Below are positions 1 to 64,000 of a stretch of 64,000 bases of DNA, in pieces. The stretch is from Pseudomonas sp. 7SR1 (lineage in GTDB: Bacteria > Pseudomonadota > Gammaproteobacteria > Pseudomonadales > Pseudomonadaceae). Position 1 is the first letter of the stretch, and each line of letters opens with the position of its first letter. A model generated the notes under the pieces. That model ran no database searches. It worked only from the letters and a program-made list of their open reading frames with translations, and was not told the origin of the DNA. Made by a program: the position numbers and the translations under genes. The stretch lies in contig NZ_LT707064.1 of NCBI RefSeq assembly GCF_900156465.1, positions 1,152,001 to 1,216,000 on the forward strand. Direction: 5' to 3'.

Positions 1-110
1 ATTTCCTTGCACGCACGCGCCACCACTTCGATCAAAAAGCGCAGATCGGCAGGGGTGTTGTTGCTGCGGGTCTGCTCAATCAAATAGCGACTCAAGGTAA
101 CGCGGGACAT
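1..110 (-). CDS. fbp: Fructose-1,6-bisphosphatase class I, N-terminus only
   Basis: Only the first 36 or so codons lie in the window; the gene runs off the left edge. The protein begins [16 protein letters not shown] and continues through [18 protein letters not shown], which I recognise as the start of Pseudomonas class I fructose-1,6-bisphosphatase. The enzyme removes the C1 phosphate from fructose-1,6-bisphosphate in gluconeogenesis. The active-site residues are outside the window, so the call rests on the N-terminus and on the neighbourhood (glycogen phosphorylase nearby, and fbp upstream of the typA/glnA region as remembered from P. aeruginosa). Confidence 0.85.
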
Positions 111-254
111 GGACGGCTCCGAAGAATAGGGGGCGGAAAAACCTGCGCAGTTTAGCGCGAGTCGGGACTTAATTCCTCCTATGAGACGGGGAATGGAGGA
201 TTGAGTTCACGGGGTGGCGGCTCGCTTGGATATTTCTGACGATTGAGAGAACGC

Positions 255-336
255 CATCGCGAGCGAGCTCGCTCCCACAGTTGACTGAGTTGTTTCGACG
301 AACGCGGTCTATTGTGGGAGCGAGCTTGCTCGCGAT
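255..336. repeat. REP element pair
   Basis: Two inverted REP units flank about 31 bp. The left unit is at 255-281 (ATCGCGAGCGAGCTCGCTCC) and the right unit at 313-336 (GGGAGCGAGCTTGCTCGC). They lie between the 5' end of fbp and the 3' end of the DUF3999 gene. Such pairs fold into hairpins in RNA and are dispersed in intergenic DNA of fluorescent pseudomonads. Confidence 0.85.
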
Positions 337-345
337 CAACGCACC

Positions 346-1722
346 TCAGCTCTTGACCGGCGGTTTGCGCAGCAGACTGAAGGCCATCGCCGCGAGGAAC
401 AATACACTGAGCAGCAACACCGCCCACAGGCCGATCTTCTTCCAGTTGGTCTCGACCGGGGCCGGGGTGGTCGCGGTTGCAGCGGCGGGGATGGCGCGGA
501 CCGTGCCATTCACCGTTGCCGTCCCCAGGGTCGCCAGGCGCGCGGGACGGTAATCCGGCACCAGTGTCGTCAAGGGCAGGTTGGCCGCCTTCACGGTGGC
601 ACTGCCCAGCGCCAGACTGAAGGGACCTTCTCCACGCGCCAGGAACACCACCTGACTGGGGCGCACCGCAAAGCGCAACGCCGGTGCCTTGTCGCCCAGG
701 CCACCGCCGCGCTCATCGACTGTCAGCTTCAATTGCTGAACGGTCTGGCCGTCGAGCTGCAGTTGGTCCTGCACCACATCCTGGCCGTTCTGGGTCAGGC
801 GATACAGCAAGCCACTGCCCAGCGGCTGCCACGGATGGCTGCTCTCGCGCCGACCGGCCAGGATCACCGGCGCCAGGCTGTTGGCCTGGCTCAGTTCCAC
901 CTGCACTTGTTCGATGTCCAGTCCCATGGGCAACTGCCAGGTATATTCACCGGCCTTGGCAGTGCTGCCGGCCAGCGGTTGCGACCAGGCCAAGGGCAGC
1001 GGCAGGTTTTCCTGGCGGGTGCTTTGCAACTGCGCCGAGGTCAGCACCGGGGCCGATGACGGCGACTCCCACAGCAATCGCAGGTAACGGGCCGATTGCC
1101 CCGGCAGGCTCACCTCATGCTGCTCGACCCGCTCATCGGCGAAGGTCAATCGTGCCACTTGGCCTTCGCCCCATGATTGCCAGTTCTGCAGATCGTCGCT
1201 GGCCTCGATGGTGAACCGCTGGAAGCCGTCGCGCTCACTGGTCCAGTCCAGGATCAGTTGCTGCAGGGGCGCCTTGATCGCGCTGGCGTCCAACAGCCAG
1301 CCGCGCAGTTCCTCCTCCCCTGCTTCGAGGCGGCTGGACGGCTGGACTTCCACCAGCGTGCCATTGGCGTTCGATTGCACCCGCACGCTGGGCGCACGCT
1401 CGTTGTCATCGGCGGCGTTGTACAGGGGAAACCACTTCACCTCGGTCAGGGTCCGGTTTTCCCGGCTCTGGGCGGTTTCGCGAACCAGGGCATAAGCCTG
1501 GGCCTGCCCGGCCGCGTTGAATACCCGCAGGTCGCTCAGGTCGGTCTGGCGCGCCTGCAACTGGACCTCCAGGGGCAACGGAAGACGATACCAAGGGCCC
1601 TCACCGCTCAAGGCCAGTGGCACCTGGTGGGCGAAGTCCGCTGGCCTCTCCTGGGCCACGACCGACAATGTCGCCCACAACCCCACCACTCCCAGCCCGA
1701 TCCGACTCAACTTGCGACTCAA
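346..1722 (-). CDS. DUF3999 family membrane-anchored periplasmic protein
   Basis: This 458-residue protein has an N-terminal signal peptide (a hydrophobic stretch at about residues 7-22 ending SVVAQ), a long beta-rich periplasmic part, and one C-terminal membrane helix (about 430-450, KKIGLWAVLLLSVLFLAAMA) followed by a basic tail. This is the layout of the DUF3999 family. Its start overlaps the end of the upstream DUF2339 gene by 4 bp, so the two are translated from one message and probably work together in the envelope. No catalytic motif is visible and the function is unknown. The family call is from recall of this conserved Pseudomonas pair. Confidence 0.8.
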   Translation of the reverse strand: MSRKLSRIGLGVVGLWATLSVVAQERPADFAHQVPLALSGEGPWYRLPLPLEVQLQARQTDLSDLRVFNAAGQAQAYALVRETAQSRENRTLTEVKWFPLYNAADDNERAPSVRVQSNANGTLVEVQPSSRLEAGEEELRGWLLDASAIKAPLQQLILDWTSERDGFQRFTIEASDDLQNWQSWGEGQVARLTFADERVEQHEVSLPGQSARYLRLLWESPSSAPVLTSAQLQSTRQENLPLPLAWSQPLAGSTAKAGEYTWQLPMGLDIEQVQVELSQANSLAPVILAGRRESSHPWQPLGSGLLYRLTQNGQDVVQDQLQLDGQTVQQLKLTVDERGGGLGDKAPALRFAVRPSQVVFLARGEGPFSLALGSATVKAANLPLTTLVPDYRPARLATLGTATVNGTVRAIPAAATATTPAPVETNWKKIGLWAVLLLSVLFLAAMAFSLLRKPPVKS

Positions 1723-4700
1723 GATGACACTCCCCCACTGACAGGCATCGGCGGCTCGGTCGGCGGAACCGTTTCCGGACGCTTGGGCGGCAGTGGCGCG
1801 AAGTAGCCCACTACCAGCAACAGCACACCCACACCGATAAACGACACGATCCGCGCCAGACCGCCACGGTTACTCAATTCGACAAAGAACAGCTTGGCCA
1901 CCACCACGGCAATCAACGCCGCACCGATCAGCCACACCTCGCGCCGATGCCGCAGGTGCCCGCCAATCATCAGGCCCAGGGCGATCAGCGTCCAGACGAT
2001 AGACAAGCCGGCCTGCACGAACATGGATTCGAGCAGCGCATCCAGTTCGAACGGTACGTCCAGCCAATGGTGGGCGCTGCGCATCACCACCGCCGTGAAG
2101 AAAGCGAACAGCGACACCCCGGCGACCAACTGCGCCACCTGCCCGGCATGGGCCCAGCGGATCGCCAGTTGCGCCACTGCGCTGCGGGACCACACGTAGA
2201 CGCCGAACAATGCGAACAGCAGGCCCAGCTCCAGAGGGTTGAGCAGCGGTACATAAGGCAAGGGTTCGGCGGTGCCGTCGCTGAAGGTATTGGCCAGCCA
2301 GAACCAGCCCAGCATCAGCAGGGCCAGGGGCGCCGCCGCGTAGACACGGTATTCGCGCGGCTGGGCCGAGACTGGCCACGGCCAGGCGCGTGGCGCGGCC
2401 ATCAGGACCAGGTACAGGCTCGGCAGAATCGCCCAACCCAGCCAGCGCCAAGCGTTGTACTGCTCGGACAACAACAGCAGGCCGTAACGCAGTTGCAACG
2501 CCAGCACGCCGATCGACAGCCAGCAACCGAGCACATGGGCGGTACTGCGCACCTGGGTCGGCAGCATCGTGGCCAGGCGCTTCAGGGAAAGGAAATGCAC
2601 GCCGAACACCAGCAGCCAGGCCAACCAGCCGTAGTCTGCCGCCGGGTGATAGCGGCTGTGCCAGGTCGCAACCAACACACAGCCCGCCGCAGGGACCAGC
2701 AAGGTGCACAGCAGCCCCAGCGCCGGCCATTTCAAACGCTGCGACAGGACGGTCCATACCGCCACGCTCAGCGCTGCGACGATCAACAGCAGGCTGCCCT
2801 GCAGGTTCGCCGGGGCGAAGCGCAGCACTTCGCTGACCCACGCCAGGGCCCACCAGCCGGCGCCCCAGACCAGCAGCAATTCGGACAGGCGCTGCAAATT
2901 CAAGGCATCGAATGCCGTGCCCGATCGATCCCGCTGCAGCCGCCATGCACCGATCAGCGCCGCCAACCCCAGCACCATTGGCGTCCAGAAGCCACTGTGG
3001 GCCAGAGGGCGCAGATCCTCGGCGTCGAGCGGACCCAGCAAGGCCGGCCCCGCCATCAGGAACGCCGCGCCGCCCACCAGTTGCAACAGCAGGCCGAAGA
3101 CAAAACTCATGCGCTGCTTGAGGTACAGGCTCAGCCAGATGATCAGCAGGCCGCTGGCGGCCCATACCCCGCTCGCCGTCTGCCAGGGCAGGACAAACAG
3201 CACGGCCAGGTTGATCAGCACCAGCCCCGCCAGCAGCACGACCGACAGGCCGCGCAACAACCGGACGTCCCTGCGCACCATGTCGTCGCGGGCCGCCAGC
3301 AACATGCCGCCGATCAACGCCAGACCGATCAGGGAGGCGCTGAGCAAACCGCTCCAGCCGGCATCGAACACCGCCGCCGAGTCCCCTTCGGCGCCGCGCA
3401 GGCGCATCAGGAACAGCGCGCCGCCCAGCAGTTGCACGGCGAACGCCGTGAACAGGAAGCTGCGCGATTGCAGGCGCAGGCCGACGAACAGCGTCACAAG
3501 GCCGGCCAATGCCCAGGCGATGGCGGTACCATGGGTGAAGAAAAACAACGGGGCCAGCAGATAGAGGAAACCCAGGCCCAACACCGCCAGCACCGACTGG
3601 CCCTGGCGCTCCCAGGCGAGGGTGTGCGCAGGATCCGCCTTGCGCAACTGAAGGAAGCTGAACAGCAAGGCGCCACCGATCATCAGGCTGCCCAGCGCAG
3701 GCGCATCGAGCAGGCTGCTTTCGCCAAGGCTGACCTCGCCGAGGAAGGCACGTGCCGCCCCCAGTTGCAGCAACAAGGCAAAGGCCCTGGCCAGTGGTCG
3801 TTGCTGACGCAACCCCAACCAGAAGATCCCGGCGCCTTCCACGGCCCAGGCCGCCGAAGTCCAGCGGGCGTCGAGCCCCAGGGGAATCGCCAGGCTGGCG
3901 AAAATCACCCCCAGGGCCAGGCAGGTTTCAGCCAGCAGCAAGGCTCGCCCGCCCATCAATACCCGCGCCAGCCCCATGTAGATCGCACCCAGGGCCAGGG
4001 CGCTGAACGCCGCGGCGAGCTCCAGGTGCTGCACCAGGGCGTATTGCAGGCCGAAACCCACCAGCGGCGGACCGAACAGCATCGTGCCGTCCACGTAATC
4101 GCCCTTGCGCGCCGACCAGCGCAGCAACGCCTCGCGACTCTCATCCTCAGGCGCGCCTGCGGTTTCCAGCAATTTGCGACGAGTGAACAGCAGGCCGATC
4201 GCCAGGTACATCAGGAAGAACACGATCAGGAACGGCTCGGTACTCCAGAACAGCTCCGGCGTGTAGGAGCGCAGGCCCCAGGCGACACCGATGCCGAAGG
4301 TGCCGACAAAGCCGATCAGGTTGAGCAGGCGCCAGGCCTTGAACCAGGCAATGGCCAGGATGCCGGTGTTGAGCAGGATGAAATAGCTGAATAGCGCAAC
4401 GTGATTGCCACTGCCAGTGGAGGTCAGGATCGGCGCGGCAAAACCACCCAGGGCGGCCGCTGCGGCCAGGCCCATGGCGTTCTGGGTGACCGCCAGGATC
4501 GCCGAGAACACCGTCACCGCCACCAGCAAGCCCAGCGCCGCCTTCGAGTCGAGCAGCGGGTGCAGGCGCATGGCGGCGAACACCGTCAGGTACAGCACCG
4601 CGATGCCGGTGCCCTGGAGCATCAAGGCGTAGTTGCTGTTGCGCTGGCGCAACCACCAGCCGAGGGCCAACAAGCCCAGCGCACTGGCTGCGACGCCGGC

Positions 4701-5354
4701 GTAACGCAGCTCGATCGGCACCACCATGCCTTCGGTGGCATAACGCAGCAGGAACGCCAGGCCGAGGAATAACAGCACCACACCGACCCGCAACACGGTA
4801 TTGCCGCCGAACAGCCAGTTTCGCGCCCCCGCCATGGCCCGCTCGATGAAATTCGGGCCACGGGGCGCAGTGGGTTCAACAACCTTCGTTTCCAGGGTTT
4901 CCTGTCGGCGCGCTTCGCGCCTGGACACCGTTGGCGCCGGACGCCAGAGGTCGTCGGGCAAAGGTTGGCTGGCTTGTGTGCCGGCCATCGCGGGAGTGGG
5001 CGCAAGGTCAGGCGGCAGTTCCCAGACCAGCTCCGGCTCCGGCTCTGGTGTGGGTTGCGTCCGCACTTCGGGTTTCGGCGCCTCGGCCACTACGACCTGC
5101 GGTGCTGGCGTCGGTTCGCTCGGCGCGGCAACGGGGCCACGCTCCAGCAGCGCCAGACGGGCCTCCAGTGTCAGCAGGTTTTTCTGGGCGTCCTGCAGCA
5201 AGCTCTGTTGCTTGGCGGCCTGGGTGCCGAGACGGCTCAGCCGGACACCCTGGGCGATGCCAAGCCCCAGCAACCCGCCTATCAGCGCGTCGGCCAGCGA
5301 CTCATCCACCACCCAGCCCAGTGCCAGGCCCAACAACGTCAAGATCCATTGCAT
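1719..5354 (-). CDS. DUF2339 polytopic membrane protein
   Basis: This is a very large integral membrane protein of 1211 residues. It starts at MQWILTLLGLALGW, and the reading frame stays open 11 codons further upstream without a better start. A short N-terminal helix is followed by a coiled-coil stretch (about 45-85), a Pro/Glu-rich linker (about 85-180), and then hydrophobic segments that continue to the C-terminus, well over 20 in number. This matches the DUF2339 family. It forms a two-gene operon with the DUF3999 gene (4 bp overlap). The function is unknown; an envelope or transport role is inferred from topology only. Confidence 0.85.
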   Translation of the reverse strand: MQWILTLLGLALGWVVDESLADALIGGLLGLGIAQGVRLSRLGTQAAKQQSLLQDAQKNLLTLEARLALLERGPVAAPSEPTPAPQVVVAEAPKPEVRTQPTPEPEPELVWELPPDLAPTPAMAGTQASQPLPDDLWRPAPTVSRREARRQETLETKVVEPTAPRGPNFIERAMAGARNWLFGGNTVLRVGVVLLFLGLAFLLRYATEGMVVPIELRYAGVAASALGLLALGWWLRQRNSNYALMLQGTGIAVLYLTVFAAMRLHPLLDSKAALGLLVAVTVFSAILAVTQNAMGLAAAAALGGFAAPILTSTGSGNHVALFSYFILLNTGILAIAWFKAWRLLNLIGFVGTFGIGVAWGLRSYTPELFWSTEPFLIVFFLMYLAIGLLFTRRKLLETAGAPEDESREALLRWSARKGDYVDGTMLFGPPLVGFGLQYALVQHLELAAAFSALALGAIYMGLARVLMGGRALLLAETCLALGVIFASLAIPLGLDARWTSAAWAVEGAGIFWLGLRQQRPLARAFALLLQLGAARAFLGEVSLGESSLLDAPALGSLMIGGALLFSFLQLRKADPAHTLAWERQGQSVLAVLGLGFLYLLAPLFFFTHGTAIAWALAGLVTLFVGLRLQSRSFLFTAFAVQLLGGALFLMRLRGAEGDSAAVFDAGWSGLLSASLIGLALIGGMLLAARDDMVRRDVRLLRGLSVVLLAGLVLINLAVLFVLPWQTASGVWAASGLLIIWLSLYLKQRMSFVFGLLLQLVGGAAFLMAGPALLGPLDAEDLRPLAHSGFWTPMVLGLAALIGAWRLQRDRSGTAFDALNLQRLSELLLVWGAGWWALAWVSEVLRFAPANLQGSLLLIVAALSVAVWTVLSQRLKWPALGLLCTLLVPAAGCVLVATWHSRYHPAADYGWLAWLLVFGVHFLSLKRLATMLPTQVRSTAHVLGCWLSIGVLALQLRYGLLLLSEQYNAWRWLGWAILPSLYLVLMAAPRAWPWPVSAQPREYRVYAAAPLALLMLGWFWLANTFSDGTAEPLPYVPLLNPLELGLLFALFGVYVWSRSAVAQLAIRWAHAGQVAQLVAGVSLFAFFTAVVMRSAHHWLDVPFELDALLESMFVQAGLSIVWTLIALGLMIGGHLRHRREVWLIGAALIAVVVAKLFFVELSNRGGLARIVSFIGVGVLLLVVGYFAPLPPKRPETVPPTEPPMPVSGGVSS

Positions 5355-5439
5355 GGTCGATATCCCTAAGCGGCCCGTTGCGGGCATGACCGGGGTGATG
5401 CGATGCCTGGATCAGTCTAGTGGAAGGGCACAAACCCTG

Positions 5440-5526
5440 TGGGAGCGAGCTTGCTCGCGATAGCGGCATGACAGACACCATCAGGTTGACTGACACACCG
5501 CTATCGCGAGCAAGCTCGCTCCCACA
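5440..5526. repeat. REP element pair
   Basis: Two inverted REP units (GGGAGCGAGCTTGCTCGC and its complement) flank about 40 bp containing TGACTGACAC. They lie between the DUF2339 start and the glgP 3' end. Confidence 0.9.
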
Positions 5527-5645
5527 TCGGATTGTTATCGCTGCCAATGACTGAGCCCGGCCACACAGCCCGGCGAAACTGGCGCCTAGTATATCGACGA
5601 AGCCCAGCCGCCGTTGGGCTTCGCTCACATTTCTGGAAGCCAGGC

Positions 5646-8096
5646 CTATTCCAGTGCTTTCCAGATATCGGTGGCGTACTCACGGATGGTGCGGTCGGAG
5701 GAGAACCAGCCCATGCGTGCCGTGTTAAGCACTGCCGAGCGCCACCATTGCTTGGAGTCGTGCCAACGCTCCTCGACCTTGGCCTGGGCGTTCCAGTACG
5801 CATCGAAATCGGCGCAGACCAGGAACCGGTCATAGTCCACCAGCGAATCCACCAGCCCGGCGTAGCGCATTGGATCGTCCGGTGAGAACACCCCGCCACG
5901 GATCGCCTGCAAGACGTCGTTGAGACGATGGGATGCGGCGATGTCCGGCGCTGCGCTGAACTCGCCGTTGCGCTTGCGGGCTTCCACCTGCTCGGCTGTC
6001 AGGCCGAAAATGAACATGTGCTCGCCACCCACGCGCTCGTGCATCTCGACGTTGGCGCCGTCCATCGTACCGATGGTCAGCGCGCCATTGAGGCCGAACT
6101 TCATGTTGCTGGTGCCCGACGCCTCGAAACCGGCGGTGGAAATCTGCTCCGACAAGTCCGCCGCCGGGATGATGCTCTCGGCCAGGCTGACGTTGTAGTT
6201 GGGCAGGAATACCACCTTGAGCAGACCGCGCACCGTCGGGTCGTTGTTCACCACCCGGGCGATGTCGTTGGTCAGCTTGATGATCAGCTTGGCCTGGTGA
6301 TAACTGGCGGCGGCCTTGCCGGCGAAGATCTTCACGCGGGGTACCCAGTCCACCTCCGGCTCGGCGCGGATCGCCTGGTACAGCGCCACGGTATGCAGCA
6401 GATTGAGCAACTGACGCTTGTATTCATGGATCCGCTTGACCTGCACGTCGAACATCGCCGACGGGTTCACGGCGATCCCCAACCGCTCGTGGATCAGGTA
6501 CGCCAGGGCCTTCTTGCTGTGCAGGCGCTGCTCGGCGAATTGTTTGCGGAACGCCTGCTTGTCGGCGAACGGCTCCAGCTCGATCAGGCGCTCCTCGGGA
6601 TTGTCGAGCACGCTCGGCCCGAGGGCGTCCACCATCATCGATGTCAGCTCGGCGTTGGCCTGGAACAGCCAGCGGCGGAAGGTGATGCCGTTGGTCTTGT
6701 TGTTGATCCGCTCCGGATAGAGCTTGTGCAACTCCGAGAACACCGTGCTGCGCATCAGTTGCGTGTGCAGCCCGGACACGCCGTTGACGCTATGGGAGCC
6801 GAGGAACGCCAGGTTGCCCATGCGCACACGGCGACCGTTGTCCTCTTCGATCAGCGAAACCGAGCGCAGTACGTCGAAGTCGTGTATGCCCTTGGCCCGC
6901 AACGAGTCGATGTGCTGGGCATTGATCAGATAGATGATCTGCATGTGCCGCGGCAGCATGCGTTCCATCAGGCCCACCGGCCAGGTTTCCAGGGCCTCGG
7001 GCAACAGTGTGTGGTTGGTGTAGGACAGCGTGTCCTGGGTGATCTGCCAGGCCGCATCCCACGCCACGTCATAGACGTCCACCAACTGGCGCATCAGCTC
7101 GGCCACGGCGATGGACGGGTGGGTGTCGTTGAGCTGGATCGCCGCATGGTCGCCCAGGGTCAGCACCGAGGTGTGCATGTTGCGATGACGACGCAGCAGG
7201 TCTTGCAGCGAGGCGGCGACGAAGAAATATTCCTGGCGCAGGCGCAGTTCCTGGCCGGCCTCAGTGCTGTCGGCCGGGTACAGCACCCGGGAAATACTTT
7301 CGGCCCGGGCCACTTCCGCCACCGCGCCCAGGTGGTCGCCGGCGTTGAAGCGTTCCAGGTGCAACTCTTCCATGGCACGGGCGCGCCACAGACGCAGGGT
7401 GTTGACGCTGGCGCCGCGCCAGCCCACCACGGGGGTGTCGTAGGCGATGGCCCGTACGGTTTCTCCCGGGGACCAGACTTGCCGGGTCTTGCCGGTGTCG
7501 TCAGTGACGGTCTCGACACTGCCGCCGAAGCCGATCGTATAAACCACCTCCGGCCGTTCGAACTCCCAGGGGTTGCCGAAATCCAGCCAGTGCTCGGTCT
7601 GCTCCTGCTGCCAGCCGTCCACCACGGCCTGGCGGAACAGGCCGTGCTCATACCGGATGCCATAGCCATGGCCGGCAATACCCAGGGTCGACATGCTTTC
7701 CATGAAGCATGCCGCCAATCGGCCGAGACCGCCGTTGCCGAGCGCCGCGTCGGGCTCGAGCAAACGAATGCGCTCCAGGTCCACGCCCAGCTCGGTCAGG
7801 GCTTCGCGCGCAGTGTCCAGCAGGCCGAGGTTGCTCAGGCTGTCATACAGCAAGCGGCCGATCAAAAATTCCAGGGAGAGGTAATAGACCCGCTTCTGGC
7901 CCTTGCGATAGATCTGTCGCGTATGGTCCATCCAGTGATCGACCATATGGTCGCGGGCGGCGAGGGCAATGGCTTCGAACCAGTCGTGATCAAACGCATG
8001 ATCGGGGTCCTTGCCGACGGCATAAGTGAGTTTGGTCAACACGGCGTCGCGAAACGCAGCGACTTCAGCTTCGCGAACAAGTGGTTCTTGAGTCAT
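5646..8096 (-). CDS. glgP: Glycogen/starch/alpha-glucan phosphorylase
   Basis: GlgP is a PLP-dependent enzyme that releases glucose-1-phosphate from glycogen. The start is set at MTQEPLVREAEV (816 residues), because the upstream in-frame extension is not typical of the family. Family signatures are visible: the N-terminal YYLSLEFLIGRLL segment, GNGGLGRLAACF, QLNDTHPSIAVAEL, the VKRIHEYKRQLLN segment, and the PLP-binding lysine in ASGTSNMKFGLNG (about K666). Length fits bacterial glycogen phosphorylases. It is monocistronic here, with no glycogen synthesis genes in the window; REP elements lie beyond its 3' end. Confidence 0.97.
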   Translation of the reverse strand: MTQEPLVREAEVAAFRDAVLTKLTYAVGKDPDHAFDHDWFEAIALAARDHMVDHWMDHTRQIYRKGQKRVYYLSLEFLIGRLLYDSLSNLGLLDTAREALTELGVDLERIRLLEPDAALGNGGLGRLAACFMESMSTLGIAGHGYGIRYEHGLFRQAVVDGWQQEQTEHWLDFGNPWEFERPEVVYTIGFGGSVETVTDDTGKTRQVWSPGETVRAIAYDTPVVGWRGASVNTLRLWRARAMEELHLERFNAGDHLGAVAEVARAESISRVLYPADSTEAGQELRLRQEYFFVAASLQDLLRRHRNMHTSVLTLGDHAAIQLNDTHPSIAVAELMRQLVDVYDVAWDAAWQITQDTLSYTNHTLLPEALETWPVGLMERMLPRHMQIIYLINAQHIDSLRAKGIHDFDVLRSVSLIEEDNGRRVRMGNLAFLGSHSVNGVSGLHTQLMRSTVFSELHKLYPERINNKTNGITFRRWLFQANAELTSMMVDALGPSVLDNPEERLIELEPFADKQAFRKQFAEQRLHSKKALAYLIHERLGIAVNPSAMFDVQVKRIHEYKRQLLNLLHTVALYQAIRAEPEVDWVPRVKIFAGKAAASYHQAKLIIKLTNDIARVVNNDPTVRGLLKVVFLPNYNVSLAESIIPAADLSEQISTAGFEASGTSNMKFGLNGALTIGTMDGANVEMHERVGGEHMFIFGLTAEQVEARKRNGEFSAAPDIAASHRLNDVLQAIRGGVFSPDDPMRYAGLVDSLVDYDRFLVCADFDAYWNAQAKVEERWHDSKQWWRSAVLNTARMGWFSSDRTIREYATDIWKALE

Positions 8097-8352
8097 GGAA
8101 TTAAGACCTCGAACGGACATGGAATTGTCTGAGCCTAGACGGTCTGACAGACGGTCAAGGCGCTTGGTTCGGTGGTTTTTCCCCAAGTGTCGGAGAATTG
8201 CCGTCAGGGAACTGCCGGATGGACGAATGAATGCAGGGGCCGTGCCGCTGTCGGAAGGGTTTCTTGAAATCGAAAAAAAACGGCGGATGGTCGTTCAAAA
8301 TTTCACCAGTCCCGGTATGATCGCGCGCCCTGACGCATGCTGGTACACCCTG

Positions 8353-8790
8353 ATGATGAAGCCCAACCTGATCGCCGCCGCGGAGATCGACCGACTCGAT
8401 ACCTGGGCCCGGTATTCGGCCCCGATGTGCGGTTCCTGCGTGTCGAGCTGCTGCACACTACCGGTCGAGGTCAAGATCAAGGACCTGATCCGGATCGGCA
8501 TCGTCGATGAGTTCGAACTGGGCGACCCACCGAAGAACATCGCCAAGCGCCTGCAAAAGGAAGGGATCGTCGAGCGCTACAACCAGAAGTCCGAGATTTT
8601 CACGCTCCAGCGCATGAGCAACAACGATTGCCTGTATCTGGACCGTAAAAGCCGCTTGTGCACCATTTACGAGAAGCGCCCGGACACCTGCCGCAACCAT
8701 CCGCGAATTGGGCCACGGCCGGGCTATTGCGCCTACAAACCCAAGGAAGTGGAGCGCGAGCGCAATCCGCGGACGCTGGATCGCTTTTGA
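8353..8790 (+). CDS. YkgJ-family cysteine cluster protein
   Basis: This 145-residue cytoplasmic protein has two groups of cysteines: CGSCVSSCC near residue 20, then C...C...C...C in the NDCLYLDRKSRLC / DTCRNHP / GYCAYKP region. This is the pattern of the UPF0153/YkgJ family, thought to bind zinc or an iron-sulfur cluster. The chosen start is the double Met (MMKPNLIAAAEI); no strong ribosome site precedes it, and an upstream ATG at 8317 in the same frame is a less likely alternative. The exact function is unknown. A bidirectional terminator separates it from the convergent typA. Confidence 0.85.
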   Translation: MMKPNLIAAAEIDRLDTWARYSAPMCGSCVSSCCTLPVEVKIKDLIRIGIVDEFELGDPPKNIAKRLQKEGIVERYNQKSEIFTLQRMSNNDCLYLDRKSRLCTIYEKRPDTCRNHPRIGPRPGYCAYKPKEVERERNPRTLDRF

Positions 8791-8819
8791 TCTGGCGGTT
8801 TGTGGCGCCTGAGCCGCCG

Positions 8820-8842
8820 CTATCGCGAGCAAGCTCGCGATA
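8820..8842. repeat. Single REP unit
   Basis: CTATCGCGAGCAAGCTCGCG is a lone partial REP unit just upstream of the terminator shared by the ykgJ-like gene and typA. Confidence 0.6.
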
Positions 8843-8875
8843 GGGGTCTCAAGGCATCCCACAAATCCCGGGCAC

Positions 8876-8913
8876 AAAAAAACGCCCCCGATCTCACGAC
8901 CGGGGGCGTTTTT
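8876..8913. terminator. Bidirectional rho-independent terminator
   Basis: A perfect 10-bp stem (AACGCCCCCG at 8881-8890 with its complement at 8901-8910) is flanked by A-rich sequence on the left and T-rich sequence on the right. It can therefore stop both the ykgJ-like gene from the left and typA from the right. Confidence 0.9.
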
Positions 8914-8934
8914 CATTCAGCCTGGGCTAGACGA

Positions 8935-10755
8935 TCAAGCCTTGGCTTTCTTGGCAGCGCGGGTACGCTCGCCTTCGTCCAGGATCTTCTTGCGCAGACG
9001 AATCGACTTCGGCGTCACTTCGCACAGTTCGTCGTCCTGGATGAATTCCAGGGCCTGTTCCAGGGTGAAGCGAACAGGTGGAACCAGGGCGATGGTTTCG
9101 TCCTTGCCCGAAGCACGCATGTTGTCGAGCTTCTTGCCCTTGGTAGGGTTGACGCCCAGGTCGTTGTCACGGCTGTTCAGACCGACGATCTGGCCGTTGT
9201 AGATTTCCTGGCCGTGCTCGACGAACAGCTTGCCACGCGCCTGGAGGGTTTCCAGGGAGTAGGTCAGCGCCTTGCCGGTCTCGACCGATACCAGTACACC
9301 GTTCTGACGGCCGGACATGTGGCCGGACTTCATGGTGTCGTAGCGATCGAAGATCGAGGTCAGGATGCCCGCACCGTTGGTCAGGGTCAGGAACTGGTTG
9401 CGGAAACCGATCAGGCCACGAGCCGGGATGTTGTATTCCAGGCGTACACGGCCCTTGCCATCCGGGGACATGTTGGTCAGGTCGCCCTTACGCAGGCCCA
9501 TCTCTTCCATGACCTTGCCCTGGGATTCCTCAGGGATGTCGATGGTGACGTTTTCGAACGGTTCCTGCTTGACGCCGTCAACGACACGAATGATCACTTC
9601 CGGACGGCCTACGGCCATTTCGAAGCCTTCGCGACGCATGGTTTCGATCAGTACCGAGAGGTGCAGTTCACCGCGACCGGACACCTTGAACTTGTCGGCC
9701 GAGTCGCCTTCTTCAACGCGCAGTGCAACGTTGTAGAGCAGCTCCTTGTCCAGACGCTCCTTGATGTTGCGGGAGGTCACGAACTTGCCTTCCTTGCCGC
9801 AGAATGGCGAGTCGTTGACCTGGAAGGTCATGGAAACGGTCGGCTCGTCGACGGTCAGTGGCTTCATCGCCTCGACAGCGTTTGGATCGCACAGGGTATC
9901 GGAGATGAACAGCTCTTCGAAACCGCTGATGCAGACGATGTCGCCGGCAGCGGCTTCTTCGACGTCCACACGGTGCAGGCCGTGGTGACCCATCAGCTTG
10001 AGGATACGGCCGTTGCGCTTCTTGCCGTCGACATCGATCGCCACCACCGGAGTGTTCGGCTTGATGCGACCGCGGGCGATACGACCGACGCCGATCACAC
10101 CCAGGAAGCTGTTGTAGTCCAGGGCCGAGATCTGCATCTGGAACGGACCGTCACGGTCAACGGCAGGCGCCGGGACGTTGTCGACGATCGACTGGTACAG
10201 CGGGGTCATGTCTTCGGCCATGGCGGTGTGGTCCAGGCCGGCGATGCCGTTCAGGGCCGAGGCGTAGACGACCTGGAAGTCCAGTTGTTCGTCGGTGGCA
10301 CCCAGGTTGTCGAACAGATCGAAGATCTGGTCCAGTACCCAGTCAGGACGCGCGCCCGGACGGTCAACCTTGTTGATCACGACGATCGGCTTCAGACCGG
10401 CTTCGAAGGCCTTCTTGGTCACGAAACGGGTTTGCGGCATAGGGCCGTCCTGGGCGTCCACCAGCAGCAGCACGGAGTCGACCATGGACATGACGCGCTC
10501 TACTTCACCACCGAAGTCGGCGTGACCGGGGGTGTCCACGATGTTGATGTGGTAACCGTTCCAGTTGATGGCGGTGTTTTTCGCCAGGATGGTAATACCG
10601 CGCTCTTTTTCCTGGTCGTTGGAGTCCATCACGCGCTCGTCGTTGAGCTCGTTGCGCTCCAGGGTGCCGGATTGACGCAAGAGTTTGTCTACCAGGGTGG
10701 TCTTACCATGGTCAACGTGGGCGATGATGGCGATGTTGCGTAGATTTTCGATCAC
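8935..10755 (-). CDS. typA: Translational GTPase TypA/BipA
   Basis: TypA is a ribosome-associated GTPase of 606 residues, linked to ribosome assembly and stress adaptation. G motifs are clear: AHVDHGKTT (G1, about 12-20), [12 protein letters not shown] (G3, about 73-84) and NKVDRP (G4, about 128-133). The EF-G-like C-terminal domains follow ([14 protein letters not shown], [29 protein letters not shown]). The length is normal for TypA. It is transcribed alone, with a strong terminator immediately downstream and thiI upstream on the same strand. Confidence 0.98.
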
Positions 10756-10893
10756 TTGTGTATCTCGATCAGAGGATTCGGTGTGCTGACAGGTCGTGGC
10801 AGCGATTTACGTTGAGTCCGACAAAGCCGTTACAGCCTGTCGGCGGCGTCGGGGGGCCGGTGACGCAGGCCACAGGCAAACAGCCCCGGGCAC

Positions 10894-12348
10894 TTAGCTC
10901 GGTCGATAAACGCGCACATTGGCATGCCCCTCACTGAGCAAATGGTGAGCATGCAGGCGACTCATCACGCCTTTGCCGCAATACAACAGGTACTGGCGAG
11001 TAGGGTCCAGTTCCTTGAAACGCGCGTTCACTGCATAGAACGGCATCGTTTTTACCTCGACGCCGGCGACGCTCAGCGGGTCATCCTCAGCTTCATCCGG
11101 GTGACGGATGTCGATGACGATCTGACCGGCCAGCGCTTCGCCGACTTCTTCAACCTGGAGGTCCTGGCCCAATTCGTCGATCACCCGATCGATGGGAACC
11201 AGCCTGGCGTTTTCGAGCGCACGCTCGAGTACCGCCATGTCGAATTCTTTTTCTTCGTGCTCCACGCGCCCGCGCTTGGCGGCCGTCTTCGGATTGACCG
11301 AGATGACCCCGCAGTACTCCGGCATGTGCCGGGCAAATTCGGCGGTGCCGATGGCGGTGGCCGTGTCGATGATGTCCTGCTTGTGGCTGGCGATCAGTGG
11401 GCGCAGCACGAGTTTCTCGGTGACACAGTCGATGACCGACAGGTTCGGCAGCGTCTGGCTCGACACCTGGGAAATCGCCTCGCCGGTGACCAGCGCATCG
11501 ATATGCAGCCGGTCGGCGATGCTGGACGCGGCACGCAACATCATACGCTTCAAAATGACGCCCATATGACTGTTATCGACTTTGCCGAGAATTTCGCCCA
11601 GGACTTCCTCGAACGGAACGCTCACAAATAGCACGCGTTGGGAGCTGCCGTACTTCTTCCAGATGAAGTGCGCCACTTCCATCACGCCCAGTTCATGGGC
11701 ACGCCCGCCGAGGTTGAAGAAACAGAAATGGCTCATCAACCCGCGACGCATGATCTGGTAGGCCGCCACGGTGGAATCGAAGCCGCCGGACATCAGGACC
11801 AGCGTCTGTTCCAGCGCCCCCAACGGATAGCCGCCGATACTGTCGTGCTGGCTATGGATCACGAACAACCGCTGGTCGCGAATCTCGATACGCACTTCGA
11901 CCTGCGGTTCTTTGAGTGAAATACCGGCAGCGCCGCACTGCTGGCGCAGACGGCTGCCGACGTACTTCTCCACGTCCATCGAGCTGAACGGGTGCTTGCC
12001 GGCACGCTTGCAGCGCACCGAGAAGATCTTGCCGGCCAACGCATCGCCGTAGTGGAGCTTGCACTTGGCGACGATGTCGTCGAAATCCCCCAGGGGATAT
12101 TCGTCCACCTGCAGGAAATGCGCGATGCCCGGCATGCAGCTCAGGCGTTCGGTCATCTCCTTAAGGATCCGGGGCTCGCTGACGCGGGTTTCCAGCTCGA
12201 GATTGTCCCACACGCCGTTCACCACCACGACCGGGTCCAGATCACGGAGCACGGCGCGAATGTTCTTGGCCAGCTGGCGGATGAAACGCGTCCGGACCGG
12301 GCGGCTCTTGATGGTGATCTCGGGGAAGACTTTGACGATTAGTTTCAT
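10894..12348 (-). CDS. thiI: tRNA 4-thiouridine synthase ThiI
   Basis: ThiI transfers sulfur to uridine 8 of tRNA and supplies sulfur for the thiamine thiazole ring. The start is [15 protein letters not shown] (484 residues). It has an N-terminal ferredoxin-like/THUMP region, the PP-loop ATP pyrophosphatase motif [11 protein letters not shown] (about residues 185-195), and a C-terminal rhodanese domain with the active-site Cys in [11 protein letters not shown] near the end. It is therefore the long, rhodanese-containing form found in enterobacteria and pseudomonads. It is divergent from glnA across a 327-bp region. Confidence 0.97.
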
Positions 12349-12444
12349 GAAAACAGCGCGCGAACGGCCAGCCGAAAAAGGGGGGCGCGGATTATAGCGG
12401 AAATTGCTCAAGGTTTAACCAGTTAATATGCAGATGGTTTTCAC

Positions 12445-12494
12445 TGCACCAAAACGGGTCGCTCGCGTCACAAAGCGCAACATTACGGTGCGCT
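12445..12494 (+). promoter_or_regulatory. Two NtrC-like binding sites upstream of glnA
   Basis: Two sites resemble the enteric NtrC consensus (GCAC-N7-GTGC). Site 1 is GCACCAAAACGGGTC at 12446-12460; its left half is good and its right half weak. Site 2 is the near-perfect inverted repeat GCGCAACATTACGGTGCGC at 12475-12493. Their centres are 31 bp apart, about three helical turns. Relative to the sigma-54 start predicted near 12592 they sit at about -139 and -108, the same layout as the two enhancer sites at E. coli glnAp2. This is a match by eye; binding is inferred. Confidence 0.7.
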
Positions 12495-12565
12495 ATTGTC
12501 CGACAATCTACTATTACAGGGCTCTGAAAGCGTGGGTTTGGTGCAAAAAACCCATGCTGGGGCAC

Positions 12566-12581
12566 TGGCATGCAATTTGCT
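12566..12581 (+). promoter_or_regulatory. Sigma-54 promoter of glnA
   Basis: TGGCATGCAATTTGCT matches the -24/-12 consensus TGGCACG-N4-TTGCA with exact spacing: GG and GC are separated by 10 bp. The predicted start is near 12592, leaving about an 84-base leader before the glnA ATG. Confidence 0.85.
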
Positions 12582-12675
12582 CCCTTGTGAGGCAGGTTGC
12601 CTTGGCCGAGTATTCGCGCCGGCATCACCCATATTCAGGGCACACCATTACCGCCCGAAGCCACCCGGAGGACAT

Positions 12676-14082
12676 ATGTCGAAGTCGGTTCAACTCATCA
12701 AAGATCATGACGTCAAGTGGATTGATCTGCGCTTCACTGACACCAAAGGCACTCAACATCACGTGACCATGCCGGCCCGTGATGCGCTGGATGACGATTT
12801 CTTCGAAATCGGCAAGATGTTCGACGGCTCCTCCATCTCTGGCTGGAAAGGCATCGAAGCATCCGACATGATCCTGATGCCGGACGACGAAACCGCGGTC
12901 CTGGACCCATTCACCGAAGAGCCGACCCTGATCCTGGTCTGCGACATCATCGAACCTTCGACCATGCAAGGTTATGACCGCGACCCACGCGCCATCGCCC
13001 ACCGCGCCGAGGAATACCTGAAGTCCACCGGCATCGGCGACACCGCATTCTTCGGTCCTGAGCCTGAGTTCTTCATCTTCGACTCGGTCAAGTTCAAGTC
13101 CGACATCTCCGGCTCCATGTTCAAGATCTTCTCCGAACAGGGTTCGTGGATGACCGACCAGGACGTGGAAGGCGGCAACAAAGGCCACCGTCCAGGCATC
13201 AAGGGCGGCTACTTCCCGGTTCCACCGTTCGACCACGACCACGAAATCCGTACCTCCATGTGCAACGCACTGGAAGAAATGGGCCAGACCGTCGAAGTTC
13301 ACCACCACGAAGTGGCAACTGCCGGCCAGAACGAAATCGGCGTGAAGTTCAACACGCTGGTGAAGAAGGCTGACGAAGTCCAGACCCTGAAGTACTGCGT
13401 ACACAACGTTGCCGACGCCTATGGCCGCACCGCGACCTTCATGCCGAAGCCTCTGTACGGCGACAACGGTTCGGGCATGCACGTGCACATGTCGATCTCC
13501 AAGGACGGCAAGAACACCTTCGCAGGCGAAGGCTATGCCGGTCTGTCGGACACCGCCTTGTACTTCATCGGCGGCATCATCAAGCACGGTAAGGCCCTGA
13601 ACGGCTTCACCAACCCGTCGACCAACTCCTACAAGCGTCTGGTACCAGGCTTCGAAGCCCCGGTAATGCTGGCCTACTCGGCTCGCAACCGTTCCGCCTC
13701 GATCCGTATTCCTTACGTCAACAGCCCTAAAGCCCGTCGTATCGAAGCGCGCTTCCCGGATCCGGCTGCCAACCCATACCTGGCCTTCGCCGCTCTGATG
13801 ATGGCCGGCCTGGACGGTATCCAGAACAAGATCCACCCTGGCGATGCCGCTGACAAAAACCTGTATGACCTGCCGCCTGAAGAGGCCAAGGAAATCCCAC
13901 AGGTTTGCGGCAGCCTGAAAGAAGCCCTGGAAGAACTGGACAAGGGCCGTGCGTTCCTGACCAAGGGCGGCGTATTCAGCGATGACTTCATCGACGCCTA
14001 CATCGCACTGAAGAGCGAAGAAGAAATCAAGGTTCGCACCTTCGTACACCCACTGGAGTATGAGCTGTACTACAGCTGCTGA
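12676..14082 (+). CDS. glnA: Type I glutamine synthetase
   Basis: GlnA makes glutamine from glutamate and ammonia. It has 468 residues, starting [20 protein letters not shown] after a GGAG ribosome site. Signatures include [17 protein letters not shown], the metal and ATP loop [22 protein letters not shown], the NRSASIRIP segment, and the adenylylation tyrosine in [10 protein letters not shown] near residue 397, so it should be controlled by GlnE as well as by transcription. Upstream are a sigma-54 promoter and NtrC-like sites; downstream are a terminator and, about 2 kb on, ntrBC. Nitrogen-limitation control is strongly implied. Confidence 0.99.
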
Positions 14083-14120
14083 TCCGGTAGCGTCGCGACA
14101 CGCGGCGTGAAGTGAAAAAG

Positions 14121-14146
14121 AGGCCTTCTTCGGAAGGCCTTTTTTA
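14121..14146 (+). terminator. Rho-independent terminator of glnA
   Basis: An 8-bp stem (AGGCCTTC / GAAGGCCT) with a TTCG tetraloop is followed by TTTTTAT, about 40 bases after the glnA stop codon. Confidence 0.95.
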
Positions 14147-14199
14147 TGGGCGCCAATTACGTGCATGATGATCCGCCGCCCACAGAAGACGAGACTGCC

Positions 14200-14754
14200 A
14201 TGACCTCCCGCGTCACATTGTGCCTTGCCCTGTCAGCCGCGCTGTCCGCCAGCGCCGTCGAAGCCGCCGCCCCCGATGCCCTCACCCCCTTGCTCAATAC
14301 CATCGGCGAGCGCCTGGCCATCGCCAACCAGGTAGCCTTGAGCAAATGGGACAGCGGCAAGCCTGTGGAAGATCGCCAACGCGAGCGCGAAGTCATTGCC
14401 GCCGCCGTCGCCCAGGCACCGGCCTACAAGCTGTCGGGCGAGACCGTGGAAGCGTTTTTTGCCGCCCAGATAGAAGCCAACAAACTGGTGCAATACATCG
14501 ATTTGTCCGACTGGACCCTGGAAGGCAAGGCCCCGGACCTTCCGCGCCCGGACCTGGCGGGACAGATCCGCCCGCAGCTCGACCGCCTGCAGAAACGCCT
14601 GTTGCAGCAACTGGCCGACTTCGCCCCCTACCGCACCGACCCGCAGTGCCCGCAATGGCTGGCCCGCGCCACCCACCACAACAAGCAGCATCCCGTGCAA
14701 CGACTCGCCCTGATCCGCGCGACCGCGCAGCTGTGCATCGCCCCGAAAACCTAA
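14200..14754 (+). CDS. Secreted/periplasmic chorismate mutase (AroQ gamma type)
   Basis: This 184-residue protein has a signal peptide (MTSRVTLCLALSAALSASAV-EA, cut about residue 22) followed by an all-helical chorismate mutase domain. The domain shows the pattern of monofunctional exported enzymes: LLNTIGERLAIANQVALSKW, a PVEDRQREREVIAAA segment carrying the DxxRE-type active-site residues, and FFAAQIEANKLVQ. It would turn chorismate into prephenate in the periplasm. The physiological role of exported chorismate mutases is unclear. An upstream ATG at 14146 would destroy the signal peptide, so the start at 14200 is preferred. Confidence 0.85.
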   Translation: MTSRVTLCLALSAALSASAVEAAAPDALTPLLNTIGERLAIANQVALSKWDSGKPVEDRQREREVIAAAVAQAPAYKLSGETVEAFFAAQIEANKLVQYIDLSDWTLEGKAPDLPRPDLAGQIRPQLDRLQKRLLQQLADFAPYRTDPQCPQWLARATHHNKQHPVQRLALIRATAQLCIAPKT

Positions 14755-14858
14755 GACAAACGACACCGATCCCACAGGAGGTCGCGCGCAACAACTTGGG
14801 CCAATGCCCCTCCCTGACCTATGCTGCAACTCAATACTTTCAGTTTTCGGTCGATCTT

Positions 14859-15377
14859 ATGGGGCGTGGTTTTTCAATCATCCTGTTCTTGCTGTTGGCG
14901 TTGCCTGCCGCCGCACAGATCTACAAGTACACCGATGCCAATGGCAACACCGCCTACAGCAACCAGCCGCCCCAAGGCATTCCGGCCCAGACGGTGGAGC
15001 TGGCGCCGCTCAACAGTATCGAACGCCAGCCGCCCGCCAGCCCGGACACACCGACACCCGTCCCAGAGCGGGAGGAACCTGGCCAGGCCTACGAAGTGCT
15101 GGAGCTGACCGACATCCCCACCGAAGAAGCCCTGCGTGCCAACAACGGCACCTTCACCGTGGGCGTCCGGACCCGACCGCGCCTGCAAAGCCCTCATCTG
15201 TTCCGGTTGCTGCTGGACGGCCAGCCCTACGGCCAGCCAACGAACGTACCGCGCCTGCAACTGGTGAATATCGACCGAGGCGAGCACAGCCTGGCGGTCC
15301 AGGTCATCGACGGGGAGCGCCTCGTGCAACAGAGCGACACCGTCACCTTCACGGTACAACGGGTGCACCTGCCATGA
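14859..15377 (+). CDS. DUF4124 domain protein, exported (first of a tandem pair)
   Basis: This 172-residue protein has a signal peptide (MGRGFSIILFLLLALPAAAQ) followed at once by the DUF4124 motif IYKYTDANGNTAYSNQPPQG. The C-terminal half looks beta-rich and contains LFRLLLDGQPYGQPTN and LVNIDRGEHSLAVQVID. The next gene repeats both modules and starts within this gene's stop codon (ATGA overlap), so the two are translationally coupled. They sit between glnA and ntrBC, a position I remember as conserved in pseudomonads. The function is unknown; the periplasm is the likely site. Confidence 0.85.
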   Translation: MGRGFSIILFLLLALPAAAQIYKYTDANGNTAYSNQPPQGIPAQTVELAPLNSIERQPPASPDTPTPVPEREEPGQAYEVLELTDIPTEEALRANNGTFTVGVRTRPRLQSPHLFRLLLDGQPYGQPTNVPRLQLVNIDRGEHSLAVQVIDGERLVQQSDTVTFTVQRVHLP

Positions 15378-15994
15378 TCCGCTGGGCGCTCGCCGCAGGC
15401 CTCGCCCTGGTCACCCTGCCTGGGCTCGCGCAGGTCTACACCTATATCGATGCGCAAGGGAATCGGGTCTTCACCGATCAGCCGCGACCCGGCAACGCGA
15501 AGAAGGTCCAGCTGCCTCACGGCAACCGGATGCCACCCCCACCCTCCAGCACGGCGCCGGCGGCGGTGTCGCAAGAGCCGCCAAAGCCGCTGTTTCACTA
15601 CGAGATGCTGCGCCTGCTGATTCCCGAACCGGATGCCACCATCCGCAGCACCGCCGGAGAGTTGATCGTCACGGCTACAAGCGAGCCGGGACTGAAAAAG
15701 GGTCACCGCTATCGCCTTCTGCTCGACGGCCAACCCACTGGCGAACCCGGGCCAAGTCCGGTGTTCGCGTTGAGCAACATCGATCGAGGCACTCATCACC
15801 TGGCGGTGGAAATCCTCGATGAGCAGGATCGTATCGTCGAACGCACCGCCAACCAGCCCTTCCATATGCAGCGCACGTCCCTGGCGCAGAAACGTCGAAT
15901 CAAACCCTGCGCCAAGGCCGACTATGGCCAGCGCCCCGAATGCCCCCTCGCCGACAAGCCCAAGGAAGAAATCAGCATCCTGCCGTTTTTCTAA
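15374..15994 (+). CDS. DUF4124 domain protein, exported (second of a tandem pair)
   Basis: This 206-residue protein has a signal peptide (MIRWALAAGLALVTLPGLAQ), the DUF4124 motif VYTYIDAQGNRVFTDQPRPG, and then a Pro-rich linker. A C-terminal domain shares RYRLLLDGQPTGEPGPSP and LSNIDRGTHHLAVEILD with the preceding protein, so the two genes are an ancient tandem duplication. It has an extra C-terminal tail with two cysteines (CAKADYGQRPECPLADKPK). The start overlaps the upstream stop by 4 bp. The function is unknown. Confidence 0.85.
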   Translation: MIRWALAAGLALVTLPGLAQVYTYIDAQGNRVFTDQPRPGNAKKVQLPHGNRMPPPPSSTAPAAVSQEPPKPLFHYEMLRLLIPEPDATIRSTAGELIVTATSEPGLKKGHRYRLLLDGQPTGEPGPSPVFALSNIDRGTHHLAVEILDEQDRIVERTANQPFHMQRTSLAQKRRIKPCAKADYGQRPECPLADKPKEEISILPFF

Positions 15995-16009
15995 CATTGC
16001 CAAGGCTTG

Positions 16010-16038
16010 CGCACTATATTGGTGCAATACGTTGCACC
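16010..16038 (+). promoter_or_regulatory. NtrC-like site overlapping a second inverted repeat, upstream of ntrB
   Basis: CGCACTATATTGGTGCA (16010-16026) differs from the enteric NtrC site TGCACTAAAATGGTGCA at only a few positions and keeps both GCAC and GTGC half-sites with the right spacing. It overlaps the perfect inverted repeat GGTGCAATACGTTGCACC (16021-16038). The site is about 200 bp before ntrB, so autoregulation of ntrBC is likely. Whether it activates or represses cannot be told from sequence. Confidence 0.7.
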
Positions 16039-16153
16039 TTTACCCAGGCTCCCACCCATTTTGGTTCGAAAGTACCCGGAAAAACTGGCAGAACGCCACG
16101 CAATCGGGCGCAAAAAAGCCGTTTCAGGCTCTAAACGCTTCTTTTCGGAGCCT

Positions 16154-16169
16154 TGGTTTGTTTTTTGCA
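16154..16169 (+). promoter_or_regulatory. Possible sigma-54 promoter of ntrBC
   Basis: TGGTTTGTTTTTTGCA keeps the invariant GG and GC of a sigma-54 promoter with exact 10-bp spacing and the TTGCA of the -12 element, but three bases of the -24 box differ from consensus. It lies about 140 bp downstream of the NtrC-like site and 57 bp before ntrB. It is weaker than the glnA promoter and could be fortuitous. Confidence 0.4.
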
Positions 16170-16225
16170 TTTTCCCGTTACCGGCGCGTCATTCGCGTGC
16201 TTGCTACGCTTCAAAAGAGGTCCTG

Positions 16226-17307
16226 ATGACCATTAGCGACGCCTTACACCGCTTGCTACTCGACAATCTCACCACCGCGACCATCCTGCTCGATGCCGAA
16301 CTGCGCCTCGAGTACATGAATCCGGCGGCGGAGATGCTCCTGGCTGTCAGCGGCCAGCGCAGCCATGGGCAGTTCATCAGCGAGCTGTTCACCGAATCCG
16401 CCGAGGCGCTCAATTCCCTGCGCCAGGCCGTGGAACAGGCTCACCCGTTCACCAAGCGCGAAGCGATGCTCACCGCATTGACTGGACAGACACTGACCGT
16501 GGACTACGCGGTGACGCCGATCCTGAACAACGGCGCGACCTTGTTGCTGCTGGAAGTCCATCCCCGTGATCGCCTGTTGCGTATCACCAAGGAAGAAGCC
16601 CAGCTGTCCAAGCAGGAAACCAGCAAGATGCTGGTGCGTGGCCTGGCCCATGAAATCAAGAATCCGCTCGGCGGGATTCGCGGCGCAGCCCAGTTGCTGT
16701 CCCGGGAACTGCCGGACGAAAGCCTCAAGGACTACACCAACGTCATCATCGAGGAAGCCGACCGCCTGCGAAACCTTGTCGATCGCATGCTCGGTTCCAA
16801 CAAGCTGCCCTCCCTGGCGATGTGCAACGTCCACGAAGTGCTGGAGCGCGTCGGCAGCCTGGTGGAAGCCGAAAGCCAAGGCTGCATCACACTGGTGCGC
16901 GACTATGACCCAAGCATTCCCGATGTCCTGATCGACCGCGAACAAATGATCCAGGCCGTGCTGAATATCGTGCGCAATGCAATGCAGGCCATCAGCAGCC
17001 AGAACGAGCTGCGCCTGGGCCGCATCAGCCTGCGTACCCGAGCCATGCGCCAGTTCACCATCGGCCATGTGCGCCATCGCCTGGTGACCAAGATCGAAAT
17101 CATCGACAACGGCCCGGGCATCCCCGCCGAGCTGCAGGAAACCATCTTCTTTCCCATGGTCAGCGGCCGCCCGGACGGTACCGGGCTGGGCCTGGCCATT
17201 ACCCAGAACATCATCAGTCAGCATCAGGGCCTGATCGAGTGTGAGAGCCATCCCGGCCACACCACCTTTTCGATCTTCCTGCCACTGGAACAAGGAGCCA
17301 CATCGAC

Positions 17308-17311
<4 letters not shown>
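16226..17311 (+). CDS. ntrB: Nitrogen regulation sensor kinase NtrB (GlnL)
   Basis: NtrB is a cytoplasmic histidine kinase/phosphatase of 361 residues that, with PII protein, sets the phosphorylation of NtrC. An N-terminal PAS domain (about 10-120) is followed by the H-box RGLAHEIKNPLGGIRGAAQLL (His near 143), the N-box NIVRNAMQAI, the G1 box IIDNGPGIPAEL and the G2 box GTGLGLAITQNII. It starts MTISDALHRLLLDN after AGAGG and ends with a 4-bp overlap into ntrC. Confidence 0.97.
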
Positions 17312-18744
<1,433 letters not shown>

Positions 18745-18778
18745 TCGAAGCCTTGCTATTGGCTGATCGCAAGGATTA

Positions 18779-18870
18779 ATCGCGAGCAGCCTCGCCTCCA
18801 CGATGGATTTCCAGTGTTCGCGAGCTCGTGAACACCACCGGACCTTGTGGGGGCGAGCCTGCTCGCGATG
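18779..18870. repeat. REP-like pair, diverged
   Basis: Diverged REP units lie at 18779-18802 (ATCGCGAGCAGCCTCGCC) and 18846-18870 (GGGGGCGAGCCTGCTCGCGA), with a short inverted repeat TTCGCGAGCTCGTGAA between them. They sit just after the ntrC stop codon. Confidence 0.7.
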
Positions 18871-18980
18871 CTCTTGAAGGCACCATGCACCGCACCAATG
18901 CACCATGAACCGCAAGTGCGCACGCTGCGCCAGCCCGAATCACCCGATTCGATTCCGGAAGAACAGCCCACACGGAAGCA

Positions 18981-19003
18981 AAAGCCCCGTAATCCGGGGC
19001 TTT
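18981..19003. terminator. Symmetrical hairpin terminator
   Basis: AAAGCCCCG-TAATC-CGGGGCTTT is a perfect 9-bp stem with A/T ends, usable in both directions. It lies between ntrC and the convergent small membrane-protein gene, in a 518-bp gene-free stretch. Confidence 0.8.
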
Positions 19004-19079
19004 GAGCGGCTTCAGCAGGTTTTTTGTGACAAGCCATTTAAAACTGGCACGCCCCCTGCAATAACTCAAGCAACACCCA

Positions 19080-19272
19080 GTTTCGGGGACCTTGGTACAG
19101 GCAGGCCGGGGATTCCCCATTTTATCCGGGCTCAGAGAGCCCACCGTTTTGGGGGCCTTGATACAGGCAGGTCAAGGTTTCCCTTCTTTACACCGGGGTC
19201 GCGCACGATCGCAGCCCTCCCGTTTTGGGGTCCTTGGTACAGGCAGGCTGGGGATTCCTCTTTTATTCCTGG
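19080..19272. repeat. Three degenerate ~50-bp direct repeats
   Basis: Three copies start at about 19080, 19146 and 19222 (spacings 66 and 76 bp). The shared core is GGGGNCCTTGGTACAGGCAGG (GATACAGG in copy 2), followed by a GGGATTCC-like segment and a run of TTTTAT or CTTTAC. Variable spacers of about 16-24 bp separate the copies. Because the spacings differ by 10 bp and no frame is kept, they are not coding repeats. The last copy covers the stop codon of the minus-strand gene at 19263-19634. Confidence 0.85.
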
Positions 19273-19634
19273 AGACGGACCTCCAGCCGCCAGCGGTCAT
19301 CGACCTCGCTGCCGGCCCACTGGGCGCGCAACGGACGCGCCGCCACCACCGTCAGCAGCAACCCCTTGTCGCTCAAACGCACCCGCCAGTTCACGTCCTT
19401 GCCGTTGAGCTTCAACTGCCCTTTCTGCGCCCGGCCTTGGGCATCGAACAGCAACGCCACCGAGCCGTCGACAATTTCCCCGTGCAGCTTGGGCTCGTTG
19501 TTGAACCAGGCCACCAGCGCCCCATCGATGATCTCGACCTGCTGCAGCTCACTGGGCTCCGGATTGGTCAGGCGGCCGATCATCAAGCCAACCATCAGGC
19601 CAAAAATCGCCAACGAGGTCATGACCCGAGGCAT
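19263..19634 (-). CDS. Small membrane-anchored hypothetical protein
   Basis: This 123-residue protein starts MPRVMTSLAIFGLMVGLMIGRL, so one N-terminal membrane helix anchors a soluble, probably periplasmic domain. The domain carries LVAWFNNEPKLHGEIVDGSVALLF and KDVNWRVRLSDKGLLLTVVAARPL. The frame is open 22 codons further upstream, but the extension overlaps the trmL promoter region. The gene is divergent from trmL, a position I recall as holding a hypothetical gene in P. aeruginosa (PA5126). No family was recognised. Its 3' end runs into the triplicated repeat. Confidence 0.7.
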   Translation of the reverse strand: MPRVMTSLAIFGLMVGLMIGRLTNPEPSELQQVEIIDGALVAWFNNEPKLHGEIVDGSVALLFDAQGRAQKGQLKLNGKDVNWRVRLSDKGLLLTVVAARPLRAQWAGSEVDDRWRLEVRLQE

Positions 19635-19698
19635 TAGCTTCGAACGTCGGTCGGTTTGCGGCGTAGAATGCCGCTCATCTTTATCTGCGGAGCCGTGC

Positions 19699-20154
19699 AT
19701 GTTTCACGTCATCCTTTTTCAACCGGAAATTCCGCCCAATACCGGCAACGTCATCAGGCTGTGCGCCAACAGTGGCTGCCACCTGCATTTGATCGAACCG
19801 CTGGGCTTCGAGATGGACGACAAACGCCTGCGGCGCGCCGGCCTGGACTACCACGAGTATGCCACCTTGCAGCGTCATGCCGACCTGGCCAGTTGTCTGG
19901 AAAGCCTGGGAAAGCCACGTCTCTTTGCCTTCACCACCAAGGGCTCGCGGCCGTTCCACGACGCCAGTTTCGTCCCGGGCGATGCATTTCTGTTCGGCCC
20001 GGAAAGCCGTGGCCTGCCGGCCGACGTGCTGGATGCCCTGACGGCGGAGCAACGCCTGCGCCTGCCGATGCGCGAAGGCTGCCGCAGCCTGAACCTGTCC
20101 AACACCGTGGCGGTGGCGGTTTATGAGGCATGGCGGCAGAACGGGTTCGCCTGA
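19699..20154 (+). CDS. trmL: tRNA (cytidine(34)-2'-O)-methyltransferase TrmL
   Basis: TrmL is a 151-residue SPOUT methyltransferase that modifies the wobble base of tRNA-Leu. It starts MFHVILFQPEIPPNTGNVIRLC, the typical N-terminus with the NTGNVIR motif. Motif 2 appears as FGPESRGLP and motif 3 as LPMREGCRSLNLSNTVAVAVYEA, which form the SAM-binding knot. The length is typical of TrmL/YibK. A REP pair separates it from the convergent secB. Confidence 0.97.
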   Translation: MFHVILFQPEIPPNTGNVIRLCANSGCHLHLIEPLGFEMDDKRLRRAGLDYHEYATLQRHADLASCLESLGKPRLFAFTTKGSRPFHDASFVPGDAFLFGPESRGLPADVLDALTAEQRLRLPMREGCRSLNLSNTVAVAVYEAWRQNGFA

Positions 20155-20180
20155 TCCCTTTCTGTCAGCCAGAAACACCT

Positions 20181-20237
20181 GTGGGAGCGAGCTTGCTCGC
20201 GATGGCGGTGCCATCGCGAGCAAGCTCGCTCCCACAG
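20181..20237. repeat. REP element pair (tight inverted)
   Basis: Two complete REP units form an almost continuous palindrome with a very short loop (GTGGGAGCGAGCTTGCTCGC and its complement, joined by GATGGCGGTGCCATC). The pair lies between the 3' ends of trmL and secB and could act as a shared hairpin. Confidence 0.9.
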
Positions 20238-20257
20238 TTTTGCCTGGCTGTGGACGC

Positions 20258-20740
20258 TTACTGAACGGTCGCGTCGCCTTCCTGCTGCATGCGCTGCAAT
20301 TCCTGCGCGTACAGGGCATCGAAGTTCACCGGGGCCAGCATCAGGGCCGGGAACGAACCACGGGTCACCAGGCTGTCCAGGGCTTCGCGAGCGTAAGGGA
20401 ACAGGATGTTCGGGCAGAAGGCACCCAGGGTATGGCTCATCGAAGCGGCATCCAGGTTCTTGATCAGGAAGATGCCGGCCTGCTGCACTTCAGCGATGAA
20501 CGCCACTTCTTCGCCGTTCTTGACGGTCACCGACAAGGTCAGCACCACCTCGTGGAAGTCTTCTTCCAGGGCTTTCTGGCGGGTGTTCAAGTCCAGGCCT
20601 ACGCTTGGCTCCCACTGCTGGCGAAAGATTGCCGGGCTTTTCGGGGCTTCGAAGGACAGGTCGCGTACATAAATGCGCTGCAAGGAGAATTGCGGTGCGG
20701 CTTCTTCTTCGCTGGCAGCTGTGTTCTGTTGGTCAGTCAT
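20258..20740 (-). CDS. secB: Protein-export chaperone SecB
   Basis: SecB is a 160-residue cytoplasmic chaperone that keeps preproteins unfolded and hands them to SecA. It shows [22 protein letters not shown] near the N-terminus, [22 protein letters not shown] in the middle and an acidic, helical C-terminal part ([25 protein letters not shown]). It follows grxC and a rhodanese gene on the same strand, the usual Pseudomonas order. Confidence 0.98.
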
Positions 20741-20778
20741 CGCAGATCCTTCTCACTTTCAGGTGCTTAGTAGGGAAT

Positions 20779-21033
20779 TCAGGCCTTGAGCATCGCGTCG
20801 AGCTTGCCGGCGCGCTCCAGGGCGTACAGATCGTCACAACCGCCCACGTGGGTATTGCCGATCCAGATCTGCGGCACGGAGGTACGTCCGGCCTTCTGGG
20901 TCATTTCGGCGCGCAGTTGCGGCTTGCCGTCGACCTTGATCTCTTCGAAAGCCACGCCTTTGTTCTGGAGCAGGAACTTGGCTCTGGAGCAATAGGGGCA
21001 GTAATCGCTGGAATAGACAACGACGTGGGTCAT
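20779..21033 (-). CDS. grxC: Glutaredoxin 3
   Basis: This 84-residue glutaredoxin has the redox motif CPYC in VVYSSDYCPYCSRAK (Cys12/Cys15) and the glutathione-binding TSVPQIWIGNTHVGGCDDL segment. It reduces disulfides using glutathione. It sits 1 bp downstream of the rhodanese gene and 38 bp before secB, so the three are probably co-transcribed. Confidence 0.97.
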   Translation of the reverse strand: MTHVVVYSSDYCPYCSRAKFLLQNKGVAFEEIKVDGKPQLRAEMTQKAGRTSVPQIWIGNTHVGGCDDLYALERAGKLDAMLKA

Positions 21034-21034
21034 C

Positions 21035-21448
21035 TCACTTCACCAGGGGCAGGTTGTCGGCTTTCCAGCTCGCCACGCCACCGGACAGCTTGGCGGCGGT
21101 GAAGCCGGATTTCATCAGTTCGCGAGCGTGGGTGCCGGCCGTCTGGCCCATTGCGTCGACCAGGATGATGGTCTTGGCCTTGTGCTTTTCCAGCTCGCTG
21201 ATACGCGTGGTCAGTTTGTCGTGGGGAATGTTCAGCGCGCCGACAATGTGACCGGCGGCAAACTCCTTGCCCGGACGGATATCCACCACCACGCCCGCAT
21301 CCTTGTTGACCAGCGCGGTCAGCTCGCCGGTGCTCAGGCTGCGGCCGCCGCCCTGCATCGTATGAGCGATCAGCAACGCCAGCAGTACGACGAAGATGCC
21401 GACAAGAATGTAGTGGTTAGTGGCAAATTGAATCAGGTGAGCAACCAT
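21035..21448 (-). CDS. Membrane-anchored rhodanese-like protein
   Basis: This 137-residue protein starts MVAHLIQFATNHYILVGIF. One N-terminal membrane helix (about 12-30) is followed by a rhodanese domain (VVVDIRPGKEFAAGHIVGALNIPHDKL). The usual catalytic loop Cys is not present: the loop reads ILVDAMGQTAGTHARELMKSG, so the protein is probably not an active thiosulfate sulfurtransferase and may bind or sense instead. It is the first gene of the rhodanese-grxC-secB group. Confidence 0.9.
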   Translation of the reverse strand: MVAHLIQFATNHYILVGIFVVLLALLIAHTMQGGGRSLSTGELTALVNKDAGVVVDIRPGKEFAAGHIVGALNIPHDKLTTRISELEKHKAKTIILVDAMGQTAGTHARELMKSGFTAAKLSGGVASWKADNLPLVK

Positions 21449-21599
21449 CGAAGGAGGTTCCAGGGCGTTAAAATGTCGGCCAGTATACACAGCACTCAAG
21501 GCCCGCCAAACCCCGCCCGGCGGTGACGCCATCGGAACTTACCTTTAAACTGCCCGTCCCTTTTGCATCGTCTTCTTTCAACAGCCACGAGTGGATTCC

Positions 21600-23129
21600 A
21601 TGACTACCACGCCTAAACCTTTGGTCCTGATGATTCTCGACGGCTTCGGTCACAGTGACAGCCACGAATCCAACGCCGTTTATGCGGCCAGAAAGCCTGT
21701 GCTGGACCGTCTGTGGGCCACCGTGCCGAACGGCCTGATCTCCGGTAGCGGCATGGACGTCGGCCTGCCGGACGGGCAGATGGGCAACTCCGAGGTGGGC
21801 CACATGAACCTTGGCGCCGGCCGCGTGGTGTACCAGGACTTCACCCGGGTGACCAAAGCGATCCGCGACGGCGAGTTCTTCGAGAACCCGACCATCTGCG
21901 CCGCCGTGGACAAAGCCGTGGCAGCCGGCAAGGCCGTGCATTTCATGGGCCTGCTGTCCGACGGTGGCGTACACAGCCACCAGGACCACCTGATTGCCAT
22001 GGCCGAACTGGCCTCCCGGCGCGGTGCCCAGCACATTTACCTGCACGCGTTCCTCGATGGCCGCGACACCCCGCCGAAAAGCGCCGCCTCGTCGATCGAG
22101 CTGCTGGACAACACCTTCCAGACCCTCGGCAAGGGCCGCATCGCCAGTATCGTCGGCCGCTACTACGCCATGGATCGCGACAACCGTTGGGATCGCGTGG
22201 CCCAGGCCTATAACCTGATCGTCGATGGCAATGCCCAATTCAGCGCCGCCACCGCCCAGCAAGGCCTGCAGGCCGCCTATGAGCGCGGTGAAAGCGACGA
22301 ATTCGTCAAGGCCACCGTGATCGGCGAACCGGTCAGGGTCGAAGACGGCGACGCCGTGGTCTTCATGAACTTCCGCGCTGACCGGGCCCGTGAGCTGACC
22401 CGCGTATTCGTCGAGGACGACTTCAAGGAATTCGAACGCCCCCGCCAGCCGAAACTGGCCGGCTTCGTGATGCTGACCCAATACGCCGCCAGCATTCCCG
22501 CACCGTCGGCATTCGCCGCCGGCAGCCTGGAAAACGTGCTGGGCGATTACCTGGCGAAAAACGGCAAGACTCAGCTGCGCATCGCCGAAACCGAGAAATA
22601 CGCCCACGTGACGTTCTTTTTCTCCGGCGGCCGCGAAGAACCCTTCCCGGGCGAAGAGCGCATCCTGATCCCGTCGCCGAAAGTCGCCACCTACGACCTG
22701 CAACCGGAGATGAGCGCTCCGGAGGTGACCGACCGCATCGTCGACGCCATTGAAAACCAGCGCTACGACGTGATCGTGGTCAACTACGCCAACGGCGACA
22801 TGGTCGGCCACAGCGGCGTCTTCGAGGCGGCGGTCAAGGCCGTGGAGTGCCTGGACACCTGTGTCGGTCGCATCGTAGATGCCCTGGAAAAGGTCGGCGG
22901 CGAAGCGCTGATCACGGCCGACCACGGTAACGTCGAGCAGATGTCCGACGAATCCACCGGTCAGGCCCACACCGCCCACACCACCGAGCCGGTGCCGTTC
23001 ATCTATGTCGGCAAGCGCGACTTCAAGGTCCGCGAGGGTGGCGTACTGGCTGACGTGGCGCCGACCATGCTGATGCTGTTGGGCATGGAAAAACCGGCAG
23101 AGATGACCGGGACTTCGATCCTGGTCTGA
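21600..23129 (+). CDS. gpmI: 2,3-bisphosphoglycerate-independent phosphoglycerate mutase
   Basis: GpmI interconverts 3- and 2-phosphoglycerate in glycolysis and gluconeogenesis, using two Mn ions. It has 509 residues, starting [17 protein letters not shown]. The phosphoserine nucleophile is in [17 protein letters not shown] (about Ser65). Metal ligands appear in the [12 protein letters not shown] and [11 protein letters not shown] motifs, and [12 protein letters not shown] is present. A GTG three codons upstream is in frame but less likely. EnvC and CtpA follow on the same strand after a REP pair. Confidence 0.98.
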
Positions 23130-23143
23130 TCGATCCACATCCA

Positions 23144-23234
23144 TGTGGGAGCGAGCCTGCTCGCGATGGCGATGTAACAGTCAACATTTATGTCGGACGT
23201 TATGGCCTCATCGCGAGCAGGCTCGCTCCCACAG
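23144..23234. repeat. REP element pair
   Basis: Inverted REP units (GGGAGCGAGCCTGCTCGC and its complement) flank about 47 bp of ordinary sequence between gpmI and envC. Confidence 0.9.
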
Positions 23235-23271
23235 AGGGTCTCTTGGTCTTTTGCAGGCCAGTTATCACACA

Positions 23272-23293
23272 GCCCCAAATGGGCGTTTTTTTT
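23272..23293 (+). terminator. Weak terminator after gpmI
   Basis: GCCC-CAAAT-GGGC is followed by a run of eight T. The stem is only 4 bp, so termination would be partial at best. Confidence 0.4.
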
Positions 23294-23347
23294 GCAGCGT
23301 GGGGCGGGCATACTAGGCCGTCCCTTTCCCTGGTGCCTTCCGCCCCT

Positions 23348-24634
23348 ATGCTTCGCGTCCTGATAGCCCTCGCTCTGACCTGCCTGCTCCAACCGGCTTT
23401 CGCCGATGAACGCGCGCAAACCCAACAACAGTTGGAGGCAACGCGTCAGGACATCGCCGAGCTGAAAAAGCTGCTGGGCAAGTTGCAGGAAGAAAAATCC
23501 AGCGTGCAGAAAGACCTGCGCGGCACTGAAACGGAAATGGGCAAGCTGGAGAAGCAGGTCGAGGCCCTGCAGAAAGAGCTGAAGAAAAGCGAATCCGAGC
23601 TGCAGCGACTCGATGGAGAGAAAAAAAAACTCCAGAGCGCGCGCACTGAACAGCAGAAGCTGATCGCCATCCAGGCCCGGGCGGCTTATCAGAACGGCCG
23701 TCAGGAGTACCTCAAGCTGCTGCTCAACCAGCAGAATCCCGAGAAATTCGCCCGCACCCTCACCTATTACGACTACCTGAGCCAGGCGCGCCTGGAGCAA
23801 CTCAAGAGCTTCAACGAGACCCTGCGCCAACTGGCCAATGTCGAAAAGGACATCGAACTGCAGCAGGCCCAGTTGCTGGTGCAGAAAAGCAGCCTCGACA
23901 CCCAGCGCGAAGAGCTCGACAAGGTTCGCAAGGAACGCCAGGCAGTCCTGGCCAAGCTCAACGACGACGTAAAGGCCCGCGACAGCAAGCTCAAGGCTCG
24001 CGAGGCGGACCAGGCAGAACTGGCCAAGGTCTTGAAGACCATCGAGGAAACCCTGGCCCGCCAGGCTCGGGAGGCGGAAGAAGCGCGCCAGAAAGCGCTG
24101 ATCGCCCAGCAGGAAGCCGAAAAAAAGCGTTTGCGTGAAGCCCAGGCCGACAATAGCGATGAGCCACGCAAACCGGCCAGGCCAAGCCCTGGCGCACTGG
24201 TTTCCAGCGATGGTGAAACCTTCGGCGGTGCTTTTGCTTCCGCCCGGGGCAAACTTCCATGGCCGGTCAATGGTCGATTGCTTGCACGCTTTGGTGAAAC
24301 CCGCGGTGACGACACCCGTACCAAGTGGGACGGGGTGATGATCAGCGCCTCCGCCGGCAGCCAGGTACACGCCGTCCACGGTGGACGCGTGGTGTTCGCC
24401 GATTGGCTGCGCGGTGCCGGCCTGCTGGTGATCCTGGATCACGGCAATGGGTACCTGAGCCTGTATGGCCACAACCAGACGCTGCTCAAGAGCGCCGGCG
24501 ATGTGGTAAAAGCCGGCGAGTCCATTTCCACGGTCGGCAACAGTGGTGGGCAGGATACGCCGGCACTGTATTTCGCTATTCGTCAGCAGGGTCGCCCCAG
24601 TGACCCGGCCCAATGGTGTCGTGCGCAAGGATAA
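23348..24634 (+). CDS. envC: Murein hydrolase activator EnvC-like protein
   Basis: This 428-residue periplasmic protein has a signal peptide (MLRVLIALALTCLLQPAFA), a long coiled coil rich in K, E and Q (about 20-270), and a C-terminal LytM/M23 domain (about 310-428). The LytM zinc residues are degenerate: the HxGxD motif is replaced by TKWDGVMI and the HxH motif by ALYFAIR. This fits EnvC, which activates amidases rather than cutting peptidoglycan itself. It is followed 32 bp later by ctpA. Confidence 0.92.
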   Translation: MLRVLIALALTCLLQPAFADERAQTQQQLEATRQDIAELKKLLGKLQEEKSSVQKDLRGTETEMGKLEKQVEALQKELKKSESELQRLDGEKKKLQSARTEQQKLIAIQARAAYQNGRQEYLKLLLNQQNPEKFARTLTYYDYLSQARLEQLKSFNETLRQLANVEKDIELQQAQLLVQKSSLDTQREELDKVRKERQAVLAKLNDDVKARDSKLKAREADQAELAKVLKTIEETLARQAREAEEARQKALIAQQEAEKKRLREAQADNSDEPRKPARPSPGALVSSDGETFGGAFASARGKLPWPVNGRLLARFGETRGDDTRTKWDGVMISASAGSQVHAVHGGRVVFADWLRGAGLLVILDHGNGYLSLYGHNQTLLKSAGDVVKAGESISTVGNSGGQDTPALYFAIRQQGRPSDPAQWCRAQG

Positions 24635-24666
24635 GCGTGCCCATCCAATTAAGGAGTTCGTTCGAC

Positions 24667-25983
24667 ATGCTGCACTTGTCCCGCCTTACCTCGCTGGCCC
24701 TGACGATCGCCCTCGTGATCGGTGCGCCCCTGGCGTTCGCCGCCGAACCGGCCCCGTCGTCCACCGCCGCCACGGCCGCCACCACCAAGGCCCCGTTGCC
24801 GCTGGATGAACTGCGCACCTTTGCCGAAGTCATGGACCGGATCAAGGCCGCCTATGTCGAGCCGGTGGATGACAAGATGCTGCTGGAGAATGCCATCAAG
24901 GGCATGCTCAGCAACCTCGATCCACATTCCGCCTACCTGGGGCCGGAGGACTTTGCCGAGCTGCAGGAAAGCACCAGCGGCGAGTTCGGCGGTTTGGGCA
25001 TCGAGGTCGGCAGCGAAGACGGTTTCATCAAGGTGGTTTCGCCCATCGACGATACCCCGGCTTCCAAGGCCGGCATCCAGGCCGGTGACTTCATCGTCAA
25101 GATCAACGGCCAGCCGACGCGCGGCCAGAGCATGACCGAAGCCGTGGACAAGATGCGCGGCAAGATCGGCCAGAAGATCACCCTGACCCTGGTTCGCGAC
25201 GGTGGTACGCCATTCGATGTCACCCTGACCCGGGCAGTCATCCAGGTCAAAAGCGTGAAGAGCCAACTGCTGGAATCGGGTTATGGCTACATCCGCATTA
25301 CCCAGTTCCAGGTCAAGACCGGTGAAGAAGTCGCCAAGGCCCTGGCCAAGTTGCGCAAGGACAACGGCAAGAAACTCAACGGCATGGTCCTGGACCTGCG
25401 CAACAACCCTGGGGGCGTACTGCAGTCGGCGGTGGAAGTGGTCGACCACTTCATCACCAAGGGCCTGATCGTCTACACCAAGGGCCGTATCGCCAACTCC
25501 GAGCTGCGCTTCTCGGCCACTGGCAACGACCTGAGCGAAGCCGTGCCGCTGGTGGTGCTGATCAATGGCGGCAGCGCTTCGGCTTCGGAAATCGTCGCCG
25601 GCGCCCTGCAGGACCAGAAGCGCGGCGTCGTCATGGGCACCACCAGCTTCGGCAAGGGCTCGGTGCAGACCGTATTGCCACTGAACAATGACCGCGCCCT
25701 GAAGATCACCACCGCATTGTACTTCACGCCCAATGGGCGCTCGATCCAGGCCCAGGGCATCGTCCCGGATATCGAGGTGCGCAAGGCCAAGATCACCAGC
25801 GAGCAGGACAGCGAGTACTTCAAGGAAGCCGACCTGCAAGGTCACCTGGGCAATGGCAACGGCGGTGCCGACAAGCCGACCGGCTCCGGTGCCAAGGCCA
25901 AGCCGATGCCGCAGGATGACGACTATCAGCTGGCCCAGGCCCTGAGCCTGCTCAAGGGGTTGAACATCACTTCCGGCCGTTGA
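24667..25983 (+). CDS. ctpA: S41 family carboxy-terminal processing protease
   Basis: This 438-residue exported protease has a signal peptide (cut near AFA-AEPA), a PDZ domain (about 95-180, GGLGIEVGSEDGFIKVVSPIDDTPA) and the S41 catalytic core. The Ser nucleophile is in NGGSASASEIVAGAL and the general-base Lys in TSFGKGSVQT. It trims C-termini of periplasmic proteins and, in P. aeruginosa, controls peptidoglycan endopeptidases. AAGGAG precedes the start by 10 bp. The deacetylase-like gene starts 1 bp after its stop. Confidence 0.96.
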   Translation: MLHLSRLTSLALTIALVIGAPLAFAAEPAPSSTAATAATTKAPLPLDELRTFAEVMDRIKAAYVEPVDDKMLLENAIKGMLSNLDPHSAYLGPEDFAELQESTSGEFGGLGIEVGSEDGFIKVVSPIDDTPASKAGIQAGDFIVKINGQPTRGQSMTEAVDKMRGKIGQKITLTLVRDGGTPFDVTLTRAVIQVKSVKSQLLESGYGYIRITQFQVKTGEEVAKALAKLRKDNGKKLNGMVLDLRNNPGGVLQSAVEVVDHFITKGLIVYTKGRIANSELRFSATGNDLSEAVPLVVLINGGSASASEIVAGALQDQKRGVVMGTTSFGKGSVQTVLPLNNDRALKITTALYFTPNGRSIQAQGIVPDIEVRKAKITSEQDSEYFKEADLQGHLGNGNGGADKPTGSGAKAKPMPQDDDYQLAQALSLLKGLNITSGR

Positions 25984-25984
25984 G

Positions 25985-26767
25985 ATGAGCCTGCGCTTCG
26001 TCCTCGCCCTGTTGTGCCTGTTGGCGGGGACCGCCCATGGGGCGCCCGCCACGCCACCCGCCGTCCCGCACAAGGCGTACCTGAGCCTGATCATCGACGA
26101 CCTGGGACAGAACCTGCCCCGGGATCGTCGCGTCCTCGCCCTGCCCGGCCCGGTCACCGCCGCAGTCATGCCCGATACACCCCATGCCGCCGAATTTGCG
26201 CGCGAAGCCCATCGCGCCGGCAAGATCGTCATGCTGCACATGCCCATGGACCCGGCCACCGGCCCGTTCGCCTGGCATCCCGAGCTACCCACCGAAGAGC
26301 TGGGCAAGCGCCTCGATGCGGCGTTCGCCGCCGTGCCCTACACCAGCGGAATCAACAACCACATGGGCAGCCGCATGACGGCTCAACCCCAGGCCATGGC
26401 CTGGCTGATGGCGAACCTGCAGCAACGTAACAAGTTCTTCGTCGACAGCCGCACCAGCGCCCGCACGGTCGCCGCCGCCGAGGCGCAGAAGATCGGGCTC
26501 GCCAGTGTGTCACGGGATGTATTCCTGGATGACGAACGCACCGAAGCGGCCATCGCCCATCAGTTCCAGATCGCCATCGACCTGGCCCGCCGACAGGGTT
26601 CGGCCGTGATGATCGGCCACCCCTATCCGCAGACCCTGGCGGTACTCGAACGCGAGCTACCCAAGCTCAAGGCCCAGGGCATCGAATGGATCGACATCAA
26701 GTCGATGATCAGCCTGCGCAGCAATCGGGCGATGGCCGGGCATGGGAAGGATGGGGTTTATCGGTAG
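25985..26767 (+). CDS. Divergent polysaccharide deacetylase family protein (YibQ type)
   Basis: This 260-residue protein has a signal peptide (MSLRFVLALLCLLAGTAHG). The domain after it is that of the divergent polysaccharide deacetylase family: AYLSLIIDDLGQN, LPGPVTAAVMPDTPHA, IVMLHMPMDP, INNHMGSRMT, FFVDSRTSA and VMIGHPYPQTL. The conserved Asp pair and the H-M-G-S motif resemble the deacetylase metal site, but the activity of this family is not established. The gene order envC-ctpA-yibQ, with near-zero spacing, is seen in many gammaproteobacteria and suggests a role in envelope remodelling. Confidence 0.9.
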   Translation: MSLRFVLALLCLLAGTAHGAPATPPAVPHKAYLSLIIDDLGQNLPRDRRVLALPGPVTAAVMPDTPHAAEFAREAHRAGKIVMLHMPMDPATGPFAWHPELPTEELGKRLDAAFAAVPYTSGINNHMGSRMTAQPQAMAWLMANLQQRNKFFVDSRTSARTVAAAEAQKIGLASVSRDVFLDDERTEAAIAHQFQIAIDLARRQGSAVMIGHPYPQTLAVLERELPKLKAQGIEWIDIKSMISLRSNRAMAGHGKDGVYR

Positions 26768-26800
26768 CGGCTGGGCTCTATCCCCAACCGCATCGCCTTC

Positions 26801-26825
26801 ATCGCGAGCAAGCTCGCTCTCGCAG
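26801..26825. repeat. Single REP unit
   Basis: ATCGCGAGCAAGCTCGCTCT is a lone REP unit between two convergent gene ends. Confidence 0.75.
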
Positions 26826-26839
26826 GCCTGCTCCAGCGG

Positions 26840-27586
26840 TCAGAGATACCGCGCCATGATCGCGTCCACCTCGCCCTCCTTGCGCAGCTCATCCAGGGCG
26901 GCTTGAAGCCGGGCCACCACATCGTCGGGCACTTCCTTGTTCAACGCCAGGTACAACTCGGCGCTGTTGAAGCGCAGCACGGTCTTGAGATCGCTCACGC
27001 CCTCCTGGCGCGCCAGGTAACGCCCGGCCGGATCACCAGTGGCCCACAGGTCGATCTGGCCGTTGACCAGTTTCCTGGCGTTGTCCTGATCGCGCAGTAC
27101 GACAATCGGATTCAACCCCTGCTTGGCCAGTGTCTCGGCAATCGCGTCGCCCTTATAGGCGCCGATCCTGTATTTGCGCGCCTGCTCCAGGGAGTCGAGG
27201 GTGATCCGGCTATCGGCCTTGGCGAGCATGATCCAGTCGTCCGGACCGATGGGGCCGACCCACTTGAAGAGCTTCTCGCGCTCCGGTAGCCGGGCCATGA
27301 CGAACACACCGTAACCTGGCTTTTCCAGGGCGAGCTTGTAGATCCGCTCCCAAGGGAAACGCAGCGTCAGGCTGTAGGCGATATCGGCACGCTTGAAGAC
27401 CTCGCGAACGATGTCCACGGCGATACCATGGATGTTTTCGTCCTGTGCGAAGTTCTTGCCGTTCCTGGCCATGTTGTACGGAGGGAAATTTTCCGTCAGC
27501 AGCACCAGCGTCGAATCGGCGGCGCGGACGCTGCCTGTGAGTAGCAACGTGGCACCGGCAAAGGCAAGGACGAAGCGTTTGAACAT
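26840..27586 (-). CDS. ABC transporter substrate-binding protein, SBP_bac_3 family
   Basis: This 248-residue periplasmic protein has a signal peptide (MFKRFVLAFAGATLLLTGSVRA) and the extracellular solute-binding family 3 fold: LVLLTENFPPYN, IHGIAVDIVREVFKRADI, a PWERIYKLALE segment, and a second lobe with YRIGAYKGDAIAETLAKQG and LWATGDPAGRY. No permease or ATPase gene is adjacent, so it is an orphan. Proteins of this subgroup are often uncharacterised amino-acid-like binders. It lies downstream of hisF on the same strand, 63 bp away. Confidence 0.88.
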   Translation of the reverse strand: MFKRFVLAFAGATLLLTGSVRAADSTLVLLTENFPPYNMARNGKNFAQDENIHGIAVDIVREVFKRADIAYSLTLRFPWERIYKLALEKPGYGVFVMARLPEREKLFKWVGPIGPDDWIMLAKADSRITLDSLEQARKYRIGAYKGDAIAETLAKQGLNPIVVLRDQDNARKLVNGQIDLWATGDPAGRYLARQEGVSDLKTVLRFNSAELYLALNKEVPDDVVARLQAALDELRKEGEVDAIMARYL

Positions 27587-27649
27587 GTCGGGCTACCGCA
27601 ATCCATGGTGTGCCCAAGAGTGCCTCGGGCCCGCCATGGTGTCCAGCGG

Positions 27650-28420
27650 TCAGCGAACGCAGATGCCGCGATGGGCCATGTAGGCCTTGGCTTCCGGCAC
27701 GGTGTATTCACCAAAATGGAAAATGCTCGCCGCCAGCACCGCGCTGGCATGACCTTCGAGGATGCCGTCGGCCAGATGCTGCAGGTTGCCGACACCGCCG
27801 GAAGCAATGACCGGGATGCCCAGGGCATCGCTGATGGCACGGGTGACCCCCAGGTCGAAACCGTTCTTCATGCCGTCCTGGTCCATGCTGGTCAGCAGGA
27901 TCTCGCCGGCACCCAGGCCTTCCATTTTCTTCGCCCACTCCACGGCATCGAGCCCGGTAGGTTTGCGACCGCCATGGGTGAAGATTTCCCAACGCGGCGT
28001 TTCACCCGGGCCGGAGACTTTCTTGGCATCAATGGCCACGACAATGCATTGCGAGCCGAAGTGCTGGGCCGCCTCGCCGACGAACTCGGGGTTGAACACC
28101 GCCGCAGTGTTGATGGACACCTTGTCCGCGCCGGCATTGAGCAGGTTGCGGATGTCCTGCACGGTGCGCACACCACCGCCCACGGTCAGCGGGATGAACA
28201 CCTGGCTGGCCATGCGCTCGACGGTATGCAGGGTGGTATCGCGGCCGTCGACGCTGGCCGTGATATCGAGGAAGGTGATCTCGTCCGCACCCTGTTCGTC
28301 GTAGCGACGGGCGATTTCCACCGGGTCGCCGGCGTCACGGATGTTCTCGAACTTCACACCCTTGACCACCCGGCCGTTGTCCACGTCCAGGCAAGGGATG
28401 ATGCGTTTGGCCAGCGCCAT
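27650..28420 (-). CDS. hisF: Imidazole glycerol phosphate synthase subunit HisF
   Basis: HisF is the cyclase subunit (256 residues, TIM barrel) that uses ammonia from HisH to close the imidazole ring in histidine biosynthesis. It starts [24 protein letters not shown]. Catalytic aspartates are in CLDVDNGRV (D11) and [15 protein letters not shown] (D130 region), and phosphate loops in TVGGGVRTV and ASGGVGNL. It sits 9 bp after hisA. Confidence 0.98.
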
Positions 28421-28429
28421 GGTGAGTCC

Positions 28430-29167
28430 TCAGCCTTTGTAGGAATCGCAGAAAGCCTGGGCTTCGGCGACGTCCAGGGTGCCTTCGTAGATTGCGCGAC
28501 CGGTGATCGCACCGATGATGCCCGGCGCCTTGGCGTCGAGCAGTGTCTTGATGTCACCCAGGTTGTGGATGCCACCGGAGGCGATCACCGGAATCGTGGT
28601 GGCGGCAGCCAGGGCGGCGGTGAACGGGACATTGCAGCCCTGCATCATGCCGTCCTTGGCGATGTCGGTGTAGACGATGGCAGACACGCCGTCGGCTTCG
28701 AAACGCCTGGCCAGGTCGATCACCTGCACGGTGCTGACTTCAGCCCAGCCGTCAGTGGCGACAAAACCGTCCTTGGCGTCGAGGCCAACAATGACCTTGC
28801 CCGGGAACGCGCGGCAGGCTTGGGCAACGAATTCAGGCTCCTTCACCGCCTTGGTGCCGATGATCACGTAGCTCACGCCAGCCTTGACGTAGTGCTCGAT
28901 GGTTTCCAGCGAGCGAATGCCGCCGCCGATCTGGATCGGCAGGTTCGGGTAGCGCCTGGCAATGGCCGTGACCACCTCGCCATTGACCGGCTGCCCTTCG
29001 AAGGCGCCATTGAGGTCGACCAGATGCAGGCGACGGCAGCCGCCTTCCACCCACTTGGCGGCCATGCTCACCGGGTCATCGGAGAACACCGTGGAGTCTT
29101 CCATGCGGCCCTGGCGCAGACGTACGCAAGCGCCGTCCTTGAGATCGATAGCGGGGATAATCAGCAT
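28430..29167 (-). CDS. hisA: Phosphoribosylformimino-5-aminoimidazole carboxamide ribotide isomerase HisA
   Basis: HisA is a 245-residue TIM-barrel isomerase of histidine biosynthesis. It starts [17 protein letters not shown], with the catalytic Asp in AIDLKDG (D8) and a second Asp in [13 protein letters not shown]. Phosphate-binding loops are QIGGGIRSL and ASGGIHNL. It is preceded by the DUF2164 gene and followed by hisF. Confidence 0.98.
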
Positions 29168-29209
29168 CTGGCAAACCTTCAGATTCGAATGTTCAGCTTG
29201 GCTCGGAAA

Positions 29210-29464
29210 TCAGTTTTTCTCGAGCGCCCACAAGTCGCTTTCAATGCTTTCGAACCTTTCTTTAAGGTGCGTCTGCACATCGAAAATCGCCCTGTTGTAA
29301 TAGTGCGGAGCAATTTCGCGGGTAAACAGGTCAAGAATTTCCGCCGCTTCGAACGAACCCAGCTCGAGTTCGAAACGATCCTCCATGAACCGCTGGATCT
29401 TGCGGTTGGCCTCACTCTCCTGCTCGGGCGTGAGGGTCAGGATCGGCGGTTTCTTGCGCGCCAT
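29210..29464 (-). CDS. DUF2164 family protein inside the his operon
   Basis: This small acidic, mainly helical protein of 84 residues starts [19 protein letters not shown] and carries IQRFMEDRFELELGSFEAAEILDLF and the C-terminal IAPHYYNRAIFDVQTHLKERF. It fits DUF2164, whose function is unknown. The ATG overlaps the hisH stop codon by one base (TAATG), so it is translationally coupled to hisH, and hisA follows 42 bp later. The placement suggests a link with histidine synthesis or simple co-regulation. Confidence 0.88.
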   Translation of the reverse strand: MARKKPPILTLTPEQESEANRKIQRFMEDRFELELGSFEAAEILDLFTREIAPHYYNRAIFDVQTHLKERFESIESDLWALEKN

Positions 29465-30102
29465 TACCAGCGGCCGTCCCACGCCGCGAAATTCTGCAGC
29501 AACTGCAGCCCATGGGTGTGGCTCTTCTCGGGGTGGAACTGCACGGCGAAGCGCGAGCCGTCGGCCAGGGCGGCGGCGAAGTCGACGCCATAATGGCCGC
29601 TGCCCACCACCTGCCGCGCATTGCCGGCCGCGATGTAGTAGCTGTGCACGAAGTAGAAACGCGCCAGGTCCGGAATGTTGTGCCAAAGCGGGTGGTCCAC
29701 CGTCTGCTTCACTTCGTTCCAGCCCATGTGCGGGACTTTCAGGTGCTCGCCGTCCTCATGCAGGTCCTTGCCGAAAAACTTCACCTGGCCCGGGAACATA
29801 CCGATGCAATCGACGCCGGTGTTCTCTTCGCTGTGTTCGAGCAAGGCCTGCATGCCGACGCAGATTCCCAGGAACGGACGATCCTGGCTGACTTCCTGGA
29901 CCAGCGAGTCGAAGCCCAGGCGACGGATCTCGGCCATGCAATCGCGGATTGCACCGACACCGGGGAATACCACCCGGTCGGCTTCACGAATCACATCCGC
30001 ATCGCTGGTGATCAGCACCTTGCCGGCCCCCACGTGCTCGAGAGCCTTGGCCACCGAGTGCAGGTTGCCCATACCGTAGTCGATAACCGCGACCGTCTGC
30101 AT
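29464..30102 (-). CDS. hisH: Imidazole glycerol phosphate synthase glutaminase subunit HisH
   Basis: HisH is a 212-residue class I glutamine amidotransferase that feeds ammonia to HisF. It starts [21 protein letters not shown]. The nucleophile Cys is in [13 protein letters not shown] (about C84), and the catalytic His/Glu are in [19 protein letters not shown] near the C-terminus. It overlaps hisB by one base upstream (TAATG) and DUF2164 by one base downstream. Confidence 0.98.
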
Positions 30103-30695
30103 TACAGGACGCCTTTGGTGGAGGGCATCTGCCCGGCCATGCGGTCATCGAGCTCCACGGCCATGCGCAGGGCGCGGCCGAAAGCCTTGAACACGGTTTC
30201 GATCTGGTGGTGGGTGTTGTGCCCGCGCAGGTTGTCGATGTGCAAGGTCACGTTGGCGTGATTGACGAAGCCCTGGAAGAATTCCTGGAACAGGTCAACG
30301 TCGAAACCACCCACGGTGGCACGGGTGTACGGCACGTGCATCTGCAGGCCCGGGCGGCCGGAGAAATCGATGACCACCCGCGACAGCGCCTCATCGAGCG
30401 GCACGTAGGCGTGGCCGTAGCGACGAATACCCTTCTTGTCGCCAATGGCCTTGGTAAAGGCCTGGCCCAGGGTGATCCCGACATCCTCCACGGTGTGGTG
30501 GTCGTCGATATGCAGGTCGCCCTTGCTGACGATGTCCAGGTCGATCAGCCCATGACGGGCGATCTGGTCCAGCATGTGCTCAAGAAACGGCACGCCGATA
30601 TCAAACCGGGCCTTACCGGTGCCATCCAGGTTGATCGAGGCTTTGATCTGGGTTTCCAGAGTGTCGCGCTCGACAGACGCCTTACGTTCGGCCAT
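30102..30695 (-). CDS. hisB: Imidazoleglycerol-phosphate dehydratase HisB
   Basis: HisB is a monofunctional 197-residue dehydratase of histidine biosynthesis, starting [17 protein letters not shown]. Two repeated metal-binding motifs are visible: [15 protein letters not shown] and [17 protein letters not shown], plus [17 protein letters not shown] one codon upstream is also possible. It is the first gene of the run hisB-hisH-DUF2164-hisA-hisF. Confidence 0.98.
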
Positions 30696-30850
30696 CACCA
30701 GCTCCGCAAAATCATTGGGCGAAAAAGGCAGCCATTATAGGGGCGCGAGCGGCAAACAGAAACACGGGAGGTGATATCGCTGACGGGCTGAATCCCGGGC
30801 TGTCGGTGATAGACATGTCCATACAAGCCTTTGCCATCACCCAAAACGAC

Positions 30851-30941
30851 TGTGGGAGCGAGCTTGCTCGCGATAGCGGTGTGTCAGCCGACCATGATAT
30901 CGACTGACACACCCTCATCGCGAGCAGGCTCGCTCCCACAG
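30851..30941. repeat. REP element pair
   Basis: Inverted REP units flank about 45 bp containing TGTCAG...CTGACA, between hisB and the transporter gene. Confidence 0.9.
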
Positions 30942-30985
30942 GGTAGGCCCGTCTCCGATGGATTCGGGCCTACCTGCATTGTCGC

Positions 30986-32647
30986 TTAGCGGAACAGCAC
31001 CGCCGTCTTCTGCAGGGTCACCCACACACCCCACGCCAACGGAATGCCCACCACCAGCCAGGCGGCGATCGCCAGGGGCTTGGTGCCCGGCGCGGCCTTC
31101 CATTCCAGCGACGTGGTGCTGTCGGCACCTTTGTCATGGCCCAGCGCCTGTTCGGCGGCCAGCTCGGCGTCGGTCATGAAGTACTTGTCGGCGACCGGGC
31201 GGACCATCAGGTTGCACAGGAAGCCCAGCACCAGCAGGCCGGCGAGGATGTACAAGGTGATGTCATAGGCCGCGGCACGTTCAACGCCGATGCTCAGTTG
31301 ATATTCACGCAGGTAGTTCACCAGCACCGGACCCAGCACGCCCGCCGCAGCCCAGGCGGTCAGCAGGCGACCGTGGATCGCGCCGACCATTTGCGTACCG
31401 AACAGGTCCGCCAGGTAGGCCGGCACGGTGGCGAAACCGCCGCCGTACATCGACAGGATGATGCAGAACGCCGCCACGAACAGCGCGACGCTGCCCAGGT
31501 GACCCAGGTTCGGGATCAGCGCGTACAGTGCAAAGCCCAGGGCGAAGAACACGAAATAGGTGTTTTTACGACCCAGGTAATCCGAGAAGGATGCCCAGAA
31601 GAACCGGCCGCCGATGTTGAACAGGCTCAACAGACCGGTGAAACCGGCCGCGATGGCCGCGATCTGGCCCAGTTGTGCGGCGTCCAGTTGACCGAACGGC
31701 AGGTCGTTGCCGAGCAGCTTGCCGCCGAACACTTCCTGCAACAGTGGCGAAGCCATGCCCAGGATGCCGATACCGGCGGATACGTTCAGGCACAGTACCA
31801 GCCAGACCAGACGGAATTGCGGGGTTTTCCAGGCCACATTCACGTGAACGTGACGATGGGTGATCATCGCGTTCGCGGCTTTCTTCGGTGCCGGGGTCCA
31901 GCCTTCAGGTTTCCAGCCGGTCGGCGGAACGCGGTACGACAAGGCACCACCGATCATGAACACGAAGTAGATCGCAGCCATGACCAGGAAGCTCTGCCAT
32001 ACGCCCACGTCTGTCGGCGAAGCAAAGTGGTTCATCAGCGCAGCGGCCAGCGGAGCACCCACCATCGCGCCGCCACCGAAGCCCATGATCGCCATGCCGG
32101 TCGCCATGCCACGCTTGTCCGGGAACCACTTGATCAGGGTCGAGACCGGGGAAATGTAGCCCAGGCCAAGGCCGATACCGCCGATCACGCCGGAACCGAC
32201 CCACATCAGCCAGATCTGGTGGGTATAGATACCCAGCGCGGAGATCAGCAGGCCACCGCACCAGCACAATGCCGACACGACACCGGCCTTGCGTGGCCCG
32301 GCATGTTCCAGCCAGCCGCCCCAGATGGCTGCCGAGCAACCCAGGAAGATGAAGAACAGGGTGTAGATCCAGCCGAGCATCGAGATCGGCCAGTCGCATT
32401 GGGACGAAAAGACTTGCGAGATGAAGCTCATGTCCGGCGCGCAGGCGACCGGTTTGGTGATACCCAGGGCCTTGGACAGTGGCAACCAGAACACCGAGAA
32501 GCCGTAGGCCATGCCGATGCAGAGGTGAATGGCCAGTGCGGCCGGAGGAACCAGCCACCGGTTGAAACCGGGCTTGGCGATAATGCGTTCCTTGGAGAGG
32601 AATGCAGGCTGGTCGGCAATGCCGTCCGCCGTGATGCTCGTGCTCAT
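30986..32647 (-). CDS. OFA-family MFS transporter
   Basis: This inner-membrane major facilitator of 553 residues belongs to the oxalate/formate antiporter-like (OFA) group. The start is MSTSITADGIADQPAFLSK. About twelve helices are visible. Hallmarks are NRWLVPPAALAIHLCIGMAYGFSVFWLPL in helix 1, GWIYTLFFIFLGCSAAIWGGWLEHAGPRKAG and the large FPDKRGMATGMAIMGFGGGAMVGAPLA segment. An insertion of about 100 residues in the middle (the GWKPEGWTPAPKK region and QEVFGGKLLG region) makes it longer than typical OFA members. Substrate is unknown; a monocarboxylate or dicarboxylate is the family expectation. Confidence 0.9.
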   Translation of the reverse strand: MSTSITADGIADQPAFLSKERIIAKPGFNRWLVPPAALAIHLCIGMAYGFSVFWLPLSKALGITKPVACAPDMSFISQVFSSQCDWPISMLGWIYTLFFIFLGCSAAIWGGWLEHAGPRKAGVVSALCWCGGLLISALGIYTHQIWLMWVGSGVIGGIGLGLGYISPVSTLIKWFPDKRGMATGMAIMGFGGGAMVGAPLAAALMNHFASPTDVGVWQSFLVMAAIYFVFMIGGALSYRVPPTGWKPEGWTPAPKKAANAMITHRHVHVNVAWKTPQFRLVWLVLCLNVSAGIGILGMASPLLQEVFGGKLLGNDLPFGQLDAAQLGQIAAIAAGFTGLLSLFNIGGRFFWASFSDYLGRKNTYFVFFALGFALYALIPNLGHLGSVALFVAAFCIILSMYGGGFATVPAYLADLFGTQMVGAIHGRLLTAWAAAGVLGPVLVNYLREYQLSIGVERAAAYDITLYILAGLLVLGFLCNLMVRPVADKYFMTDAELAAEQALGHDKGADSTTSLEWKAAPGTKPLAIAAWLVVGIPLAWGVWVTLQKTAVLFR

Positions 32648-32908
32648 TGTGTATCCCCCAGTTGTTAGAATGGCTCGCCAGCCACACTTCACCCTCGGCC
32701 TTATTGCACGCAGGCACGGCCGTATTTTACGGTGAAGCTCCATAGTGGTGCGACATCAGGTCGCAGAAAGGCAGGCGAACGGGTAAAGATTACCATTTGC
32801 TCGTGACAGAAAAACCAAAGTGATATCACCTTTTTCACGTCATCCGTCTTATCGCGCCTTCGGCGGTTTTCTGTAGGGTGCTAATGATTTATTTTTTCAG
32901 GGATTTTC

Positions 32909-33307
32909 ATGCCTATCGTCGTCGAGCACCTGAACGCAGCCACCCGCCAGGACCGGCAGGACCTGGAAAAAATCTATCGGGACGCCCCCGCCTGGCTGAT
33001 GGAACCCTTCGGCGATGCCGCCCGGCTGATAGAGGATTGCCTGGAAGATGGCTCATTGATCGCGGCACGTTTCAATGATCGACTGCTGGGGGCCGCGCGC
33101 CTGCAACGGCACCAGGACGCTTGGGACTTGTCCCAGATGTGCGTACGGAACGTTACCCGACGTCGTGGCGTCGCGGAACGACTGGTGAGCGAGGCGCAGA
33201 GAATGGCCCTGCAGAACGGTGCCCAGCTGCGGCTGCGGGCCCCTGGCGGGCATCCCATAGCCCAAGCCCTCGCCGCCAGATTGAAACTGGCGCTGGATGA
33301 GTACTGA
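32909..33307 (+). CDS. GNAT acetyltransferase, PanZ-like
   Basis: This 132-residue single-domain GNAT protein has the acetyl-CoA loop region MCVRNVTRRRGVAERLVSEA (pattern R/Q-x-x-G-x-A). The SLIAARFNDRLLGAARLQ and VTRRRGV segments resemble PanZ, the acetyl-CoA sensor that activates aspartate decarboxylase PanD in enterobacteria. The N-terminal DRQDLEKIYRDAP also resembles PanZ. No panD is in the window, so the partner is unproven. It is monocistronic. Confidence 0.75.
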   Translation: MPIVVEHLNAATRQDRQDLEKIYRDAPAWLMEPFGDAARLIEDCLEDGSLIAARFNDRLLGAARLQRHQDAWDLSQMCVRNVTRRRGVAERLVSEAQRMALQNGAQLRLRAPGGHPIAQALAARLKLALDEY

Positions 33308-33517
33308 CCAGGCTCTGCAAGAAGAGCCTTGGGACGAAGGCAAGGCGAAAACAGCCGAGCAAGCGCAGCGCACTGGAACACACGAACGTTGCGAGGCAGT
33401 TTTCAACGCTGCATGAACGGGTATCAAGGCTTTTCGTACAGAGCCTAAAGCCCAATACAAACCCACAGCGTTATACTCCCAGGCTAAATTTTGAACTCAA
33501 CCTACAAGGACTCGCCC

Positions 33518-35743
33518 ATGAAAGCGTTCGGCAAAATCCTGGGTCTGGTACTTCTCGGGCTGTTGCTGATCATTGTGGCCTTGGGCTTTGCCCTGACCCA
33601 CCTCTTCGATCCCAACGACTACAAGGAAGAGATCCGCCAGATTGCCCGCGACAAAGCCCACATTGAGCTCACGCTCAATGGCGACATCGGCTGGAGCCTG
33701 TTTCCATGGCTGGGTCTGGAATTGCACGATGCCAGTGTCGCCACGCTGGCCAACCCGACACAACCTTTCGCCGACCTGCAGATGCTCGGCCTTTCGGTAC
33801 GCGTGATCCCGCTGCTGCGCAAGGAGGTGCAGATGAGCGACGTGCGGGTCGAAGGCCTGAACCTGCGACTCAACCGTGACAAGAACGGCCACGGCAACTG
33901 GGAAGACATCGGCAAGGCGCCCGCCTCGACGACGACGGCCGGAACTCCGGCGCCAGCCGAGCCACCCGCTCCGTCCACCAGCGCCCCGCCGGAAAAACCG
34001 GCGCAGCCGACCCGGCTGGACATCGACAGCCTGACGGTGAACAACGCCAGGGTTCAATACACCGACGAGCAGACCGGCAAGCAATTCAGTGCCGAGAGCA
34101 TCCAGTTGAGCACCGGCCCGGTCCACGACTCCACCAATATCCCGGTCACGCTGACCGCGTTCCTGTCCAGCAACCAGCCGGCCGTGCGCGTGCGCACCGA
34201 AGTCACCGGCGAACTGCGCTTCGAGCGCGCCTTGCAGCGCTACAAGTTCGAAGACCTGAAGTTGTCCGGCGAAGTCACGGGGGATCCGTTGCAGGGCAAG
34301 ACCCTTAACTTCAACGCACAGGGACAGTTGTTCCTGGACAGGGCCGCCAACGTGGCCGAATGGACCGGCATCAAGCTCTCCCTGAACCAGCTGCGCGCCT
34401 TGGGCGAACTGAAGGTCAACGACCTCGACAAGACCCCGCAACTGAACGGCGGAATTTCGATTGCCCAGTTCGACCTGGCGAACTTTGTCGACAGCATCGG
34501 CCAGAAACTACCGACCATGGCCGAGGGCAGCCTGACCAAGGTCGAGCTGGCCAGCCGCATCGCCGGCACGCCGACCAGCGTCGAATTCAACGACATCAAC
34601 CTGAAAGTCGACGACAGCAGCTTCAGTGGCCGTATCGCCGTGGAAGATTTCGCAAAGCAATCCCTCCGTGCGCAGCTCAAGGCCGACAAATTCAACGTCG
34701 ACCGCTACCTACCCCCGAAATCCGCCGAGAGCAACAGCGCCAAGGCCGCCCGCGAAGCCGAAGTCAGCGACACCGAGACCAGCGCCATGGCAGGCGCCGG
34801 CAGCACGCCACTGCCAAGCTCGCCAACCCAGGGAGCCTGGAGTAACGAGCGACTGTTCCCGGTGGAACGCCTGAGCAAACTGGACATCGATGCCGACCTG
34901 ACCTTCGGCCAACTGATCCTCGACAGACTGCCGATCGAGAATGCTGCCCTCAAGGCCACCGGCCAGAATGGCCTGCTGACCCTGGAGAACCTGCGGGGCG
35001 ACCTGTACAACGGCAACTTCGAAGCCAAGGGCACCCTGGATGTGCGCCAGCCCACGCCGCAATTGAACCTGCAAACCCGGATCAACCGGGTGCCGGCGGA
35101 AAAAATCATCGAGAGCCAGGGCAAGACTCCGCCAGTCAAGGGGCTGGTGACGCTCAACAGCGCCGTGACCGCCAGCGGCAACAGCCAGAAGGCCCTGATC
35201 GAAAGCCTCAACGGCACCGCCGGTTTCGTCATCAACGATGGCGTGCTGCTCAATGCCAACCTCGAACAGCAGCTGTGCAAAGGCATCGCCCTGCTCAACC
35301 GCAAGAACCTCAGTGGCGAACCCCGGGGCAAGGACACACCGTTCCAGCAGCTCAACGGCAATCTCACCCTGCGCAACGGCGTGGCCAGCAACCCCGACCT
35401 GAAAGTCCGTGTACCGGGCATGACCGTAAACGGCAATGGCGATATCGACCTGCGGGTGCTGGGCATGGATTACCGCGTCGGCGTCATCGTCGAAGGCGAC
35501 AAGAGCGACATGCCCGACCCGGCCTGCCAGGTCAACGAACGCTACGTCGATGTCGAATGGCCGCTGCGCTGCCGCGGTCCCCTGGAGCTCGGCGCCAAAG
35601 CCTGCCGCCTGGATAACGACGGCCTGGGCAAGGTCGCGGCAAAACTGGCCGGCGACCGCCTCGGTGACAAGATCGACGAGAAGCTGGGCGACAAGGTCAG
35701 CCCCGAGCTGAAAGATGCGCTGAAGGGGCTGTTCAAGCGATGA
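33518..35743 (+). CDS. AsmA family protein
   Basis: This 741-residue inner-membrane-anchored periplasmic protein starts MKAFGKILGLVLLGLLLI, with one N-terminal helix followed by a typical AsmA segment (FDPNDYKEEIRQIARDKAHIELTLNGDIGWSLFPWLGLEL). A Pro/Ala-rich linker near residues 145-170 and a long beta-rich repeated region follow. The C-terminal AsmA region includes KGLVTLNSAVTASG and LNGTAGFVINDGVL. AsmA-like proteins are thought to carry phospholipid across the periplasm. Its stop overlaps mutY by 4 bp (ATGA), so the two are coupled. Confidence 0.93.
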   Translation: MKAFGKILGLVLLGLLLIIVALGFALTHLFDPNDYKEEIRQIARDKAHIELTLNGDIGWSLFPWLGLELHDASVATLANPTQPFADLQMLGLSVRVIPLLRKEVQMSDVRVEGLNLRLNRDKNGHGNWEDIGKAPASTTTAGTPAPAEPPAPSTSAPPEKPAQPTRLDIDSLTVNNARVQYTDEQTGKQFSAESIQLSTGPVHDSTNIPVTLTAFLSSNQPAVRVRTEVTGELRFERALQRYKFEDLKLSGEVTGDPLQGKTLNFNAQGQLFLDRAANVAEWTGIKLSLNQLRALGELKVNDLDKTPQLNGGISIAQFDLANFVDSIGQKLPTMAEGSLTKVELASRIAGTPTSVEFNDINLKVDDSSFSGRIAVEDFAKQSLRAQLKADKFNVDRYLPPKSAESNSAKAAREAEVSDTETSAMAGAGSTPLPSSPTQGAWSNERLFPVERLSKLDIDADLTFGQLILDRLPIENAALKATGQNGLLTLENLRGDLYNGNFEAKGTLDVRQPTPQLNLQTRINRVPAEKIIESQGKTPPVKGLVTLNSAVTASGNSQKALIESLNGTAGFVINDGVLLNANLEQQLCKGIALLNRKNLSGEPRGKDTPFQQLNGNLTLRNGVASNPDLKVRVPGMTVNGNGDIDLRVLGMDYRVGVIVEGDKSDMPDPACQVNERYVDVEWPLRCRGPLELGAKACRLDNDGLGKVAAKLAGDRLGDKIDEKLGDKVSPELKDALKGLFKR

Positions 35744-36807
35744 GAGCCGAGCAGTTTTCCACCGCGGTGCTGGACTGGTTCGACCGCCACGGGCGTCACG
35801 ACCTGCCTTGGCAACAGGACATCACGCCGTACCGGGTGTGGGTTTCGGAGATCATGTTGCAACAGACCCAGGTAAGCACCGTGCTCAACTACTTCGACCG
35901 GTTCATGGCCTCGCTGCCTACCGTCGAAGCCCTGGCCGCCGCGCCTGAGGATGAAGTGCTGCACCTGTGGACCGGGTTGGGCTACTACACCCGTGCTCGC
36001 AATCTGCAGAAAACCGCAAAGATCGTGGTCGAACAATACGGCGGCGAATTCCCCCGGGACGTGGAGAAACTCACCGAGCTGCCGGGGATCGGCCTGTCTA
36101 CCGCCGGTGCCATCGCCAGCATCAGCATGGGCCTGCGGGCACCGATCCTCGACGGTAACGTCAAGCGGGTGCTGGCACGCTTTACCGCCCAGGAAGGCTA
36201 TCCGGGCGAACCCAAGGTCGCAAAGCAACTGTGGGCCACCGCGGAGCGCTTCACCCCCCAGGACCGGGTCAATGCCTATACCCAGGCAATGATGGACCTG
36301 GGCGCCACGCTCTGCACCCGCAGCAAGCCCAGTTGCCTGCTCTGCCCGCTGAAGACCGGTTGCCAAGCCCATATGCTGGGCCTGGAGACCCGCTATCCGA
36401 TCCCCAAGCCACGCAAGGAAGTACCCAGGAAACGTACCTTGATGCCGATGCTGGCCAACCGTGAGGGCGCGATCCTGCTTTATCGTCGTCCCTCCACCGG
36501 CCTGTGGGGCGGCCTGTGGAGCCTGCCGGAACTCGATGACCTCGACGACCTGCAGCATCTGGCCCTGCAACACTCGCTGGAACTGGGCAGGCAACAGGAA
36601 ATGCCCGGCCTGGTGCACACCTTCAGCCATTTCCAGTTGGCAATCGAACCCTGGCTGGTCTGGGTCCAGGAAACCGGCCATCACGTGGCCGAGGCCGACT
36701 GGCTCTGGTATAACCTCGCCACCCCGCCGCGCCTGGGCCTTGCCGCCCCGGTCAAAACCTTGCTCGAACGCGCGGCCGTCGTCTTGAATGCAGGAGAGTC
36801 GTCATGA
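35740..36807 (+). CDS. mutY: A/G-specific adenine DNA glycosylase MutY
   Basis: MutY removes adenine mispaired with 8-oxoguanine. It has 355 residues. The N-terminal domain carries [14 protein letters not shown] with the catalytic Glu, the helix-hairpin-helix [16 protein letters not shown] with GNVKRVLAR, and the iron-sulfur cluster motif C-x6-C-x2-C-x5-C ([17 protein letters not shown]). The C-terminal NUDIX-like domain recognises 8-oxoG. It overlaps the asmA-like gene and yggX by 4 bp each. Confidence 0.98.
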
Positions 36808-37076
36808 CCCGCACCATCATGTGCCGCAAATACAAAGAAGAGCTGCCCGCCCTGGAGCGCGCTCCGTTCCCTGGCGCCAAGGGCCAGGACATCTACGACA
36901 ACGTCTCGGCCAAGGCCTGGGCAGACTGGCAGAAACACCAGACCCTGCTGATCAACGAAAAACGCCTGAACATGATGAACGCCGAGGATCGCAAATATAT
37001 CCAGGGCGAAATGGACAAGTTCTTTTCCGGCGAAGAATACGCCAAGGCTGAGGGCTACGTACCGCCTTCCGAATAA
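36804..37076 (+). CDS. yggX: Oxidative-damage protection protein YggX (Fe(2+)-trafficking)
   Basis: YggX has 90 residues and starts [24 protein letters not shown]. The conserved Cys7, [31 protein letters not shown] and the MDKFFSG C-terminus are all present. It protects iron-sulfur proteins and is linked to labile iron. It is coupled to mutY (ATGA overlap), a conserved pairing of an iron-sulfur repair enzyme with an iron protein. Confidence 0.98.
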
Positions 37077-37178
37077 GCTGCTTACCCCGGGGGCGAATCG
37101 TAAGCGACGGTAATAATTAAATATTTTTTGATAACGTGCTTGACGCCCTCCTGAAAAACCCGTTTAATGCGCCCCGTT

Positions 37179-37254
37179 GCCCAGATAGCTCAGTCGGTAG
37201 AGCAGGGGATTGAAAATCCCCGTGTCGGCGGTTCGATTCCGTCTCTGGGCACCA
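37179..37254 (+). tRNA. tRNA-Phe (GAA)
   Basis: A 76-base cloverleaf with a 7-bp acceptor stem (GCCCAGA / TCTGGGC), D-arm AGCTCAGTCGGTAGAGC, anticodon arm GGGGATTGAAAATCCCC with anticodon GAA, T-arm GGTTCGATTCC and encoded CCA. A hairpin terminator follows 8 bp later. Confidence 0.99.
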
Positions 37255-37262
37255 AATACCAA

Positions 37263-37295
37263 AACCCCGATCAAGAAATTGATCGGGGTTTTTTA
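37263..37295 (+). terminator. Terminator of tRNA-Phe
   Basis: A perfect 12-bp stem (AACCCCGATCAA with its complement), GAAA loop, then six or more T. Confidence 0.97.
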
Positions 37296-37379
37296 TTGCC
37301 CGCTGATTTCATTGACGTGTTCCGCTCCCCCAGGGACTCAGCTACATTCGACCCTCGCCGCCCTCCCGCAGAGAACCTT

Positions 37380-37709
37380 ATGGACATCACTGGCATCCCC
37401 TTCGGCACCACCGACTGGTCGACAATCGAACCCAGCGAACACAAAGGCGTCACCGGAACCGCCTACTGGCGAACCCGGCAGTTCGGGAATATCCGCGTCC
37501 GGATGGTCGAGTACACGGCGGGTTACCTGGCCGATCACTGGTGCACCAAGGGGCACATCCTGTTTTGCCTGAAGGGCGAGCTGCATACGGAGCTGGAAGA
37601 TGGGCGACAGTTCGTGCTCAAGCCGGGCATGAGCTACCAGGTAGCGGACCAGGCCGAGCCCCATCGCTCTTCAACCTCGGTGGGCGCCACCTTGTTCGTG
37701 GTGGATTGA
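37380..37709 (+). CDS. DHCW-motif cupin-fold protein
   Basis: This 109-residue single cupin domain starts MDITGIPFGTTDWSTIEP. It carries the segment LADHWCTKGHILFCLKGEL, which matches a small cupin family named for this DHWC-type motif, and GRQFVLKPGMSYQVAD for the second cupin motif. Metal binding is plausible through the His residues; the function is unknown. It directly follows the tRNA-Phe terminator. The reading frame extends upstream through the tRNA, so the start at the ATG after AGAACC is chosen. Confidence 0.85.
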   Translation: MDITGIPFGTTDWSTIEPSEHKGVTGTAYWRTRQFGNIRVRMVEYTAGYLADHWCTKGHILFCLKGELHTELEDGRQFVLKPGMSYQVADQAEPHRSSTSVGATLFVVD

Positions 37710-37776
37710 GTTTCGAAGCACTCGTCCTGGAGCTGTAGAATCAACCGCCTCATTTTTCATATCAGGAGCCTTGGCC

Positions 37777-38184
37777 ATGCCGTCGGCAAACAAACAGCAG
37801 AAGCGAAACCAGCGCGCCAAGGCGAAAGCCAAGAAGAACCGGGTACAGCGTGCCGCTGCGCCGAACGACTTCCTGGACCCGAACGATGAGCGCATCGACC
37901 TGGAGACCGTGGACCTGTCCGAGCTGTTCCAGCTCATGCGCGACGCTGAAAAGATCAGCCAGCAAGCCATGTGCATCGCCTTCCTGGGGCACCCACTGCT
38001 GGCGCTTGTGCTGGAACAGGAAGGCGAAGAAGAAGCCATGGATTTCATTATCACCGCCCTGATCGAATACCGTCGCGCCACCACCGGCGTCGATGAACAG
38101 ACTGCGCTTGACTGGGTCGAGAGCGAGCAATTCCAGGCTGATTATCTCGCGGCCTCCAGGGAACTGGTGCAACCCCAGGCCTGA
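37777..38184 (+). CDS. Hypothetical protein with basic KQQKR N-terminus (paralogue A)
   Basis: This 135-residue protein starts MPSANKQQKRNQRAKAKAKK, a strongly basic, Lys/Arg/Gln-rich N-terminus, followed by a mainly helical acidic domain (LETVDLSELFQLMRDAEK; EGEEEAMDFIITALIEYRRATTGVDEQTALDWVES). AGGAG precedes the ATG. The gene at 42104-42550 encodes a protein with the same N-terminal tail and a related helical domain, so the two are paralogues. I do not recognise the family. A basic tail joined to an acidic helical domain could bind nucleic acid or an acidic partner, but that is a guess. Confidence 0.75.
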   Translation: MPSANKQQKRNQRAKAKAKKNRVQRAAAPNDFLDPNDERIDLETVDLSELFQLMRDAEKISQQAMCIAFLGHPLLALVLEQEGEEEAMDFIITALIEYRRATTGVDEQTALDWVESEQFQADYLAASRELVQPQA

Positions 38185-38406
38185 GCCTCGCCCGCCCGGC
38201 GCTCTTGCGATGAGGGCGCTTGCTGGGGGGATGACATCCTTCAGCGACAGTTCCTACAAGCCAAGCTCCATCAATATGAGCCGGCGTCAAAACCGTCTTG
38301 CATGAAGCGGTTGTTTTTCCTCCACGGCAATCAGCTCCGTCCGGCATCATCAATATGAAGCCTGACGCATCATTCAGTCCGTCCCACTCCACGGCTGAAC
38401 ATCTTG

Positions 38407-39132
38407 ATGACTTCGATCTCCCCACAAGACGATCCGCAATTGGCACCACTGATCGGCGAACTCGCCGAATTGATCCGCCAGGCACGCCAGAAGGTCATGC
38501 GCGCCGTTGACACCCTGCAGGTACAGACCTGCTGGCAGATCGGCCGGCATATCATCGAATTCGAACAGGAGGGCGCCGAGCGGGCGACTTACGGGGCCCG
38601 ACTGTTGCCGACACTGGCGAAGGCGCTGACGGTGAAGTTCGGGAAAGGATTTGATGCATCGAACCTTCGTTACATGCGCCTCTTCTACCAGGCGTTTCCA
38701 ATATGTGACGCACTGCGTCACGAATTGAGCTGGACTCATTACCGCTTGTTGCTTCGTATAGAAGATGATCATGCGCGCCACTGGCCGCAGTGCAGAACTG
38801 GTCAACGCGCGCCCTGGAACGCCAGATCGGCACCTTCTATTACGAACGCCTGCTGGCAAGTCGGGACAGGCCGGCGGTAGAGCAGGAGGCCAGCGCCCAT
38901 ATCGAGTCACTGGACCCCGGGCCCAGGGATATCGTCAGGGACCCGGTGGTGCTGGAATTTCTCGGGTTGCCCAACGCGGGCACCTTGCTGGAGACCGATC
39001 TGGAGCAGGCCTTGATCGACCAGCTACAGGATTTTCTACAAACTGCTCCTGCCCACCGAAGAAGAACTGCGCAATGAGCTGGATCGCGAACGGAGGCGGC
39101 TCGAAGAACAGCGACGACACACGATCACTTGA
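38407..39132 (+). pseudogene. Decayed DUF1016 (YhcG-type) PDDEXK nuclease gene
   Basis: The N-terminal DUF1016 domain is readable (LIGELAELIRQARQKVMRAV, QTCWQIGRHIIEFEQEG, ASNLRYMRLFYQAFP, LSWTHYRLLLRIED). It is lost after HARHW near 38775. The frame then continues one phase over with AVQNWSTRALERQIGTFYYERLLASRD and LEFLGLPNAGTLLETDLEQALIDQLQDFL. Near 39036 a large in-gene deletion joins this to the normal C-terminus (YKLLLPTEEELRNELDRERRRLEEQ) in yet another frame, ending at 39132. The nuclease core normally between these parts is missing. Family members have about 330-380 residues. This remnant cannot make a working nuclease. Confidence 0.85.
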
Positions 39133-39230
39133 AGCCACGAAAGCCGGCATTGCGTGACCGTTTATTGTAAAAACCGATGTAAGCTTGATGCGCTTCGGAA
39201 ATACCTACATCTTCAAGAGCTCTATCCTGC

Positions 39231-39830
39231 ATGTCACCGGCCGCACCCTACCCCACTCTGATCCAGGCGTTGCGGACCGAAACCGCTGAACTGCACGTCG
39301 CCCTGGAAAAACGCCTGCCGTTTTTCTCCCAACAGCTGGATCTCGATCTGTATCGGCGCCTGATGGTGGCCTACTACGGCTTTTATCAGCCATTGGAACA
39401 ACGACTCCATGCCCTGGCGCTGGCCGGGCTGGACCAGCCCCTGCGAGTCAAGCTCCCAGTGCTGAGGGCGGATCTCACGGCACTGGGCCTGGACGAAGCG
39501 GCTATCGAGGCGCTGCCCCTTTGCAGCGAGTTGCCCGTTATCGACTCTCGTGCCGCCGCGCTTGGGGTTTCCTATGTCCTGGAAGGCGCAACCCTGGGCG
39601 GCCAGATCCTGCGGCGCAGGGTGGCCGAGCAGCTTGGCCTCGACGCCAGCAGCGGGGCAGCATTTCTCAACGTATACGGCGAGCTGACGGGGCGGCGCTG
39701 GAAGGACTTCCTGGAGTACCTGGGCGACAGGAACCTTGGCGATGGCCAAACGCTCGAAGTCACACATGCTGCCAAAACGACATTTATCTGCTTTGAACGC
39801 TGGCTGGACAGCCAGGAGGTCCTGTTATGA
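39231..39830 (+). CDS. bphO: Biliverdin-producing heme oxygenase BphO
   Basis: This 199-residue all-helical heme oxygenase opens heme to biliverdin, the chromophore of the next gene's product. The proximal heme ligand is the His in TAELHVALEKRLP (about H22). The distal-helix glycines are in GVSYVLEGATLGGQIL. The LMVAYYGFYQPLEQRL segment is typical of the bacterial BphO/PigA group. The start is MSPAAPYPTLIQALR. The stop overlaps bphP by 4 bp, giving the standard bphO-bphP operon. Confidence 0.95.
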   Translation: MSPAAPYPTLIQALRTETAELHVALEKRLPFFSQQLDLDLYRRLMVAYYGFYQPLEQRLHALALAGLDQPLRVKLPVLRADLTALGLDEAAIEALPLCSELPVIDSRAAALGVSYVLEGATLGGQILRRRVAEQLGLDASSGAAFLNVYGELTGRRWKDFLEYLGDRNLGDGQTLEVTHAAKTTFICFERWLDSQEVLL

Positions 39831-42061
39831 ACCCTGAAAACCAAGAGGCCTTCGAAGAGCTGCTGGCCAACTGCGCAGACGAACCGATTCGGTTCCCCGG
39901 CGCCATCCAGCCTCACGGCGTGCTGGTGATGCTGTCCGAACCCGACTTCGTGATCCGCCAGGTCAGTGCCAACGTATCGCAGCTGATGGGACATGATCCC
40001 GAGGCGCTGTTGGGGCAGACGCTGGACGTGCTGCTGGGGCCGGAGCAGGCAGCAGCCATCCTTGACGCCCGGCGCATCGAAGCAGGCCACGACAACGCAC
40101 CGCTGGATATTCTCGTGAACCGGCACCGCTTCGACGCGCTGGTCCATCGTCACCAGGGCGTACTGATCGTCGAACTCGAGCAGCACCTGAGCGACTATCG
40201 TCCGGAAGGCGTCAGCGGCGAAGCCGATATGGGGCGCATGCTCCAGCGTCTGCACAGCGCGAAAAGCCTTCAGGCCCTCTACGAAATCAGCGTTCGGGAA
40301 ATCCAGGCCATGACCGGCTATGACCGCGTGCTGATCTATCGTTTCGAGGAAGAGGGCCACGGCCAGGTGATCGCCGAGGCCAGCGCGCCATCGATGGAGC
40401 TTTACAAGGGCCTGTTCTTCCCGGCCTCGGATATCCCCGAACAGGCCCGGGAGCTGTATCGCACCAACTGGTTGCGGATCATCCCCAACGCCGATTACAC
40501 GCCGGTACCGCTGGTTCCGAATCTGCGCCCCGACACCCGGGCGCCCCTGGACCTGAGCTTCGCGACCCTGCGCAGTGTCTCGCCGATCCACCGGCAATAT
40601 ATGAAGAACATGGGGGTGCTGTCGTCCATGAGCATCTCGCTGATGGACGGTGAACGCCTGTGGGGCCTGATCAGTTGCGGCAACCGTAAGCCCTTGCTCG
40701 TCCCCCATGAGATGCGCAAGGCCTGCCAGACCATCGGTCAGGTCCTGTCACTGCAGATCAGCGCCATGGAAGCACTGGAGCTGAGCCGTCAACGAGACGC
40801 CAAGCTCGAGGACCTCGGCATACTTGCCAAGGCCATGGCCGAGTCCAGCGATAACGTCTTCGACGGCTTGTCCCATGAGCCACAACGCTTGATGGACCTG
40901 ACCGGTGCCAGCGGCGTCGCGATTATCGAGGACAACAAGCTGCATCGCCACGGCCAGTGCCCTGAACCGGAGCAGATCCGGGCGCTGCACCAGTGGATCC
41001 TCGAAAGCGGGCAACCGGTGTTTTCGCACCATCAACTGGGCAGCGTCTACGCCCCGGCCCGCGGTTACCAGGACGTGGTGAGCGGCGTGCTGGCGATTCA
41101 CCTGCCCAAGCCTGTGGAAAACGGCGTGCTGTGGTTCCGGCCCGAAGTGAAGGAAACCATCCATTGGAGCGGTGACCCACAGAAACCCCTGGACCTGGAA
41201 AACAGCGAGAACGGCCTGCGCCTGCGCCCCCGGACATCCTTCGAGATCTGGAAAGTCGAAATGGCCGGCATCAGCAACAGATGGAGCCATGGCGAACTGT
41301 TCGCCGCCAACGACCTGCGGCGCTCGGCCCTGGAAAACGACCTGGCCCGGCAAGTGCTCAAGGAGCGCCAGGCCGTGCACGCTCGCGACGAGCTGGTGGC
41401 AGTGGTTTCCCACGACCTGCGCAGCCCGATGACGGTCATTTCCATGCTCTGCGGCATGATGCAGAAGTCCTTCAGTTCCGACGGTTCCCACAGTTCGAAG
41501 CGAATCGCCTCGGCCATCGACACCATGCAACAGGCCACCAGCCGCATGAACACGCTGCTGGAAGACTTGCTCGACACCTCGCGAATCGACGCCGGACGCT
41601 ACACCATCAATCCCAAGCCAATGGAAGTCAGCCAGATATTCGACGACGCCTGTTCGCTGTTGACGCCGCTGGCCAGCGCCAAGGCCATCAATATCTCGTT
41701 CCATGCCGAACCCGACCTGAAGATCAAGGCCGACCCCGAACGGTTGTTCCAGGTGCTGTCCAACCTGATTGGAAACGCCATCAAGTTCACGCCGCACGAA
41801 GGCGTCATTGGCATCAGCGCGATGTCGGTGGGCAACGAGATCGTGTTCAGCGTTCGCGATTCCGGCCAAGGCATCGCGCCGGAGCAGTTACCCCACATCT
41901 TTGATCGCTATTGGACAATCAAGGAAGGCAACCCCAGCGGCACCGGTCTTGGATTGTATATTTCCAAGGGGATTGTCCAGGCCCATGGCGGTAAACTGCA
42001 CGCCGAAAGCCAGCCCGGCCAAGGCAGTGAGTTCCGCTTCACTGTCCCGAAAATCGACTGA
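39827..42061 (+). CDS. bphP: Bacteriophytochrome histidine kinase BphP
   Basis: This 744-residue red/far-red photoreceptor kinase has PAS-GAF-PHY-HisKA-HATPase layout. The biliverdin-linking Cys is C16 (ANCADEP), followed by FPGAIQPHG. The GAF domain has the PASDIP motif (D202) and SPIH with H255. The PHY tongue has PRTSFEIW (468-475). The kinase H-box is VVSHDLRSPM (H529), with NLIGNAIKF, DSGQGI and GTGLGLYISKG. At the usual C-H-H position after LIS the sequence is CGN, so the D-ring-contacting His is replaced by Gly285. No response-regulator gene follows. Confidence 0.96.
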   Translation: MNPENQEAFEELLANCADEPIRFPGAIQPHGVLVMLSEPDFVIRQVSANVSQLMGHDPEALLGQTLDVLLGPEQAAAILDARRIEAGHDNAPLDILVNRHRFDALVHRHQGVLIVELEQHLSDYRPEGVSGEADMGRMLQRLHSAKSLQALYEISVREIQAMTGYDRVLIYRFEEEGHGQVIAEASAPSMELYKGLFFPASDIPEQARELYRTNWLRIIPNADYTPVPLVPNLRPDTRAPLDLSFATLRSVSPIHRQYMKNMGVLSSMSISLMDGERLWGLISCGNRKPLLVPHEMRKACQTIGQVLSLQISAMEALELSRQRDAKLEDLGILAKAMAESSDNVFDGLSHEPQRLMDLTGASGVAIIEDNKLHRHGQCPEPEQIRALHQWILESGQPVFSHHQLGSVYAPARGYQDVVSGVLAIHLPKPVENGVLWFRPEVKETIHWSGDPQKPLDLENSENGLRLRPRTSFEIWKVEMAGISNRWSHGELFAANDLRRSALENDLARQVLKERQAVHARDELVAVVSHDLRSPMTVISMLCGMMQKSFSSDGSHSSKRIASAIDTMQQATSRMNTLLEDLLDTSRIDAGRYTINPKPMEVSQIFDDACSLLTPLASAKAINISFHAEPDLKIKADPERLFQVLSNLIGNAIKFTPHEGVIGISAMSVGNEIVFSVRDSGQGIAPEQLPHIFDRYWTIKEGNPSGTGLGLYISKGIVQAHGGKLHAESQPGQGSEFRFTVPKID

Positions 42062-42103
42062 ACCGGGCAACGCCCCTCCTGACAAACTGGAACCCGAAGC
42101 CCA

Positions 42104-42550
42104 ATGGCCTCATTGAACAAGCAGCAGAAACGCGCCAAACGCGCAAAGGAAAAAGCCAAGCAGATTCGCATGAGCGGCCGCAAGGCCTCGCCCATGTACG
42201 GCGATCCTGCCTACGCCACCGCCCAGCCACCGGTCTATGTACTGGAACTGTTCGCCAAGCTGCGCGAAGCCGAGGCCATCGGTCGCGGCGAACTGCTCGA
42301 CACGCTGCTGTCCTCCCTGAGTGTGATGATCGCTGAGCGACCAGGCCTGCTGGACCTGAAAAACGCCGAGAACGAAAGCATGGCGGCCACCAACCTGGCT
42401 GCCGACATGCTGGTGGACTACCGCATGTGGACCGATGACATGGACCGCGAAACGGCACAGCGCTGGCTCAGCACGCCGGAGTTCATCAAGGATTTCAGCG
42501 AAGCGCTGGACCGCTATCGCCAGTCCATGGAAGAACCGGCCGGCGAATAA
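42104..42550 (+). CDS. Hypothetical protein with basic KQQKR N-terminus (paralogue B)
   Basis: This 148-residue protein starts MASLNKQQKRAKRAKEKAKQ, matching the tail of the protein at 37777-38184. A helical acidic domain follows (PVYVLELFAKLREAEAIGRGELL; AADMLVDYRMWTDDMDRETAQRWLSTPEF). It lies 42 bp after bphP. Shared features with paralogue A are LF-x3-R-x-AE, then YR-x-x-T-x-x-(V/M)D-x-x-TA-x-x-W. The function is unknown. Confidence 0.75.
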   Translation: MASLNKQQKRAKRAKEKAKQIRMSGRKASPMYGDPAYATAQPPVYVLELFAKLREAEAIGRGELLDTLLSSLSVMIAERPGLLDLKNAENESMAATNLAADMLVDYRMWTDDMDRETAQRWLSTPEFIKDFSEALDRYRQSMEEPAGE

Positions 42551-42562
42551 ACCTGTCGTCGG

Positions 42563-43015
42563 CTATTCGTCACTGTTCCAATGGAACACCAGCTTGCGTG
42601 GAGCGCCACTGCCGATGTTGGCGGTGTCGCGCCGCTCCTCATCGTTACGTGTCGCCACCACCGTGTATTTGCCCGGTGGCAGTTGCACGAAAACCAGAGG
42701 TCCGGCCTGATCCAGCGTCAGCAGCGTTTGCCCGGACGCATTGCCAATAGCGATGTCCACATCCGCGACATACCTGTTTTCCGGCCCGATCGCGAAGGTC
42801 ACGTGCAGGTTATACCCCTGGGCCTGGCTGATGGCGCGGGCTTCATCCTCACCGATCCCACCGGACAGATAAGTGATGCCGTTCTGCTGCAACGGCTGGA
42901 CCTGCACACCGGAGCTGTCGATGGGGGCGAGGTTGGTGGCGTTGAGCGCCAGGATAGGAAACAGCAGCGCCACAGCCGCAAGGGAAGACAACAGAACGCA
43001 CCGGGTCAGTTTCAT
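42563..43015 (-). CDS. Exported beta-sandwich protein (carboxypeptidase-regulatory-like)
   Basis: This 150-residue protein has a signal peptide (MKLTRCVLLSSLAAVALLFPILA, cut near ALNA). A single beta-rich domain follows, with the pattern VDIAIGNASGQTLLTLDQAGPLVFVQLPPGKYTVVATRN, close to carboxypeptidase-regulatory/CARDB-like folds in which a conserved P-x-G-x-Y loop is present. No enzymatic motif is seen. Periplasmic location is likely and the function unknown. It is convergent with paralogue B and ends 12 bp after it. Confidence 0.75.
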   Translation of the reverse strand: MKLTRCVLLSSLAAVALLFPILALNATNLAPIDSSGVQVQPLQQNGITYLSGGIGEDEARAISQAQGYNLHVTFAIGPENRYVADVDIAIGNASGQTLLTLDQAGPLVFVQLPPGKYTVVATRNDEERRDTANIGSGAPRKLVFHWNSDE

Positions 43016-43528
43016 GGCGAAGACTCCAGGATCTGGAAAACAACTTCACACGAACACACCTTTGATCCGTAACGCCCGACGTGGTTTAGACCGATTGGAA
43101 GTAGGCCGTAGAACGTACCGCTCTCCTGGACCGTTCTTGGTACTCGACACAGCAATGAGATTCAGCGCTGCAGAACAAAAGCGCACGCCAGAAATTCCTC
43201 GCTCCTGCCCGGCCGTTCTGCCCTGATGCGGCCGGTATCCAAGCGCAACGGCAACGCTTATCCGTTAACCCTTCCAACCCCCGCCCAAAGCTGGCACCAT
43301 CGCGCCTTTTTTTACGCAACTCCCCGGGCTCTTCATCGGTAAACAGGGTTCAAACGGCCGTTCGGTTGTTGATGGCGCGACAGTCTGCTGTGCCTATGCG
43401 ACAACCTGCCACACATCACCGGTTTACCACCCGCAGCGCTGTTGGCTGTCATTCGGACGCATGCTAGCTTGGCCGCCTCGCCAGGAAGGCCACCAACAGC
43501 AAGGGAGCACATACCATGAGGACCGCAC
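43016..43528. other. Gene-free stretch of 513 bp
   Basis: This lies between the divergent start of the exported beta-sandwich protein and the amino-acid ABC operon, so it must hold both promoters. No convincing RNA gene, REP unit, terminator or sigma-54 promoter was seen. Confidence 0.6.
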
Positions 43529-44302
43529 ATGGCCCAGGCCACGCCCGCGCTTGAAATCCGCAACCTGCACAAACGCTACGGACAGCTGGAGGTGCTCAAG
43601 GGCGTCTCGCTGACCGCCCGCGACGGCGACGTGATCTCGATCCTGGGTTCGTCCGGGTCCGGCAAGTCCACGTTCCTGCGCTGCATCAACCTGCTGGAAA
43701 ACCCCAACCAGGGCCAGATCCTGGTGGCCGGCGAAGAGCTCAAGCTCAAGGCCGCGAAAAACGGTGAGCTGGTGGCCGCCGACGGCAGGCAGATCAATCG
43801 CATGCGCAGCGAGATCGGTTTTGTATTTCAAAACTTTAACCTCTGGCCGCACATGAGCGTGCTCGACAACATCATCGAAGCCCCGCGCCGCGTCCTTGGC
43901 CAGAGCAAGGCCGAAGCCATCGAAGTGGCCGAGGCCCTGCTGGCCAAGGTCGGCATCGCCGACAAGCGTCACGCCTACCCCGCCGAGCTGTCCGGCGGCC
44001 AGCAGCAGCGCGCGGCCATCGCACGTACCCTGGCCATGCAGCCCAAGGTGATTCTGTTCGACGAGCCCACCTCCGCCCTTGACCCGGAAATGGTCCAGGA
44101 AGTACTTAGTGTGATCCGCGCCCTGGCCGAAGAAGGTCGCACCATGCTGCTGGTGACCCACGAAATGGGCTTCGCCCGTCAGGTTTCCAGCGAAGTGGTG
44201 TTCCTTCATCAGGGCCTGGTCGAGGAGCAAGGATCGCCACAGCAGGTCTTCGAAAACCCGCTTTCGGCGCGCTGCAAACAATTCATGTCCAGCAACCGCT
44301 AA
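43529..44302 (+). CDS. Polar amino-acid ABC transporter ATP-binding protein
   Basis: This 257-residue ATPase drives import of a polar amino acid. Walker A is [10 protein letters not shown] (about 40-49), the signature is [16 protein letters not shown] (about 155) and Walker B is [15 protein letters not shown], followed by the switch His in [10 protein letters not shown]. It closely resembles HisP/ArtP-type ATPases of the PAAT family. It is the first gene of a four-gene operon (ATPase, binding protein, two permeases); the binding protein starts 13 bp later. Confidence 0.95.
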
Positions 44303-44315
44303 CGGAGCAGTACAT

Positions 44316-45071
44316 ATGCAGATCTACAAGAAGTTTTTCCTGGCCGCTGCCGCCGGCCTGGTGTTCTCTGCCAACGCCATGGCGGCTGAAAAGCTGCAGA
44401 TGGGCATCGAAGCAGCCTACCCCCCCTTCAACAACAAGGACGCCAGCGGTCAGGTCGTAGGCTTCGACAAAGACATCGGCGATGCCCTGTGCGCCAAGAT
44501 GAAAGTCGAGTGCGGCGTGGTCACCTCCGACTGGGACGGCATCATCCCGGCCCTGAACGCCAAGAAATTCGACTTCCTGATCTCTTCCCTGTCGATCACC
44601 GAAGAACGCAAGCAAGCGGTGGATTTCACCGACCCGTACTACTCCAACAAACTGCAATTCATTGCGCCCAAGAACGTTGACTTCAAGACCGACCCTGCCA
44701 CTCTCAAAGGCAAGATCATCGGCGCTCAACGCGCCACCCTGGCCGGTACCTGGCTCGAAGACCTGGGCGACGACGACATCACCATCAAACTCTACGACAC
44801 CCAGGAAAACGCCTATCTGGACCTGACTTCCGGTCGTGTCGACGCGATCCTGGCGGACAAGTACGTCAACTACGACTGGCTGAAGACCGATGCCGGCCGC
44901 GCCTACGAATTCAAGGGCGATCCGGTGGTGGAAAGCGACAAGATCGGCATTGCCGTGCGCAAGGGTGACAATGACCTGCGCAACCGGCTCAACGCCGCCC
45001 TGAAGGAAATCGTTGCCGACGGCACCTACAAGAAAATCAACGACAAGTACTTCCCGTTCAGCATCTATTGA
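44316..45071 (+). CDS. Polar amino-acid ABC transporter substrate-binding protein
   Basis: This 251-residue periplasmic binding protein has a signal peptide (MQIYKKFFLAAAAGLVFSANAMA). The HisJ/LAO-type fold shows LQMGIEAAYPPFNNKDASGQVVGFDKDIG, SDWDGIIPALNAKKFDFLISSLSITEERKQAVDFT and a second lobe GKIIGAQRATLAGTWLED. The SLSITEERKQAVDF motif and acidic residues are typical of binders for basic amino acids (Lys, Arg, ornithine, His), but the substrate is not certain. Confidence 0.93.
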   Translation: MQIYKKFFLAAAAGLVFSANAMAAEKLQMGIEAAYPPFNNKDASGQVVGFDKDIGDALCAKMKVECGVVTSDWDGIIPALNAKKFDFLISSLSITEERKQAVDFTDPYYSNKLQFIAPKNVDFKTDPATLKGKIIGAQRATLAGTWLEDLGDDDITIKLYDTQENAYLDLTSGRVDAILADKYVNYDWLKTDAGRAYEFKGDPVVESDKIGIAVRKGDNDLRNRLNAALKEIVADGTYKKINDKYFPFSIY

Positions 45072-45146
45072 TCCTGACGTGCCTGGCCGGTGCCGCTCCC
45101 CGCGGCCCCGGCCCTTAGCAAAGCCTGCCGATATGAACACGTACCC

Positions 45147-45842
45147 ATGATCATCGACCTCTACGGATTCGGCCCGGCGCTCGCCGCCGGCGCGCTGATG
45201 ACCGTCAAGCTGGCGCTCTCGGCCCTGTGCCTGGGGCTGGTGCTCGGCCTGCTCGGCGCCTTGGCCAAGACTTCACCGTACAAGCCCCTGCAATGGCTTG
45301 GCGGCACCTATTCGACACTGGTCCGCGGCGTCCCGGAATTGCTCTGGGTGCTGCTGATCTACTTTGGCACCGTCAACCTGATGCGTGCCATGGGCGAGTA
45401 TTTCGGCCTCCCCGATCTTGCCCTCGATGCCTTCACCGCCGGCGTCATCGCCCTTGGGCTGTGCTTCGGCGCCTATGCCACGGAAGTCTTTCGCGGCGCG
45501 ATCCTGGCGATCCCCAAGGGCCACCGTGAGGCCGGCGTGGCCCTGGGCCTGTCGAAATGGCGGATTTTCACCCGGTTGATCATGCCGCAGATGTGGCGCA
45601 TCGCCCTGCCCGGCCTGGGCAACCTGTTCATGATCCTGATGAAAGACACCGCCCTGGTCTCGGTGATCGGCCTGGAAGAAATCATGCGCCACACGCAAAT
45701 AGGCGTGACCGTGTCCAAGCAACCGTTCACTTTCTACATGGTGGCGGCGTTCATGTACCTGGGCCTGACGATCCTCGCCATGGCCGGCATGCATGTGCTG
45801 GAACGACGAGCGGCCCGCGGCTTTGCCAGGAGTACCCAATGA
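45147..45842 (+). CDS. Amino-acid ABC transporter permease (HisQ-like)
   Basis: This 231-residue inner-membrane permease has five to six helices. It starts MIIDLYGFGPALAAGALMTVKLAL; the EAA loop is FRGAILAIPKGHREAGVALGLSKW. It pairs with the next permease. Its stop overlaps that gene's start by 4 bp. Confidence 0.94.
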   Translation: MIIDLYGFGPALAAGALMTVKLALSALCLGLVLGLLGALAKTSPYKPLQWLGGTYSTLVRGVPELLWVLLIYFGTVNLMRAMGEYFGLPDLALDAFTAGVIALGLCFGAYATEVFRGAILAIPKGHREAGVALGLSKWRIFTRLIMPQMWRIALPGLGNLFMILMKDTALVSVIGLEEIMRHTQIGVTVSKQPFTFYMVAAFMYLGLTILAMAGMHVLERRAARGFARSTQ

Positions 45843-46528
45843 ACTGGGAAGTCATCATCAAGTGGCTGCCGAAACTGGCCCAGGGCGCGACCCTGACCCT
45901 GGAGCTGGTCGCCATCGCCGTGCTCGCCGGCCTGCTGCTGGCGATTCCGCTGGGCATCGCCCGCTCTTCTCGCCTGTGGTACGTACGGGCGCTGCCCTAC
46001 GCCTATATCTTCTTTTTCCGTGGCACGCCGCTGCTGGTCCAACTGTTCCTGGTCTATTACGGCCTGGCGCAATTCGATGCCGTGCGCAGCAGCGCCCTGT
46101 GGCCGTACCTGCGGGATCCGTTCTGGTGCGCCACGGCCACCATGACCCTGCACACCGCAGCTTACATCGCCGAGATCCTGCGCGGCGCGATCCAGGCCAT
46201 TCCCCGTGGCGAGATCGAGGCGGCACGCGCCCTGGGCATGTCGCGGCCCAAGGCGCTGTTCTACATCATCCTGCCCCGCGCCGCGCGAATCGGCCTGCCG
46301 GCCTACAGTAACGAAGTGATCCTGATGCTCAAGGCCAGCGCCCTGGCCAGTACCGTGACCCTGCTGGAGCTCACCGGCATGGCCCGCACCATCATTGCCC
46401 GTACCTACCTGCCGGTTGAGATCTTCTTCGCGGCCGGTATGTTCTATCTGTTGATGGCGTTTGTGCTGGTGCAAGGCTTCAAGCAGCTGGAGCGCTGGTT
46501 GCGCGTCGATGCCTGCCAGGGACGCTGA
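45839..46528 (+). CDS. Amino-acid ABC transporter permease (HisM-like)
   Basis: This 229-residue permease starts MNWEVIIKWLPKLAQGATLTLEL. The YAYIFFFRGTPLLVQLFLVYYG segment and the EAA loop LRGAIQAIPRGEIEAARALGMSRPK are typical. The 3' end overlaps the methyltransferase gene by 20 bp, so translation of the latter probably depends on this gene. Confidence 0.94.
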   Translation: MNWEVIIKWLPKLAQGATLTLELVAIAVLAGLLLAIPLGIARSSRLWYVRALPYAYIFFFRGTPLLVQLFLVYYGLAQFDAVRSSALWPYLRDPFWCATATMTLHTAAYIAEILRGAIQAIPRGEIEAARALGMSRPKALFYIILPRAARIGLPAYSNEVILMLKASALASTVTLLELTGMARTIIARTYLPVEIFFAAGMFYLLMAFVLVQGFKQLERWLRVDACQGR

Positions 46529-47762
46529 AACGGTCGTCTTGACGGGCGAGGCATTACTCGCCCGCTTCAGGGCGCTGGACGCTTTTCTCACTGCGCACCA
46601 AGGGTTGTGGAAACCCCGGCCGTTCACCCATCTGCAACTACCCTGGGAAACGTCCTACCCGGAGTTAGCCCAATGGCTACGCCGACGTTCGCTGGAAGAG
46701 GCGGAAAATGACCATCACCAGCCTTGGCTGATTGAAAACGCCCCCGCACCGTTTCCCGAATGGGCGGCTGTCGCCCATGGGTTGAGCACGATCGGCCCAC
46801 TGCCTGGCATGGCGCTCGAAGCGCCTGCCCATCGCCTCGACGTCGAGGTGCCCGGCCGCAAGTGGCAGCAGATCGAGGCCTTCGCCAGTCGCCTGGACTT
46901 TTCCAGCGAACCGAGCCATTGGCTCGACTGGTGCGCCGGTAAAGGCCATCTCGGCCGGCGCCTGCTGCGCGGCACACAGCGCCTGACCTGCCTGGAATAT
47001 GATCCGGCCCTGGTCGCCAACGGCCAGCAACTGAGCCAGCGCCACCACCTGAGCGCCACCCATGTGCGACAAGACGTGCTGGCGCAGGACGCAGCCCAAG
47101 CGATCCACTCCGAACACACGCCTGTCGCCCTGCATGCCTGCGGCGACCTCCATGTACGGCTCATGCAACTGGCCAGCGCCGCCCATTGCAAGCAGATGGC
47201 CATCGCACCGTGCTGCTACAACCGCATCGGCGCCGAACACTACCAACCCCTGTCCGACGCAGCCAAAGGTTCTGCCTTGCAACTGTCGCTGGAAGACCTC
47301 GGCCTGCCACTGAGCGAAACCGTTACCGCCGGCGCACGGGTGCGAAGGCAACGAGACCACTCCATGGCCTGGCGCCTGGGTTTCGATCTGCTGCAACGGC
47401 AAATCCGGGGTAGCGACAGCTATCTGCCGACGCCCTCGCTTCCCACGTCCTGGCTGGAGAAAACCTTCGCCCAATACTGCACCGATCTGGCGGCCCTGAA
47501 AGACTTATCCACAATCGGCTCGCCTGACTGGGCAGCCTTGGAAGCAGCGGGCCATCAACGCCTGGCCCAGGTACGCAACCTGGAGTTGCTACGAAGCCTG
47601 TTCCGCCGTCCCCTGGAGCTGTGGCTGGTTGTGGACAGGGCTCTTTTTCTGATTCAAGAAGGCTATGAGGTTCGCCTTGGGACCTTCTGCGAAGCGACCC
47701 TGACACCTCGAAACCTGATGCTGTTGGCTGAGCGTTGCGCAGAAGCAACACCCTGTGGATAA
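46509..47762 (+). CDS. SAM-dependent methyltransferase, METTL25-like (Methyltransf_32 type)
   Basis: This 417-residue protein starts MPARDAETVVLTGEALLAR. In the middle is the SAM-binding motif DWCAGKGHLGRRLL (about 153-166), followed by ALHACGDLHVRLM and the CC pair in MAIAPCCYNRIGAEHY. The GKGHL and PCCY signatures match the family that includes eukaryotic METTL25 and bacterial methyltransferases of unknown target. The N-terminal and C-terminal parts are helical and not recognised. It overlaps the upstream ABC permease by 20 bp. Substrate is unknown. Confidence 0.82.
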   Translation: MPARDAETVVLTGEALLARFRALDAFLTAHQGLWKPRPFTHLQLPWETSYPELAQWLRRRSLEEAENDHHQPWLIENAPAPFPEWAAVAHGLSTIGPLPGMALEAPAHRLDVEVPGRKWQQIEAFASRLDFSSEPSHWLDWCAGKGHLGRRLLRGTQRLTCLEYDPALVANGQQLSQRHHLSATHVRQDVLAQDAAQAIHSEHTPVALHACGDLHVRLMQLASAAHCKQMAIAPCCYNRIGAEHYQPLSDAAKGSALQLSLEDLGLPLSETVTAGARVRRQRDHSMAWRLGFDLLQRQIRGSDSYLPTPSLPTSWLEKTFAQYCTDLAALKDLSTIGSPDWAALEAAGHQRLAQVRNLELLRSLFRRPLELWLVVDRALFLIQEGYEVRLGTFCEATLTPRNLMLLAERCAEATPCG

Positions 47763-47828
47763 CTCTGTTGATGAAATACACCTGGATCCAATAAATTCGC
47801 CATTTCCTGACCGATTCAAGGCTGGTCA

Positions 47829-47852
47829 TTTTTTATTCATATGAATAAAAAA
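47829..47852. repeat. Perfect 24-bp AT-rich palindrome
   Basis: The half-site TTTTTTATTCAT is followed directly by its complement with no loop. It lies in a 310-bp gap between the methyltransferase and FkbM genes. It could be an operator for a dimeric regulator or a weak bidirectional terminator. Apart from this and a nearby DnaA-box-like TGTGGATAA (47754-47762) I see nothing in the gap. Confidence 0.7.
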
Positions 47853-48072
47853 CCATGAAAACAGGCATTTGCACGCAAACGCGAAAGCTGTCACAGAATT
47901 ACAATATTCCTTGCGCCTGACCCTGCCCGTTGTGCATAAGCGCCCAATCAAAACGACATAACCGCCGAATCCTAGGGTGCTCTGCGCCAACAATTGCACC
48001 CACCGTGCCCGTGCAGTACAACAGTTCCATTTATCGTGACAGACACCCTGCCGACGCACTCAAGGACTGACC

Positions 48073-48918
48073 GTGACGTTCATCTCCTACGCACAGAACT
48101 TCGAAGACATACGCCTGTGGCGCGCCCTCCAGTCGGTGGAAAACGGCTTTTATCTCGACGTCGGCGCAAACCATCCGACAGACGACTCCGTGACCCGGGC
48201 CTTTTATGACCACGGCTGGCGCGGAATCAACATCGAACCGGTGTCGACCTATTACGAAGCGCTCTGCCAACAGCGCCCCAATGACATCAACCTGCAATGC
48301 GTGGCGGGCGAAAACGCCGAAAGCCTGACCTTCTACACCATCGCCGACACCGGCCTGTCCACCGTCGAGGCCAGCGTCGCCCGGCAGCACCGAGAATCCG
48401 GCATGGATGTGCGCGAACAGACCGTCCAGTCCCGCACCCTGGCCTCGATCTGCGAGCAATACGCCCAGGACCGCCCCATCCATTTCCTGAAGATCGACGT
48501 CGAAGGCCATGAAGAAACCGTGCTGCGAGGCATGGACTTCAGCCGCTGGCGGCCGTGGATCATCCTCATCGAAACCCCATGGGCCCGCGACCAGGCCTGG
48601 GAAAGCCTGGTCACCAACACCGGCTACCAATCCATCCTCTTCGACGGAATCAACACCTATTACCTCGCCGAAGAGCACCTGGCCCTCAAACCCGCCTTCG
48701 ACATCCCCCCGTGCAACCTCGACGGTTTCCAGTTCTGCAAAGGCCACAAATTCAGCCACCCCACCGGCGACACCGAACACCAACTCGCCCTCGCCCTGCA
48801 ACGCGCCGAACGGGCCGAAGCCCAACTCAGAGCCATCCAGGACAGCCGCACCTGGCGAGTCCTGCACAAATTACGCAACCTCCTGCCCCGCCCATCGCCA
48901 CGCCCCGCGCAAAAATAG
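48073..48918 (+). CDS. FkbM family methyltransferase
   Basis: This 281-residue protein has a GTG start after AAGGA. The FkbM-type SAM domain shows FYLDVGANHPTDDSVTRAFYDHGWRGINIEPV near the N-terminus and PIHFLKIDVEGHEETVLRGMDFSRWRPWIILIE in the middle. The C-terminus has a short coiled coil (ALQRAERAEAQLRAIQDSRTW) ending in a basic, Pro-rich tail. That SRTWR-type ending is common in proteins acting on surface polysaccharides. It is monocistronic, just before tRNA-Thr. The sugar or lipid target is unknown. Confidence 0.9.
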   Translation: MTFISYAQNFEDIRLWRALQSVENGFYLDVGANHPTDDSVTRAFYDHGWRGINIEPVSTYYEALCQQRPNDINLQCVAGENAESLTFYTIADTGLSTVEASVARQHRESGMDVREQTVQSRTLASICEQYAQDRPIHFLKIDVEGHEETVLRGMDFSRWRPWIILIETPWARDQAWESLVTNTGYQSILFDGINTYYLAEEHLALKPAFDIPPCNLDGFQFCKGHKFSHPTGDTEHQLALALQRAERAEAQLRAIQDSRTWRVLHKLRNLLPRPSPRPAQK

Positions 48919-48972
48919 TCAGAATTCAGGGGTTTACAGAAATCCCCCAATGGCTATAATCGTCGCCCACAC

Positions 48973-49048
<76 letters not shown>

Positions 49049-49055
49049 TACAAAA

Positions 49056-49089
49056 CAAAGCCCTCGCAGAAATGCGAGGGCTTTGTTGT
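49056..49089 (+). terminator. Terminator of tRNA-Thr
   Basis: A perfect 13-bp stem (CAAAGCCCTCGCA with its complement), GAAA loop and T-rich tail. Confidence 0.97.
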
Positions 49090-49458
49090 TTCCGGGTTTT
49101 GGTAATTCCCTGAAGCCGACTTGCCGCGATCAGACCAAAGAGGCCTTACCTCCATCGACAGCCAAACGTTATCCGCATGCCTGCCCGTTACAATTCAATA
49201 TCAGCGCAACGTTGACGGACTCTCACTCCTACCCGTAATGCCCCCCAACACACCCGCCAAGCCTAGGTTGAGCCTGTCAGCAAGCTCGAATCGTGCGGTT
49301 TTTCTGGCCTGGAGAAAACTACATGAGGCCCTTCGACAAGCCGGCCAGTTGGTGGGTCATGCCCGTGAACAGCAGTGGGCGAGACGTTTTGATGCGAGGA
49401 CGTGAATTCAAGGACGGCGACATCCGTTTGCACCGTTGGCTTGCGAGGCTCTCCGTGA
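49090..49458. other. Gene-poor stretch after tRNA-Thr, possible gene remnant
   Basis: No full gene is visible. A short plus-strand frame from 49323 reads MRPFDKPASWWVMPVNSSGR and continues GREFKDGDIRLHRWLARL to 49484, overlapping the 3' end of the hydrolase gene. Its Trp-rich, protein-like composition makes a gene fragment possible, but no ribosome site or family was recognised. No repeat of the tRNA 3' end was seen elsewhere in the window, so an integrated element is not demonstrated. Confidence 0.35.
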
Positions 49459-50418
49459 TCAGTTGCGCAGAAAATCCAGGATAGCCTGGCTGGTGAACTG
49501 CATTTTCTCTTCAAGGACCCAATGCCCGGTGTTTTCCAGGATCAAGGATTGCGGCTGCGAGGTAATGTGCTGCACCTGCGTGAATAACGTCTTGCCTCTG
49601 GAATGATCCCCACCGATGGTAAGCACCGGTATGTTCAGCTTGTGCTCGGCAAACGCCTGATTGTCATTGGCGTCATGCTCTACCCAGGCAGAATAAAGCT
49701 TGAATGCCGCCTCCATGCGTCCGGGTCGGGAATAATCCTTTACCAAGGCGTCCCGCACCTCGTCGGGCACCCGGGGATTGTCGTTGTATACGAACTCATC
49801 GAAGAACATGTCCAGGTAATTTCTTTCCTTACCTTCGATCATCTTTATGGCTGTGGCGCCAAAGAAGCGGAAGTGCCACTTGCTCGTAGTGCCTGTGGCA
49901 GGGTTACCGTTATAGGGAATCTCCCATCCGGGAATGCCGGGTATGAACCCGTCCATCAGCACGATATGCGTGGTTTCCTCGGGATAAAGAGCGCCATAGG
50001 CATAGGCGATAATCAACCCCATGTCATGACCGACGATATCCACCTGCTTGATACCCAGCGTCTTGATCAGCTCATGAAGATCCAGGGCCATGTTCTTTTT
50101 GTCATAGCCGCTTGCTGAGATCTCCGTTTCTCCGGCACCCCGATAATCCGGAACGATCGGGGTGTAGCCGGCGCGTAGCAGTCTCCCCATCAATGCTTCC
50201 CAATTACGCCAGCTTCCCGGAAAACCGTGGACCAGCAAGACCGGCTTCTCGCCGTTTCCGCTTACCAGATAGTGCATGCGGATGCCGTTCACGTTCGCGT
50301 ATTCGCTTCTGAATTTATCGCCATTCACGACAACGCCGCGCTTTGCCAAGGCAGCGCTCGCCTGGTTGGAAGCCATCGAATCGAACAAGCAAAGCACTGA
50401 CGAAATCAGCTTCTTCAT
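49459..50418 (-). CDS. Exported alpha/beta hydrolase, Cif-like epoxide hydrolase
   Basis: This 319-residue protein has a probable signal peptide (MKKLISSVLC..., cut near ASA-A). The oxyanion motif is HGFPGSW (about 64-70) and the nucleophile is Asp132 in GHDMG, as in epoxide hydrolases. An acid is at D156 (VLMDGFIPG) and the catalytic His is H299 in TGHWVLEE. KWHFRFFG places a His at 182 and LYSAW a Tyr at 242, the ring-opening pair of P. aeruginosa Cif (H177/Y239). Three sampled lines show 45-52% G+C, clearly below the flanking genes, which suggests transfer. Confidence 0.85.
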   Translation of the reverse strand: MKKLISSVLCLFDSMASNQASAALAKRGVVVNGDKFRSEYANVNGIRMHYLVSGNGEKPVLLVHGFPGSWRNWEALMGRLLRAGYTPIVPDYRGAGETEISASGYDKKNMALDLHELIKTLGIKQVDIVGHDMGLIIAYAYGALYPEETTHIVLMDGFIPGIPGWEIPYNGNPATGTTSKWHFRFFGATAIKMIEGKERNYLDMFFDEFVYNDNPRVPDEVRDALVKDYSRPGRMEAAFKLYSAWVEHDANDNQAFAEHKLNIPVLTIGGDHSRGKTLFTQVQHITSQPQSLILENTGHWVLEEKMQFTSQAILDFLRN

Positions 50419-50741
50419 ACACAGACCACCTTGATAAGCCAGAGCCATACGCAATGACTCGCCGTATTCAGAAGCTCTCTTCGGCGACCAGTTTCAATTC
50501 AACTCAACCAGCAGACTACTGTCAGGAATGACAGTGCCGACCAACGGCGAACCCGATCTGCCCCGCCATTACCGCGCCACGCTCCGATTCAGGTGCAAGC
50601 CCTTTTTCAGCCAGAAGTGTCATGCAGTCTTCAGCCAATCGTTATTGCCGCCGATACCCCGAATAAGAGCATCACTTTCCCAAGGCTCCGCCGACGCTCA
50701 ACTACACTTGCCCAAAATCCTCGCCTCAGGAGCAGTCGGCG
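50419..50741. other. Divergent promoter region with an inverted repeat
   Basis: This 323-bp gap lies between the divergent hydrolase and chemoreceptor genes. It holds the perfect inverted repeat ACTGTCA-GGAA-TGACAGT at 50518-50535, about 100 bp before the hydrolase start on its strand. This is a candidate operator; the protein that binds it is unknown. Nothing else was recognised. Confidence 0.5.
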
Positions 50742-52349
50742 ATGAAAATCCGCACCAAGATCATCGGCTCGGGGTTGGTCAGTCTGATTTTTGCACTGCT
50801 GCTCGGTGGCATCGGGTTGTGGGGATATCACTCCATGACCGAAGCCCTGGTGCAGAACGAGACCAGTATCTCGGCCATGCGCAAGCACATGGAGGCGGAC
50901 ATGATGCACGACGCCATTCGTGCCGATGTGCTGGCTGCGTTGCTGGTGGCGCCGGGCGATGCCGGGGCGGCCAAGGAAGTCACCGAGGCGTTCGATGAGC
51001 ACACGGCGCGGATGCGCAAGGTCATTGCCGAGAACGCCGAAGCGCAGCTGCCAGAGGATGTGGCGCAAGCGATCGTCGAGCTGAAACCCCAGGTGGAAAC
51101 CTATATCGACAAGGCCAGGCAGGTCATCGGCAAAGCCTTGAGTGGCGCCCAGGATGGTCGTGCGTTACGGGCGGAGTTCGATCAAGCGTTTTCGGCGCTC
51201 GAAGAGCGCAACGAGGTCGTGAGTGAACTGATCGAAAACCAGGCCCACTCGTCCCGCCAGCATCAGGATCGAAGCATCCATGCCTCGGAACGCTGGTTGA
51301 TCGTGACGCTGCTGGCTACCTGCGTGGCGCTGGCACTGCTGTCCTGGAGCCTGCTCAAGGCGGTGCTCACGCCGTTGAACAAGATCATTCTCAACACCCA
51401 GGCGATTTCCCAAGGGGATCTGCAGCGGTCGATGGGCGCGCATGGCAAGGACGAGCTGGGCCAATTGCAAAGTGTGATCGAACAGATGCAGGCCAACCTG
51501 CGCCAGATGATCGCCACGATCCGCAACCAGAGCGATGAACTGCACGATACCTCCCGGACCCTGGGCGATACCGCACGACAAATTGTTTCCAGCGCCGACC
51601 ACCAGGCCCAGAGTGCCACCAGCATGGCGGCGAGCATGGAGCAGATGATGGCGAATATCAGCCAGATCCATGAACATGCCGACAATGCCCGGACAATTTC
51701 GGCACAGTCCGAACAACTGGCGAGCAGCGGCGGACAGGTGATTCTCGGGGTGGTGGAAGGCATGAGCCGCATCGCCGAGGTGGTGAACCAGTCCTCCGTC
51801 AAGATCACGGCCCTGGACGCTTCGTCCGAAGACATTCATTCCATCATCCAGGTGATCAAGGGCATCGCCGAGCAAACCAACCTGCTGGCCTTGAATGCCG
51901 CCATCGAGGCCGCTCGCGCGGGTGAGGCAGGCCGCGGCTTCGCGGTAGTGGCCGATGAAGTGCGTAACCTGGCGGCTCGTACAACCCAATCCACCCAGGA
52001 AATCACCGCGATGATCGAACGCATCCAGGCCAACGCCCGGGATGCGGTCGCGAACATGCAGGCTTGCGTCAGCAGTGTCGATGAAGGCGTGAACCTGGCC
52101 CAACAGGCCGGGGTCTCTATCAGCGAAATCCGCTCGGGTGCCCGGCATGCCGCCGAAGTGGTGGAGGAGATATCCCTGACCATCGCCGAGCAATCGAAGG
52201 CCAGCGATGAGATGGCCCAGCGGGTAGAGTCGATTGCCGAGCAGTCACGGGAAAATACGCGGTCGATTCACAACCTGACGCAAACGGCGGATCAGCTCAA
52301 CGATGCGGCCGGCTCGATGCAGGCATCGGTGCAGCAGTTCAAGATCTGA
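50742..52349 (+). CDS. Methyl-accepting chemotaxis protein
   Basis: This 535-residue transmembrane chemoreceptor has TM1 at about 7-29, a periplasmic helical ligand domain at about 30-184 (four-helix-bundle like), TM2 at about 185-207, a HAMP domain at about 208-260 ([19 protein letters not shown]) and a cytoplasmic signalling rod. The conserved tip reads [22 protein letters not shown] with [15 protein letters not shown]. It would feed CheA/CheW to steer flagellar motion; the ligand is unknown. AGGAG precedes the ATG. It is monocistronic. Confidence 0.95.
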
Positions 52350-52368
52350 AGGCTGGCCCGGCCTCGCC

Positions 52369-52392
52369 TTGGCCCAGGATGCCCTGGGCCAA
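52369..52392. repeat. Inverted repeat between convergent genes
   Basis: A perfect 10-bp stem (TTGGCCCAGG / CCTGGGCCAA) with a 4-base loop lies between the 3' ends of the chemoreceptor and RES genes. No T-run follows on either strand, so it is not a standard terminator but may protect 3' ends. Confidence 0.6.
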
Positions 52393-52399
52393 AAACCGC

Positions 52400-53077
52400 T
52401 CACACCTGGCTCACCTCGAACACGAACGAAATCTCGCGCTTCTGGGCACTCCAGACGTACCGGATGTGTTTACCCTGCACTGGAATGGAAACCGCAGGCG
52501 GTCGAAACGCGGCGACACATTCGTGGCCGGCCAGACGAACGCTGTTGTAGAGCAGGCCCCAGGACAGGCTCTCGCGCAGTTGCCGGGCGAATACCTGGGA
52601 CGGGCCGTAGGCATCGGGGTCCGGGTTGTGCAGGTGCGGGTAATCGTGGCGGATGTCGTGCAGCGGCTTCACCACCTGGTTGACGTAGGTCCGCATGGTC
52701 AATTCCAGGTCCGGTTCGTTGGTCGCCCCCAGGAATCGCGCCTGGTGATAACAGGTCTCGGCGATGGCGGCCTCCTGGCTGCTGGCGGCGTAGTAGACGC
52801 CGAAGGTGCCGTCGCTGAAGCGGCTGCTCTTGCCGATATGGGTAAACGCCGCCATCACCGGCGAGGAACCCGGCCCCGACACACGGTCTTCGGGACGCAC
52901 GCGTGACAATACCCCCGCCTCCTCCATCAGCCGGTCATTGGTCAACGCCTCCAGGGCATAGGCGGTTGGCAGGTCCTCCGGATCGAGCACATCTTCGAAC
53001 AGCGTGATGGGTGGGAAGCAGCTGTTGACGATCCGGTAGGCGCGCGTCCATTGCGGGTCCGCCAGTGGGGGGGTCAT
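52400..53077 (-). CDS. RES-domain toxin
   Basis: This 225-residue protein has a RES domain, a toxin type that degrades or modifies NAD+. The conserved triad positions appear as Arg in TRAYRIV (N-terminal), Glu in YYAASSQEAAIAETCYHQA (middle) and Ser in GLLYNSVRLAG (C-terminal). The start overlaps the stop of the upstream antitoxin gene by one base (TGATG). Paired with an Xre/MbcA/ParS-type antitoxin it forms a RES-Xre toxin-antitoxin module. Length fits the family. Confidence 0.92.
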   Translation of the reverse strand: MTPPLADPQWTRAYRIVNSCFPPITLFEDVLDPEDLPTAYALEALTNDRLMEEAGVLSRVRPEDRVSGPGSSPVMAAFTHIGKSSRFSDGTFGVYYAASSQEAAIAETCYHQARFLGATNEPDLELTMRTYVNQVVKPLHDIRHDYPHLHNPDPDAYGPSQVFARQLRESLSWGLLYNSVRLAGHECVAAFRPPAVSIPVQGKHIRYVWSAQKREISFVFEVSQV

Positions 53078-53487
53078 CAGCCGCGCACTCCATCCAGGTA
53101 TCGCCGCACGTCGGCAATGTCCACCACCCGTCCGGCCAGCATATAGGACAGCGCCGATTGACCATTGAATGGCGCCGCGGTGTTGGGCGTGCTGACCCAT
53201 TGATAGGCACGGTCCCGGCTGTTGCTGAAGATGATGCTCAATGCCTTGTGAATACCCATGAGATAGGAGATGCGCTCCAGAGTGTCACGCGGCAAGCGTA
53301 TGTTGGCCGGCAGTTGCTTGTATTTATAGAAGGTGGTGTTTCCTACCTTGCCCAGCAACGTCCGCTGTTGCTCGACGCTACAGCCCCACAGCTCCATGAG
53401 GTTGAAGAAGAACTTCAACGCGACTCGACCCGCATCCGGGGAGTCCAGCTGTTGTTGTGCGTTGAGGGTGATGGAAGACGTGGCCAT
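53077..53487 (-). CDS. Xre/MbcA/ParS-family antitoxin
   Basis: This 136-residue antitoxin has an N-terminal helix-turn-helix-like region (LMELWGCSVEQQRTLLGKVGNTTFYKYKQLP) and a C-terminal toxin-binding domain (GIHKALSIIFSNSRDRAYQWVSTPNTAAPFNGQSALSYMLAGRVVDIADVRRYLD), the DUF2384 type. It would neutralise the RES toxin and repress its own promoter. It is first in the operon and is coupled to the toxin gene by TGATG. Confidence 0.92.
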   Translation of the reverse strand: MATSSITLNAQQQLDSPDAGRVALKFFFNLMELWGCSVEQQRTLLGKVGNTTFYKYKQLPANIRLPRDTLERISYLMGIHKALSIIFSNSRDRAYQWVSTPNTAAPFNGQSALSYMLAGRVVDIADVRRYLDGVRG

Positions 53488-53908
53488 GGAATCAGGACTC
53501 CGTTGTTACCGGTAATGCCTAGAGAATAGTACACATACGGATATAAATTAAGTTTTAATTCGCAAACGAATAAACACGACCGAGCGTGATTGTTCCTCAA
53601 GGCAACTTGGTGAGCATCAATTTCATCCATTACACCGGCGTTCGGATATCAGCCAAGGCTTTTTCTTTCCTGGGAAATTTCTACCGGGGCCGCAGGCAAA
53701 GCCCTCACGAGGCGAACTGAACCATTCAATAAACGCCAAACCGGCAAAAAAATCGAAATCCGCATAAGCTCCAACCATCGCCTGCCGAGCTTTTCGCGAC
53801 AAAATCGCGACAACCACGGCAAGGTGCATGATGATAGCCGCATGTACTGCCTGACCCGGGCCAGGTACACAACAATAGCGAGCCCACTTAAGCAGAGGGC
53901 ATTACCTC
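53488..53908. promoter_or_regulatory. Divergent regulatory region of the RES/Xre operon and LysR gene
   Basis: This 421-bp AT-rich gap has no convincing gene. TTACCGGTAA, a perfect 10-bp palindrome at 53506-53515, lies 19 bp before the antitoxin start and is a candidate operator for it. Two direct copies of TCGCGACAA at 53794-53802 and 53805-53813 (11-bp period) lie about 100 bp before the LysR gene. Short minus-strand frames here are not convincing. Confidence 0.5.
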
Positions 53909-54835
53909 ATGGATAGCAGAACCTTACGCAACCTCATGCGCATCGTGCAGACCGGCTCCCTGTCGGCGGCAGCGGAGCATTCGTGCCTCACGGTGCAGGC
54001 ATTGGCGGCGCAACTGAACAAGGTAGAGGAGCAATTCGGTTTCCGATTGTTCCGGCGTTCGAACAAGGGGCTGACGTTGACGAGCCAAGGCTCGGAACTG
54101 ACCCCCTTCATGGATCAGGTACTGGTGGCTACGCGACAGTTGGAAGAAAAGGTCGCGGCTCTCAAGAAGCCTCGACAACGCACACTGAAAGTGGCGCTCA
54201 ACACCACCCTTCCGGCGGAATTCAACCGACGATTGATCGATAGGCTGATCGCCGTCTTTCCTCAATATCAACTGGAGTTCAGCTACGCCGAATCCATGGA
54301 GAACCTGAGCAAGCTCAAGAACGAGGAGTTTGACCTGGCGATCCTGATCGGGCCGCAGCAGAGCGGCTTTTCCAGTATCGCGATGCCGGATGTGCAGGTC
54401 CGGGTGGTGGGCGCTCATTGCGGTGACGAGGACGATCCGCTGGGGTTGCTGGGCGACAGGTTCCAGGTGCGTCCGGCACAGGAGTGCCCGTACTCCCACA
54501 GCTTCCTTCGTTTCCTCGATGCCGGCCTGGGCGAATACGGTTCGAGCCAGCGCATGGTGTATTCCTGCAGTGAAACGCTGACCTTGTCGTTGATCACACA
54601 GCTCGATGGGCTGGGACTGGTCTCCAGGGAAGCGGCGCTGCACAACGGCCTGGCGATCTTTCCGGATTTCGAAGACTTTCTCGAAGTCCGCCTGGCGGTG
54701 AACAACCCGGAGCTGTCCGACCAGGCGCTGCACGACGTGGTGGACCTGAAGCTACAGGAACGAGCCGAGCGCGATATACGCCGCCGTGCCCACCGCCACA
54801 CTGAGAAACAGGTTACGGCTGAAATACGCACATAG
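53909..54835 (+). CDS. LysR-type transcriptional regulator
   Basis: This 308-residue LysR regulator has an N-terminal winged helix-turn-helix (MDSRTLRNLMRIVQTGSLSAAAEHSCLTVQALAAQLNKVEEQFGFRLFRRS) and a periplasmic-binding-like effector domain (LKVALNTTLPAEFNRRLIDRLIAVFPQYQL; LVSREAALHNGLAIFP). It is convergent with azlCD: its last 84 bp overlap the 3' end of azlD on the other strand. LysR genes are usually divergent from their targets; here the most likely target is the azl operon, by proximity only. Confidence 0.93.
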   Translation: MDSRTLRNLMRIVQTGSLSAAAEHSCLTVQALAAQLNKVEEQFGFRLFRRSNKGLTLTSQGSELTPFMDQVLVATRQLEEKVAALKKPRQRTLKVALNTTLPAEFNRRLIDRLIAVFPQYQLEFSYAESMENLSKLKNEEFDLAILIGPQQSGFSSIAMPDVQVRVVGAHCGDEDDPLGLLGDRFQVRPAQECPYSHSFLRFLDAGLGEYGSSQRMVYSCSETLTLSLITQLDGLGLVSREAALHNGLAIFPDFEDFLEVRLAVNNPELSDQALHDVVDLKLQERAERDIRRRAHRHTEKQVTAEIRT

Positions 54836-55069
54836 CAGCGTCGGAATCGCGGCATAGAACTCCGGGCGATCCAGTTGTATCTGCTGATCCTTGATCAACA
54901 GCGGGGTGAGGCTGATGGCAGCGACGATCGCCACCGGCAGGTATTCGAGGGCACGGGCGACGAAGGGCGGCCAGTGCTCCGTATTGACCTGCAACGGCAA
55001 GGCGCGGGGCAGGAAGGTCACGGCCATCATCAGGACCACCACCAGGATCAGGAACGTTTGGTCAGGCAT
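54752..55069 (-). CDS. azlD: AzlD family branched-chain amino-acid transport protein
   Basis: This 105-residue inner-membrane protein with about four helices starts MPDQTFLILVVVLMMAVTFLPRALPL. The RALPL-x-x and PVAIVAAISLTPLL segments are typical of AzlD. With AzlC it forms a branched-chain amino-acid (or analogue) exporter. It overlaps azlC by 22 bp and the convergent LysR gene by 84 bp. Confidence 0.9.
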   Translation of the reverse strand: MPDQTFLILVVVLMMAVTFLPRALPLQVNTEHWPPFVARALEYLPVAIVAAISLTPLLIKDQQIQLDRPEFYAAIPTLLCAYFSRNLFLSVAVGTAAYIALGSFL

Positions 55070-55761
55070 ACGCCTACCCCGCAGCCAACGAACGTGGCGA
55101 TGAAGACGTTGAACGGCGAACTGCCCAGCAGGCTCAGCACGCCCATGCAGACAACGGCCGCCAGGGCCGCGATCAGTTTGTTGCGGGTGTCGCACAACGA
55201 AACCAGCACGTAGAGCATCATCGCCGTCAGTGCGTAATCGAGCTGGTACTTGATCAGGTGGGCGGCGTATTGCGCGCAAACGGCGCCCAACAAGCCACCA
55301 AGCACCCATGAGGTATGGCAGAACAGGTTGAAACCGATGAGGTAGCGCACGCTGACCGGCGCCCCGCTGCCGAGCTTGACGCTGTGGAAGGCAAACGATT
55401 CGTCCGTGAGCCCGGCGGCGTAGCACCAGCGTTCGAAACGACTGAGCCCCAGCGCGCGCAGGGCCTTGGCCATGTAGACCGACATCAGCATGTGTCGCGC
55501 ATTGATCAGGAACGTGGTGAGCACGATGGTGGTCAGCGACGCCCCGCTGGAAATCAACGCCAGCGCGGCGAACTGTGAGGCGCCTGCATAGACGAACAGG
55601 CACATCGCGACCGGCAGCCACAAAGGCAACCCGGCGTTGACCGCCATCAGACCGAACACAAACGAAACCGTAAAATAACCCGCCACCACCGGACTGGCTT
55701 CAGCGAAGGTGCGCGAGGCTTGTGGTTCGACCGCCAGCGGCTGGCTGGAAGTCTTGCTCAT
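55048..55761 (-). CDS. azlC: AzlC family branched-chain amino-acid exporter subunit
   Basis: This 237-residue membrane protein has the AzlC hallmarks FTVSFVFGLMAVNAGLPLWLPVAMCLFVYAGASQFAALALI, LINARHMLMSVYMA and CYAAGLTDESFA. It is the large subunit of the AzlCD exporter, known to confer resistance to leucine analogues in Bacillus. It overlaps the upstream GNAT gene by 4 bp and azlD by 22 bp, so all are in one operon. Confidence 0.93.
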   Translation of the reverse strand: MSKTSSQPLAVEPQASRTFAEASPVVAGYFTVSFVFGLMAVNAGLPLWLPVAMCLFVYAGASQFAALALISSGASLTTIVLTTFLINARHMLMSVYMAKALRALGLSRFERWCYAAGLTDESFAFHSVKLGSGAPVSVRYLIGFNLFCHTSWVLGGLLGAVCAQYAAHLIKYQLDYALTAMMLYVLVSLCDTRNKLIAALAAVVCMGVLSLLGSSPFNVFIATFVGCGVGVCLTKRS

Positions 55762-56195
55762 AAATCCCTCTCGAAAGTGATTTCACCCCGGGGTTCGTAG
55801 AACCCCTGGGCCGCCCAGAAACGCTTGCCGGCCAGGTTAGCATCGTCGACGAACAGGAACATGCGCAACACGCCCACCCGTTTCATGTCGGCCGATGCCG
55901 CTTCCACCAGGCGCTGGCCCAGGCCCCGGGTACGATAGCCCGGGCTGACCGCCAGGTGATTGATGGTGCCACGGGTACCGAGCCTGCCGCCAATCACCGC
56001 GCCGACCACTTCACCGCTGGCATCGATGGCCAGGTAGGCCGTGGTGGTCTCCTGGAGAATGACCCCACGCAGGAATCGAGCATCCTGCCATTCGCAGAAC
56101 GATACTTCGTCGAAGCCGCGAAAGAACTGCTCCATTCTTTCCGCATCCCTGACCATGGCCCGGCGCAACATGACCTGTTGCACCGGATCTTCCAT
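55758..56195 (-). CDS. GNAT family N-acetyltransferase
   Basis: This 145-residue protein starts MEDPVQQVMLRRAMVRDAE. The acetyl-CoA loop is HLAVSPGYRTRGLGQRLVEAA, followed by FLFVDDANLAGKRFWAAQGFYEPRGEI, a standard single-domain GNAT. It sits between the dioxygenase (13 bp upstream) and azlC (4 bp overlap). In that context an amine of a small molecule, such as an amino acid, is a more likely substrate than a protein. That is inference from neighbours. Confidence 0.9.
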   Translation of the reverse strand: MEDPVQQVMLRRAMVRDAERMEQFFRGFDEVSFCEWQDARFLRGVILQETTTAYLAIDASGEVVGAVIGGRLGTRGTINHLAVSPGYRTRGLGQRLVEAASADMKRVGVLRMFLFVDDANLAGKRFWAAQGFYEPRGEITFERDL

Positions 56196-56208
56196 GGGTT
56201 CGAGCTGT

Positions 56209-56955
56209 TCAGCGAACAATGTCAAAAGCGGTCCCGGGCCGCGAGAAGGAAATCGCCAGGATCTGCCTGAACGCCATTTCATGGCTATGGACGTTTCGGG
56301 CCGGGGTCACGTAGTGACGCATGTCGCGGTCGAGGAAGAAGGTAGTGTCGAGGATGTCCTCGTAGGTGGTCGCCGCCAGTTGCTCTTCCTGGGGGCTGTA
56401 CAGCCGGCTTTCCGCGCCTGCCACGTTATGGCGGCCCCAGAAGTGCACGCCGCTGAACGGGTAGCCGTCGCAGTGAATCCCTTCGGGAGTGATTTCCAGC
56501 TGCTTGCCAGGCTTGATCTCGATGCGGATCTGATGGATCTGGCACTGCCAGATTTCATCATGCAGCTCTTGTGGAAGGACGTTTTTATAAACTTCGAAGT
56601 CCGTATCGATCAGGCTGCGCATCACGGGCGAGTTGATCACTTCGTTGGAAAAATCCTGGAAGTGCCGCTCCAGTCCTCCGACATAGCTGTTGTTGGCCTT
56701 GGACTGGATGTAGGCCCGGTGTTCGAGCTGCTTGAGCTCACGGGTCTTCGGGTTGTATTCGAAGTCGCTGTAACGACGAAAACGCATGCCTGACTCGGCC
56801 TGGCCGTAATAACTGTCGGGCTCCATGTTTTCCCAGCTTTTGGTCAGCCGGACAAAGTCGCCGAAATGACCGTAGAGATTGAAGTCTCCACCGCGGACGT
56901 TAACGTATTTGTCACGTCGAAGCGCTTCGCCCACTTCCCTGTTCAGAACGATCAT
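56209..56955 (-). CDS. 2-oxoglutarate/Fe(II)-dependent dioxygenase, amino-acid hydroxylase type
   Basis: This 248-residue enzyme resembles the 2OG-Fe_Oxy_2 family (PF10014), whose known members hydroxylate free L-isoleucine and related amino acids. The iron site reads EGIHCDGYPFSGVHFWGRHNVAG, with H161-x-D163. A distal His is at H223 or H225 (NVHSHE), and R230 (AFRQIL) is placed to bind 2-oxoglutarate. Length fits. It is the first gene of the operon with a GNAT and AzlCD, so its product is probably passed to acetylation and export. The exact amino-acid substrate is not known. Confidence 0.85.
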   Translation of the reverse strand: MIVLNREVGEALRRDKYVNVRGGDFNLYGHFGDFVRLTKSWENMEPDSYYGQAESGMRFRRYSDFEYNPKTRELKQLEHRAYIQSKANNSYVGGLERHFQDFSNEVINSPVMRSLIDTDFEVYKNVLPQELHDEIWQCQIHQIRIEIKPGKQLEITPEGIHCDGYPFSGVHFWGRHNVAGAESRLYSPQEEQLAATTYEDILDTTFFLDRDMRHYVTPARNVHSHEMAFRQILAISFSRPGTAFDIVR

Positions 56956-57130
56956 TTTTATCAGGTCTCCACTGCATTGAGCGGCCTAATCTAGTAGGTG
57001 CAGGATTTACGTCCATGAGAAAGAATTTGAGGCATTTCAAGCCTTGCTTGAAACGATGGGGGAAGGTCCGTCGGCACGACTTTTTATCGGGAAAAAGGTC
57101 GTTTTCAGTGGTATTTCTGGCGCCAAAAGA

Positions 57131-57160
57131 TAAAAAACCCCCGAATTGGATTCGGGGGTC
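57131..57160 (-). terminator. Terminator of the OprD-family porin gene
   Basis: A 10-bp stem (ACCCCCGAAT / ATTCGGGGGT) with a 3-base loop is followed on the minus strand by TTTTTT. It lies 29 bp beyond the porin stop codon. Confidence 0.9.
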
Positions 57161-57188
57161 TGTTCAAACTGACTGACGCGATCTGCTA

Positions 57189-58475
57189 TCAGAAGACGTT
57201 GATCGGGTAATCCACGAAGACCCGCAGCTCGTTACCGCTGACGTTGTACTCGCTGGACTTCTGCGAGACACGCAGCACCGAGCTGCGCAATCTTACGCTC
57301 AGGTCCTTGGCCGCACCGCTCTGGACCACGTACTTGAACTGGTTGAAGATTTCCCGCTCGGTCCCGCCTTCGCTGGTGGACGTGGTGATGTTGTCGCCGC
57401 GCACATATGCCACGTTGTAGGTCAGCCCGGGGATGCCGAAGGTGGTGAAATCCAGACCGTAGCCCAACTGCCAGCTGCGCTCGTCCTCGGCGTTGAAGTC
57501 CGACCAGTAGGAGTTGGCCAGGTAGATCGTGTTACCGCCATCGCCCACCCGATTCTGTCCCCGCTGGTATCCGCCATAGGCATAGCCCAGGTTGCTGTCG
57601 CCGGTGCTGCGCTGATGGGCGAGGGTGAAGCTGTGCGGTCCGGTGGCGAACGTCGCGGCCAGGCTCCAGATCTTGTTGTCGTCGCCGGTGACGTTGTTCT
57701 CGCGAACGTAACTGTTATCCAGCTTGGTGCGATAGCCGTTGAAATCCAGGGTCAGGGATTGATCCTTGGCCAGCGGGAACACGTAGTTGGCATTGACGTA
57801 TTGTTTCTTCAGCACGTCCTCGACATCCGAGGCATACAGGGACGCCTTGAACTGCTCGGTGAACTGATAGCTGCCGCCCAATACGTTGATCGACTTCAGG
57901 CCACCGCTGTCACGGCCTTCGGCGCTCTTGCGCGACTCGGCGGTGAAGCGCCCCGCATTCAGCTCCAGGCCCTTGATCTCCTTGGAGGTGATCAGGGTGC
58001 CGGTGTAGCTTTCCGGCAGCAGGCGCGAATTGTCGTAGCTCAGCACCGGCAGAGCCGGCATCTGGTCACCGTAGGCCAGCACCGTGTTGGAAACGCGGAA
58101 TTTGACTGCCGCACCGAACTTGGACAGGTCATCCGCGGCGTTGCCACTGTCGCCCTGCTTGAAGAAGTCGATGCCTTGCGCGCCGCTACGGCCCTTGCCA
58201 CCGTCCAGACGCAGCGCGTACAGGCCAAAGGCATCCACTCCCACACCGATGGTGCCCTGGGTGAAACCGGACGAGAACGTACCGATAGCGGCCTGGCCCC
58301 ACTCGGCCTTGTCCTCGTTGCCGTCCTTGTAGTCGCGGTTCATGTAGGCATTGCGCAACAGCACCTTCAGGCTGCTGTCCTCAACGAACCCCTTCGATTG
58401 TGCCTGGTCGTTGGCCATGGCGTGTGTCGTGCTCAAAATCCCCAATGCGATCAGACTGATGCGCTTGTTCAACAT
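57189..58475 (-). CDS. OprD family outer-membrane porin
   Basis: This 428-residue outer-membrane protein has a signal peptide (MLNKRISLIALGILSTTHAMA). It shows the OprD-family pattern: FVEDSSLKVLLRNAYMNRDY, WGQAAIGTFSSGFTQGTIGVGVDAFGLYALRLDGG, LPVLSYDNSRLLPESYTG and a beta-strand-rich C-terminus ending INVF with a terminal Phe. These 18-strand channels pass basic amino acids or aromatic and carboxylic acids. The substrate cannot be told from sequence alone; the nearby agmatine genes make a cationic ligand possible. Confidence 0.95.
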   Translation of the reverse strand: MLNKRISLIALGILSTTHAMANDQAQSKGFVEDSSLKVLLRNAYMNRDYKDGNEDKAEWGQAAIGTFSSGFTQGTIGVGVDAFGLYALRLDGGKGRSGAQGIDFFKQGDSGNAADDLSKFGAAVKFRVSNTVLAYGDQMPALPVLSYDNSRLLPESYTGTLITSKEIKGLELNAGRFTAESRKSAEGRDSGGLKSINVLGGSYQFTEQFKASLYASDVEDVLKKQYVNANYVFPLAKDQSLTLDFNGYRTKLDNSYVRENNVTGDDNKIWSLAATFATGPHSFTLAHQRSTGDSNLGYAYGGYQRGQNRVGDGGNTIYLANSYWSDFNAEDERSWQLGYGLDFTTFGIPGLTYNVAYVRGDNITTSTSEGGTEREIFNQFKYVVQSGAAKDLSVRLRSSVLRVSQKSSEYNVSGNELRVFVDYPINVF

Positions 58476-58572
58476 GATTATTTTCCTTATACGGGTTGAT
58501 ACGCACTGCGACCGGCAACCGAAACGGCGCTTTTTGCGCTCTTTTCTCGGACTCTTGCTCCTGGAAATAATG

Positions 58573-58612
58573 AAAAGGCCCGCCCACGAGCGATCGTGTC
58601 GGGCCTTTTTAT
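58573..58612. terminator. Hairpin terminator upstream of the porin gene
   Basis: A stem AAAGGCCCG / CGGGCCTTT with an internal ACGA/TCGT pair is flanked by A-rich and T-rich ends. It lies in a 369-bp gap between the porin and the small gene at 58845 and would stop leftward transcripts. Confidence 0.75.
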
Positions 58613-58794
58613 TATTTAAGAGTCATGGCTGTTGGCCACAGGCGTAGGCGAATCCTATTCGCGCCGCTAACAATGTGTCAATTTCGTGAATCGTCTGTAA
58701 TCAGGCGAAAAACGACTAATAACTTTCAAAAACGGAATATGCCCCAAGGGCCGCAAGAATGTTTGCGCCCAGCGGGCGTATATACAGCCCATAA

Positions 58795-58826
58795 AAAAAG
58801 CGCTGCCATGCCGGCCAGCGCTTTTT
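58795..58826. terminator. Terminator of the small gene at 58845-59045
   Basis: An 11-bp stem (AAAAAGCGCTG / CAGCGCTTTTT) begins 18 bp beyond the stop codon of the minus-strand gene, with A/T runs on both sides. The rest of the 369-bp gap holds the porin promoter; nothing else was recognised. Confidence 0.85.
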
Positions 58827-58844
58827 ATTCAATCCGTCGAATTT

Positions 58845-59045
58845 CTATCCTTGCATCACGTCCCACAACGCCTCCAGCTCCGCCTCGCTGAACAGTCCAG
58901 CGGGGTAGCGCTCCGTGATCATCCGACGCGGATCAGGTTCTCTGATCTGACGCGTTCCATTGGACTTCAACCACTGCGCCAAGGCTTGAAGCGACTCACC
59001 ATTAACGGCCAAGGGATGGCATGCGCGCTCGCTTATCATATTCAT
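58845..59045 (-). CDS. Small hypothetical protein
   Basis: This 66-residue protein starts MNMISERACHPLAVNGESLQ, preceded by a good AGGAGAGG ribosome site, and continues ALAQWLKSNGTRQIREPDPR to a C-terminal helix FSEAELEALWDVMQG. It appears soluble and partly helical. No family was recognised. The ribosome site and downstream terminator support a real gene. Confidence 0.65.
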   Translation of the reverse strand: MNMISERACHPLAVNGESLQALAQWLKSNGTRQIREPDPRRMITERYPAGLFSEAELEALWDVMQG

Positions 59046-59185
59046 TCCAGCGCCCTCTCCTGGTTGATGAGCGGCTAATTTATCCAAGGTTTATGACAAA
59101 ACAACTCAGTTCCGCTCCCCAGAACTGCCGATATGCAGATACAAGAGCTATGCCAATGTATCGACGCCGCTGGCACGAAGGGCAT

Positions 59186-59219
59186 AAAAAAGCCCGCGCC
59201 CCAATCAGGGCGCGGGCTT
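59186..59219 (-). terminator. Terminator of aguA
   Basis: A perfect 12-bp stem (AAGCCCGCGCCC with its complement) followed on the minus strand by TTTTT. It lies about 70 bp beyond the aguA stop codon. Confidence 0.95.
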
Positions 59220-59289
59220 GCTGAAAATGGATCCAAAAACCCCGGCGCAGAGCCGTGGGATAACTATCACCAAGCTGTTACATCGCCAC

Positions 59290-60396
59290 TCATTTTGTGC
59301 GCGGAGCGGGCTGCTGCTGGGTAAGGCAATGGATATTCCCACCCCCCAGTAACAATTCACGCCCGGGCACCATGACCACTTCGTGCTGCGCAAACAGGTT
59401 CTGCAGGATGTCCTTCGCCGTGGCATCCAGCGGGTCGTCGAAGCCCGGGACGATAATGCCGCCGTTGACGATCAGGAAGTTCACGTAGGAACCGGCCAGC
59501 CGTACGGTCGGATTGCGCTCCTGGGAGCCTTCCACCGCATCCACGCCGGCGCATTCCTCTTCGGTGGCATAGAGAGGTCCCGGAATCGGCATCTTGTGCA
59601 CTATGAACGGGCGCCCCTTGGCGTCGGTGCTGTTTTGCAGGACGTTCATCGCAGCATGGCAACGGCTGTAGTTGGGATCCTGCTCGTCGTCGGTCCAGGC
59701 GAGCAAGACTTCTCCCGGGCGAACGTAGCAGCAGAAGTTATCCACATGGCCGTCGGTCTCGTCATTGAACAGGCCGTCCGGCAGCCAGATGATCTTGTCC
59801 ACCGCCAGTTGCTCCCTGAGCACCGCCTCGATTTCCTCGCGGCCCAGGTGCGGGTTGCGATTGCGGTTGAGCAGGCATTCCTCGGTGGTGATCAGGGTGC
59901 CTTCGCCATCGACGTGGATCGAGCCGCCCTCCAGCACGAACCCTTCGGTGCGGTAACGCGGACTGCGCTCGATCTCCAGGATCTTGCCGGCGACCTGCGA
60001 GTCACGGTTCCACGGCGAATACAGCCCACCGTCGAAACCGCCCCAGGCGTTGAAATCCCAATCGATGCCGCGCACTTCGCCACTGTCATTGATGACGAAC
60101 GTCGGGCCGGTATCCCGGACCCAGGCGTCGTCGCTGGACATTTCCACCACACGTATATTCGGTACATCGAGGCGCGCCCGGGCGTTTTCGTACTGGGCCG
60201 CGGAGACCGCCACGGTCACTGGCTCGAAACGGGCGATGGCCTTGGCCACGGCGACATGAGCCGCCTGCGCGGGTTTGCCACCCAGGCGCCAGTTGTCTGG
60301 ACGCTCGGGCCAGATCATCCAGACCTGGGTCTGGGTTGCCCACTCGGCAGGCATATGGAAACCATCCGCGCGAGGCGTGCTGTGCAAGGTTGTCAT
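59290..60396 (-). CDS. aguA: Agmatine deiminase
   Basis: AguA turns agmatine into N-carbamoylputrescine and ammonia. It has 368 residues, starting [20 protein letters not shown]. The PAD-fold active site shows [16 protein letters not shown], the [13 protein letters not shown] segment, [18 protein letters not shown] and the nucleophile Cys in [12 protein letters not shown] near the C-terminus. It follows aguB by 3 bp, and together the two convert agmatine to putrescine. Confidence 0.98.
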
Positions 60397-60399
60397 GAA

Positions 60400-61278
60400 T
60401 CAGGACTCCAGTGAGCCGTCGAGGGTTTTGATCGCGCCGTACAGGTTCGGGCGCCGATCCCGGAATGTGCCCCAGGCACTGCGTATATGTTCCAGTTCGT
60501 CGAGGTCGAAGCTGTGCACCAGCACGCCCTCTTCGGTTTCGTTCAGTTCCTGGACCTTTTCGCCGAACGGGTTGGCGATGAAAGACGAACCATAGAACGT
60601 GATGTCGTAGCCGTCCTGTTCTTCATTGCCTATCCGGTTGCTGGCCACCAGCGGCATCACGTTTGCGCCGGCATGGCCTTGTTGCACACGCTGCCAGTGA
60701 TCGCGGGACGAAATGGTCTTGTCGTGGGGCTCGCTACCGATGGCGGTAGGGTAGAACAGTATCTGCGCGCCTTGCAGCGCCATGCTGCGGGCGCATTCCG
60801 GGAACCATTGATCCCAGCAGATCCCCACGCCGATTCTGGCGTAGCGGGTATTCCACACCTTGAAGCCGGTATCGCCCGGGTTGAAATAATATTTCTCATG
60901 GTAGCCGGGGCCGTCTGGAATGTGGCTCTTGCGGTACACCCCCAGGTTCCGGCCGTCGGCATCGATGATCGCGATGCTGTTGAAGCGTGCGCGCCCGGCC
61001 CGCTCGAAGAAGCTGATGGGCAATACCACCTGCAGCTCCTTCGCCACCTTCTGGAAATGCCGGATGGCGACGTTCTCTTCTACCGTAGTCGCCAGTTGCA
61101 GGTAGTCCGGGTTCGGCTTCTGGCAGAAGTACGGCGTCTCGAACAACTCCTGGATCAGGATGATCTGCGCACCTTTGGCCGCAGCTTCGCGAACCAGCCT
61201 CTCGGCGGTCTCGATATTGGCTTCGAGGTCCCAGGAACAGGCCATCTGAGTGGCGGCAACGGTAACGATACGACTCAT
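60400..61278 (-). CDS. aguB: N-carbamoylputrescine amidase
   Basis: AguB is a 292-residue nitrilase-superfamily enzyme that hydrolyses N-carbamoylputrescine to putrescine. The Glu-Lys-Cys triad is in IQELFETPYF (Glu), YRKSHIPDGPGYHEKYYF (Lys) and GVGICWDQWFPECARSMAL (Cys). The start is MSRIVTVAATQMACSWDLEAN. It is the first gene of the aguB-aguA operon. Confidence 0.98.
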   Translation of the reverse strand: MSRIVTVAATQMACSWDLEANIETAERLVREAAAKGAQIILIQELFETPYFCQKPNPDYLQLATTVEENVAIRHFQKVAKELQVVLPISFFERAGRARFNSIAIIDADGRNLGVYRKSHIPDGPGYHEKYYFNPGDTGFKVWNTRYARIGVGICWDQWFPECARSMALQGAQILFYPTAIGSEPHDKTISSRDHWQRVQQGHAGANVMPLVASNRIGNEEQDGYDITFYGSSFIANPFGEKVQELNETEEGVLVHSFDLDELEHIRSAWGTFRDRRPNLYGAIKTLDGSLES

Positions 61279-61480
61279 GAATCATCTCCTGGATGATGGG
61301 CAAGGCCGGGGCTGGCTTCGATCGATGACGGAAAGTGAACCCCAGGTGCGAACAGAGGCACCGCGTCACCGGGAGACGTTATAGCCGATAAAAATCGACT
61401 TTAGAAGCAAATTTTTTTAACAAGAACCTCAAACCGCTTATTTAAGCCGACAAATATCGATATAAAAGTTTTAGTGTTGG

Positions 61481-61566
61481 GTGGAGCGGGCTTGCCCGCG
61501 CAGGCAATGGACCGTCGACCCTGAAGATCGATCGGTCCGCAGCCGTCACGGGCAAGCCCTGGTGCG
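61481..61566. repeat. REP-like inverted repeat, different subtype
   Basis: GGAGCGGGCTTGCCCGCG on the left and CACGGGCAAGCCCT on the right form imperfect inverted units around GGACCG...CGGTCC. The sequence differs from the GGGAGCGAGC type seen elsewhere in the window. The 309-bp gap also carries the aguB promoter in its AT-rich part (61385-61470). Confidence 0.6.
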
Positions 61567-61587
61567 GGCGTCAGCCCTGTGGAATGG

Positions 61588-64000
61588 TCATAGATCTTCG
61601 TCCAACACTTTCGACAGCATATCGACGAAGAAATCCACGCTCTGGCGCGTGGTAACCATCGGAGGCTTGATCTTGAGGATGTTCAGGTAATCACCGGTTG
61701 GTTGCATGAAGATACCCAGCTCCCGCAGGCGATCGCACAATGCCGCGGTTTCTTCGGTGGCCGGCTCCAGGGTGTCGCGATTGCGGATCAGCTCCAGTCC
61801 CAGGTAAAACCCCGAGCCATGGACTGCGCCCACCAAGGGATGGCGCTCGATCAAGGCTTGCAGCCGCGCCTTGAAATACCGCCCCACTTCCCGGGCGTTT
61901 TCCCAGAGCCTTTCTTCCTGCATGACATCCAGCACGGCGATACCAATCTGGCAACTCACCGGGCTGCCACCGGCCGACGAGAAGAAATAGCCTTCCGCCT
62001 CCAGCGCCTCGGCGATTTCCCGCCGGGTGATCACCGCACCCAAGGGCTGGCCGTTGCCCATGCCCTTGGCCATGGTGATGATGTCCGGCACCACTCCCTG
62101 CTCTTCGAAGCCCCAGAAAAACTCGCCCATACGCCCGTAGCCGACCTGTACCTCATCGGCGATACACACCCCCCCCGCTCGCGCACCAGCCCATAGACCT
62201 GCTTGAGGTAACCGGGCGGCAGGGCGATCCCTCCGGCATTTCCATACACAGGCTCACAGATAAAGCCCGCCAGTTGACGCTTGCGCTCGGCGATTTTCGC
62301 CAGGCTGTGTTCGACGCTGCGCAGGTAGTCCGGCGTGCTGTCCGGACCGCGGAATTCCCCGCGATAGGTGTTGGGCGCGGTCACCGGATGCACCCAGTCC
62401 GGGCGACTGCTCAGCGCCTGGGGGTTGTCGGCGATGGAGGTCGACACCGCATCGGCTGCCACCGACCAGCCGTGGTAGGCCTCCAATACGCTGAGCATGT
62501 CCCGGCCACCGCTATAGGCCCAGGCCAGGCGGATCGCCAGGTCATTGGCCTCCGTGCCGCTGTTGACCAGGAAAACCCGGTCCATGCCCGGCGGCGCCAG
62601 CGCCAGCAAGCGTTCGGAGAACTCGGTGACCGATGCATAGTGAAAACGCGAGTTGGTATTGAGCAGCGACCATTGCCGGGCGGCCACTGCCGCCATGCGC
62701 GGGTGGCCGTGTCCCAGTACCGCGACGTTGTTGAGCATGTCGAGATAGGAGCGCCCCTGCATGTCGATCAGATGGTTGCGCCAGCCACGCTCGATGCGCG
62801 GTGGATCGACGTAGTAGTGCTTCTGCGTCCGGGCAAAGCTCGCGTCGCGACGGGCCAGCAGCGTCTTGGCGTCCACTTCTGCCTCGGCATCGCACGCCAG
62901 CCCCAGCAACACCGAGGGCGACGGGCACAGCGCCTGCCAGGCCGCGGCTCGGGACGGCGTGCAAAACAGCGGTGGATCCAACTGCGCGCCCCGGCATAGT
63001 TGAACCAGCAAGGGCTCGCTCACCTCCCCCAATACCTGTCCCTTGACCAGCGCGGCTCCGGAGTGCAAAGGCGAAGTAACGCCCCAGAGCCGCACGCTCA
63101 ACTGCGCACCGTCCAGCTGCAGCATGCCGTCGGCGCGCTTGTGCACCACACCGGCGAACGGCGACTCCAATGGCGTGCCCCTGGGTACGTGCAATTCCAC
63201 ATGCAGCGGGAAAGTATCGGGTTCCTCGGCACTGTCCGGCCGGGTTCGAGACAATCGGTACTGCCCGTAGCGGCTGGCGGCCAGCCCGTGAACGGCCGCG
63301 GCCTCACCCAGCAGACGCCGGTCGATACCCGGTGCCTCCCAGTTCCCGGCCTCGAAATGCGGGCTCAGCACACCCAGGTCGATCAGGGCGAACTCACGCC
63401 CCACCAGGGTGGGCAGTAACGGCGCGAAGCCTTCACTGGCCACAGGTGGCAAAGACTGGTCGACGGCAGCCAGGATCGCTGCTTCCATCAATTCGAACGG
63501 CACCGAGTGGGCGACCCGGAAGATCTCCCATTCATGCTCCAGGTTATCGCGACTGTAGGCATTATCCGGATCGATGCTGGCCTGTTGCTCGCCACTGAGC
63601 ACCAGTATGGCGGCACGCGTCACGATCAACGGCCAAAGCGCCAACAGTTCCTCGCGCTGCAAGGGGTTGGCCGAGTGATAGGCCTGGACCGCCGGCAGGA
63701 TGAAGAGCGGATCGCCGTCGGCATGATGCAACAACGCCGCGCAGGTCACCGATAACTCGGTGATGCGCCAGGTACGGATCAGATCACCGAAATCGATGAC
63801 CCCCTTCACCTGCCACCGACGCAGGGCATCACGCTGCCAGACCACATTGTCATCGGTGAGGTCCATGTGGATCGCCTGTACCGGCAGGCTGGCCTTGAGC
63901 GGATGCAGGCGCCGCTCGGCCTGTTGCGCGGCTTCAGCGACGAGGCTGCGCCGCGGGTCATCCTGGACGACGGGCAGCAGGTGGTCGATCAGGGCACTGG
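61588..64000 (-). pseudogene. Class III aminotransferase fused to APH-type kinase and M23-like domains, frameshifted and partial
   Basis: This is a large fusion gene that enters from beyond the right edge. The first visible part is the end of an aminoglycoside-phosphotransferase-like domain (IHMDLTDDNV and GVIDFGDLIR). A middle M23/LytM-like part follows (HVPRGTPLESPFAGVVH), then a class III PLP aminotransferase (LNNVAVLGHGHPRMAA, VFLVNSGTEANDLAIRLA, DEVQVGYGRMGEFFW, ITMAKGMGNGQPLGAV). At a run of eight C (62169-62176) the frame shifts: upstream ends RERGG then nonsense, downstream resumes VCIADEVQ. One extra C would restore one protein. It may be a true mutation, a slippage-prone switch or a sequencing error. 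Confidence 0.85.

Follow-up and report, generated by a model that had tools for sequence, protein, structure and literature searches.

The window, a 64,000-nucleotide stretch of Pseudomonas sp. 7SR1 DNA, contains four tightly spaced minus-strand genes whose identities, proposed in an earlier note made from the letters, were all confirmed by Pfam. The first gene of the operon (56209–56955) encodes a 248-residue PF10014 2OG/Fe(II) dioxygenase (E 9.4e-51), followed by the genes for a GNAT N-acetyltransferase (55758–56195; 145 residues counted from an ATG, the start being uncertain; PF00583, E 2.2e-14), for AzlC, the large subunit of an amino-acid exporter (55048–55761; PF03591, E 4.7e-38), and for AzlD, the small exporter subunit (54752–55069; PF05437, E 7.9e-21). 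The successive spacings, 13 bp, a 4-bp overlap and a 22-bp overlap, agreed with the earlier description, as did the convergent LysR regulator gene beside the operon (53909–54835, plus strand). The last 84 bp of this gene overlap azlD on the opposite strand, tail to tail (54752–54835), a feature that the earlier note does not mention, and antisense interference from this overlap is possible. LysR flanks the operon on one side and an OprD-family gene (Pfam) on the other, and a terminator-like hairpin of 12 pairs (57135–57161, minus strand) lies between this upstream porin gene and the operon. Elsewhere in the window, a RES-domain gene (52400–53487) has its start overlapped by an Xre/MbcA/ParS-type antitoxin gene (PF08808, PF20432, PF09722), and the two are likely a toxin-antitoxin pair.

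Distribution and co-inheritance of the gene set

Whether the four genes stay together in related genomes had been named in the earlier note as a check of its proposal, and they do so with tight co-occurrence, conserved junctions and two operon types in different genomic places. Of 97 relatives, the best 80 served as close loci; every one of them has all five genes, LysR included, and the LysR–azlD geometry was identical in each of these 80, with match starts 237 bp apart. Among 398 sampled Pseudomonas genomes, that of 7SR1 included, 90 had a dioxygenase match at 1e-20 and 85, about a fifth of the sample, carried an ortholog (75 at 86–100% identity, 2 at 78–79% and 8 at 63–65%), the remaining five holding only a distant paralog at 27–33%. 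A family-wide draw of 248 genomes yielded seven with an ortholog (own genome included) and one 28% match, the order sample of 390 yielded a single 31% match besides the own genome and one congener, and the class sample of 369 yielded the own genome together with seven others matching at 27–33%. No ortholog beyond Pseudomonadaceae was met in the class and order samples, so the linkage tests draw on one bacterial family. In a survey of 79 genomes, the AzlC partner (55–100% identity) was found in 21 of 21 carriers and in none of 58 non-carriers, where the best match reached 35%. The GNAT (45–97%) was found in 49 of 50 carriers among 80 genomes, the exception being G113, and the 30 non-carriers gave four matches, all weak, of which the best covered 75 residues at 40% identity.

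In type A operons, comprising the window and relatives down to 73% identity, LysR is convergent and downstream; in type B operons (63–65%, eight loci) it is divergent and upstream, with an Mqo-like gene nearby in 8 of 8 loci (Pfam on one). The type A loci at 78–79% identity differ in setting, lying near a PALP-family gene that looks to us like trpB, and the gene set occupies at least three genomic settings altogether. The 138 loci collected represent 109 distinct operon DNAs, 108 of them with the GNAT, and the 136 four-gene loci count some genomes twice. The GNAT stop overlaps the azlC start by 4 bp (NTGA) in 136 of 136 such loci, and the 22-bp azlC/azlD overlap is kept in 135 of 136, with L114 as the exception. 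Since both overlaps recur, the arrangement is far from chance and more than an accidental neighbourhood. Purifying selection acts on each of the four genes (dN/dS 0.02–0.15, six comparisons each) and their evolutionary distances correlate at 0.94–0.99, results that do not separate synthesis and export of a product from detoxification.

The GNAT evolves fastest of the four (mean distance 0.20 vs 0.13). Its called ATG, 13 bp past the dioxygenase stop, is absent from many relatives, and a TTG overlapping that stop is present in every type A locus with 86–100% dioxygenase identity; in the window, the alternative start overlapping the dioxygenase stop would be a TTG near 56219 or 56225, and in type B loci an ATG overlaps it. 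In G113, azlC follows the dioxygenase gene directly with no GNAT between them, and a search of that genome found no GNAT of the operon kind. Because this lineage dispenses with the enzyme, N-acetylation is suggested to be an accessory step to a core of oxidase and exporter. Among solved proteins, the GNAT is nearest to PA4534, which carries the label uncharacterised, and it resembles ArsN-type models weakly, with scores far under cut-off. Rapid evolution, loss in one lineage and an uncharacterised nearest relative would all suit genes that are co-located but act on different substrates, the GNAT modifying a protein or an unrelated metabolite. We nevertheless regard this as very improbable, given the GNAT/azlC overlap in every four-gene locus and the retention of the GNAT in nearly all carriers. 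As a separate observation, the type B GNATs compared, from 5 of the 8 loci (L127–L134, e.g. L134:7036–7515), have R-x-S-R-I-G in place of the type A R-x-x-G-x-G, presumably the acetyl-CoA loop, and their activity may differ from that of type A.

The LysR regulator and its predicted operator

A dyad, TTCAAGC-AAG-GCTTGAA (57036–57052, minus strand), is the likely LysR site, with its predicted centre at about -63 from the inferred transcription start, about where LysR proteins commonly bind. A -10-like hexamer, TAGATT (56988–56993, minus strand), stands 59–60 bp after the dyad start, and a sigma-70 consensus scan across the upstream region of the operon found nothing. Alignment of 25 type A upstream regions revealed a conserved block centred on the dyad, then ATGCCTCAAATTCTTTCTCATGG, then TAGATT, and the type B upstream regions hold the related CAAGCAACGGTTGAGGCACCTCAAA plus TAGATT. 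Within 200 bp upstream, the best operator match had 0–3 mismatches in all but one of 100 type A loci, the exception being G113 with six, where a dyad with different letters, CTCAACTTTTCGTTGAG, is found; controls gave 4–7 mismatches inside the dioxygenase gene and 3–8 in shuffled upstream DNA. The type B operator has 3–4 mismatches in 8 of 8 loci, values within the control range, and its assignment is therefore based on alignment and spacing. The distance of 59–60 bp between the dyad start and TAGATT is kept in 91 of 100 loci of type A and in 7 of 8 of type B. Across 59 distinct 17-mers, complementary bases face each other in the dyad in 329 of 413 in-register cases vs 12–34% out of register, a comparison in which the choice of sites by a palindromic motif favours complementarity. 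At up to 3 mismatches, the 33-base operator site occurs only once genome-wide.

The type B LysR is only 32–36% identical to that of the window. When it was searched against 111 candidates in the window genome, the window LysR was the best match (160.6 bits vs 44), and since it still picks this protein, the regulator has travelled with the operon despite its changed position. A LysR ortholog was present in all 21 carriers and in two of the 58 non-carriers, in a survey that scored at most 29 candidates per genome and could thus miss a divergent LysR. The two non-carriers, G989 and G1051, keep LysR at 79% identity together with the operator, and in place of the absent four-gene set they have an AMP-binding gene (PF00501; 331 and 312 residues as called), with the LysR ortholog and operator adjoining (regions L167:7830–8825 and L168:5960–7078). 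In L168, a 76% match to window positions 56929–57056 spans the operator and the first dioxygenase codons. Considering that both genomes keep regulator and operator without the operon, the two are linked independently of the enzymes, and the regulator can serve other genes and is not strictly tied to these enzymes.

The oxygenase and its counterparts in known systems

The HxD motif that the earlier note had placed in a PF10014 context was borne out as H161-C-D163, in a protein scoring 172.7 bits against the family gathering score of 23.1. H161, H214 and R230 are invariant among 44 aligned sequences and D163 is kept in at least 90%, and the enzyme possesses the HxD...H iron triad, the 2OG arginine and the fold of the family. 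Where sources name it, they give only the family name, BsmA or hypothetical protein. Its closest solved relative by sequence is HrmJ (9dqp; E 7.8e-34, or 5.5e-53 by profile). Solved relatives for which a function was found (IDO, TqaL, HrmJ and BelL) use free amino acids and catalyse hydroxylation, aziridination or cyclopropanation; for two further solved relatives, 8w8h and 3pl0, no function was found. The family thus supports a free amino acid as the probable substrate. Because the relatives also perform aziridination and cyclopropanation, hydroxylation is only the likeliest reaction, and ring closure or another oxidation may take place instead.

The isoleucine dioxygenase operon of Bacillus thuringiensis comprises the PF10014 isoleucine 4-dioxygenase (IDO), the dehydrogenase AR and the RhtA exporter (PMC3684760). 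It likewise pairs a PF10014 enzyme with an exporter, but the exporter is RhtA there and AzlCD here, the AR dehydrogenase occurs only there and GNAT and LysR only here, where the dioxygenase is accompanied by GNAT, AzlC and AzlD; the two dioxygenases share 20% identity over the fold alignment. The Hil operon of Pantoea and Pseudomonas (HilR, HilP, HilA, HilB and HilC) likewise combines a LysR gene with a PF10014 gene at a single locus, and these are the only parts of the five-gene core found at the locus studied here, which has no HilA, HilC or HilP and whose dioxygenase scores 24.7 bits against the HilB equivalog NF042428 (cut-off 350). HrmJ and BelL, the nitrocyclopropane synthases of hormaomycin and belactosin, act on a free amino acid, and their pathways include an N-oxygenase partner (HrmI or BelK) and peptide-assembly genes, both lacking from the window operon; an N-oxygenase of this kind, making 6-nitronorleucine, was found neither in the operon nor in the adjoining genes. 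The author of the earlier note knew of no described system with this exact set, and literature searches covering open-licence papers listed no description of a dioxygenase–GNAT–AzlCD set. The general design has a precedent in IDO–RhtA.

Beyond the orthologs, 19 distant PF10014 loci have LysE near five (L140, L142, L143, L144 and L155), EamA near one (L162) and MFS near one (L160), and no exporter was identified near the other 12, the exporter count being a lower bound from Pfam on selected neighbours. Four plasmid records were also viewed: a DMT transporter stands beside the PF10014 gene in one, and no exporter is annotated there in the other three. The pairing of oxygenase and exporter is recurrent, with differing exporter families, but not general. 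Two Pseudomonas clusters in this set (L140:3417–6517 and L143:2318–5496) combine a distant PF10014 enzyme with a GNAT, an exporter of the LysE family and an N-oxygenase of AurF type. AurF was identified by Pfam in L143, and L140 shares the gene order; judged by their parts, these clusters could yield an amino acid bearing a nitro or nitrocyclopropyl group.

Candidate functions of the operon

Both exporter subunits, encoded by adjacent genes, pass their Pfam thresholds (PF03591, 131.2 vs 32.1 bits; PF05437, 74.5 vs 23.7), and AzlC falls short of the equivalog TIGR00346 (84.9 bits vs a cut-off of 332.35). AzlCD of Bacillus subtilis belongs to the same two Pfam families, but its regulator is AzlB, whereas that of the window operon is LysR. 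The B. subtilis exporter confers resistance to 4-azaleucine, histidine, asparagine and 2,3-diaminopropionate and is known to pump amino acids in unmodified form (PMC10882977, PMC11005379). N-acetylation before export is doubtful for this reason. The pathway of hydroxylation, acetylation and export suggested in the earlier note is thus retained in part: the genes are co-inherited and the relatives support a free amino acid, but acetylation is not essential, as G113 indicates, and its place ahead of export is questionable.

The steps below, from substrate and reaction to the direction of flux, what the GNAT does and the purpose of the unit, are inferred. We give an even chance to the reading of the operon as a LysR-controlled unit for oxidising a single free amino acid, probably an aliphatic one, and exporting what is formed. 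LysR with its effector would bind the dyad and switch the operon on, and the PF10014 enzyme, with Fe(II), O2 and 2-oxoglutarate, would oxidise a free L-amino acid at a carbon of its side chain, with hydroxylation as the likeliest reaction. AzlCD would export the oxidised product, and the GNAT would N-acetylate what remains in the cell as self-protection or, less likely, make the exported form. Outside the cell, the product would act as an antimetabolite or signal. Several findings count against synthesis and export, namely the lineage without the GNAT, the distant and plasmid PF10014 loci with no exporter identified or annotated, the lack of a further tailoring enzyme comparable to the Hil or belactosin clusters, and the two non-carriers keeping LysR and operator without the operon.

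The resistance phenotypes of B. subtilis AzlCD, best documented against toxic amino acids, also count against synthesis and favour inducible detoxification (PMC10882977, PMC11005379). LysR would then respond to a toxic free amino acid of plant or competitor origin, and oxidation by the dioxygenase, acetylation by the GNAT and expulsion by AzlCD would be parallel defences. N-acetylation is a known way of disarming toxic amino acids, a dispensable GNAT fits redundant defences, and the patchy occurrence in 85 of 398 genomes fits an accessory resistance trait. Against this stand the characterised PF10014 relatives considered here, which are biosynthetic, and we know of no PF10014 enzyme that detoxifies. 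The same parts suit detoxification as suit synthesis, and we rate it as a serious though less probable alternative.

Exporters of this kind discard harmful amino acids in B. subtilis (PMC10882977, PMC11005379), and LysR could sense an amino acid directly, so the operon might be a homeostasis valve removing an excess ordinary amino acid by modification and export, the product being of no importance itself. Oxidation would cost 2-oxoglutarate, needlessly if export alone suffices, and the genes are confined to roughly a fifth of the Pseudomonas genomes sampled; we consider such a valve improbable.

Within the synthesis and export reading, we tentatively raise the possibility that a single oxidation turns one protein amino acid into a new small antimetabolite or signal; the GNAT would then serve for immunity or acylation, and AzlCD would be the exporter. 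To our knowledge, such a minimal pathway to an amino-acid natural product would be without the core enzymes usually sought by cluster finders. The product could be an amino acid with a hydroxy group, an aziridine or a cyclopropyl ring, or else an N-acetyl amino-lactone similar to homoserine lactone; lactones of the latter type are a speculation made for 4-hydroxy amino acids in PMC3684760.

The single operator and dedicated LysR make the inducer, and hence the function, directly testable. If the operon makes and exports a modified amino acid, it would add a class of compact natural-product pathways and give AzlCD a biosynthetic role, and if it detoxifies, it would represent a layered resistance device against an environmental amino acid.
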